Part shown: piece after piece, positions 1 to 35,653 of the stretch | Layout of the letters: each line of letters opens with the position of its first letter | Numbering within the stretch: position 1 is the stretch's first letter | Assembly: GCA_007694915.1 (NCBI GenBank) | Contig: REEV01000118.1 | Location: 1-35,653 of the forward strand | DNA length: 35,653 nucleotides | Reading direction: 5' to 3' | Source: Cyanobium sp. PLM2.Bin73 | GTDB lineage: Bacteria > Cyanobacteriota > Cyanobacteriia > PCC-6307 > Cyanobiaceae | The notes under the pieces: model-generated | Databases searched by the model: none | Told to the model about the DNA's origin: nothing | What the model saw: only the letters and a program-made list of their open reading frames with translations | Position numbers and translations under genes: made by a program

Positions 1-74
1 TGGCACCGGCCGACCAGCCGCACGAAAACTTCGTCTTCCCTGAAGAGGTACTGCCGCGGGGCAACGCTCTCTGA
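1..74 (+). CDS. psbD: Photosystem II D2 protein, C-terminal fragment
   Basis: The window opens inside this gene. The last 23 complete codons read APADQPHENFVFPEEVLPRG followed by N-A-L and TGA, the highly conserved end of D2, the reaction-centre subunit that carries pheophytin and quinone A in the thylakoid membrane. In most cyanobacteria one psbD copy overlaps psbC. No psbC follows here: a terminator comes 20 bases after the stop. This therefore looks like the single-gene (psbD2-type) copy, although that cannot be proved without the upstream sequence. Partial at the 5' side because of the window edge. Confidence 0.95.
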   Translation, partial: APADQPHENFVFPEEVLPRGNAL

Positions 75-77
75 TCT

Positions 78-920
78 TCAGACACCACGCTGCCGCGCCC
101 CATCCGGGGCGCTTTTTTTTGCCTCGCCGCCCACCCGCCGCCAGAAGCGGCGTTCGGAGGCCTGCTGGCGGGTGTTGGCCTCTCGCAGGAACGGCGCCAG
201 TGCCGCCAGGTGCAGGAGCCAGTGGTTGAACAGCGACAGGGGCCAGCGCAGAGGCCGCTCGAAGTCCACGAACAGAACCACCCGGTAGCCGTCGGTGTCG
301 TTCCACACCTGATGGTTGTAGGTGTCATCGAACACCAGGCACCGTCCTTCCTGCCAGGTGTGCAGCTCATCGGCGATGCGGATCCGGCAGCGCTCCGCCG
401 GTTCCGGCACCACCAGCGCCAGGTGCAGGCGCAGAACCCCAGCCCAGGCGCCGCGATGCGGAGGGATGCACTTGTGCGGCGAGAGGATCGAGAAAAAGGC
501 GGTGGTGCAACCCGGAATCGCCGCCAGCAGCTCCATCGTCCGGGGGCAGCGGCGGGCGTTCTCGCTGCAGTCCATGCCCACCCCCTTGAGAAAGAAGGTC
601 TTCCAGTCGTCGTCCTTCTGGATGGAGCTCACTTCCCGCAGGATGTCCTGGAAGTTGGGCATCGCTGCCCGGTGTTCCATCAACCCGTCCAGTTCCCGCC
701 GCACCCCGAGCCAGTCGGCTTCCACCCGGCGAATCCAGGGGAACTGCTCAGCGGCGAACACCGGCCGGTCGCCCGGAATCGAACACCACCCCACCAACTG
801 CTCGAGCCCGCCGTGGAGTGCCCGCCGCAGCCGGGCTTTCGGCGATTTGGCCGGGAAGGTCCAGTGCCGCCGCTGCAGCGACTGCGGGCCGCGGCCTGGC
901 GGGCTGGGGCACGTGGCCAT
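78..920 (-). CDS. Aspartyl/asparaginyl beta-hydroxylase family dioxygenase
   Basis: Predicted Fe(II)/2-oxoglutarate-dependent hydroxylase of the aspartyl/asparaginyl beta-hydroxylase (LpxO-like) family. With the ATG at 920 the protein has 280 residues. Family signatures are PPHRGAWAG (iron-binding His near residue 155), a second His in DDTYNHQVWN (about 203), and the following GYRVVLFVDFERP, whose Arg (about 213) should bind 2-oxoglutarate. The substrate is unknown; family members hydroxylate peptidyl Asp/Asn or lipid A acyl chains. A GTG at 935 is an alternative start and neither has a clear ribosome site. The last codons (two Lys from the A-run) are written across the psbD terminator, so the extreme C-terminus is probably unconstrained. 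Confidence 0.85.
   Translation of the reverse strand: MATCPSPPGRGPQSLQRRHWTFPAKSPKARLRRALHGGLEQLVGWCSIPGDRPVFAAEQFPWIRRVEADWLGVRRELDGLMEHRAAMPNFQDILREVSSIQKDDDWKTFFLKGVGMDCSENARRCPRTMELLAAIPGCTTAFFSILSPHKCIPPHRGAWAGVLRLHLALVVPEPAERCRIRIADELHTWQEGRCLVFDDTYNHQVWNDTDGYRVVLFVDFERPLRWPLSLFNHWLLHLAALAPFLREANTRQQASERRFWRRVGGEAKKSAPDGARQRGV
95..120 (+). terminator. Intrinsic terminator of psbD
   Basis: A perfect 7-bp GC stem (GCGCCCC at 95-101, GGGGCGC at 106-112) with a four-base loop is followed by eight T residues (113-120). It lies 20 bases after the psbD stop and inside the 3' end of the opposing hydroxylase gene, so those bases serve two purposes. Confidence 0.93.
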
Positions 921-1130
921 GGGACTGCTGCGCACACCGCGCTCTGCTCGCTCCCGACCCTAGGCATCGCTGGCGCCAGCCCCTCGCGCCGGCCCTGGGC
1001 CGCCCCCTACCCTTGGCAGGTTCTGTCAGCAGTGGCGTGGCTGCAGGCCCGAACCCGGTCCTGGATCGGGGTCTGGACTGGCAGCCGAACACGTCGCCGG
1101 CTGGCCCCATCCCCAAAGGAGGAGGTGCCC

Positions 1131-1184
1131 GTGAGTTCCAGTTGTTTCACCAAGGGTCTGCTGATCGCGGAGAACGCCGCCTGA
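1131..1184 (+). CDS. Candidate 17-residue leader peptide or small protein
   Basis: A GTG-initiated reading frame encodes MSSSCFTKGLLIAENAA and ends in TGA. It is preceded at 1115-1122 by AAAGGAGG, a full match to the 16S rRNA anti-Shine-Dalgarno sequence, 8 bases before the GTG, and by further AGG bases. This is one of the best ribosome-binding sites in the window, which argues that the frame is translated despite its size. No family is recognised. It lies 237 bases upstream of the porin and before a strong hairpin (1241-1283), so it may be a regulatory leader peptide, or a small independent protein whose transcript ends at that hairpin. Confidence 0.4.
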   Translation: MSSSCFTKGLLIAENAA

Positions 1185-1240
1185 TTACGGCGCCTCAACC
1201 CTGATCAAACGGTTCCGCGACCGACGCGGACCCGGCGAGA

Positions 1241-1283
1241 GCCCCCGGCGTCCCTGATCCAGGGATTCCGGGGGCATCGTTTT
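1241..1283 (+). terminator. Strong hairpin, terminator or attenuator in the porin leader
   Basis: The outer stem GCCCCCGG (1241-1248) pairs perfectly with CCGGGGGC (1268-1275). The inner stem TCCCTG (1251-1256) pairs with CAGGGA (1260-1265) around a three-base loop. Two unpaired bases on each side separate the stems. The tract ATCGTTTT follows (four T at 1280-1283), shorter than the T-runs at the other terminators here. It could end the micro-ORF transcript or act as an attenuator before the porin. Confidence 0.55.
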
Positions 1284-1320
1284 GGCGGCTCCCCCGCCGG
1301 ATTGGTGGCTCCCCTGCTGG
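1284..1320 (+). repeat. Imperfect 17-bp direct repeat in the porin leader
   Basis: GGCGGCTCCCCCGCCGG (1284-1300) is repeated as GGTGGCTCCCCTGCTGG (1304-1320) after three bases. The copies differ at three positions, all C/T. The second copy together with AGGGGCCA (1321-1328) can also form a small hairpin. The 20-base period is not a multiple of three, so this is not a repeated coding unit. Function unknown. Confidence 0.5.
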
Positions 1321-1387
1321 AGGGGCCATTGCGCGCTCTGGCACAGCCCTTCTGGGGGGACCTGGCCACGGGCGACACACTGTGGTC

Positions 1388-1413
1388 GGCGCATTGCGCC
1401 TCTTGTGTGAGGA
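1388..1413 (+). promoter_or_regulatory. Porin ribosome-binding region with upstream hairpin
   Basis: A 5-bp hairpin GGCGC-ATT-GCGCC (1388-1400) lies just ahead of the single-stranded TGTGTGAGGA (1404-1413), whose AGGA is the Shine-Dalgarno of the porin ATG at 1422. The segment 1404-1413 is perfectly complementary over 10 nt to 2873-2882 in the porin's own 3' UTR. It also matches the complement of the CTCCTCACAC core of Yfr1, a cyanobacterial small RNA known to target porin mRNAs. This is a likely site of translational control, by inference. Confidence 0.5.
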
Positions 1414-1421
1414 ACATCCCC

Positions 1422-2849
1422 ATGAAACTTTTCCAGCAACTGCTGGTTGCTCCTGCGGCCCTTGGTCTGCTGGCCCCCATGGCCGCGACCGCTGCAGAGA
1501 TCAACCTCGATGGCGTCAACCAGTACGCCAGTGACGAGCAGGTCACCAGCATCTCCCAGTTCCCCGACGTCCGTCCCACGGACTGGGCCTACCAGGCGCT
1601 CTCCAACCTGATCGAGCGCTACGGCTGCGTGGCCGGCTATCCCGACGGCACCTTCAAGGGCCAGCGGGCCATGACCCGCTTCGAGGCTGCCGCCCTCCTC
1701 AATGCCTGCCTTGATCGCGTCACCGAGGTGACAGATGAGCTCAAGCGCCTGATGACCGAGTTCGAGCGGGAACTCGCCATCCTCAAGGGCCGCGTCGATG
1801 GCCTCGAGGCCAAGGTGGGTGAGCTGGAGGCCAACCAGTTCTCCACCACCACCAAGCTGAACGGCATCGCCACCATGACCCTGGGTGGCGCCAGCAACAC
1901 CGGCCTGGGCGACAAGGTCACCGCCAACTACGACGTTCGCCTGAACTTCGACACCAGCTTCACCGGCAAGGATCTGCTGCGCACCACTCTGCGTGCCGGC
2001 AACTTTGACGACTCGGTGTTCGGCAACGGCAACACCCTGATGGAAGTTGCCTTCGAGGGCGCTTCCGGGCCTGATTCGGTTGAGATCAACCGCCTCTTCT
2101 ACCAGTTCCCCGTTGGCGAGAGCTGGACGGCCACCGCGGGTGCCAAGGTCCGTCAGGACGACATGCTGGCCATGTGGCCCAGCGCCTACCCGGCCGACAC
2201 GATCCTCGACATCTTCACCCTGGCCGGTGCTCCCGCCACCTACAACCTCAGCCTGGGTGCCGGCGTCGGCCTCTGGTACCAGGCCCCCGAGGGTGGCTTC
2301 AACGCCAGTGTCAACTACGTCTCAGCCTCGGATCGGGCTCGTGACTCGTCCCGCGGGGTGGGCAAGGGCGGCACCGTCACCGCTCAGTTGGGCTACGCCG
2401 GCGAGAACTGGGGTGCGGCTTTTGCCTACAGCTACTCCGAGGTCGACTACGTCTTCGACAACAGCTCCAACAACATCGGCCTGAGCGCCTACTGGTCTCC
2501 CGCTGAGACCGGTTGGGTGCCCTCCATCAGTGCCGGCTTTGGCTACACCAGCTTCAACTCCAGCCGTCCTATCGACGATGGTTACAGCTGGATGGTGGGT
2601 CTGCAGTGGGAAGACATGTTCATGCAGGGCAATGCCCTCGGCATGGCCATCGGCAGTGCCGGCCAACGCCGCGGCGAGGATCTGTCTGGCCTCTGGTCCG
2701 ACCCCGGCAACAACACCCTGGCCTACGAGCTCTGGTACAAGTTCCAGGTCACCGACAACATCAGCGTGACCCCCGCCTTCTTCTGGGTGGAGCGCAGCGG
2801 TCGCTCCGACACCTACGGCGGCGTGCTCAAGACCACCTTCACCTTCTGA
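1422..2849 (+). CDS. SLH-domain outer-membrane porin (SomA/OprB type)
   Basis: A 475-residue porin of the cyanobacterial Som/OprB family that forms beta-barrel channels in the outer membrane. The order of parts is a Sec signal peptide (MKLFQQLLVAPAALGLLAP, cleavage near ATAA-EI at about 25), an SLH domain (about 46-95, with FPDVRPTDWAYQALSNLI and GYPDGTFKG) that should hold the barrel to the cell wall, a short coiled coil (about 100-137, rich in Glu, Leu and Lys), and a long barrel domain ending in the terminal Phe typical of outer-membrane barrels. The ATG at 1422 is chosen because the signal peptide starts there and AGGA precedes it; the frame is open further upstream. The gene is unusual for its structured leader and its 3' UTR. 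Confidence 0.93.
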   Translation: MKLFQQLLVAPAALGLLAPMAATAAEINLDGVNQYASDEQVTSISQFPDVRPTDWAYQALSNLIERYGCVAGYPDGTFKGQRAMTRFEAAALLNACLDRVTEVTDELKRLMTEFERELAILKGRVDGLEAKVGELEANQFSTTTKLNGIATMTLGGASNTGLGDKVTANYDVRLNFDTSFTGKDLLRTTLRAGNFDDSVFGNGNTLMEVAFEGASGPDSVEINRLFYQFPVGESWTATAGAKVRQDDMLAMWPSAYPADTILDIFTLAGAPATYNLSLGAGVGLWYQAPEGGFNASVNYVSASDRARDSSRGVGKGGTVTAQLGYAGENWGAAFAYSYSEVDYVFDNSSNNIGLSAYWSPAETGWVPSISAGFGYTSFNSSRPIDDGYSWMVGLQWEDMFMQGNALGMAIGSAGQRRGEDLSGLWSDPGNNTLAYELWYKFQVTDNISVTPAFFWVERSGRSDTYGGVLKTTFTF

Positions 2850-2855
2850 TCGCCT

Positions 2856-2903
2856 GATCCCCAGGGGCCGGCTCCTCACACACCTCCCCTGCCCTTGGGG
2901 ATC
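2856..2903 (+). promoter_or_regulatory. Porin 3' UTR hairpin with Yfr1-like loop
   Basis: GATCCCCAGGGG (2856-2867) pairs with CCCTTGGGGATC (2892-2903) as a 12-bp stem with one G-T wobble. The 24-base loop (2868-2891) is C/U-rich and carries CTCCTCACACACCTCCCC. Within it, CTCCTCACAC matches the core I recall for Yfr1, and TCCTCACACA (2873-2882) is the exact reverse complement of the porin ribosome site at 1404-1413. The stem has no T-run, so it is not a terminator. It may be a cis element or the body of a 3' UTR-derived small RNA. Confidence 0.5.
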
Positions 2904-2933
2904 CTGCAATCCGTCTCTCCTTTCACACACCTC
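2872..2933 (+). repeat. Two copies of a CTCCT-CACACACCTC motif
   Basis: CTCCTCACACACCTC (2872-2886) recurs as CTCCTTTCACACACCTC (2917-2933), with two extra T in the second copy. The first is in a hairpin loop; the second lies in a stretch that appears unpaired. Both contain TCACACA, complementary to TGTGTGA at 1404-1410, and CCTC, which resembles anti-Shine-Dalgarno sequence. Confidence 0.6.
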
Positions 2934-2981
2934 GTCTTCGTTCCCGTCAACGACGTTTCCTCCAACGCCGTTCTCCTCAAA

Positions 2982-3005
2982 CCCCGGCTTCGGCCGGGGT
3001 TTTTT
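2982..3005 (+). terminator. Intrinsic terminator of the porin gene
   Basis: A 7-bp stem CCCCGGC (2982-2988) and GCCGGGG (2993-2999) closes a TTCG tetraloop and is followed by six T (3000-3005). It leaves the porin with a 3' UTR of roughly 155 bases, long for this gene-dense window. Confidence 0.93.
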
Positions 3006-3028
3006 GTTGGCCCTATGGCTTCCCTAGG

Positions 3029-3754
3029 GTGCAGACCTTGCCGCCGCCGCCTTTCCGTTTGAGTTCAGCCCGGTCCACCAGCGCTGCCGCCGCCAGTGAT
3101 CCCTATCGGGTGCTGGGGGTGTCGCCCGAGGCCAGCAGCGCCGAGATCAAGGCCGCCTACCGCAGCCTGGTGAAACAGCACCACCCCGATGCCGGCGGCG
3201 ATGACACCACGATCCTGGCTCTGAATGCGGCCTGGGAAGTCCTCGGCGACCAGGAGCGTCGCCGCAGCTACGACCGCCACCGCGCCGTCAGCCACCCCGG
3301 CCCCACCCCCACCGCCGGCGCTGCCGCCAGGTCGGCCGCCACCCCCACGGCCTCGGAAGACCAGATCCTGGCCTGGCTGCAGCAGGTCTATGCCCCGATC
3401 GACCGGCTGCTCGCCCAGGTGGTGAACCCCTTCCCCGCCCAGCTGCGCGCCCTGGCCGCCGATCCCTACGACGACGGGATCATGGAGGCCTTCTGCACCT
3501 TCCTCGAGCAGAGCCAGGCGCGCATGGCCCGGGTGGAGGGTCTGTACCGCGCCCAGCCCTGTCCCGCGGGCCTGCAGGAGTTCAGCCTCGAGCTCTACCA
3601 CTGCCTGAGCCTGGTGAAGGACGCCCTGCTCGATCTGGAGCGCTACACCATGGGCTATGTGGATTCCTACCTGCGCGACGGCCGCGAACTGCTGCGCAAG
3701 GCCCGCCTGCTGCGCAGGCAGCTGCACGAGAACCGCCGTCAGCTGCAGCGCTGA
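3029..3754 (+). CDS. J-domain (DnaJ-like) protein
   Basis: A 241-residue protein with one J domain at about 23-82, from DPYRVLGVSPEASSAEIKAA through the diagnostic HPD (52-54) to EVLGDQERRRSYD. J domains stimulate the ATPase of Hsp70/DnaK. The Gly/Phe and zinc-finger regions of full DnaJ are missing. The linker (about 83-110) is rich in Pro, Ala and Thr. The C-terminal half is helical with no recognised domain. The GTG start at 3029 is 23 bases beyond the porin terminator and has a weak ribosome site. The client is unknown. It converges on ndhO with a 7-base gap. Confidence 0.85.
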   Translation: MQTLPPPPFRLSSARSTSAAAASDPYRVLGVSPEASSAEIKAAYRSLVKQHHPDAGGDDTTILALNAAWEVLGDQERRRSYDRHRAVSHPGPTPTAGAAARSAATPTASEDQILAWLQQVYAPIDRLLAQVVNPFPAQLRALAADPYDDGIMEAFCTFLEQSQARMARVEGLYRAQPCPAGLQEFSLELYHCLSLVKDALLDLERYTMGYVDSYLRDGRELLRKARLLRRQLHENRRQLQR

Positions 3755-3761
3755 ATCAGCG

Positions 3762-4019
3762 TCAGCCGGGGAAGGCCTCCAGCTGGTCGAGCCGCAGCCA
3801 TACGTCCGGCACCGGCCGGCGCCAGCGCAGCTGGGCATAGGCACCGCTCACGGCCAGGATTTCGCCGGGCCCTTCGAAGATGTAGTCCGGGGCCTCGCTG
3901 TCGCTGGCGGCCGCCTCCAGGCTGGCGGCATAGGCCTGGCGGTTCACCCGCACCAGGGCGCCCTTCTTGAGGGACGGCTTTGCCGGGGCCTGGGCGGTGG
4001 AGCTGGGCGTGTCGGCCAT
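3762..4019 (-). CDS. ndhO: NAD(P)H-quinone oxidoreductase subunit O
   Basis: An 85-residue protein with the NdhO signature: KKGALVRVNRQAY, then YIFEGPGEILAVSGAYAQLR and RRPVPDVWLRLDQLEAF. NdhO is a small peripheral subunit of the cyanobacterial/chloroplast NDH-1 complex, which works in respiration and cyclic electron flow at the thylakoid membrane. Length and end agree with the family; the first 17 residues are a variable Pro/Ala/Ser leader. It is transcribed away from the antiporter gene with 65 bases between start codons, so promoters for both should lie at 4020-4084. Confidence 0.95.
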   Translation of the reverse strand: MADTPSSTAQAPAKPSLKKGALVRVNRQAYAASLEAAASDSEAPDYIFEGPGEILAVSGAYAQLRWRRPVPDVWLRLDQLEAFPG

Positions 4020-4084
4020 GACAGCTGGTGGCGGCGGCGGGGTCAGCGGGGTCAGGCTAGGACCCGGTCAGCGCCTTTCCAGCC

Positions 4085-5314
4085 TTGAGTTCCACCCTCG
4101 CCCTGTTCCTCGCGGTGTTCGGGGCGTTGCTGCTGGTGGCGGTGCTGCTGGATGACATCGCCGCCCGCATCCGCGTGCCCGGCATCCTGTTGGTGCTGCT
4201 GCTCGGCCTGCTCACCGACAACCCCGCCGAGGTGATCCCCGGCCAGGCGCCACCGCTGCTCTCCCTCAGCCACGCCGACCAGATCGCCCAGGTGGCCTTG
4301 GTGCTGGTGCTGTTCTTCGGCGGGCTCACCACCAACTGGCGGGAGCTGCGCCCGGTGCTGCAGCCCGCCCTGCGCCTGGCCACCCTCGGTTCGCTGGTCA
4401 CCGCCCTGCTGCTCACCGTGCTGGTGCTGGCCCTCGGCAGTGTTCCCCTGCCCGTGTTCGCCATCCCCCTCAGCCTGCCCCTGGCGCTGTTTGTGGGGGC
4501 GATGGTGTGCAGCACCGACGCCTCCGCGGTGATTGCCCTTCTGCGGCCCCTCCAGAACCACCTGCCCCGGCGTCTGATCGACCTGATCGAGACCGAATCG
4601 GCGTTCAACGATCCAGTGGCGGTGGTGCTCGCGGGTCTGGCCCTGGCGATGGCCTCCGGCCAGGACACGGGCAGCCCGGCCGGGCTGGTGGCTGCGGTGC
4701 TGCGCCAGTTCCTGCTCGGCGCCCTGCTCGGCTTTTTGGGCGGCAGCCTGGCCCGCCAGTTGCTGGCGGGTCGTACCGCCGCCGCGGGGCCGCTGCTGCC
4801 GGTGCTGAGCCTGGCGGTGCTGCTGTTGCTGGTGGGGTCCACCCAGTTGCTGGGGGGCTCCGGCCTGCTGGCGGCCTACATCGCCGGCCTGGTGTTGGCC
4901 AACGCCGGTGACTGCGACCGTCCGGTGCTGGAGGAGGCCCATGCCGGCTTCGCCAAGATGGCGGAATTGATGCTCTTCCTGTGCATGGGGCTGGTGGTGC
5001 AGCCCGAGGACGTGGTGCGCGAGGTGGTGTGGGCCGTGCTGCTGTTCGCCGCCATGCTGCTGGTGCGCTGGCTGATGGTGCAGCTGCTGCTGCTCAAGTC
5101 CGGCTTCGATCCGTCGGCGAAACTGTTCGTAGCCTGCTCGGGCCTGCGGGGAGCGGTGCCGATCGCCCTGGCGATCCAGGCGGCCGCCTCGCCGGTGCCC
5201 TGGGGGGGCTGGATGCCGCCCTTGGCTCTGGGTGTGGTGTTGCTGGGCCTGGGGCTGCAGGGCCTGGCCCTCGTGCCGATGGCGCGCCGGCTGGGCCTGA
5301 GCGAGCGGGCCTAA
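4085..5314 (+). CDS. Cation:proton antiporter, CPA1/NhaP-like
   Basis: A 409-residue, very hydrophobic protein with about 12 membrane segments. Family motifs include CSTDASAVIALLRPL (about 142-156) and ETESAFNDPVAVVLAG (about 169-184); the Asn-Asp pair corresponds to the ion-binding site of the sodium/potassium-proton exchanger superfamily. It should exchange Na+ or K+ for H+ across the plasma membrane. Compared with NhaP2/CvrA it lacks the cytoplasmic TrkA-C-type regulatory tail and ends right after the last membrane segment. The TTG start at 4085 opens directly into the first helix and no better in-frame start is seen. Ion specificity cannot be read from the sequence. Confidence 0.85.
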   Translation: MSSTLALFLAVFGALLLVAVLLDDIAARIRVPGILLVLLLGLLTDNPAEVIPGQAPPLLSLSHADQIAQVALVLVLFFGGLTTNWRELRPVLQPALRLATLGSLVTALLLTVLVLALGSVPLPVFAIPLSLPLALFVGAMVCSTDASAVIALLRPLQNHLPRRLIDLIETESAFNDPVAVVLAGLALAMASGQDTGSPAGLVAAVLRQFLLGALLGFLGGSLARQLLAGRTAAAGPLLPVLSLAVLLLLVGSTQLLGGSGLLAAYIAGLVLANAGDCDRPVLEEAHAGFAKMAELMLFLCMGLVVQPEDVVREVVWAVLLFAAMLLVRWLMVQLLLLKSGFDPSAKLFVACSGLRGAVPIALAIQAAASPVPWGGWMPPLALGVVLLGLGLQGLALVPMARRLGLSERA

Positions 5315-5342
5315 CCTCCCAGCACTGAGCGGAGATCAAGGC

Positions 5343-6278
5343 GTGCGTCTGCTGCTGCTGGGCTGTTCAGGGTTCGTGGGGCGCGACCTGGTGCCCTTCT
5401 TGCTTGAGCTCGGCCACAGCCTCACCCTGGTGAGCCGGCAGGCCCAGCCCTTCCCCCAGCTGGTGGGCAACCGCCTGGCCTGCCTCCAGCTCGATCCCAG
5501 CCAGAGCGCCAGCTGGGAGCAGGAGGTGCTGCGGCAGGCCCTGGTCGACGCCGAGGGGGTGGTGAACCTGGCCGGCGAGCCGATCGCCGAGAAGCGCTGG
5601 ACTCCGGCCCACCGGGAGCTGCTGATGGTCAGCCGGGTGGCCACCACCAACCATCTCGTGCAGGCGATGCAGCGGCTGGACACTCCGCCGGGCGTGCTGG
5701 TGAACGGCTCGGCGGTGGGCTACTACGGCACCAGCAGCGAGGCCCGCTTCAGCGAGGCCAGCGGGCCGGGCAACGACGTCCTGGCCGAGATCTGCACCCG
5801 CTGGGAGGCGGCGGCCGCCGCCGTGCCGGCCGGCACCCGCCTGGTGATCCTGCGCATCGGCATCGTGCTGGGGGGCGATGGCGGGGCCCTCGGGCGGATG
5901 CTGCCGGTGTTCCGGCTCGGCTTCGGCGGGCCGGTGGGCAGCGGCCGGCAGTGGATGAGCTGGATCCACCGCCACGACCTCTGCCGCCTGATCGCCACCG
6001 CCCTGGAGGAGGACAGCTACCGCGGCGTGTACAACGCCGTGGCTCCCGAGCCCGTGACCATGGCCAACTTCGCCACTTCCCTGGGGCGTGTCCTGGGCCG
6101 GCCCAGCCTGCTGCCAGTGCCGGGACCGGTGCTGCAGCTGATGCTCGGCGACGGCGCCCAGGTGGTGCTGGAGGGGCAGCAGGTGCTGCCCGAGCGGCTG
6201 CTCAGCCAGCGCTTCCCGTTTCAATACGGAGAGCTCAGCGCTGCCCTCGCCGCTGCCACCAGCCCAGCAGGCCGCTGA
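5343..6278 (+). CDS. TIGR01777 family SDR epimerase (YfcH-like)
   Basis: A 311-residue extended short-chain dehydrogenase/epimerase of the TIGR01777 (YfcH/SDR39U1) group. It shows the nucleotide-binding GCSGFVG (7-13), VNLAGEPIAEKRW (about 74-86), GSAVGYYG (122-129), and a C-terminal DUF1731-type region (about 240-300). The physiological substrate of the family is not established, and old labels such as 'cell division inhibitor' are unreliable. The GTG start at 5343 has GGAG about 10 bases upstream and follows the antiporter by 28 bases, so the two may be co-transcribed. Its last 44 bases overlap the 3' end of the opposing small membrane protein. Confidence 0.88.
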   Translation: MRLLLLGCSGFVGRDLVPFLLELGHSLTLVSRQAQPFPQLVGNRLACLQLDPSQSASWEQEVLRQALVDAEGVVNLAGEPIAEKRWTPAHRELLMVSRVATTNHLVQAMQRLDTPPGVLVNGSAVGYYGTSSEARFSEASGPGNDVLAEICTRWEAAAAAVPAGTRLVILRIGIVLGGDGGALGRMLPVFRLGFGGPVGSGRQWMSWIHRHDLCRLIATALEEDSYRGVYNAVAPEPVTMANFATSLGRVLGRPSLLPVPGPVLQLMLGDGAQVVLEGQQVLPERLLSQRFPFQYGELSAALAAATSPAGR

Positions 6279-6498
6279 CGATGGCGGCCGCCATCAGCAG
6301 ACCGATGGCTGGTGTGAACAGCGGCTCCCACAGCCGCTGAAACAGCTCCAGCGGGGCCTCCAGCTGGCGGCTGTGGCAGATCACCGCCACGGTAAACCAC
6401 ACCGCCCCGCCGATCACCAGAAACACATTCGCCACCAGCACGGCATCGAGCCCGGCCTTCAGGCGCTGGAGCATCGGCATCGGCGGGGTTTGGTCCAT
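6235..6498 (-). CDS. Small two-helix membrane protein, unknown function
   Basis: An 87-residue protein starting MDQTPPMPMLQRLKAGLDAV. It has two hydrophobic segments (about 19-40, LVANVFLVIGGAVWFTVAVI, and 61-80, FTPAIGLLMAAAIVSGLLGW) joined by a loop, and a basic end (WQRRGQR). I do not recognise a named family. It follows the LpxB-like gene by 16 bases on the same strand and is probably the last gene of that operon. Its 3' end overlaps the epimerase gene by 44 bases. Translation is supported by the clear membrane pattern and the tight spacing. Confidence 0.7.
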   Translation of the reverse strand: MDQTPPMPMLQRLKAGLDAVLVANVFLVIGGAVWFTVAVICHSRQLEAPLELFQRLWEPLFTPAIGLLMAAAIVSGLLGWWQRRGQR

Positions 6499-6514
6499 GG
6501 ATCCCAGGGGGGCT

Positions 6515-7747
6515 TCAGGGGTACTGCAGCAGCTCCATGATCGCCGCCGCCAGCCGCTCGCTGCCGCCGCCGACCCCGATCCGCTCCGCGGCGGCGCTGG
6601 CCCATTGCCGGCGCAGTGCCGGGCCCTGCCCGGGGTCGGCCAGCCGTTGCAGCAGGTCGGCCCCCAGGGCCGCCGTGGCCTCCAGGCAGGCGGGGCTCCC
6701 CGGCTCCTCGTCAGCTGCGAACACGGCCGGGCCCAGCAGGCGCCGCTGGGCGTCGGCGAAGCCCGCCGTGAACTGGGGGCCGCGGCCCACCAGCTGCAGC
6801 ACCGGCTTGCCCAGTCCCACCGCCTGTTCACTGGCGGTGCCCGCCATCGCCAGCACCAGATCCGCCGCCGCCAGCTGGGCGGCGAAGCCACTCCACACCA
6901 GCTCCAGCTCCAGGCCGCACCGATGACGCAGCCCCCGGCCCCCGCCGGCTGCGGCCGCTGGCTCCCAGCCCAGGGGGGCTGCCAGCTGCTGGATGGCTGC
7001 CGCCGTCAAGCCGCCCACCAGGGCGGCGCTCACCCGCAGCTGCTGCGGGCGCTGCAGTCGGCTGGCCAGGCGGGGCAGCAGCTCCAGCATCAGGGCCAGG
7101 TTGTGTTGCGCCTCCGGCAGGCGGCTGCCGGGCAGCAGCAGCAAGCGCTGACTCCACCCTTCATCAATCCTGGGGAGGGCGGGGTTCGCCCCTGTGAGCA
7201 CCGCATCCAGGAAGGGATTGCCAAGAAAGTGCACCGGCCGCCGCAGCTGGCCACTGAGGTCCTCGCCGCTGAAGCGGTCGCGGGCCCAGATCGCCGCAAA
7301 ACGGCGGCGGCGCAACAGCCAGCCGCAGGGCCAGGGCAGCCGCAGCCGACCTTCGTAGTGGCTGGAGTAGGCCACCAGATACACGGCCGCCGGTCTGCCG
7401 CTCAGCCAGCCGCCCAGCACCGCCACCACATCCCCCACCGCCACCACCAGATCCACCCCCCGGCTGCGGCGCCGCAGCCGGGCCAGTTGCAGGATCACGT
7501 GCAGCGTCTGTCCCTCCAGCAGCTCGCGCACCTGGCCGGCCAGGCTGGTGAAGCCCAGGCCGCCGGTGCTGAAGGCGCGGGTGCGACCCAGCACGGCGAT
7601 ACCGCGCTGCCGGTAGGGCTCCCCATGGCCCACCAGGGGCAGCGCCCTCACGGTCACTCCCCGCCGTTGCAGAGCACTGGCGATCAGAGCACCGCTGAGG
7701 TCTTCCCCGTGCCCGTTGCTGAGCAGCAGCACCCGGCCCTGGCCCAT
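6515..7747 (-). CDS. Lipid-A-disaccharide synthase-related protein (TIGR03492-like)
   Basis: A 410-residue glycosyltransferase-like protein similar in layout to LpxB and close to the cyanobacterial TIGR03492 group. N-terminal LLLSNGHGEDLSGALIASAL (7-26) corresponds to the acceptor-side loop. VDLVVAVGDVVAVLGG lies in the middle. The C-terminal half carries LAAADLVLAMAGTASEQAVG and GKPVLQLVGRGPQFT, the typical donor-nucleotide-binding layout. True LpxB joins UDP-diacylglucosamine to lipid X, but the substrate of this subgroup is unknown. The ATG at 7747 is chosen; the frame is open upstream only as out-of-frame DNA of the TPR gene. It is preceded by that TPR gene at a 14-base gap. Confidence 0.82.
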   Translation of the reverse strand: MGQGRVLLLSNGHGEDLSGALIASALQRRGVTVRALPLVGHGEPYRQRGIAVLGRTRAFSTGGLGFTSLAGQVRELLEGQTLHVILQLARLRRRSRGVDLVVAVGDVVAVLGGWLSGRPAAVYLVAYSSHYEGRLRLPWPCGWLLRRRRFAAIWARDRFSGEDLSGQLRRPVHFLGNPFLDAVLTGANPALPRIDEGWSQRLLLLPGSRLPEAQHNLALMLELLPRLASRLQRPQQLRVSAALVGGLTAAAIQQLAAPLGWEPAAAAGGGRGLRHRCGLELELVWSGFAAQLAAADLVLAMAGTASEQAVGLGKPVLQLVGRGPQFTAGFADAQRRLLGPAVFAADEEPGSPACLEATAALGADLLQRLADPGQGPALRRQWASAAAERIGVGGGSERLAAAIMELLQYP

Positions 7748-7761
7748 GGGGGGCTGGGCCC

Positions 7762-8184
7762 TCAGCTCTGCAGCCAGGCGCGCACCTTCTCCATGGCGCG
7801 CCAGCCCGGTTTGCGGTTCAGGCCGTCGTCGATGGAACTGTTCAGCTCCTGGGCCAGATCCGGTGCCATTGCCATCACCCGGTGCACGATCTCGATGTGC
7901 TCGCGCACGCCCTTGGCCCCCGTTTCGAGCATCGCCAGGCTGAGGTTGATGCGGGCCTGGGGGTCCTGGGGATTGAGCTTCACCGCCTGGCGGGCGGAGC
8001 GCAGGGCGTCGAGGGGTTGGTCGGCCAGCAGCTGCAGCCAGGCCAGACATGTCCAGCCTGCTGACTGGCGGGGCGACTGCCGGGTGATCGCCACGAACTC
8101 GGGAATCAGCTCGGCGGGGGCGGTGCCGGCGTTGTAGCGGGCGATGGCCTGGTCGAACTGGGAGTCCGCTGGACTGGCCGTCAT
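7762..8184 (-). CDS. TPR-containing protein
   Basis: A 140-residue helical protein starting MTASPADSQFDQAIARYNAG. The segment WTCLAWLQLLADQPLDALRS followed by ARQAVKLNPQDPQARINLSL is a good tetratricopeptide repeat pair, and the C-terminus adds two further helices. TPRs bind partner proteins; no catalytic motif is seen. The ATG at 8184 is preferred over a GTG at 8226 because the conserved-looking sequence starts there. It lies between the Fe-S carrier (84 bases upstream) and the LpxB-like gene (14 bases downstream), which suggests one operon. Confidence 0.78.
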   Translation of the reverse strand: MTASPADSQFDQAIARYNAGTAPAELIPEFVAITRQSPRQSAGWTCLAWLQLLADQPLDALRSARQAVKLNPQDPQARINLSLAMLETGAKGVREHIEIVHRVMAMAPDLAQELNSSIDDGLNRKPGWRAMEKVRAWLQS

Positions 8185-8268
8185 GGCAGGGGGGAGGGGA
8201 TCGCTCGATTCAGATTCCCATGCCACGGCCTTCCCTGCCGCGGCGGCGCAGGCCCTGGGCCGTGGCGG

Positions 8269-8757
8269 TCAGACCGCGAAGGAGCTGCCACAGCCGCAGG
8301 TCTGGGTGGCGTTGGGATTGGAGAAATTGAAGCCGCCGCCGATCAGGGAGCTGGAGAAGTCGAGCTGCATGCCGTAGATGTACAACAGGCTCTTGGGGTC
8401 ACACACCACCTGGAAGCTGGGGCTGCCGGCCGGTTCGTACACGTAGCACTCGTCATCATCGCGGATGTCGCTGGCCTCCACGAAATCCATCGTGTAGCTC
8501 ATGCCGCTGCAGCCACCGGAGCGCACGCCCACCCGCAGCACTTTCTCGGTGCCCTCCTGGCGCACCAGCGCGGCGAGCTGTTTCATCGCCGGTTCGCTGA
8601 TCAGGATGCCCTTGCCGTCCCGGGCGGTGTGGGCGGCGGTGGTTTGGGCAGTTGAAGCCTGGGCCGAAGAGGCCTGGGCCGACGACGGGGCGGATGGCTC
8701 GGGTGCGGCGTGGCCGTTCGGCGCTGTGGTGGGCTCGGTCGCCAGATCGGTGCTCAT
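8269..8757 (-). CDS. A-type iron-sulfur carrier (IscA/SufA/HesB family) with N-terminal extension
   Basis: A 162-residue protein whose last ~112 residues are a complete HesB/IscA domain. Cys83 is in VGVRSGGCSGMSYTMDF, and Cys154 and Cys156 are in the C-terminal TQTCGCGSSF. These three cysteines bind iron or [Fe-S] clusters for transfer to apoproteins. The first ~45 residues are an Ala/Ser/Thr/Pro low-complexity tail with a repeated S-S-A-Q-A pattern, absent from the usual ~110-residue family members. The ATG at 8757 is chosen; an ATG-like extension to 8880 would run into the crtQ start. The gene is divergent from crtQ. Confidence 0.88.
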   Translation of the reverse strand: MSTDLATEPTTAPNGHAAPEPSAPSSAQASSAQASTAQTTAAHTARDGKGILISEPAMKQLAALVRQEGTEKVLRVGVRSGGCSGMSYTMDFVEASDIRDDDECYVYEPAGSPSFQVVCDPKSLLYIYGMQLDFSSSLIGGGFNFSNPNATQTCGCGSSFAV

Positions 8758-8783
8758 GGCGGGAGGGCGCGGGGCGCGTGGCG

Positions 8784-8815
8784 GGTTGGCTGGCGATGCT
8801 AGGCAGCCAGCCACC
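8784..8815. promoter_or_regulatory. Inverted repeat between the Fe-S carrier gene and crtQ
   Basis: GGCTGGC (8788-8794) and GCCAGCC (8806-8812) form a perfect 7-bp inverted repeat with an 11-base spacer. It is extended by GGT (8784-8786) and ACC (8813-8815) across one bulged T. It sits in the 109-base divergent intergenic region and could be an operator or an RNA hairpin; no T-run follows on either strand. Confidence 0.4.
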
Positions 8816-8866
8816 TTCTGAGGGTTCACCTCCATAGAGTCAGACCACTGTCCGTAGGTACTCAAG

Positions 8867-10378
8867 GTGCGCGTCGCCATCGTCGGGGCCGGTTTGGCCG
8901 GCCTCTCGGCCGCCGTTGATCTGGTGGACGCTGGCCACCAGGTGGACCTCTACGAGGCCAGGCCGTTCATGGGGGGCAAGGTGGGCAGCTGGGAGGACCC
9001 CGACGGCAACCACATCGAGATGGGGTTGCACGTGTTCTTCTTCAATTACGCCAACCTCTTCGCCCTGATGCGCAAGGTGGGGGCGATCGACAACCTGCTC
9101 CCCAAGCAGCACACCCACCTGTTCGTGAACCGTGGTGGTGATCTGCGCGATCTCGACTTCCGCTTCCCGATCGGCGCCCCGTTCAACGGCCTCAAGGCCT
9201 TCTTCACCACGCCCCAGCTCGACTGGATCGACAAGCTGCGCAACGCCCTGGCCCTGGGCACCAGCCCGATCGTGCGCGGCCTGGTGGATTACGAGGGCGC
9301 CATGAGGACGATCCGCGATCTCGACCGGATCAGCTTCAAGCAGTGGTTCCTCAGTCACGGCGGCAGCCCCCGCAGCATCGAGCGGATGTGGGATCCGATC
9401 GCCTATGCCCTGGGCTTCATCGACTGCCAGACGATCTCCGCCCGCTGCATGCTCACCATCTTCATGATGTTTGCGGCCAAGACCGAGGCCTCCAAGCTCA
9501 ACCTGCTCAAGGGATCCCCACACCGCTGGCTCACCGGGCCGATCCTCGACTACATCCAGCAGCGCGGCGGCAGGCTGCATCTGCGCCACCGGGTCAGCGA
9601 GGTGCTGTTTGAGGAGGGCGCAGCCGGCGCCGATGGCCAGCCTGCCACCCGGGTGAGCGGCCTGAAGCTCGGCACACCCGAGGGTGAGATCAGCGTGGAG
9701 GCCGACACCTACCTGGCTGCCTGCGATGTGCCGGGAATCCAGCGCATGCTCCCGACGGCCTGGCGCCGCTGGCCCATCTTCGACAACATCTACAGACTTG
9801 AGGCCGTGCCAGTGGCCACGGTGCAGCTGCGCTACGACGGCTGGGTCACCGAGCTGGGTGAGTCCCCGGCCGCCGCCGCCGCCCGCGGTGATCTGGGCCG
9901 CCCCACCGGCCTCGACAATCTCCTCTACACCGCTGACGCCGACTTCAGCTGCTTCGCCGATCTGGCCCTGGCCAGCCCGGCCGACTACCGCAAGCAGGGG
10001 CTGGGGTCGCTGCTGCAGTGCGTACTCACCCCCGGCGACCCCTGGATCCCGAAAAAAACCGAGGAGATCGTGGCCCACACCGATGCCCAGGTGCGCGAGC
10101 TGTTCCCGTCCTCGCGGCACCTCAACCTGGTGTGGAGCAATGTCGTGAAGCTGGCCCAGTCGCTGTACCGGGAAGCGCCGGGCATGGAGCCCTACCGCCC
10201 CGCCCAACGCACTCCGGTGAGCAACTTCTTCCTGGCCGGCAGTTACACCCGCCAGGATTACATCGATTCGATGGAGGGGGCCACCATGAGTGGCAGGCTT
10301 GCTGCCGCTGCAATCCTGGACCAGCCGGTGGCCCTGGCCACCAACGCCGCTGCCGCCCTGGCTCCGGTACCCGCTTGA
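8867..10378 (+). CDS. crtQ: Zeta-carotene desaturase
   Basis: A 503-residue FAD-dependent desaturase that converts 9,9'-di-cis-zeta-carotene to 7,9,9',7'-tetra-cis-lycopene at the thylakoid/plasma membrane. The N-terminal dinucleotide-binding motif [20 protein letters not shown] (6-25) is followed by the acidic Glu (about 30) and [20 protein letters not shown], characteristic of the CrtP/CrtQ branch. [20 protein letters not shown] points to CrtQ rather than phytoene desaturase. The C-terminal substrate/FAD region ([20 protein letters not shown]) is intact. The GTG start at 8867 fits the conserved beginning MRVAIVGAG. The SRPBCC gene follows 50 bases later. Confidence 0.93.
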
Positions 10379-10428
10379 TCCCGAGCCATCGGCCGTCAGG
10401 CCCCACCCCGCCCCCCGAGGAGCACCGC

Positions 10429-10872
10429 ATGGGCCGTTGGCTCGAACACAGCGTCACCACCACCATCGCGGCCCCGGTGGAGCAGGTGTGGGAGGTGTGG
10501 AGCGATCTGGAGGCGATGCCGCGCTGGATGCGCTGGATCGAGTCAGTGGATACTGTCCCCGACGACCCCGATCTCACCGACTGGACCCTGGCCGCCCAGG
10601 GCTTCCGGTTCCACTGGAAGGCGCGCATCACCCAGCGGGTGGAGGCCCAGCAGCTGCATTGGGAGTCGGTGGGGGGGCTGGCCACCAAGGGGGCGGTGCG
10701 CTTCTATCCCCAGCCGGAGGCCACCACGGTTGTCAAGCTCAGCGTCAGCTACGAATTGCCCGGGGTCTTGGCACCGCTGATGGATCCGAACATTCTGGGG
10801 GGCATTGTCACCAAGGAACTTCAGGCCAACCTCGACCGTTTCCGGGATCTGGTTGAACGCTCCCACCGCTGA
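10429..10872 (+). CDS. SRPBCC (START-like) polyketide cyclase/dehydrase family protein
   Basis: A 147-residue SRPBCC-fold protein. Typical features are the opening SVTTTIAAPVEQVWEVWSDL (8-27), the following MPRWMRWIESV, and a C-terminal helix LQANLDRFRDLVE. The fold binds hydrophobic ligands in a deep pocket. A member immediately after crtQ could bind a carotenoid or another lipid, but that is inference from position only. The ATG at 10429 has a strong GAGGAG ribosome site. Its stop is 7 bases before the lipoprotein gene, so crtQ, this gene and the next probably form one transcription unit. Confidence 0.87.
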   Translation: MGRWLEHSVTTTIAAPVEQVWEVWSDLEAMPRWMRWIESVDTVPDDPDLTDWTLAAQGFRFHWKARITQRVEAQQLHWESVGGLATKGAVRFYPQPEATTVVKLSVSYELPGVLAPLMDPNILGGIVTKELQANLDRFRDLVERSHR

Positions 10873-10879
10873 CCTTCCG

Positions 10880-11461
10880 ATGTCGCCGTCTCCTCCAACC
10901 GCTCGCTGCCTTCGTGCTTCCGCTCGCCTGCTGATGGCCGCCCTGGCGTCCACCACCCTGCTGCTGGCGGCCTGCTCGCGCGACCAACCCGAAGCTGAAC
11001 TCGAGGACCCCGCCGCCGAGCTGCCCCCGGCCGCGGTGGATCCGGCGGCCCCAGCGGCGGCGGCCGATGTGAGCGGCTTCACCCCGCTCCCCACCACCAA
11101 CCAGGTGCTGGCGGCCAACCCCATCGGCCGTAGCGATCCCTTCGCCTCCGACCGCCCGGCTCCCCGACCCGCAGCCCCGGCTCCCGGCACCGCCGCCGCC
11201 CAGCCGCAACCGGCCCGACCGGCCCCGCCGCCGCCCCTGCAGCTCCCGCCCGATTTTCGCTTCAGTGGCGTGATCCGCGTCGGCGCCTCGCCCCAGGCCA
11301 TGGTGCAGTTCGGCCCCAACACCGGTGCGGTGGGCATCGGTGAGCTCGGCGACCACAACACCGACCTGCTGCCCGCCGGCTGGGTGGTCTCCTCCATCGA
11401 TGTCGACCGGGGCCGCCTGGTGCTCCGTCAGGGGGGCCAGACCGTCACAGCGGAGCTCTGA
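10880..11461 (+). CDS. Putative lipoprotein with PilP-like tail
   Basis: A 193-residue protein with a lipoprotein signal: basic start, hydrophobic ALASTTLLLAAC, and lipobox LLAAC with Cys32. A long Pro/Ala-rich linker (about 35-125) leads to a compact C-terminal domain (about 130-193, FRFSGVIRVGASPQAMVQFG, then VGIGELGDHN and VVSSIDVDRGRLVL). The RSDPF motif before the linker and the small beta-rich tail resemble the periplasmic pilus protein PilP, but the match is loose and no other pilus gene is near. It should sit on a membrane facing the periplasm. The last 17 bases overlap hemD on the other strand. Confidence 0.68.
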   Translation: MSPSPPTARCLRASARLLMAALASTTLLLAACSRDQPEAELEDPAAELPPAAVDPAAPAAAADVSGFTPLPTTNQVLAANPIGRSDPFASDRPAPRPAAPAPGTAAAQPQPARPAPPPPLQLPPDFRFSGVIRVGASPQAMVQFGPNTGAVGIGELGDHNTDLLPAGWVVSSIDVDRGRLVLRQGGQTVTAEL

Positions 11462-12308
11462 GCGGCCGCCCCGTCAGCGCCCTGGCGCAGGCCTGCACCA
11501 GGCCGCCCAGGTCGTAGGGGTCGGCTTCGGCATCCACCCGGCCCAGACAGCTGCGGCAGCGTTCGCTGGTCTGGGGCCCGATCGACACCACCGCCAGCGG
11601 GCGCAGACGGTCCTGCCAGTCGGGGCCGAAGGCCGCTTCCAGGAGCTGGGCCGTGTGCGTCACGGTCTTGCCGCTGCTGAAGGTGATGGCGTCCAGCTGT
11701 CCCTGCTGCAACGCCGCCAGGGCGGCACTGGGCAGTCCCGGGGGGCAGCGGGTTTCGTAGGCCGGCACCTCCACCACCCGGGCCCCGGCTGAAGCGAACG
11801 CCTCCGCCAGGACCGTACGGCCGCCGCTCTGCACCCGTGGGATCAGCAGCCGTAGCCCCCAGCCCGACACCGGGAAATGCTCCAGCAGGCTGTCGGCCAC
11901 GAAGGCCGGCGGCACGAAATCGGCCGGTGCCCCCAGCTCCTCCAGCCGGGCGGCGGTTTTGCGGCCCACCGCCGCGATCTTCAGGCCGCCGGGGCGGCGG
12001 GCCAGCCGCCGGCCCAGCCGCTGCAACCGCTGCTCCACCGCTTCCACGCCGTTGGCACTGGAGAACACCAACCAGTGAAAGTCGTCCAGCTCCGCCAGGG
12101 CGTCATCGAGGGGGCCCCAGGAGTCGGGGGCCGTCACCACCAGCGCCGGCAGGTCCACCACCTCGGCCCCGGCCGCCTCGAACAGCCGGCGGGCGGCCCC
12201 CAGCTGGGTTTCGGCCCTGGTCACGGCCACCCGCCGCCCTGCCAACGGGGCCGGGCCCCCGGGGCTGGTTGCAGCCGAGGTCGAGGAGGGATCGGCGGGT
12301 GGGGCCAT
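11445..12308 (-). CDS. hemD: Uroporphyrinogen-III synthase
   Basis: A 287-residue HemD-family enzyme that cyclises hydroxymethylbilane to uroporphyrinogen III with inversion of ring D, the branch point to heme, chlorophyll, phycobilins and B12. Two alternating alpha/beta domains are visible: GRRVAVTRAETQLGAARRLF at the first strand, WLVFSSANGVEAVEQRL, then LRLLIPRVQSGGRTVLAEAF, DAITFSSGKTVTHTAQLLE and VSIGPQTSERCR. HemD proteins are poorly conserved, so these scattered motifs carry the call. The first ~20 residues are a low-complexity leader and the start is uncertain. It is the last gene of the minus-strand series beginning at 15860. Confidence 0.9.
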   Translation of the reverse strand: MAPPADPSSTSAATSPGGPAPLAGRRVAVTRAETQLGAARRLFEAAGAEVVDLPALVVTAPDSWGPLDDALAELDDFHWLVFSSANGVEAVEQRLQRLGRRLARRPGGLKIAAVGRKTAARLEELGAPADFVPPAFVADSLLEHFPVSGWGLRLLIPRVQSGGRTVLAEAFASAGARVVEVPAYETRCPPGLPSAALAALQQGQLDAITFSSGKTVTHTAQLLEAAFGPDWQDRLRPLAVVSIGPQTSERCRSCLGRVDAEADPYDLGGLVQACARALTGRPLRAPL

Positions 12309-12345
12309 GGCGCAGTAATGCAGGGAGTTGGGAGGGGCTGTGAGC

Positions 12346-13590
12346 TCAATCGTCGAGTTTCATCAGGGGGCCCAGCCGCCGGCGCAGATCTTCAGCGGCC
12401 GCTGCCTGGCCCTGCTGCCGCCAGAGCTGGATGGCCTGGCGGAACCCCTGGCGGGCGCCCTCCAGATCGCCGGCCAGCAGCTGGGCCGCCGCCAGGTTCT
12501 GCTGCCATTCCGGCTGGCCGGGATCGAGGCTGATGGCGCGCTGGTAGGCCTCGATTGCGGCTGCCAGATCCCCGCTGCGGCGCTGCACCTGGGCCAGCCG
12601 GGCCCAGGCCAGTCCCAGCTCCGGTGCCGCTGCCGTGGCCTCCCGGGCCAGTTGCGCCCCCTCCTCCAGCAGGCTGCGCCCGGCGGCGCTCGCTCCGCCG
12701 TCGGCCGCGGCGAGGTCCGCCAGCAGGGCGGCCAGGTTGAGGCGGGCCCCCAGGCTGATGCGCGGCGCCAGGGGCAGGGCCAGGGCCTGGCGGTAGAGCG
12801 CGATGGCCCGCCCCGGCTCGTCCGGCGTGCGGGCGATGGCCAGATGCAGCAGCAGCTCGTAGCGCTCGGCCACCGCCGCGGCCGGGCAATGGGCCAGGCC
12901 CTGCTCCAGCAGGGCGATGCCGCGGCCGCGCCGCCCTTCGCTCACCTCCAGGCTGCCGAGCTTGGCGCAGGCGTAGGGATCCCCCGGCCGCTGCGCCAGG
13001 TCCCGTTCCATCGCCTGGCGCAGGCGGCGCGCCTTTTCTCCGCTGGCCAGCAGCTCCGGCCGGTAGCCGTCGTGCACCAGGGCTGGCTCCGGGCAGTCGG
13101 CGATGCGCCAGTGGGGCTCCCTCTGGATCAGCGCCAGCACGCTGTCGTCCACCTGCGCGTGGTAGCGCCCGCTCCAGCCGATCCCGGCATGGCGGCGGAA
13201 CAGGCGGCTGACACTGGAGTAGGGCGACTGGCGGGCGCCGCGCTCGTGGCGCAGAAGCGTCACCAGCAGCAGATCGGGTTCACGGATCAGCTGCTGGAGC
13301 GGCTGCCGCGCTGCGGGCAGCAACTGCTCGTCGGCGTCCAGCACCAGCACCCAGTCACCGCCCACGAGCTCAAGGGCGGCATTGCGGGCCGGTGCGAAAT
13401 CCCCGGGCCAGGGCAGCTGGTGCACCACGGCGCCGCAGCGCTCGGCGATCGCCACGGTGGCGTCGCTGGAGCCGGTGTCCAGCAGCACCATCTCGTCCAC
13501 GAAGCCGGCCACCGAGGCCAGGCAGCGCTCCAGCCGTTCGGCCTCGTTGCGCACGATCATCGACAGACTCAGGCTGGGGCGGTGGCTCAC
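12346..13590 (-). CDS. Family 2 glycosyltransferase with C-terminal TPRs
   Basis: A 414-residue protein. Residues ~7-230 are a GT-A glycosyltransferase of family 2, close to the SunS/WaaE-like 'tetratricopeptide glycosyltransferase' type: LSLSMIVRNEAERLERCLAS, EMVLLDTGSSDAT, and the metal-binding DADE (85-88, in WVLVLDADEQL). Residues ~240-410 are helical repeats with a clear TPR, LAAAIEAYQRAISLDPGQPE. Donor and acceptor are unknown; envelope glycan or protein glycosylation is plausible. The GTG at 13590 is chosen because it leaves 7 bases to the upstream nagZ-like gene, whereas a start at 13659 would overlap that gene by 62 bases. Confidence 0.86.
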   Translation of the reverse strand: MSHRPSLSLSMIVRNEAERLERCLASVAGFVDEMVLLDTGSSDATVAIAERCGAVVHQLPWPGDFAPARNAALELVGGDWVLVLDADEQLLPAARQPLQQLIREPDLLLVTLLRHERGARQSPYSSVSRLFRRHAGIGWSGRYHAQVDDSVLALIQREPHWRIADCPEPALVHDGYRPELLASGEKARRLRQAMERDLAQRPGDPYACAKLGSLEVSEGRRGRGIALLEQGLAHCPAAAVAERYELLLHLAIARTPDEPGRAIALYRQALALPLAPRISLGARLNLAALLADLAAADGGASAAGRSLLEEGAQLAREATAAAPELGLAWARLAQVQRRSGDLAAAIEAYQRAISLDPGQPEWQQNLAAAQLLAGDLEGARQGFRQAIQLWRQQGQAAAAEDLRRRLGPLMKLDD

Positions 13591-13597
13591 GGGCGCC

Positions 13598-15244
13598 TCA
13601 GTCGGTGAACCCGGCCGCTGCCGCAGCGATGGCCTTGCTCCGGTACCTGGCCCCGGCACCGAGCCCCAGGCCGGCCAGCACCTCCTCCTGGGCCAGTGGC
13701 ATCTGGCCCGGGCTGTGGCCCGCCGGCAGCCCCGGCGGCAGCAGCTCCCGCAGCTCGTCCCAGAGGTAGGGGCTGCCGTACACCACCAGCCCCGCCAGCC
13801 GGCCGGCCTTCAGCAGTTGCCCCAGGGCGGCCGGCCAGGGCTCGCTTCCGCCGGCATGGCCGCGGAAGGGATTGCCGCGCACGAACAGTTGCACCAGCAC
13901 AGGTCCCTCCCCCAGCCGCTCCAGGGCCAGGGGGGCCTGAGGGTCGTCGCTCCAGGGTGAGATGGTGTCGCCGGCCAGCAGGCAGGGGCGGAAACCGGCG
14001 GCGGCGGCCACCGTGATGGCCGGGGCTGCCGCCGGCAGAAACGGCGCCTGCAGGGCCTGATCGAGGCGGATCAGGTTCACCCCGCTGCCACCCGCCTCCG
14101 GCGGCAGGATCCGGCCGCGGATCTCCAGTGTGGCGCTCACCAGCTTCCGGGCCAGGCCGCCATCAGCCCCAGCCGCCTGGCCGGCATCGGCCGCCGTGCG
14201 GCCCAGCCGGGGGAGGCCGGCGAGGGCGGCGCGGCGGCGGGCGACGCTGGCCTCCAGCCGCCCGCGCTCCAGCCGCCCCTCGGCCACGGCCTCGGCGATA
14301 GCGTTGATTGCCGCGCGGGCATCGGCCGGCATCAGCACCAGATCGGCACCGGCCTCCAGGGCCAGCACAGCAGCCTCCCCGGCCCCGTAGCGGCCGGCGA
14401 TGGCCTCCATCACCAGGGCGTCGGTCACCACCAGCCCGGCGAAGCCCAGCTCCTGGCGCAACAGTCCGCTGAGCACCGCCGGCGAGAGGGTGGCGGGACG
14501 GTCTGGATCCAGGGCCGGCAGGCCCAGGTGGGCGGTCATCACCGCCGCCACCCCAGCGGCGATCGCGTCACGGAAGGGCGGCAGCTCCACCGCCTCCAGC
14601 CGTGAGCGGCTGTGGGGCAGTACCGGCAGCTCCAGGTGGGAATCGCTGTCAGTGTCGCCGTGGCCGGGAAAGTGCTTGGCGCAGCCCAGCACTCCCTCAG
14701 CCTGGAGCCCCCGGGTGAAGGCCGCCGCCAGGGCGCCGGCGGTGGCCGGATCCTCCCCCCAGGCGCGCACGTTGATCACCGGATTGGCGGGGTTGTTGTT
14801 CACGTCACACACCGGCGCCAGCACCCAGTTGAGCCCCACGGCGCGGGCCTCGCGGCCCGTGCAGTGCCCGTAGCGCTCGGCCAGCCGCAGGGCCCCCTCG
14901 GGGCTGTGGCGGTGCAGGCGTCCCAGGGCCAGGGGCGGCACCAGCCAGCTGGCTCCCTCGAAGCGCTGACCCACGCCCTCCTCCACGTCGGCGCAGAGCA
15001 GCAGGGGCCGGCCGTCGGCCCAGTGCTGCAGCTGGCCGGTGCGCAGGGCCAGTTCAGCGGAACTGCCGCCCAGCAGGATCACGCCCCCCACCCCGGCCTC
15101 CAGCAGGGCCTGCAGCTCGCTGTTGGTCAGTTCCCAGCGGGGATAGCGGCGCTGGTGATCGGCCAGGTGGCCGCTGGCCCGCACCACCAGCAGTTCGGCG
15201 ATCAGCCGCTGCAGGTCGGCATCCTGCGTGGCCCCAGCGCTCAT
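13598..15244 (-). CDS. nagZ: Glycoside hydrolase family 3, beta-N-acetylhexosaminidase (NagZ-like)
   Basis: A 548-residue GH3 enzyme. The NagZ-type loop [18 protein letters not shown] (190-207) holds the catalytic His-Asp pair, and [12 protein letters not shown] supplies the nucleophile Asp275. NagZ removes N-acetylglucosamine from cell-wall muropeptides. The protein is about 200 residues longer than the single-domain NagZ of enterobacteria and carries a second alpha/beta domain (about 370-540), so it matches the two-domain GH3 type. No signal peptide is visible, which suggests a cytoplasmic recycling role. Its ATG overlaps the rbfA stop in ATGA, indicating translational coupling. Confidence 0.88.
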
Positions 15245-15651
15245 CGATCGCTGTCGATGGGCCCGGAGGTGGCGTCATCGGGCTCCTCCTTGAGGCTGCG
15301 CTGCTGCTCCAGCTTGGAGAGCAGACCCAGCACCGTGCTGCCCTGCTCGATCCCCCGGTCGAGCACGAACACCACCTCGGGCGTGCGGCGCAACTGCAGG
15401 CGCCGTCCCAGCTCCCCCTTCACGAAAGTGGTGGCGGAGTTGAGGCCCGCCATCGCCTGGTCGCGGTCGGCGTCGGAGCCGAACACGCTCACGAAGATGC
15501 GGCAGTGCTGGAGGTCCCCCGCCACCTCCACCGTGGTGACGCTCACCAGGCCCCGGCCCACCCGCTCATCCCGCAGGCCGCCCTGAAGCAGCTGGCTCAC
15601 CTCGCGGCGGATCAGGGACGCCACCCGCTCCACCCTTCGGCTCCGTGCCAT
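15241..15651 (-). CDS. rbfA: 30S ribosome-binding factor A
   Basis: A 136-residue RbfA protein that aids maturation of the 30S subunit and 16S rRNA 5' end, and cold adaptation. It begins [20 protein letters not shown], then shows [20 protein letters not shown] and the typical [20 protein letters not shown] with [15 protein letters not shown]. Length and order agree with the KH-like fold of the family; the tail is acidic. It starts 2 bases after the DUF751 stop and its own stop overlaps the nagZ start, so three genes are tightly linked. Confidence 0.96.
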
Positions 15652-15653
15652 GG

Positions 15654-15860
15654 CTATGCCAGAGGTTGGGCGTTCACCATCGCACGCAGGATCAGCCCCA
15701 GGCTCAGCAGCCCGCTTACCGCGGCGCCGATCAGGGCCACCGCCGTGACCGGGTTGCTGGCCCTGGCGGCCAGAGGCTCAAACACCGAATTGGCCACCCC
15801 CAGTGCCAGGGCGACCAGGTAACGCGGATAGCGCGTCACGTTCAGGAAGAACTCCCTCAT
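15654..15860 (-). CDS. DUF751/Ycf33-like small membrane protein
   Basis: A 68-residue protein starting [20 protein letters not shown], the conserved beginning of the cyanobacterial/plastid DUF751 (Ycf33) family. It has two predicted membrane helices (about 14-28 and 38-60). Function is unknown; the family is restricted to oxygenic phototrophs. AGGAG precedes the ATG at 15860. It appears to be the first gene of the series DUF751-rbfA-nagZ-glycosyltransferase-hemD and is divergent from the GST gene with a 50-base gap. Confidence 0.85.
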
Positions 15861-15910
15861 GTCATCTCCTAGCGCTGGCTACTCTGCCGCCTGGCACCAG
15901 GGCCTGAAGG

Positions 15911-16630
15911 ATGCAGCTGCACCAGTTCCGCCATTCCGCCTTCTGCGAGAAGGTCCGACTGGTGTTGGCGGCCAAGGGCCTCGACTACACCGTTGTGGAG
16001 GTTACCCCGGGTCTGGGCCAGCTCGAGCTGTTCCGGCTCTCCGGCCAGCGTCAGGTGCCGGTGCTGGTGGATGGCTCCGAGGTGATCGCCGACTCCACCG
16101 CGATCGCCCTGCACCTCGAGCGTCACCACCCACTCCCGGCCCTGCTGCCGGCAGATCCCGCCGAGCGGGCGCAGGTGCTGCTGCTGGAGGACTGGGCCGA
16201 CACCGCCCTCGCCGCCGGTTGCCGCCTGGCGCTGCTGCAGGCCGCCGGTGCCGATCCAGTGCTGCGCACCGCCCTGCTGCCCGATGCCACGCCCGCCCCG
16301 CTGCGCCAGCTGGTGTCGGGGCTGCCCAGTGGGGTGATGGGAGGCATGGGCGAAGCCATCGGTGAGATGGTCGGCCCGCAGCACCGCCGCCAGCTACAGG
16401 GCAACCTCGAGCAGCTGGCCCAGCTCACGGCGGCCCGCCCCCACCTGGTAGGGGACAAGCTCAGCCTGGCGGATCTGGCGGTGGTGGCCCAACTCTCGCT
16501 GCTCCGCTTCCCGGCCAGCAGCGGTGCGCCGCTGGCGGGGCGGGGGGTGAGCGGCATCGCCGACAACCCTGTACTCGAGCCGCTGTTCAACTGGCGGGAT
16601 CAGGTGCTGGCCCAGCTCGCACCAGGCTGA
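15911..16630 (+). CDS. Glutathione S-transferase family protein
   Basis: A 239-residue protein with an N-terminal thioredoxin-like domain (1-75) starting MQLHQFRHSAFCEKVRLVLA. The Cys/Ser pair near 9-12 occupies the position of the catalytic residue. The GQRQVPVLVDGSEVIADSTA segment provides the cis-Pro and the glutathione-binding Asp-Ser. The all-helical C-terminal domain (about 90-235) contains LVGDKLSLADLAVVAQLSLL, the conserved N-capping motif. The exact reaction is unknown. Its 3' end overlaps the tail of the degraded gene on the other strand. Confidence 0.9.
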   Translation: MQLHQFRHSAFCEKVRLVLAAKGLDYTVVEVTPGLGQLELFRLSGQRQVPVLVDGSEVIADSTAIALHLERHHPLPALLPADPAERAQVLLLEDWADTALAAGCRLALLQAAGADPVLRTALLPDATPAPLRQLVSGLPSGVMGGMGEAIGEMVGPQHRRQLQGNLEQLAQLTAARPHLVGDKLSLADLAVVAQLSLLRFPASSGAPLAGRGVSGIADNPVLEPLFNWRDQVLAQLAPG

Positions 16631-17034
16631 TCTCCAGCTCCTCGCCCCCCTCAGCTCTGGCGTACAGCCCCAGGGCCGGCGAGGCATAGCGGGCCTGCCA
16701 CTGCTGGCCACTGATGTGGTCGCGATCGAGCCGCTGGAAGCGGCTGAGGGTTTCCACCCGGCTCACCACCGGTTCGCCGGCGCCATGCAGCATCTGCAGG
16801 CTCAGCTCATCGGCCAGAAACAGCCCCCTGCGAGGCTCTCCGTGCGTCGCCCCAGCACCCGGCCGCGGCCATCGCGGATGAACCGCACCTGGTAGCGGCT
16901 GCCGTCACTGGCCTGCACCTCCCAGCTGCCGGCAAACCAGTCGGGGTCGTGGAGGTTGCGGCGCCCCGGCCGCTCCAGGGGCGCCGGCAGGGGATCAGGC
17001 GGGCCAGGATGCCACCAGGCGCTGCCTTTGCCAT
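16587..17034 (-). pseudogene. Frameshifted gene for a small cyanobacterial protein (DUF6816-like, tentative)
   Basis: Two minus-strand frames together read like one protein. One holds NLHDPDWFAGSWEVQASDGS through GRVLGRRTESLAGG. The other resumes with LFLADELSLQMLHGAGEPVV, then SRVETLSRFQRLDRDHISG and ends EELEISLVRAG. The break falls at the five-base C run 16824-16828 (G run in the mRNA); one more C would join them as ESLAGGLFLADELS. A second slip near the C run around 16977-16980 would connect the ATG at 17034, which encodes MAKAAPGGILARLIPCRR, to PLERPGRRNLHDPDW. The general pattern recalls cyanobacterial DUF6816 proteins, but I am unsure. It is either a recent pseudogene, a homopolymer sequencing error, or a -1 frameshifting site. 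Confidence 0.5.
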
Positions 17035-17299
17035 GTCCGATCCCCTGCTGCGGGAGCTCGATCATTACGTGGTGCTGGAGCCCGGCGCCGCCGAGCGCAT
17101 CCTCACCGCTGCCGAAACCCTGGCCTGGCTGGAGGCCCGGCTGGCCGGCCTGGCGGAGGTGCCCGCCGATCTGCGCGACCTGCCCTCCCACGCTGAGCAG
17201 GCCGAGCGGCTGCTGGACACCGCCTGCCAGCTGGAGCTTGAACCGGGCCGCAGTGTGCAGTGGTTTGCGGTGCGGCTGGAGCCCCCTGGCCCGGCCTGA
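17033..17299 (+). CDS. CRR7-like NDH-1 accessory protein
   Basis: An 88-residue protein resembling chlororespiratory reduction 7 (CRR7), a factor needed for accumulation of the chloroplast NDH complex and conserved in cyanobacteria. It starts MSDPLLRELDHYVVLEPGAA, continues with an amphipathic helix, and ends QAERLLDTACQLELEPGRSV then QWFAVRLEPP, the conserved tail. The ATG at 17033 matches the family start; an ATG at 17009 would add eight residues. Its start overlaps, on the complementary strand, the presumed start of the degraded gene. It converges on aroK with a 9-base gap. With ndhO it is the second NDH-1-related gene in this window. Confidence 0.83.
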   Translation: MSDPLLRELDHYVVLEPGAAERILTAAETLAWLEARLAGLAEVPADLRDLPSHAEQAERLLDTACQLELEPGRSVQWFAVRLEPPGPA

Positions 17300-17308
17300 G
17301 CCGCCTGT

Positions 17309-17935
17309 TCAGTTGAGTGACGTGGTCGTGCGCCCGTCGCCGTCGCGCAATTGCACGCCGCCGCCGGGCGGCTGGGGACCCTGGCGCAGGATCCCCGGCA
17401 AGGCCTCCAGCACGTGTTCCGCCACCTCCCGCACTGGCTCGTCGCCCTGCTGGATGCGCAGGTCGGCCTGCCCGTAGAGCGGCAGCCGCTCGGCCAGGAG
17501 AGACCGCAGACGCGCTTCGGGATCCTCGCTGTTCAGCAGGGGCCGCTGGCTGGAGTCCTGGCGCAGGCGCGCCAGCAGCCGTTCAGCCGGGGCGTCCAGC
17601 CACACCACCACGCCCTGGCGCAGGTGCCCCCAGTTCTGGGGCCGGGTCACCACGCCTCCGCCGGTGGCCACCACCAGGGAATGCCAGGCGCTGATCTCAC
17701 TCAGCACCGCCGTTTCCAGATCCCGGAAGCCGGCCTCGCCGTCACTGGCGAAGATCTCCGGGATCGTGCGTCCCGCCACCCCTTCCAGGGCGGTGTCGGC
17801 ATCGAGGAAGCGGTAGCCCAGGGCCTCGGCCAGGGGCCGGCCGACGGCGCTCTTGCCGGAGCCCATCATTCCCACCAGGTAGAGGTTGAGCCCCTGCAGC
17901 CGCCGGGCCAGCTCAAGGTGGGTGGGGCCGGCCAT
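17309..17935 (-). CDS. aroK: Shikimate kinase
   Basis: A 208-residue enzyme phosphorylating shikimate at O3, step five of the chorismate pathway. The Walker A loop is VGMMGSGKSAVGRPLAEALG (21-40), the shikimate-binding DADTALEG follows, and GFRDLETAVL and the Walker B-like VVATGGGVVTRPQNW are in place. The lid arginine lies in SQRPLLNSEDPEARL. The core is complete; the last ~30 residues are a Pro/Gly-rich extension past the usual end. It is divergent from the PTPS gene with 58 bases between starts. Confidence 0.95.
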   Translation of the reverse strand: MAGPTHLELARRLQGLNLYLVGMMGSGKSAVGRPLAEALGYRFLDADTALEGVAGRTIPEIFASDGEAGFRDLETAVLSEISAWHSLVVATGGGVVTRPQNWGHLRQGVVVWLDAPAERLLARLRQDSSQRPLLNSEDPEARLRSLLAERLPLYGQADLRIQQGDEPVREVAEHVLEALPGILRQGPQPPGGGVQLRDGDGRTTTSLN

Positions 17936-17993
17936 GACCAGTCGTCGGCTGATGGGAAGGCGTTTCTAGGATGGAGCACCTGATCGCGAGGCC

Positions 17994-19013
17994 ATGCCGG
18001 CAAGCGCAACGGCCCCCCATCCGGCGCCTGAGCCCTACCTCTACGGGGGCGAGGGCCGTTCAGCCCGTCCCCACGGCCAGGGCCGCCCCTGCGTGATCAC
18101 ACGGCGGGCCACCTTCAGCTCCAGCCACCGCTACTGGCTGCCCGAGCTCAGCCTCGAGCAGAACGAAGCCCGCTTCGGTGTCTGCAGCCTCGCCCCCGGC
18201 CATGGCCACAACTACGAGCTGGTCGTGGCCATGGGTGGTGGTCTGGATGCCGACGGCATGGTGCTCAACCTCTCGGAGGTGAAGCACGCCATCCGCTCCC
18301 AGGTGAGTGCCCAGCTCGATTTCCGCTGCCTCAATGAGGTCTGGCCGGAATTCGATGTGTCCCGGCCCGAGGGGCTGCTGCCCACCACCGAGGCCCTTGG
18401 CCAGGCCATCTGGACCCGCCTGGCTCCCCTGATCCCCCTGGTGGGTCTGCGCCTCTACGAACAGGCCAACCTCTGGGTGGATCTGCTGCCTCCAGCCGCC
18501 ACCTCCAGCGCCCCAGCCCCCAGCACTCCCAACCTCGCCGCCCCGATGGAAGCCTTCCTCTCGATCCGCACCCACTTCGCCGCGGCCCACCGGCTGGCCC
18601 GCCCCGAGCTCAGCCAGAGCGAGAACGAGGCCATCTACGGCAAGTGCGCCCGGCCCCACGGCCACGGCCACAACTACCTGCTCGATGTCACCGTGCGCGG
18701 GCGCGTCGATCCCCGCACCGGCATGGTGTGCGATCTGGCGGCCCTGCAGCAGCTGGTGGACGACCTGGTGGTGGAACCCTTCGACCACACCTTCCTGAAC
18801 AAGGACGTGGCCCACTTCGCCACCACCGTGCCCACGGCGGAGAACATCGCCCTGCACATTTCCGATCTGCTCAGCGCTCCGATCGCTGGACTCGGCGCCA
18901 GCCTGCACAAGGTGCGCCTGCAGGAGAGCCCCAACAACGCCGCCGAGGTGTTTGCCGAGGTGCCCCAGCTGGAGATGCGCCCCGCCGCCCTGGAGGCCCT
19001 GGCCGCTGTCTGA
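17994..19013 (+). CDS. Tandem 6-pyruvoyltetrahydropterin/6-carboxytetrahydropterin synthase-like protein
   Basis: A 339-residue protein made of two PTPS/QueD (T-fold) domains, about 35-166 and 187-322, joined by an Ala/Pro/Ser linker. Each half has a zinc-binding set and the Cys-x5-HGHNY pattern: His45, Cys64, His70 and His72 in the first, His199, Cys218, His224 and His226 in the second. Each also has an Asp/Glu pair (PTTEALG and RLYEQANL; PTAENIALH and RLQESPNN). Both sites look intact. The family turns dihydroneopterin triphosphate into tetrahydropterins or the queuosine precursor. Two-domain versions are known in cyanobacteria; the exact product is open. The first 33 residues are a variable leader. 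Confidence 0.88.
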   Translation: MPASATAPHPAPEPYLYGGEGRSARPHGQGRPCVITRRATFSSSHRYWLPELSLEQNEARFGVCSLAPGHGHNYELVVAMGGGLDADGMVLNLSEVKHAIRSQVSAQLDFRCLNEVWPEFDVSRPEGLLPTTEALGQAIWTRLAPLIPLVGLRLYEQANLWVDLLPPAATSSAPAPSTPNLAAPMEAFLSIRTHFAAAHRLARPELSQSENEAIYGKCARPHGHGHNYLLDVTVRGRVDPRTGMVCDLAALQQLVDDLVVEPFDHTFLNKDVAHFATTVPTAENIALHISDLLSAPIAGLGASLHKVRLQESPNNAAEVFAEVPQLEMRPAALEALAAV

Positions 19014-19689
19014 AGTCGGCCCCGCTGGCCCCTGGCTGCGGCTGGTGCTGGCCGTCAGCCTCGACGGACGCCTGGCCCCTCCCGCCGGCGGTGCTGCCCA
19101 GCTCGGGGGCAGGGGTGACCGCCGGGCCCTGGAAGAGGCCCTGGCCTGGGCCGATGCCGCCCTACTCGGTGCTGAAACCCTGCGCCGCCATGGCAGCACC
19201 TGCCTGATCCATGCCCCCGACCTGCTTGCCGAGCGAGTCCGGCAAGGCCGCCATGCCCAGCCGCCAGCCCTGGTGCTGAGTCGCAGCGGTCAGATCCCGG
19301 GAGATCTTCCCTTCTGGTGCCAACCGTTGCAGCGCTGGTGGCTGACGCCGGCCGCCCCCATGCCGCCCACACCCCCAGCGGCGTGTTCAGGCTGGCACCG
19401 CCAGCTGGGGTTCAGCTCCTGGCCCCAGCTGCGCCAGGCCCTGGCGGCCGAGGGGCTGCAGCGGCTGGTGCTGCTGGGCGGCGCCCAACTGGCCGGCCAG
19501 CTGCTGGCGGCCGCTCAGGTGGATGAACTGCAGCTCAGCCTCTGTCCTCTGCTGCTGGGTGGACCCCACAGCTGGCTGCCCGCATCCCAGAGCCTGCCTC
19601 CAGGCCAGTGGCAGCTCCTGGAGCAACGGTCCCTGGGAGACGATGAACTGCTGCTGCGCTATTGCCGGCGTCCACTGCCAGGCGATTAG
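18952..19689 (+). CDS. RibD C-terminal (dihydrofolate reductase-like) domain protein
   Basis: A reductase of the RibD C-terminal family, which reduces aminouracil riboside phosphates in riboflavin synthesis; no N-terminal deaminase domain is present. The first strand and NADPH-binding start is GPWLRLVLAVSLDGRLAPP, followed by ADAALLGAETLRRHGSTCL, RLVLLGGAQLAGQLLAAAQV and DELQLSLCPLLLGG. The start is unclear: the conserved sequence begins right after the PTPS stop, where no ATG, GTG or TTG exists. The only candidates are TTG 18952 (62-base overlap with the PTPS gene, frame open) and GTG 19045 (which would cut into the first strand). Coupled translation with the PTPS gene is likely. Its end overlaps the next gene by 4 bases. 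Confidence 0.8.
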   Translation: MPRCPSWRCAPPPWRPWPLSEVGPAGPWLRLVLAVSLDGRLAPPAGGAAQLGGRGDRRALEEALAWADAALLGAETLRRHGSTCLIHAPDLLAERVRQGRHAQPPALVLSRSGQIPGDLPFWCQPLQRWWLTPAAPMPPTPPAACSGWHRQLGFSSWPQLRQALAAEGLQRLVLLGGAQLAGQLLAAAQVDELQLSLCPLLLGGPHSWLPASQSLPPGQWQLLEQRSLGDDELLLRYCRRPLPGD

Positions 19690-20111
19690 CGGCGGGTTGA
19701 CCTGAAGCGCTCGGCCAGTTGCTGCAGCGACAGGCCCTCCAGGCTTGCCGCCGGCAGACCTACCAGCTGGGCGATGCAGCGTTTCACGATGCGCTCACTC
19801 TCCGGTCCCAGCTCCTGCCGCAGCAGCTCCCCCAGCACCGTCAGTTCCTTGCCGCTTGTCGCTGTTTCCCGCACCAGGCAGCGGCTGGTGGGGGCGGCAA
19901 GCCCGCGGCAAGGCTGCTCCAGTTGTTTGGTCAGTTCAGGGATGCTGCCCGCCAGGGCATCCACACAGGTCCGGGTGATGCGGGTTTCCAGCTGGGGGCG
20001 CATCAGGTCCAGCACGGGTTTCATCAGGCTGGCCTGGGCTGGGCTGGGCTGCAGGGCGGCCAGCGCCGCCAGCAGCAGCAGACGGGGATGGAGCAGGGGC
20101 ACGGGCGGCAT
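19686..20111 (-). CDS. Putative secreted protein, unknown function
   Basis: A 141-residue protein with an N-terminal Sec signal peptide (HPRLLLLAALAALQPSPAQA, cleavage near residue 27). The mature part is helical, with three or four cysteines (RTCVDALAG, QPCRGLAA, SRCLVRE, KRCIAQL) that could form two disulfides in the periplasm. I do not recognise a named family. The ATG at 20111 is the first good start and lies only 23 bases from the divergent start of the acyltransferase gene, so the promoters must overlap. Confidence 0.65.
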   Translation of the reverse strand: MPPVPLLHPRLLLLAALAALQPSPAQASLMKPVLDLMRPQLETRITRTCVDALAGSIPELTKQLEQPCRGLAAPTSRCLVRETATSGKELTVLGELLRQELGPESERIVKRCIAQLVGLPAASLEGLSLQQLAERFRSTRR

Positions 20112-20134
20112 GGCCGGGGCGGAGATGGTTAGTT

Positions 20135-21367
20135 TTGCCTGGACCCGCCGCCGCGGCCGTGGCCGAGCTGCAAGCCCGCTGGCATCAGTCCACCGCTGAG
20201 GTTCCTGCAGCGGCCTGGGATGGCCTGTTGCAGCCCGACCACCTGCCGTTTTACCGCTGGCGTTGGCTCAGGGAACTGGAGGCCAGCGGCAGCATCGTGC
20301 CCCGCCAGGGCTGGAAGCCCTGCCATCTGGGCCTCTGGCGCGGCGACGAGCTGGTGGCCCTGGCCCCCCTCTACCTCAAGGGGCACAGCTATGGGGAGTT
20401 CGTGTTCGATCAGAGCTTCGCCCAGCTGGCCGGCCAGCTGGGGCTGCGCTACTACCCCAAGCTGGTGGGCATGAGCCCGGTGAGCCCGGTGCAGGGCTAC
20501 CGCTTTCTGATCGCCGCCGGCGAGGACGGAGTTGAGCTCACAGCCTTGATGCTGGAGCTGATCGACGGCTTCTGCCAGCGCAACGGCATCCTCAGCTGCA
20601 ACTTTCTCTACGTGGATCCAACCTGGCGGGCGCTGGCGGAGGCCGCGGGCTGCGCCACCTGGATCAACCAGCAGAGCCAGTGGAGCAACCCCGGTCATGC
20701 TGATTTCAGCGACTACCTGGCCAGCTTCAACGCCAATCAGCGCCGCAACATCAAGCGCGAACGCAAGGCCGTGGCCGCAGCCGGCCTCAGCGTCACCCCC
20801 CTGGAGGGGGAGGGGATCGCGCCGGAGCTGGTGGGCCGCATGCACGACTTCTACGCCCAGCACTGCGCCCGCTGGGGCCCCTGGGGCAGCAAGTATCTGA
20901 GTGAGGCCTTCTTCGAGGCCCTGGCCCACGACCGTGAGCTGCGCTCCCATCTGGTGCTGTTCAGTGCTCACCACGGCGATCCAGCCGACCCGGTGGCCAT
21001 GTCGCTGTGTGTGCGCGGTGGTGACCACCTCTGGGGCCGCTACTGGGGCAGTGAGGTGGAGATCGACTGCCTGCACTTCGAGGTGTGTTACTACGCCCCG
21101 ATCGAGTGGGCGATTGCCAACGGCATCCGCCATTTCGATCCCGGCGCCGGCGGCAGCCACAAGCGCCGCCGCGGTTTCGTGGCCCAGCCCCGTTCCAGCC
21201 TGCACCGTTGGAGCGATCCCCGCTTCGCTGCCATCCTGCGCGACTGGCTGCCGGGGGCCAACGCCGCGATGGCGCGCGAGATCGAGGCCATCAACGCCGA
21301 GCTGCCGTTCACCGCTGCCTACGATCCACCCCATGCCCCAGTTCTGCGATCCGAGCCAGCGACGTGA
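20135..21367 (+). CDS. DUF482/COG3146 GNAT-like protein (FemAB-type fold)
   Basis: A 410-residue protein of the DUF482 family (COG3146, often called 'peptidogalycan biosynthesis protein'), which adopts a tandem acyltransferase fold. Recognisable stretches are LPFYRWRWLRELEASGS, APLYLKGHSYGEFVFDQSFA, YYPKLVGMSPVSPVQGYRFL, the basic NQRRNIKRERKAV and GRYWGSEVEIDCLHFEVCYY, then FDPGAGGSHKRRRGF. Donor and acceptor are not established. The TTG at 20135 has GGAG about 10 bases upstream; a GTG at 20159 is an alternative. The last 35 bases overlap the next gene, pointing to coupled translation. Confidence 0.87.
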   Translation: MPGPAAAAVAELQARWHQSTAEVPAAAWDGLLQPDHLPFYRWRWLRELEASGSIVPRQGWKPCHLGLWRGDELVALAPLYLKGHSYGEFVFDQSFAQLAGQLGLRYYPKLVGMSPVSPVQGYRFLIAAGEDGVELTALMLELIDGFCQRNGILSCNFLYVDPTWRALAEAAGCATWINQQSQWSNPGHADFSDYLASFNANQRRNIKRERKAVAAAGLSVTPLEGEGIAPELVGRMHDFYAQHCARWGPWGSKYLSEAFFEALAHDRELRSHLVLFSAHHGDPADPVAMSLCVRGGDHLWGRYWGSEVEIDCLHFEVCYYAPIEWAIANGIRHFDPGAGGSHKRRRGFVAQPRSSLHRWSDPRFAAILRDWLPGANAAMAREIEAINAELPFTAAYDPPHAPVLRSEPAT

Positions 21368-21722
21368 GCTCGACGAGCGCCTCTCCCAGCGCTTCATCGA
21401 CCTCGATCCGGCGGGCTATTTCCTGATCAAGCTCGACCGCCGGGCCGGTGAGCTGATCGCCGAGCACTTCGGCAATGGCATCGATGAGCGGGGTCTGGCC
21501 ACCGATCCGGCCACTGGCGAGGTGATCAGTTGCCGCGGCGCCGGCCCGCGCACCCCCCTGGCCACCTACCGGGCCCGCAGCGCCAAGGAACTGGGCATCG
21601 CCCTCACCGAAGGGCCGGGCCCCCATCCCCTCAGCCGCGTCGACCACGCCCTCTACCTGGGGCGCGAATTGCAGAAGGCGGAAGCGGCCCTGGACTCCGG
21701 CACCGATTACGTGCAGGACTGA
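21333..21722 (+). CDS. DUF4346 family protein
   Basis: A 129-residue protein matching the cyanobacterial DUF4346 family: LDPAGYFLIKLDRRAGELIA, then TDPATGEVISCRG, ATYRARSAKELGIALTEGPG, and the conserved ending HALYLGRELQKAEAALDSG with YVQD. The function is unknown; in some proteins this domain is fused to thymidylate-synthase-like or methyltransferase-like modules. Here it stands alone. It starts inside the previous gene (35-base overlap, different frame) and ends 12 bases from the convergent radical SAM gene. Confidence 0.85.
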   Translation: MPQFCDPSQRRELDERLSQRFIDLDPAGYFLIKLDRRAGELIAEHFGNGIDERGLATDPATGEVISCRGAGPRTPLATYRARSAKELGIALTEGPGPHPLSRVDHALYLGRELQKAEAALDSGTDYVQD

Positions 21723-21734
21723 GGGGCGGGTGGC

Positions 21735-23363
21735 TCAGTTGGGCACGAGCACCGGCTCGGCCGTCACCCGGGCGGTCTCCGGCGGTTCGGGTGGCAGCAG
21801 GGCCAGCTGCTCCTCGATCTCCCGCCGCACGATGCCGCGGTATTCGAGGAAGTGTTCGTTGTGGGCCAGGATGGAAACAAAGCCGGTGAAGCGGGCTGGG
21901 TTGTGGAGTGCCATGCCCAGCAGGGCACGCCAGAACCGCCAGCGGGTGCTGCGGCGGATCCCCTGGCGCCACACGACGATCGCCAGGGCGCGCAGATCTA
22001 TCCAGGAGATCCCTCTCTCAGAGGAGCTGGTCTGGACGCTGGGGGAGTTCTCCTGGCGAATCTGCCTGTAGCGCTGGGGCGGCAGCTTCAGGAAGTAGTG
22101 ATACACGCGCTCGATGTAGGCGTGGGGCTCATAGAGCGCCGCGAACGCCTCCATGTATTCGCTGGCGATGTCGCGGATCGGCCTGGTGGGCACGAAATTG
22201 AGCAGGTTGGTCTGGTTCACCCCCTTGGCGGCGGCGGAGTCCTGGATCAGCCGCCCCTCCTGCTCCAGCCGCGTCCACATGGCGGTGTTGGGCAGGGCCT
22301 GCAGCATGCCCATCATCGCGTGGGGGATACCGGTGCGGGTCACGAACTCCACGATCCGGTTGCCGGCCCCGCGCTGTTCGCCGTCGAAGCCCACGATGAA
22401 GCCTGCCATCACCCGCAGGCCGCTGGCGGTGATCTTCTCCACCGACTCCTCCAGGGAGCTGCGGGTGTTCTGCAGCTTGCGGGCCGTCTCCAGGCTCGCC
22501 GCATCCGGCGTTTCGATCCCCAGGAACACGCTCTCGAAGCGGCATTCCACCATCTGGTCCATCAGCTCCTGGTCGGCCGCCAGATCCACCGAGGCCTCGG
22601 TGGCGAAGCTGAACGGATAGCCGTGCTCGATCTGCCACTGGCGCAGGGCCGGCAGCAGCAGCTTCACGTTGCGCTTGTTGCCGATGAAATTGTCGTCCAC
22701 GAGAAACACCGAGCGTCGCCAGCCCAGCTCATAGAGGCATTGCAGTTCGGCTACCAGTTGCTCGGGAGTCTTGGTTCGGGGTTTGCGGCCGTAGAGCACG
22801 ATGATGTCGCAGAACTCGCAGTTGAACGGGCACCCTCGCGAGAATTGCACCGACATCTCCGAATAGGCGTCGAGCTCGAGCAGGTCGAAGCGCGGCACCG
22901 GGGTGGACGTCACATCGGGCTTCTCCCCATTGGCCGTGAAGCGGCCGCTGGTGTCGCCCCGCTCCAGGGCCTCCACGAACAGCGGCAGGGTGATCTCGCC
23001 TTCATCCAGCACCTTGAAGTCGGCCAGCTCAAGCTCGGGGGCGTCCGGGGTGGAGCTGGCAAACGGGCCACCCACCGCCACCGGCAGGCCGCGGGCCTTG
23101 GCGCGGGCGATCTGCTCGGCCATGTCGGCCTTCTGCACGATCATCCCGGAAATCACCACCAGCTCCGCCCAGTCCCAGTCGGCCGCCGTGACCTCGCGCA
23201 CATTCCGATCCACCAGCTTCATCTCCCAGCTCTGGGGAAGCAGGGCGGCAACGGTGACAAGGCCCAGCGGCGGTAGCAGCACCTTGCGGTTGATCAGCTC
23301 CAGGATCTTTTCGTAGCTCCAGAACGTCTTCGGAAACTCGGGGTAGATGAGGAGGGTGCGCAT
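21735..23363 (-). CDS. B12-binding-domain radical SAM protein (DUF4070 type, HpnP-related)
   Basis: A 542-residue enzyme with an N-terminal cobalamin-binding-type Rossmann domain (1-140, MRTLLIYPEFPKTFWSYEKI and LLPPLGLVTVAALLPQSWEM), a radical SAM core with C-x3-C-x2-C at Cys178, 182 and 185 (FSRGCPFNCEFCDIIVLYG), and a DUF4070-type C-terminus. The layout is that of HpnP, the hopanoid C-2 methylase, but many cyanobacterial homologues are not proven to be HpnP and no hopanoid gene is visible here. The usual base-off His motif (DxHxxG) is not evident; VDRNVRE stands at that place. The ATG at 23363 matches the family start. Divergent from petL. Confidence 0.86.
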   Translation of the reverse strand: MRTLLIYPEFPKTFWSYEKILELINRKVLLPPLGLVTVAALLPQSWEMKLVDRNVREVTAADWDWAELVVISGMIVQKADMAEQIARAKARGLPVAVGGPFASSTPDAPELELADFKVLDEGEITLPLFVEALERGDTSGRFTANGEKPDVTSTPVPRFDLLELDAYSEMSVQFSRGCPFNCEFCDIIVLYGRKPRTKTPEQLVAELQCLYELGWRRSVFLVDDNFIGNKRNVKLLLPALRQWQIEHGYPFSFATEASVDLAADQELMDQMVECRFESVFLGIETPDAASLETARKLQNTRSSLEESVEKITASGLRVMAGFIVGFDGEQRGAGNRIVEFVTRTGIPHAMMGMLQALPNTAMWTRLEQEGRLIQDSAAAKGVNQTNLLNFVPTRPIRDIASEYMEAFAALYEPHAYIERVYHYFLKLPPQRYRQIRQENSPSVQTSSSERGISWIDLRALAIVVWRQGIRRSTRWRFWRALLGMALHNPARFTGFVSILAHNEHFLEYRGIVRREIEEQLALLPPEPPETARVTAEPVLVPN

Positions 23364-23481
23364 GAACAGCTCTGGCAGGGGGGAGCAGCACGATCGCTGG
23401 CGCGGCGCTGGAGCACTCGTGCCGCTAACGCTAGTGGGATTGACCGGATTCCTCAGGTGGACCACATCCAGTAGTGGATCT

Positions 23482-23506
23482 CCGGCCCGAAGCCCCCGAG
23501 GGCCGG
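23482..23506. repeat. Inverted repeat between the radical SAM gene and petL
   Basis: CCGGCCC (23482-23488) and GGGCCGG (23500-23506) form a perfect 7-bp inverted repeat around an 11-base spacer, about 20 bases upstream of the petL promoter candidate. No T-run follows on either strand, so a terminator is unlikely. Confidence 0.4.
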
Positions 23507-23525
23507 GCCTGGTGTGCCGGAGCTC

Positions 23526-23534
23526 TGCTGTAAT
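23526..23534 (+). promoter_or_regulatory. Candidate extended -10 promoter of petL
   Basis: TGCTGTAAT contains the extended -10 TG, one base, then TGTAAT (five of six to TATAAT). It lies 28 bases before the petL ATG, which would give a short leader of about 20 bases. No convincing -35 is seen. Confidence 0.4.
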
Positions 23535-23561
23535 GGCCTCATTCCTCTGACGGCAACGGCC

Positions 23562-23654
23562 ATGGGCGCGGCGATCTATCTGGCACTGGTGGGCGGCGGG
23601 CTGGTGGCCGCCATCGCCGCCTCCTTCGTGCTGCGTGGCATCAAGCTGATCTGA
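23562..23654 (+). CDS. petL: Cytochrome b6f complex subunit 6 (PetL) candidate
   Basis: A 30-residue single-helix membrane protein: [20 protein letters not shown], then [10 protein letters not shown]. One transmembrane segment (about 4-24) followed by a short basic tail ending Leu-Arg-x-x-Lys-Leu-Ile matches the size and end of PetL, a small subunit that stabilises the cytochrome b6f dimer. Other tiny photosynthetic subunits (PetM, PetN, PsbT) end differently. It sits downstream of a plausible extended -10 site and its last 14 bases overlap rimO on the other strand. Short length limits certainty. Confidence 0.72.
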
Positions 23655-25062
23655 TCGCCGCCAGGGCGTCATCCACCATCGCCCCGGCGCCCACCACCTG
23701 GCCGATCAGGTCGTAGGTGTCGGTGGCCGTGATGCGCACCGGCACCATCGTGCCCGGTGCGGCGCAGAGGCCACCCTCGCCGGGCAGGACGCGCACCTCG
23801 CCATCCACCTCGGGGGCGAATCGGGCGCAGCGGCCCAGCATCTCGCCGCTGCTCGGGTTCTCCTGCTCGATCAGCACATCCACGATCCGCCCAACCCAGC
23901 TGGCGTTGCGCGCGGCGGCGATCGGCTGCTGCAGGGCCATCAACCGGTCCTTGCGTTCCCGGGCCACCTCGGCTGGCACCTGGTTGGGCAGCGCGGCGGC
24001 TGGCGTGCCCTCCTCGCTCGAGAAGGTGAACACGCCCACGTGGTCGAAGCGCTGCTCGGCCACGAACTCCAGCAGGTGCTGGAACTGCTCCTCGGTCTCG
24101 CCGGGGAAGCCCACGATGAATGTGGTGCGCAGCACGGCGTCGGGCAGTTGCTCGCGGATACGGCGCAGCACACCAGCGGTCACGTCGGCCTGCCAGGGGC
24201 GGTTCATGCCCCGCAGCACCTCCGGATGGCTGTGCTGCAGCGGCAGATCGAGATAGGGCAGCACGTTGGGCACGTCCCGGTAGGCCGCCAGCACCTCGGC
24301 GGTGAGTCCGGTGGGGTAGGCGTAGTGCACCCGGATCCAGGGGATCTCCACCTCCCCCAGCGCCCGCAGCAGCTCGGCCAGCTGGGGTTTGCCATAGAGG
24401 TCGAGGCCGTAGTTGGTGGTGATCTGGCTGATCAGCACCAGCTCCTGCACCCCCTGCGCGGCCAGTTGGCGGGCCTCAGCCACGATGCTCTCGATCGGCC
24501 GCGAGCGCTGGTCGCCGCGCAGGTGGGGAATGATGCAGAAGGCGCAGCGGTAGTCGCAGCCCTCCGCCACCTTCAGGTAGGCCACCGCTTCGGTGGTGGT
24601 GCGGTAGCGGGGCAGGTGCTCATCGCCCACGAAGGTGGGCATGGCGCTCACCTGGTTGACCCGCTCGCCGGCCTCCACCCGCTCCAGCACCGACACGATG
24701 TGCTGGTAGTCGCCGGTGCCCACGATCGCCCGGGCCTCCGGCAGGCTCTCGAGCAGTTCCTCCTGGAAGTGCTGGGCCAGGCAGCCGGCGATGATCAGCT
24801 CCTTGCCCTGCTCCGCCAGTTCCACCAGTGTGCGCACCGACTCCTCGCGGGCGTCCTGGATGAAGCTGCAGGTGTTCACCACCACCACCGAGGCCTCGCT
24901 CTCGTCGGCGCTGACGCCGTAGCCGGCCTCCGCCAGCAGTCCGAGCATGTGCTCGGTGTCCACCCGGTTCTTCTCGCAGCCGAGATGGGTGAAAGCCACG
25001 GTCTGGCGGGGCGCGCCGCCCGCTCGGGCGGCGGCGGATCGCGTGGGGCGGCTGGCGGTCAT
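23641..25062 (-). CDS. rimO: Ribosomal protein S12 methylthiotransferase
   Basis: A 473-residue radical SAM enzyme that adds a methylthio group to Asp of ribosomal protein S12. The N-terminal UPF0004 domain has cysteines at 29 ([14 protein letters not shown]), 65 (VNTCSF) and 94 (IAGCLAQHF) for the auxiliary cluster. The radical SAM core has C-x3-C-x2-C at 169, 173 and 176 ([19 protein letters not shown]), and a TRAM domain ends the protein. The GCEKN motif and IIPHLRG favour RimO over the tRNA enzyme MiaB. The ATG at 25062 is chosen over a GTG at 25086. Confidence 0.95.
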
Positions 25063-25142
25063 GGGCGTTCTGGGCCGATCCCCCACCCTATGGGCCAGGG
25101 GCGGAGTCGCGGCGATGGCTGCGAGAATGCCCCCACTGCCCG

Positions 25143-26072
25143 ATGCCCGTGACCTCCAGCCGCCTCAGCGAACGCCTCAGCTCCAGCCGCCGCCGCAGTG
25201 ACTCCGGCAACCGCTGGGTGCGGGTGGTGATGGCGGTGCTGGCCACCGTGGGTCTGGTCGACACCGGCACGATCACCCTGGAGCGCTGGGGCCTGTTCGG
25301 CAATCTCAGCTGCCCCGGTGGTGGCGACGGTTGCGACATGGTGCTGGCCAGCCCCTGGGGCTCGGTGCTGGGTCAGCCCCTGTCGCTGTTTGGTTTTCTG
25401 GCCTACGGCGCCGTGCTGCTGCTGGCTCTGCTGCCGCTGCTGCTGCGGGGTGAGTCGCGGACCCGGCTGGCCCCTCTGAGCTGGTGGGGTCTGCTGCTGC
25501 TCAGCACCGGCATGGCGGTGTTCAGCCTCGTGCTGATGGGCGTGATGGTGTTCAAGATCCAGGCCTTCTGCTTCTTCTGCGTGCTCTCGGCGCTGCTGAG
25601 CCTGGCCCTGTTCGTGCTCAGCCTGATTGGTGGTGACTGGCCCGACCGCGGTCAGCTGCTGTTCCGCCTCGTGGTGGTGGCGCTGGTGGTGTCCCTTGGC
25701 GGCCTGGGCTGGGCAGCGGCCGCCGACCCCTCCGACGCCTCCATCGCCGACGGCCGCGCCGCCCCACCGGTCACCACCACCAGCACTCCGGAGACGATCG
25801 CCCTGGCCGAGCACCTCACCGCCACCGGTGCCGTGATGTATTCCGCCTACTGGTGCCCCCACTGCCTCGACCAGAAGAAGCTTTTCGGCAAGGAGGCCAC
25901 CGAGCGTCTCAGGGTGATCGAGTGCGCCGCTGATGGCCGCGACAACCAGGCCGAGCTCTGCAAGAGCAAAAACATCGAGGGCTTCCCCAGCTGGGAGATT
26001 GATGGCCGGCTGGAAGCTGGTGCCAAGCCCTTGGAACGCCTGGCCGAGCTCAGCGGCTTCGGGCCCTCCTGA
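25143..26072 (+). CDS. VKOR-thioredoxin fusion, disulfide-bond oxidase
   Basis: A 309-residue membrane protein combining a vitamin-K-epoxide-reductase domain (about 25-190, five hydrophobic segments) and a thioredoxin-like domain (about 215-305). The redox cysteines are visible: loop pair Cys57 and Cys64 ([13 protein letters not shown]), active CFFC (143-146) near the quinone site, CPHC (238-241) in the thioredoxin part, and a further pair, Cys261 and Cys273. The fusion passes electrons from folding proteins to a quinone and so forms disulfides in the periplasm or thylakoid lumen, as known for cyanobacterial VKOR. Divergent from rimO, convergent with nadB at 3 bases. Confidence 0.92.
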
Positions 26073-26075
26073 GTC

Positions 26076-27761
26076 TCAGGCCGTCCTGACGGCGGCGGTG
26101 CGGATGCCGCAATGGCGCTGCTGCAGCGAATGCCTTTGCCAGTAGGGCACCGGGCACGGGGCATCGGTGCGGAAATGGCCGCCGCGGCTCTCCTGCCGGA
26201 ACAGGGCCGCCTCGATCAGCAGCTCTGCCAGGGTGAGGCGTTGATGCCACTCCTGCAGGCTGGCCAGTCTCAGGCCCTCGTTTCCGTTCAGGTCCAGCCA
26301 GATCCTGCGGGGCAGCTGCCGCAGCCAACGCCAGCTGGGATCGGCCTCCACCTCCTGCCGCTCACGGCGTACACGCGAGAGGGCCTGGCCCAGGTCGTGG
26401 CCGCGGCGTTCCACGCCGGCCACCCGCCAGCAGAGATCGCGAAGATTGGCGATCCGCCATTCGAGAGTGAATGGATCGGGCAGCGGCCCCGGCAGCCCCC
26501 TCCCCTGGTACTCGGGAGCTGGGGCCGGCTCCTGGATGGGGGGCTGCAGCCGGATGTGGCGCAGCTGGCCGGCAAACACCAGGCACTCCATCAGGGAGTT
26601 GCTGGCCAGGCGGTTGGCTCCGTGCACGCCCGTGCAGGCCACCTCCCCCACGGCGTAGAGGCCGGCCACGCTGGTGGCCGCATCGAGATCGGTGGCCACA
26701 CCGCCCATCCAGTAATGGGCGGCCGGCGCCACCGGCAGCGGCTCCTGCAGCGGCTCCAGGCCCAGGGCCCTGCAGCGTCCCAGGATCGTGGGGAACTGGT
26801 GTTCCAGTCGCGTCTCCCCCACGGGCCGCAGGTCGAGCCAGAGGTGATCCACCCCCTGCGCCTGCATCGTCCGCGCCAGGGCCCGGCTCACCTGGTCGCG
26901 GGGGGCCAGATCACCCCCCTTCAGTCGGCTCACCGGGCTGTTCCCCTGGCGGTCCCGCAGCCGGGCCCCCTCTCCCCGCACCGCCTCCGAAATCAGGAAG
27001 TGGGGGGCGCCGGGAAGCATCAGGGCGGTGGGATGGAACTGCACGAACTCCAGGTCGCGCACCGCCGCGCCGGCCTGCCAGGCCATGGCCACCCCATCCC
27101 CGCTGGACTGCGAGGGATTGGTGGTGTGGGCGAACAGGTGGCCGCCGCCACCGGTGGCCAGCACCACCGCCCGGGCCCGCAGCCAGCCCACCCGCCCTTC
27201 GCAGAGCACCTGCAGGCCCCGGCAGCGCCCCGCCTCCACCCACAGCTGCAGAGCCACACTGTGATCGAGCTGCCGCAGCCCGGGCCGTTGCCGCACCTCC
27301 CGCTCCAGTGCATCCACCAGGGCGCCGCCGGTGCGGTCCTGGGCATGGAGCACCCGGCGGTGGCTGTGGGCGGCTTCCAGTGTGGTGCTCAGCCGGCCGC
27401 CGTCGCGGTCGAAGGCCATGCCCAGTTCCAGCAGCCGCTGCACGCAGGCCGGGGCCTGATGCACCAGCAGCTCCACCGCGTCGTGGTCGCACAGGCCCGC
27501 TCCGGCCCGCAGGGTGTCATCCCGGTGGCTGGCGAAGCTGTCCTCCGCCGCGGTCACGGCGGCAATGCCCCCCTGGGCCCAGCGACTGGCTGATCGCGGT
27601 TGCCGCTCCTTGTTGAGCAGCAGCACGCTCAGCTGCCGGGGGAGTTCCAGGCAGGCCATCAGGCCGGCGGCGCCCCCACCCACCACCACCACGTCCCACA
27701 CCCGCTGGAGGTCATCGCGGTGCTGTTGGGATCGCTGCTGCTGCGCGAGGTGATCGACCAT
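26076..27761 (-). CDS. nadB: L-aspartate oxidase
   Basis: A 561-residue flavoprotein oxidising L-aspartate to iminoaspartate, the first step of de novo NAD synthesis. The FAD-binding start is WDVVVVGGGAAGLMACLELP (22-41), followed by ASRWAQGGIAAVTAAEDSFA, EFVQFHPTALMLPGAPHFLI, EAVRGEGARLRD and the substrate/FAD motif YAVGEVACTGVHGANRLASN with SLMECLVFAG. The C-terminal helical domain is present. The ATG at 27761 is chosen because earlier starts (27794, 27827) lie beside or inside the psbU terminator. Annotated alone; no nadA or nadC is near. Confidence 0.93.
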   Translation of the reverse strand: MVDHLAQQQRSQQHRDDLQRVWDVVVVGGGAAGLMACLELPRQLSVLLLNKERQPRSASRWAQGGIAAVTAAEDSFASHRDDTLRAGAGLCDHDAVELLVHQAPACVQRLLELGMAFDRDGGRLSTTLEAAHSHRRVLHAQDRTGGALVDALEREVRQRPGLRQLDHSVALQLWVEAGRCRGLQVLCEGRVGWLRARAVVLATGGGGHLFAHTTNPSQSSGDGVAMAWQAGAAVRDLEFVQFHPTALMLPGAPHFLISEAVRGEGARLRDRQGNSPVSRLKGGDLAPRDQVSRALARTMQAQGVDHLWLDLRPVGETRLEHQFPTILGRCRALGLEPLQEPLPVAPAAHYWMGGVATDLDAATSVAGLYAVGEVACTGVHGANRLASNSLMECLVFAGQLRHIRLQPPIQEPAPAPEYQGRGLPGPLPDPFTLEWRIANLRDLCWRVAGVERRGHDLGQALSRVRRERQEVEADPSWRWLRQLPRRIWLDLNGNEGLRLASLQEWHQRLTLAELLIEAALFRQESRGGHFRTDAPCPVPYWQRHSLQQRHCGIRTAAVRTA

Positions 27762-27795
27762 GGCCGCAGGTGGCTCCCCGGCAGCAGCCGGCATG

Positions 27796-27821
27796 AAAAA
27801 GCCGCCGGCAGGCCCGACGGC
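27796..27821 (-). terminator. Intrinsic terminator of psbU (minus strand)
   Basis: Read on the minus strand, GCCGTCGG (27821-27814) pairs with CCGGCGGC (27808-27801) using one G-U wobble around a five-base loop, then a run of five T (27800-27796). It lies about 65 bases after the psbU stop and just before nadB. Confidence 0.85.
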
Positions 27822-27884
27822 TGTCAACGGTTTGGTGAGTGTAGGGAGACCTGTTCAGCGGGCTCAAGGGCTCCTGGAAGGTGA

Positions 27885-28262
27885 TCAGCGGTACTGGCCG
27901 TCGTTGATGCGATCAAAGCCCTCGTTGAGAGCGATTTCAGCGGGAGTCACCGTGAAATTGTCCTTGTATTTGTTGAACAGTTCGCGCTGGCGATCCGTGA
28001 GGTCGAGATTCAGCACATCATCCACGCTGTCGTAGGGGCCGCCCAGCACGATTTTTCCGGCCAGGGTGGGATACATCCCGGGGAACGACTGAAAGCGCCG
28101 CACGGAGCTGTTGTTGAGATCCACCTTGTCGCCCCGCTCGGCGAGCTTGTCATCGGCGCGGTTGCGGAGTTCGGCTGCCTGAGCGGAGGGCGCGAGTGCA
28201 AGCCCCACCAGCAGACCCACTAGAAGCACTCCACTCATCAGCCAGGCCACCAGCCTTTTCAT
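27885..28262 (-). CDS. psbU: Photosystem II 12 kDa extrinsic protein
   Basis: A 125-residue PsbU, the lumenal extrinsic protein that stabilises the oxygen-evolving manganese cluster. A signal peptide (about 1-29, ending PSAQAAELRN) directs it to the thylakoid lumen. The mature part shows KVDLNNSSVRRFQSFPGMYP, GKIVLGGPYDSVDDVLNL and TPAEIALNEGFDRINDGQYR, the classic double helix-hairpin-helix pattern and ending of the family. Length is normal. It has its own terminator downstream and a 128-base spacer from the DUF3120 gene upstream on the same strand, so it is probably a separate transcription unit. Confidence 0.96.
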   Translation of the reverse strand: MKRLVAWLMSGVLLVGLLVGLALAPSAQAAELRNRADDKLAERGDKVDLNNSSVRRFQSFPGMYPTLAGKIVLGGPYDSVDDVLNLDLTDRQRELFNKYKDNFTVTPAEIALNEGFDRINDGQYR

Positions 28263-28390
28263 CGCGAAACACCGAGATCGGGAAGGGAGTTCGGGTGGTC
28301 AGGTCCACCCATGGCAACGTTACCGAACGGTCTGATCGGCCCCCCGGCCGTGGCGGTGGCGCTTCGCGTTTCTTCAGATGCAGCCAGGCT

Positions 28391-29047
28391 TCACACCAGG
28401 CCGCTGAGCCGGGGGGCCAGCAGGGCCAGCAGAACGAACAGACCATCCACGGCCAGGGTGGTGGCCAGGGCAGCCCCGGCCACCCTTCCGCTGTCGCCCT
28501 GGCGCCAGCACCAGCGGCTGAGCTGAATCAGGATCCCCCCCAGGCCGGCAATCACCAGCAGCGACCCTGGCCGCAGCACTGCCTCTGCTCCGCTCTGGAG
28601 CAGCGCGCCGGCCTGATCCGGTTCGGCGGCCAAGGCCTGGGGCCAGAGCGGCATCAGGCCGGTGAGGGCGATGGCGGCATCGGTGGCGGCGGTGCCCAGC
28701 AGGGAGCCCAGATAAAACCCGCAGGCGAGCCGCCAGCGGCTGTCCAGGCCGGCCAGGGCCAGGGGCAGGGCGAAGGCCTCCAGGGGCAGGTGGTAGATGG
28801 GGTGCAGCCGTTCCCAGCCCCAGAAGAGGGACCCCGCCAGCCAGCTGCCGCAGAAGCCCACCAGCAGCTCCCCAGCCCGCCTTCGGCGGGGATCACCGCT
28901 GTGGGCCAGCAGCAGGGCCACCGTGAGCAGCGGTGCGGTGAAGGCCGCGGCCGTGAAGGGGCTGTGCCGAACCCAGGGGGCCTGGAGAAACACCGGCAGG
29001 GTCACCAGTACTGCGCTGAGCAGGGGCAAGGCGCGGACCGCTGCCAT
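28391..29047 (-). CDS. DUF3120 integral membrane protein
   Basis: A 218-residue protein of the cyanobacterial DUF3120 family. Five to six membrane segments are visible, with the conserved LLSAVLVTLPVFLQAPWVR near the start, HPIYHLPLEAFALPLALAGL in the middle, and CGFYLGSLLGTAATD. Function is unknown. The ATG at 29047 is chosen; a GTG at 29122 would add 25 residues of low complexity. It is divergent from uppP with 156 bases between starts and is transcribed towards psbU. Confidence 0.85.
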   Translation of the reverse strand: MAAVRALPLLSAVLVTLPVFLQAPWVRHSPFTAAAFTAPLLTVALLLAHSGDPRRRRAGELLVGFCGSWLAGSLFWGWERLHPIYHLPLEAFALPLALAGLDSRWRLACGFYLGSLLGTAATDAAIALTGLMPLWPQALAAEPDQAGALLQSGAEAVLRPGSLLVIAGLGGILIQLSRWCWRQGDSGRVAGAALATTLAVDGLFVLLALLAPRLSGLV

Positions 29048-29203
29048 GGCCGCAGTCCTGGGCCCCACGGCGACTCCCCGGGGTAGGGGCCTGCTCGCTG
29101 CGCTGGGGGTGCCCGCGATCACCAGGTCTGTGAAGAAAGATGTGCAACCTTAAGGGTTATCGGGCGCGCCACCGCCATAGGGTCTGGGGGATTCAGATTT
29201 TTC

Positions 29204-30172
29204 ATGGATTTGTTGCTCCACCTCTGGTCGCACGCCATGCCGGTGCTGGCGGCCGCTGGCCCAGCTGATGGGGGCTCAGGTGTGGCCCTGGGCGGTGGCG
29301 CTGAGCTGGGCTTCGCCGAGGCCTGCTGGCGCGCCCTGGTACTTGGCGTGGTGCAGGGTTTCACCGAATTTCTGCCCATCAGCAGCACCGCCCACGTTCA
29401 GGTGGTACCGATGCTGTTGGGCTGGGGTGACCCGGGGGTGTCGGCGATCGCGGTGATCCAGCTCGGCAGCATCGCCGCGATCCTGGCCTATTTTTGGCAC
29501 GACCTCGGCCAGGTGCTCAGGGGGGTCAGCCGGGCGTTGCGCGAGGGCCGCTGGGGCTCCACCGATGCCCGCATGGGCATCGCCATCGCCGTCGGCACCA
29601 TCCCAATCGTGCTGGCCGGGATGGCGATCAAGCTCTGGGTTCCCGACTACGACAACTCCCCCCTGCGCAGCCTCCCCGCCGTGGCGATCGTGTCGATCGT
29701 GATGGCCCTGTTGCTCGGCCTGGCGGAACTGGTGGGCAGCCGGCGGCGCCATCTCGACGACGTGCAGACCCGCGATGGCTGGATCGTCGGCCTGGCCCAG
29801 GCCCTGGCGGTGATTCCCGGCGTGTCCAGGGCCGGCAGCACCCTCACCGCCTCCCTGTTCGACGGCTGGGAGCGCACCGCCGCGGCGCGGTTCTCGTTTC
29901 TGATGGGAATCCCCGCCATCACCCTGGCCGGGGTGGTGGAACTGCGCGATGCCTTCAGCACGCCGGCAAGCCCGGACGGCGCCACCACCATGGCTGCTAT
30001 CGGCCCCATGCCCATGCTGCTGGGGATTGTCGTCTCCGCCCTGGTGTCGTGGCTGTCGATCGCCTGGCTGCTGCGCTTCCTGCAGCACCACAGCACCTGG
30101 GTTTTCGTGATCTACCGGCTGGTGTTCGGGATCGCCATCCTGCTCTGGCTGCGCGCCACAGTGGGCGGCTGA
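29204..30172 (+). CDS. uppP: Undecaprenyl-diphosphate phosphatase
   Basis: A 322-residue BacA/UppP membrane enzyme that dephosphorylates undecaprenyl diphosphate, recycling the lipid carrier for peptidoglycan and other envelope glycans. Catalytic motifs are complete: VQGFTEFLPISSTAH (50-64, with Glu55 and the Ser-Ser-Thr-Ala-His) and PGVSRAGST (205-213, with the catalytic Arg). About eight membrane segments are present. The first ~35 residues (SHAMPVLAAAGPADGGSG) extend beyond the E. coli protein. The gene is followed by the PDZ-radical SAM gene at a 28-base gap. Confidence 0.95.
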   Translation: MDLLLHLWSHAMPVLAAAGPADGGSGVALGGGAELGFAEACWRALVLGVVQGFTEFLPISSTAHVQVVPMLLGWGDPGVSAIAVIQLGSIAAILAYFWHDLGQVLRGVSRALREGRWGSTDARMGIAIAVGTIPIVLAGMAIKLWVPDYDNSPLRSLPAVAIVSIVMALLLGLAELVGSRRRHLDDVQTRDGWIVGLAQALAVIPGVSRAGSTLTASLFDGWERTAAARFSFLMGIPAITLAGVVELRDAFSTPASPDGATTMAAIGPMPMLLGIVVSALVSWLSIAWLLRFLQHHSTWVFVIYRLVFGIAILLWLRATVGG

Positions 30173-30200
30173 CGCCTGCCCATCAGCCCGACTCCCCGCC

Positions 30201-31619
30201 ATGTGGAACGAACCCTCCGCCGGGATTGCGGTGGCCGTCAATGCCCAGGCCGAGCAGGCACTGGCGGGTCAACGGCCCAGCCGCCTGCCCCAGCCGGCCG
30301 TGGTGGCCACGGTGGAGCCGGGTTCGATCGGCGAGGAGCTGGGCTTTCAGCCCGGCGACCGCCTGCTCAGCATCAATGGCCAGCGGCCCCGCGACCTGAT
30401 CGATCTGCAGCTGCTCGCGGGTGACGAGGAGCTGGTGCTGGTGGTGCAGGATCCCGACGGCAGCCAGCACACGATCGAGCTGGAAAAGGATGCCGACCAG
30501 ACCCTTGGGCTGGGCTTCACCGAGGCCCTCTTTGACGGCCTCAAGCAGTGCAACAACGCCTGCCCGTTCTGCTTCATCGATCAGCAGCCCCCAGGCCGCC
30601 GCCGCAGCCTCTACCTCAAGGACGACGATTACCGCCTGAGCTTTCTCTACGGCTCCTACCTCACCCTCACCAACCTCACCGAGGCCGACTGGCGGCGGAT
30701 CGAGCAGCAGCGGCTCTCACCGCTCTATGTTTCCGTCCATGCCACCGACCCCGAGCTGCGCAGCCGTCTGCTGGTGAACCCGCGGGCGGGGCTGCTGCTC
30801 GATCAGCTCGCCTGGTTCTCCAAGCGCAACCTGCAGATCCATGCCCAGGTGGTGGTGTGCCCCGGCCTCAACGATGGCCCGGCCCTGGCGCGCACGCTCA
30901 CGGATCTGGCCAGGTTCGCCGCGGGGGAGTGGCCCGCGGTGCTCTCCGCCGCGGTGGTGCCGCTGGGGCTCACCCGCTTCCGGCCGGCCGGCGACGCCCT
31001 GGTGCCGGTGGATCGCGACTGCGCCCGCCGGGTGATTGCCCAGGTGGAACCGCTTCAGGAGCGTTTCCGCCACCGGCTCGGCAGCCGCTTCGCCTGGTTG
31101 TCCGATGAGTGGTACCTGCTGGCCGGCCTGCCCCTGCCCCCCCGGCGCCAGTACGAAGACCTGCCGCAACAGGAAAACGGTGTGGGCAGCATCCGCGCCT
31201 TCCTGGAGTCGCTCGATCAGGCCACTGTTTCCCTGCCGGCCCGTCTGCATCGCCCCCGCCGGCTGAGCTGGGTGGTGGGGGCTCTGGTGGCCGAAGCCCT
31301 CCAGCCCGTGGTGGAGCGTCTCAACCGGGTGGAGGGTCTGGAGCTGATGCTCCACGGCCTGCCCAGCCCCTACTGGGGCCAGCAGCAGGTGGTCACCGGA
31401 CTGCTCACCGGCTCCGACCTGCTCAGCGGCCTTGCCGGGCGGGATCTGGGCGAGGGGCTGCTGCTGCCTGCGGTGATGCTGCGCCAGGGCGAGCCGGTGT
31501 TTCTCGACGACCTGCGCCTCGACGACCTGGAAGCCCGCCTGCCGGTGCCGGTGCAGCTGGTGCATGGAGCCGCTGATCTGGTGGCTGCCTGCACGGGTGC
31601 AACCCGCCAGGATCCTTAA
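30201..31619 (+). CDS. PDZ-radical SAM-DUF512 protein (TIGR03279-like)
   Basis: A 472-residue protein with three parts. The first is a PDZ-like domain (about 30-98, VVATVEPGSIGEELGFQPGD). The second is a radical SAM-like cluster motif C-x3-C-x2-C at Cys117, 121 and 124 (LKQCNNACPFCFIDQQP), with LYVSVHATDPELRSRLL and LQIHAQVVVCPGLNDGPAL. The third is a DUF512 C-terminus (about 280-470). The family is known as a conserved cyanobacterial FeS/radical SAM protein of unknown function. Start ATG 30201. It lies between uppP and a TolC-like gene, but no link to envelope work is established. Confidence 0.9.
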   Translation: MWNEPSAGIAVAVNAQAEQALAGQRPSRLPQPAVVATVEPGSIGEELGFQPGDRLLSINGQRPRDLIDLQLLAGDEELVLVVQDPDGSQHTIELEKDADQTLGLGFTEALFDGLKQCNNACPFCFIDQQPPGRRRSLYLKDDDYRLSFLYGSYLTLTNLTEADWRRIEQQRLSPLYVSVHATDPELRSRLLVNPRAGLLLDQLAWFSKRNLQIHAQVVVCPGLNDGPALARTLTDLARFAAGEWPAVLSAAVVPLGLTRFRPAGDALVPVDRDCARRVIAQVEPLQERFRHRLGSRFAWLSDEWYLLAGLPLPPRRQYEDLPQQENGVGSIRAFLESLDQATVSLPARLHRPRRLSWVVGALVAEALQPVVERLNRVEGLELMLHGLPSPYWGQQQVVTGLLTGSDLLSGLAGRDLGEGLLLPAVMLRQGEPVFLDDLRLDDLEARLPVPVQLVHGAADLVAACTGATRQDP

Positions 31620-31633
31620 ACTCCCGCTGCACC

Positions 31634-33352
31634 GTGCGCGCCGGCGTGACCCACTCCGCTCTTCGACTGGTTCTTCTTGGAGCGCTGGGTCTGCCCCTGG
31701 CCAGTGGGGCTGTGATTGCCGAAGAGCGCTCCGCTGCGGATGGCGATGGTCAGGCGCTGGAAGCTGAGCCTGCCCCGGCCGCTCAGGAGTCCACGGGCCC
31801 GCCTGTGTATCGCCCCTCTGCCCTGCCCGATGCGATCGACGTCAAGGGTGAGCGGCCCCGGGTGAATCCGCGTCTGGTGGCGCCTGCCGCCACGGAGCTG
31901 GGCCCAGACCTTGAGGATCTGCCGGCACCGGATTCCCTGGCCCTGCCCACGCGCCCTGAGCAGGTGCAGATCCGTGAGCTGCGTCCGCTCACGCTGTCCC
32001 AGGTGGAAACCCTGGTAGAAGTGAACAATCCCAACCTGAAGGCGATCGCGTCCCAGGTGGATCAGGCCCAGAGCAATCTCAGGGCCCAGATCGCCCAGCG
32101 GTACCCCACTATCGACCTCAGGGCCGACTCTGTGCCCGTCTTTGGCGCCTCGCGAACCCGCACGGAGTTGGCCGGCGCCCCGAATCGCACCAGCAGCGAC
32201 GAGCGCTGGCGGGTTGCCGCCTCGCTGCTGGCCCAGTGGGCCGTGATCGATCCCACCCGGGATCCCTCCATCGCCGCCGCCCGCGACCAGTTTGAGAGGG
32301 CCAAGTTTGAGTACATTGTGGCCCTGCGGGACCTGCGCCTGCAGGCCAACCAGGCTTACTTTGAGCTCCAGCGGGCCGATGACGGGGTGCGCATCGGCCA
32401 GCAGTCCGTGCGGGCCTCGTTGGTGAGCCTGCGCGACACCCGGGCCCGCTTCCAGGCCGGCGTGGCCACCCGCCTGGACGTGCTGGAAGCCGAAACCCAG
32501 CTCGCCCGCGACCAGCAGCTGCTCACCAACGGCCTCGCGGCCCAGGCGATCAACCGTCGCGCCCTGGCCGAGCTGCTGGATCTGCCCCAGGACGTGACCC
32601 CCACCGCCGCCGACCCCCCACGGGTGCTGGGCATGTGGCAGCCCTCCCTGCAGGAGAGCATCGTGGCCGCCTTCGCCTTCCGGGAGGAACTCGACCAGAC
32701 CCTGCTGGACATCGCCATCGCCAACAGCCAGGCCGATGCGGCCCTGGGCCAGGTCCGGCCCTTCCTGAATGTCTTCGCCGGCCTGGACACGGCCTGGACC
32801 GATTTCTTCGGAACCAACGAGAACAGGGTCAAGTCCACCGGCAACATCGACGCCTCCGTGGGCCTCAACTTCAACTGGCGCCTGTTCGATGGGGGCCGCG
32901 CCAGCGCCGAGGCCCGCAGCAACCGGCAGCGCGCCGAGGAAAGCAGCTTCCGCTTCGCCGAACGGCGCGACAACATTCGCCGGCAGGTGGAGGAAAGCTT
33001 CTACGAACTGGAGAAGAACAACCGCAACATCGCCACCACGGCCCGCGAAGTCATCCAGTCCCGCGAATCCCTGCGCCTTGCCCGCCTGCGGCTCCAGGCG
33101 GGGGTCACCACCCAGCGGGAGGTGGTGGACAACCAGCGCGACCTCACCCAGGCCGAGGTTCGCTACTCCGCTGCCATCACCGACTACAACATCCGCCTGG
33201 CCGAGCTGCGCCGCCGCACCGGCCTGGACGTGATCGTCAGCTGTCCAGTCCGCAGCCTGCCCGCCGAAAAGCCACGGCTCGACACCGACATCCCCGTGGA
33301 ACCCACTCCACTGCTGCCCGCCTGTCAGGCTTCTGAACCAGGCCTGCTATGA
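31634..33352 (+). CDS. TolC-family outer-membrane efflux protein
   Basis: A 572-residue outer-membrane channel of the TolC/OEP family. A signal peptide (VTHSALRLVLLGALGLPLAS) is followed by a Pro-rich linker (about 45-110) and two OEP repeats: LSQVETLVEVNNPNLKAIAS opens the first, and VGLNFNWRLFDGGRASAEAR and TQREVVDNQRDLTQAEVRYS mark the second. Long alpha-helical hairpins alternate with beta-barrel strands. TolC proteins form trimeric exit ducts for efflux or type I secretion. No ABC or membrane-fusion gene is adjacent. GTG 31634 is used; GTG 31646 is equally possible. It begins 14 bases after the DUF512 gene. Confidence 0.9.
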   Translation: MRAGVTHSALRLVLLGALGLPLASGAVIAEERSAADGDGQALEAEPAPAAQESTGPPVYRPSALPDAIDVKGERPRVNPRLVAPAATELGPDLEDLPAPDSLALPTRPEQVQIRELRPLTLSQVETLVEVNNPNLKAIASQVDQAQSNLRAQIAQRYPTIDLRADSVPVFGASRTRTELAGAPNRTSSDERWRVAASLLAQWAVIDPTRDPSIAAARDQFERAKFEYIVALRDLRLQANQAYFELQRADDGVRIGQQSVRASLVSLRDTRARFQAGVATRLDVLEAETQLARDQQLLTNGLAAQAINRRALAELLDLPQDVTPTAADPPRVLGMWQPSLQESIVAAFAFREELDQTLLDIAIANSQADAALGQVRPFLNVFAGLDTAWTDFFGTNENRVKSTGNIDASVGLNFNWRLFDGGRASAEARSNRQRAEESSFRFAERRDNIRRQVEESFYELEKNNRNIATTAREVIQSRESLRLARLRLQAGVTTQREVVDNQRDLTQAEVRYSAAITDYNIRLAELRRRTGLDVIVSCPVRSLPAEKPRLDTDIPVEPTPLLPACQASEPGLL

Positions 33353-33365
33353 ACTCTCGCAGCCG

Positions 33366-34790
33366 ATGAGCGACTCGTCCCCAGGTGCGCCGGGCATCAA
33401 GCTCGGCCTTCCCAGCACCTTGAGACTGGGGCTGTTTCAGGGCTGCCTGGGCTGCCTGGCGGTGATCTTCGCCGGTCTCTTGAACAGGGTGATGATCAGT
33501 GAGCTGGGCTTTCCCGCCCTGCTGGTGGGCGTAGCCCTGGCCTGCGAACAGTTCGTGGCCCCGGCCCGTGTTCTGTTCGGCCAGCTCTCTGACAGCCATC
33601 CGCTCGCGGGTCGCCACCGCACGCCCTACATCTGGCTCGGGGCCCTGCTGTTCTGCACCCTGGCGGTGCTGTCCGTGCCACTGATCTTCCAGGTGGCTCG
33701 GCTGCTCGACAGCGGCGGCGGTGCTCTGCTGGCGGCCATCGCCGCCCTCTGCGGGCTGTTTGCCGCCTATGGCCTGGCCATCTCCATGGCCTCCACCCCC
33801 TACCTGGCCCTGCTGATCGACAGCACCAGCGAACAGGAACGCCCCCGGGCGGTGGGCATCATCTGGTGCCTGCTCACGGTGGGGATCGTGGTGGGGGCCA
33901 TCGCCATCGCCATCGCCCTGGGCAACCTTGACGGGGTCACCGATCCCTCCGTCCTGCAACCCGCCCTGATGGGTTTCATGGTGCGGGTGGCCGTGGTGGT
34001 GCTGGTGCTCACCGTGACTGCGACCCTGGGCATCGAGAGACCCAGGACCGGATCCCTTCAGGCCGGCGCCGAGGCGACCTCCGCCCGCGACGAGGCCATC
34101 ACCCTGCGTCAGAGCTGGGCCCTGGTCACCTCCAGCCGGCAGGTGATGGTGTTCTTTCTGTTCCTGATCCTGTTCACCCTTGGACTGTTCCTGCAGGACC
34201 CCGTGCTGGAGAGTTACGGCGCCGAGGTGTTCGGCATGTCCATCGCCGCCACCGCCTCCCTGAACGCCCTCTGGGGCATCGGCACTCTGGTGGGGCTGCT
34301 GGTGGCGGGCCTCTGGATCACCCCGTGGCTCGGCAAGTTCGCCACCGCTCGCCTGGGCTGTCAGTTGATCGTGGCCAGCCTTGCCCTGCTGCTGCTCTCG
34401 GGGTTCACGGCCCAGGTGCCCGTGTTGCAGGTGGTGATGGTGCTGTTCGGCCTGGCGGCAGGCATCGGCACCAACAGTGCCCTGGTGCTGATGCTCGATC
34501 TCACCCTGCCCCAGGCCGCAGGCACCTTCGTGGGCGTCTGGGGCCTGGCCCAGGCCCTGTCCAGGGCGCTGGGCAAGGTGTTCGGCGGCGGTCTGCTGGA
34601 TCTGGGACGGTTCCTGCACCTGCAGTTCACCGGGGGCTCCGATCCTTTTCCCGCCTATGCCCTGGTGCTCAGTGTGGAATTGCTGGTGGCGGCGGCCGCG
34701 CTGGTGCTCCTGGGCCGTGTCAACCTGCGTCAGTTCCGCGAGGATACGGGCCGCAGTCTGAGCCGGGTGCTGGCCCTCGAGATCGGATGA
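33366..34790 (+). CDS. PucC-type (BCD family) MFS transporter
   Basis: A 474-residue membrane protein with about 12 transmembrane segments, belonging to the PucC/LhaA bacteriochlorophyll-delivery family. It contains FQGCLGCLAVIFAGLLNRVM, FGQLSDSHPLAGRHRTPYIW (the cytoplasmic loop motif between helices 2 and 3), MASTPYLALLIDSTSEQERP, and in the second half FLQDPVLESYGAEVFGMS. In purple bacteria the family assists pigment-protein assembly; in cyanobacteria a role in chlorophyll or antenna handling is suggested but not proven. The stop overlaps the start of the next gene (ATGA), so the two are co-translated. Confidence 0.9.
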   Translation: MSDSSPGAPGIKLGLPSTLRLGLFQGCLGCLAVIFAGLLNRVMISELGFPALLVGVALACEQFVAPARVLFGQLSDSHPLAGRHRTPYIWLGALLFCTLAVLSVPLIFQVARLLDSGGGALLAAIAALCGLFAAYGLAISMASTPYLALLIDSTSEQERPRAVGIIWCLLTVGIVVGAIAIAIALGNLDGVTDPSVLQPALMGFMVRVAVVVLVLTVTATLGIERPRTGSLQAGAEATSARDEAITLRQSWALVTSSRQVMVFFLFLILFTLGLFLQDPVLESYGAEVFGMSIAATASLNALWGIGTLVGLLVAGLWITPWLGKFATARLGCQLIVASLALLLLSGFTAQVPVLQVVMVLFGLAAGIGTNSALVLMLDLTLPQAAGTFVGVWGLAQALSRALGKVFGGGLLDLGRFLHLQFTGGSDPFPAYALVLSVELLVAAAALVLLGRVNLRQFREDTGRSLSRVLALEIG

Positions 34791-35587
34791 CTGCGGCCCC
34801 CGCCTCCCCGTCACTTCACCCTGGTCTGGCGTTGTTGCTGGATCGCGTCGGCGAGCGCCAGCGCCACGACTTCGGTCACGTGGTGTCAGACCTCAAACCC
34901 GACGGCAGCCTGATCACCGCCTGCGATCGTTGGAGCGATGCCGAGCTGGTGGCGGGGCTGTCGGCCCTGTTCCCCGGTGACGGTGTGCTCAGCGAGGAGG
35001 GGGAGCGCCTGGTGCCCGCTACCCCGGCCTACTGGGTAGTGGACCCCCTTGATGGCACCACCAACTTCGCCGCTGGGATCCCCTACTGGGCCATTTCCCT
35101 GGCGCGTTTCGAAGCTGGCAGGCCGGTGTTGGCGGTGCTGGATGTGCCCCCACTGCGCCAGCGGATCGTGGCTGTGCGGGGTCAGGGTGCCTGGCGCAAC
35201 GGCAAGCCCTTGCAGCCACCCTCCAGCCACGCTCCCAGCTCCGGCTGCGCGTCCCTCTGCAGCCGCTCGATCGGCGTGTTGCAGAAGCTTCCAGATCGCC
35301 GCTTTCCCGGCAAGATCCGCCTGCTCGGCGTGGCCAGCCTCAATCTCGTCAGTGTGGCCACTGGGCAGACCGTGGCGGCCCTGGAGGCCACCCCGAAGAT
35401 CTGGGACCTGGCAGCCGCCTGGCTGGTGCTCACCGAACTGGATTGCCCCCTGCGCTGGCTGCAGCTCTCGCCGACGCAGCTGATCCCTGGAGCGGACCTG
35501 TCCCAGGTCGACTTTCCGGTGCTGGCGGCCGATCGTCCAGCAACGCTGGACCGCTTTTTGCCCTGGGGTGAGGCGTTGATGCGATGA
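34787..35587 (+). CDS. Inositol monophosphatase family protein
   Basis: A 266-residue Mg2+-dependent sugar-phosphatase-like enzyme. Metal-binding motifs are present: Glu70-Glu71 (GVLSEEGERL), DPLDGTTNFAAG (86-97), and the C-terminal IWDLAAAWLVLTELDC (205-220) with the third metal Asp207. The substrate cannot be told; members act on inositol phosphate, fructose-1,6-bisphosphate, histidinol phosphate or 3'-phosphoadenosine phosphate. The ATG is inside the stop of the PucC gene. It is the last complete gene of the window. Confidence 0.9.
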   Translation: MTAAPASPSLHPGLALLLDRVGERQRHDFGHVVSDLKPDGSLITACDRWSDAELVAGLSALFPGDGVLSEEGERLVPATPAYWVVDPLDGTTNFAAGIPYWAISLARFEAGRPVLAVLDVPPLRQRIVAVRGQGAWRNGKPLQPPSSHAPSSGCASLCSRSIGVLQKLPDRRFPGKIRLLGVASLNLVSVATGQTVAALEATPKIWDLAAAWLVLTELDCPLRWLQLSPTQLIPGADLSQVDFPVLAADRPATLDRFLPWGEALMR

Positions 35588-35600
35588 GAACAGGAAGAGG

Positions 35601-35609
35601 TGCTACAGT
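35601..35609 (+). promoter_or_regulatory. Candidate extended -10 promoter at the right edge
   Basis: TGCTACAGT gives the extended -10 TG, one base, then TACAGT (four of six to TATAAT), 14 bases after the phosphatase stop. A frame starting ATG at 35611 stays open to the window edge, but it would begin at or before the expected transcription start. The following bases are more likely a 5' leader of a gene outside the window. Confidence 0.3.
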
Positions 35610-35653
35610 AATGAGCTGCGCCCGAGAGGGCGTAGGGCCTGGAGCACCGAGAA

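What the first reader, a model, noticed from the sequence alone, without database searches (positions are those of the whole stretch)
1404..2903. Porin ribosome site perfectly complementary to a hairpin loop in its own 3' UTR
TGTGTGAGGA at 1404-1413 includes the Shine-Dalgarno of the porin. Its exact reverse complement, TCCTCACACA, lies at 2873-2882 in the 24-base loop of a 12-bp hairpin (2856-2903) in the 3' UTR. The loop also contains CTCCTCACAC, the core I recall for Yfr1, a small RNA known to target porin mRNAs in Prochlorococcus. The porin transcript therefore appears to carry both the target and a mimic of the regulator. It could block its own translation by 5'-3' pairing, or release a 3' UTR small RNA acting on this and sister porin mRNAs. 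I do not know of such an arrangement being described.
Basis: partly seen in the sequence, partly recalled or inferred. Interest (0 to 1): 0.75.

Follow-up and report, generated by a model that had tools for sequence, protein, structure and literature searches.

The report
Porin mRNA tail mimics its repressor
In some freshwater relatives of Cyanobium, the tail of an outer-membrane porin messenger RNA carries a conserved hairpin whose loop copies the active part of a small RNA (Yfr1) known to shut porin genes off, so the porin message may carry its own brake.

Summary
TGTGTGAGGA (1404-1413) overlaps the porin's ribosome site; its exact reverse complement lies in the loop of a 13-bp hairpin that starts 6 nt after the stop codon.

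It is not chance. Among relatives found by porin protein alone, 27 of 67 distinct 3' UTRs have the motif in a hairpin loop, against 0.27 expected from shuffles. In 23 aligned copies 97% of stem cells pair and 7 of 8 pairs show double changes, while the loop core is CCTCACAC in 25 of 28. A scan of 400 family genomes with the hairpin model listed 54 matches; of 36 at 31.4 bits or more I examined 35, and all lie just 3' of a porin, in sense.

In this genome CTCCTCACAC occurs here, in Yfr1, and as its complement in a Yfr2-type RNA. The loop can therefore pair with porin ribosome sites or with Yfr2.

Best reading: a Yfr10-like regulator built into a porin 3' UTR, giving negative feedback on porin synthesis. 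Transcription, release and effect are untested. Precedents are Yfr10, OppZ/CarZ and icaR; I found no description of this combination in the papers searched.

The parts
1404..1413 (+). TGTGTGAGGA, ribosome-site region of the porin, complementary to the 3' UTR loop and to the Yfr1 motif
1422..2849 (+). Porin ORF, 475 aa, SLH plus OprB domains, por_somb family
2856..2868 (+). 5' arm of the 13-bp hairpin stem
2869..2890 (+). 22-nt loop
2872..2882 (+). CTCCTCACACA: 10 bases of the 11-base Yfr1 motif (2872-2881) and the 10-base complement of the ribosome site (2873-2882)
   Evidence: motif from PMC2518516
2891..2903 (+). 3' arm of the hairpin stem
2904..2978 (+). C/U-rich stretch with a weaker second site, TTTCACACAC near 2914
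   Evidence: second motif only weakly enriched in relatives
2979..3002 (+). Intrinsic-terminator-like hairpin, followed by T run

Best explanation
The 3' UTR of this porin mRNA presents a Yfr1/Yfr10-type antisense loop on a stable hairpin, followed by a C/U-rich stretch and a terminator (about 2850-3005). I think this tail works as a small RNA, probably after cleavage from the mRNA: its loop pairs with GUGUGAGGA at the ribosome sites of its own and of sister porin mRNAs and lowers their translation, a negative feedback on porin synthesis wired into the Yfr1/Yfr2 circuit. Shown here by sequence: the hairpin, its conservation and covariation, its near-restriction to porin 3' UTRs, the complementarity, and a Yfr1 and a Yfr2-type gene in the same genome. 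Inferred: that the tail is transcribed and released, that it pairs in the cell, and that the effect is repression (from published Yfr1 work).
For: Motif-in-loop hairpins in 27 of 67 distinct porin 3' UTRs collected by protein search; 60 rounds of shuffles mean 0.27, maximum 1. Covariation on 23 rows: 97.3% of cells paired versus 72.5% in shuffles, 41 double-changed cells versus 11.7, 0 of 500 shuffles reaching either. Model scans without protein information fall on porin tails: 9 of 9 matches (7 of the 9 outside the model's seed), then 40 of 53 examined by tblastn, among them 34 of 35 at 31.4 bits or more, the 35th by its porin-like C-terminus; 17 of the 40 are not in the model's training rows. 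All 24 element-bearing porins whose start is in the locus have GTGTGAGGA there. Loop opening costs 0.01 kcal/mol; loop x own site -17.5 over 10 bp with 5.1 to open the site; loop x C8 sister site -22.1, x C124 sister site -14.7. Published: Yfr1 lowers a PMM1121 porin 5' UTR reporter 4.7-fold in E. coli and Yfr2 undoes it (PMC6778093, passages). ApcZ shows that a cyanobacterium makes a 3'-end-derived small RNA (PMC8136909, passages).
Against: No RNA data. Loop and own site do not covary at the flanking base. The GTGTGAGG site is nearly as common without the element (25 of 29), so Yfr1 alone explains the site. Predicted pairing with the Yfr2-type RNA is stronger than with any porin site tested (-28.7, stem constraint ignored). 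By bulk duplex energy own site x own UTR is only modestly better than shuffled UTRs (median -19.8 versus -15.9; 12% of shuffles reach the median). No sigma-70-like promoter was found in 1200-3100. One genome of the genus, G007, lacks it, and the label needs 14 changes on the porin tree, at least 9 forced. In one search the reversed control pattern is as frequent in the genome (4) as the motif (3).
Confidence: 0.47

Rival explanations
1. Yfr2 sponge. The loop pairs mainly with the Yfr2-type RNA, the antagonist of Yfr1. Abundant porin mRNA would withdraw Yfr2, free Yfr1 and so lower porin translation indirectly; or Yfr2 binding would change the stability of the porin mRNA.
For: Predicted loop x Yfr2-type RNA -28.7 kcal/mol versus -17.5 for the own site, stem constraint ignored. 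Yfr2 binds Yfr1 and Yfr10 by this motif and outcompetes the mRNA ppa (PMC6778093, passages). The loop does not follow the own ribosome site.
Against: No RNA data. The hairpin is porin-restricted among strong matches, which a general sponge would not need. Pairing with a constrained loop was not modelled.
Confidence: 0.28
2. Cis 5'-3' pairing. The uncut mRNA folds back, the loop covers its own ribosome site and blocks initiation or exposes a double strand to RNase III, as for icaR.
For: Perfect 10-bp complementarity in one mRNA; precedent icaR (PMC3868564, abstract).
Against: No covariation of loop and own site beyond an invariant core. Sister porins share the site, so trans action is equally possible.
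Confidence: 0.12
3. The hairpin matters for mRNA 3' end stability or binds a protein, and the likeness to Yfr1 reflects binding by a shared protein and not base pairing.
For: Stable, covarying stem just after the stop codon; no direct evidence for pairing in the cell.
Against: A plain stability stem needs no constant loop, yet the core is CCTCACAC in 25 of 28, and the three deviants keep pairing with GUGUGAGG through G-U (weak, since most transitions would). 6 of 55 porin tails without a hairpin still carry CCTCACAC, 0.26 expected.
Confidence: 0.1
4. Chance match.
For: C/U-rich tails make such motifs likelier; the 10-mer is not over-represented in the genome as a whole.
Against: Shuffles, covariation and model scans.
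Confidence: 0.01

Closest known systems
Yfr10 small RNAs (Prochlorococcus, Synechococcus WH8102)
   Different: In MED4 a 78-nt RNA next to Yfr2 (PMC2518516); here in a porin 3' UTR, with the Yfr2-type RNA on another contig. Where Yfr10 lies in WH8102 was not seen
Yfr1 (Rfam RF01116)
   Same: 10 of 11 motif bases; porin mRNAs are known Yfr1 targets
   Different: Yfr1 is a separate gene of this genome; its motif lies between two stem-loops; no RF01116 match at the porin tail
OppZ and CarZ, autoregulatory 3' UTR small RNAs (Vibrio cholerae)
   Same: 3' UTR sequence complementary to the initiation region of its own mRNA
   Different: Release and effect are untested here; the seed here is shared with an old global small RNA
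icaR 3'-5' UTR pairing (Staphylococcus aureus)
   Same: 3' UTR motif complementary to the own Shine-Dalgarno site
   Different: Here in a covarying hairpin loop, with sister targets and a Yfr2-type partner
ApcZ (Synechocystis)
   Same: 3'-end-derived small RNA in a cyanobacterium
   Different: Regulates another gene (OCP); no sequence relation was tested

Membership tests
Yfr1 (RF01116) | Reaches the Rfam gathering score | tested here: not met
   0 matches in the window; no RF01116 match at E up to 5 in 1000-3300; the genome's Yfr1 is at C131, 61.1 bits
Yfr1 (RF01116) | Motif single-stranded between two stem-loops | tested here: not met
   Motif is in a hairpin loop
Yfr10 | Yfr1 motif in the loop on top of a stem | tested here: met
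   definition from PMC6778093; 10 of the 11 motif bases
Yfr10 | Gene directly next to a Yfr2-family gene, as in MED4 | tested here: not met
   Hairpin on C4, Yfr2-type RNA on C54; in the marine strains position is said to vary
Yfr10 | Detected as a separate small RNA | not testable with these tools
   No RNA data
Autoregulatory 3' UTR small RNA (OppZ/CarZ type) | Lies in the 3' UTR and shares a terminator | tested here: met
   (terminator by consensus only)
Autoregulatory 3' UTR small RNA (OppZ/CarZ type) | Complementary to its own translation initiation region | tested here: met
Autoregulatory 3' UTR small RNA (OppZ/CarZ type) | Released by RNase E and represses its own mRNA | not testable with these tools
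   Needs RNA mapping and reporters
icaR-type 5'-3' UTR pairing | 3' UTR motif complementary to the own Shine-Dalgarno | tested here: met
icaR-type 5'-3' UTR pairing | Acts in cis; partners co-evolve | tested here: inconclusive
   Core nearly invariant, flanking base does not covary; cis action not testable
Yfr2 / Cyano-1 (the C54 RNA) | Rfam gathering score | tested here: met
   RF01701 Cyano-1, 50.9 bits, cut-off 41; that Cyano-1 is Yfr2 is recalled, not from a call

The most novel reading that the evidence does not exclude
A clade of freshwater picocyanobacteria has built a Yfr10-like regulator into the 3' UTR of one porin mRNA. One transcript would be at once a target of Yfr1 (ribosome site), a source of a Yfr1 mimic (tail) and a sponge for Yfr2, closing a feedback loop from porin transcription to the small-RNA circuit that controls outer-membrane permeability.
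Probability: 0.45. Interest if true: 0.75.

Novelty: new variant of a known kind. Interest (0 to 1): 0.62.

Why it matters
Yfr1 and Yfr2 are almost universal in cyanobacteria (PMC6778093, abstract), and how their activity is tied to the state of the outer membrane is, as far as I know, open. A conserved Yfr1-motif loop on porin mRNA tails gives a direct, testable link: porin transcription itself would supply the regulator. It would also be the first case I know of in which a 3' UTR carries the seed of an ancient global small RNA, with covariation evidence across several genera.

Tried and rejected
Chance: rejected by shuffles, covariation and model scans. The 10-mer's genome count alone says nothing: 3 places, 4 for the reversed control. 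Yfr1 itself: no RF01116 match at the tail. A porin-independent home for the same hairpin: strong matches examined all fell on porins; weaker ones include a different hairpin with the motif before a small ORF. A promoter for the tail: no sigma-70-like site in 1200-3100, a weak test. Coevolution of loop and own ribosome site: not found. A second motif in the C/U-rich stretch: weak, 14 of 46 versus 6.4 expected. Ribosome-site counts were set aside because its finder itself demanded G[TA]GAGG; one search replaces them.

Alignments: MAFFT of all hairpins put the stems out of register; I used a gapless 7-row seed and alignments fitted to the model, which lean towards the structure. A5 held one unrelated match (L021 1340-1379 minus); A6 does not. 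R1 at the thresholds used did not report L037, L045, L046, L049 and L057, which the script had found, nor the window itself in the 121-genome scan.

Rows dropped: two hits with short 3' UTRs (L036 and one of L082). L018 was missed by that script (mismatch) and added by eye. 53 of 54 matches were examined; G250:C2 was not fetched. In one search two of 46 positives (L141, L147) are doubtful and were relabelled as lacking it for the tree, which used 94 of 101 rows (short or identical ones left out).

Full report
What is there. The porin ORF runs 1422-2849, with Pfam OprB and SLH and NCBIfam por_somb. TGTGTGAGGA at 1404-1413 overlaps its ribosome site. TCCTCACACA occurs in the window only there, on the minus strand, and at 2873-2882; 0 of 100 shuffles had two matches. 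Six bases after the stop codon begins a 13-bp stem, 2856-2868 with 2891-2903, with the motif in its 22-nt loop. A C/U-rich stretch and a terminator-like hairpin at 2979-3002 follow. The stretch 2850-3010 folds better than all 200 shuffles, z -4.24.

Genome context. CTCCTCACAC has three exact places in the 2.72-Mb genome; the reversed control has four, so the count is not unusual, but the places are telling: this loop; Yfr1 (RF01116, 61.1 bits); and, as the complement, the start of an RNA that matches Rfam Cyano-1 (that this is Yfr2 is recalled). GTGTGAGGA followed by ATG after 2-10 bases occurs three times, control one: this porin, the sister porin on C8, and a place on C122 where I saw no convincing gene. 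A sister on C124 has TTGTGAGGA.

Conservation. Porin relatives were collected by protein sequence only: 49 loci of genome contigs, and matches at E <= 1e-100 in 16 of 40 genomes. Of 67 distinct 3' UTRs with at least 100 bases at hand, 27 have the motif in the loop of a stem of at least 6 bp; 60 rounds of shuffles gave a mean of 0.27 and a maximum of 1. L018, with one mismatch in the stem, makes 28. The stems differ in sequence (for example gggcctgg/ccaggccc, gtccgggct/agcccggac, ctccagcgc/gcgctggag, ggaactggc/gccagttcc). The loop core is CCTCACAC in 25 of 28; the other three (CCTCGCAC, CTTCACAC, TCTCACAC) can still pair with GUGUGAGG through a G-U.

Covariation. On alignment A6, 23 rows fitted to model R1, 97.3% of 183 cells pair (shuffles 72.5%), 7 of 8 pairs have a change on both sides (25 of 500 shuffles reach 7), 41 cells change on both sides (shuffles 11.7, 0 of 500), and sliding by one column drops pairing to 60-66%. 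The alignment leans towards the structure; shuffles and slides are the control.

Scans without protein information. R2, from 23 rows, over 400 family genomes: 46 genomes, 54 places. I examined 53. By tblastn 40 of 53 follow a porin end by 15-60 nt in sense; 17 of these 40 are not training rows, judged by place or contig length (G269, G276, G187, G246, G221, G230, two in G210, G173, G125, G008, G194:C3, G110, G012, G082, G242, G098:1691055). At 31.4 bits or more, 36 places are listed and 35 were examined: 34 porin-linked by tblastn, one (G003:C82:28872) by the porin-like end of the frame before it. Below that, 6 of 18 are porin-linked. In the genus 12 of 13 genomes have a match at E <= 1. G007 has none; one of its porins keeps a stem there with a changed loop, TTCCTCCGAG. 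In a class-wide sample of 194 genomes only G000 and G021 matched at E <= 0.2. Scans of over 40 genomes use strict filters that lose weak matches, so absence elsewhere, marine genera included, is provisional.

Which porins carry it. Among the porin genes examined in G002 (3), G006 (4), G010 (4) and G004 (5), one each carries the hairpin. In a set of 101 distinct porin genes, enriched by element searches, 46 were scored positive, two doubtful. On a tree of 94 the label needs 14 changes, at least 9 forced, against 31 in shuffles; 23 of 31 members of the window porin's clade have it (quick method, long branches flagged). Of 55 without the hairpin, 6 carry CCTCACAC in the first 160 nt, 0.26 expected, none for the reverse complement.

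What it can pair with. Of element-bearing porins (with L018) whose start is in the locus, 24 of 24 have GTGTGAGGA there; without the element 25 of 29 have GTGTGAGG. Loop x own site -17.5 kcal/mol over 10 bp; loop opening 0.01 and site opening 5.1; loop x C8 site -22.1; x C124 site -14.7; loop x Yfr2-type RNA -28.7, ignoring the stem. The base after CACAC is A in 21 of 24, opposite T in 8, G in 7 and C in 6, so the loop does not follow its own site. By bulk duplex energy the own pairs are only modestly better than shuffled UTRs: -19.8 versus -15.9, with 12% of shuffles reaching the median.

Mechanism. Yfr1 represses a reporter of the MED4 porin PMM1121 and Yfr2 relieves this (PMC6778093, passages). 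Yfr1 pairing is by its conserved motif, mostly at translation initiation regions (PMC6974561, passages). The loop shows the same motif, so the tail should either act like Yfr1/Yfr10 on porin messages or withdraw Yfr2 from Yfr1; both give negative feedback. I prefer a released small RNA, because the tail has its own terminator, a free loop and sister targets, and because 3'-end-derived small RNAs exist in cyanobacteria (PMC8136909, passages). Transcription, release and effect were not shown.

Compared with the known. Yfr10 has the same motif-in-loop form but is a separate RNA next to Yfr2 in MED4 (PMC2518516, passages; PMC6778093). OppZ/CarZ (PMC7398697, abstract; PMC9438474, passages) and icaR (PMC3868564, abstract and outline) are the two modes of self-control. 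The searches for Yfr1 with porin (13 listed), Yfr10 (4 listed), two of Yfr1, porin and UTR-derived (25 of 73 listed), Cyanobium with small RNA and porin (1 listed) and three of porin mRNA, UTR-derived, autoregulation and Shine-Dalgarno (8 of 11 listed) showed no title or abstract start that describes this arrangement. Most subscription papers and all supplements were out of reach.

Verdict.

Noticed in passing
L180, L181, L182, L183, L186, L188, L191, L194: A different hairpin with loop motif ACTCCTCACAC in genus g10 genomes, not 3' of porins; in five of the eight loci it lies 20-27 nt before an ATG of a small ORF (66 aa in four, 55 aa in one; MAGFSVFFCDAQRCSIQPVRAMDP...). Two copies each in G098 and G234. 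Possibly a 5' UTR element of the Yfr10 kind.
   Followed up: partly
L189 and L192 (G233, G017): Weak model matches with CCCTCACACA in a longer loop, not near a porin.
   Followed up: no
L055, L040, L150, L132, L184 and others, 3' of the hairpin: Further unpaired copies such as CCTCACAC or TCTCACAC, and a recurrent CCTCCACTTCTCAACACAC stretch, between hairpin and terminator.
   Followed up: partly
L135, L134, L089, L143, L146, L123: Porin 3' UTRs with CCTCACAC but no hairpin found by the script, 6 of 55.
   Followed up: partly
L075 / L140 (G007), 3' of the porin: A 9-bp stem in the same place with a changed loop, TTCCTCCGAG: perhaps a decayed element.
   Followed up: no
L059: A cyanobacterial porin contig in a record titled Bifidobacterium breve MAG, probably mis-binned or mislabelled.
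   Followed up: no
Own genome, contigs C8, C53, C85, C124: Sister porin genes are cut at contig ends, so some of their 3' UTRs or ribosome sites could not be read.
   Followed up: no
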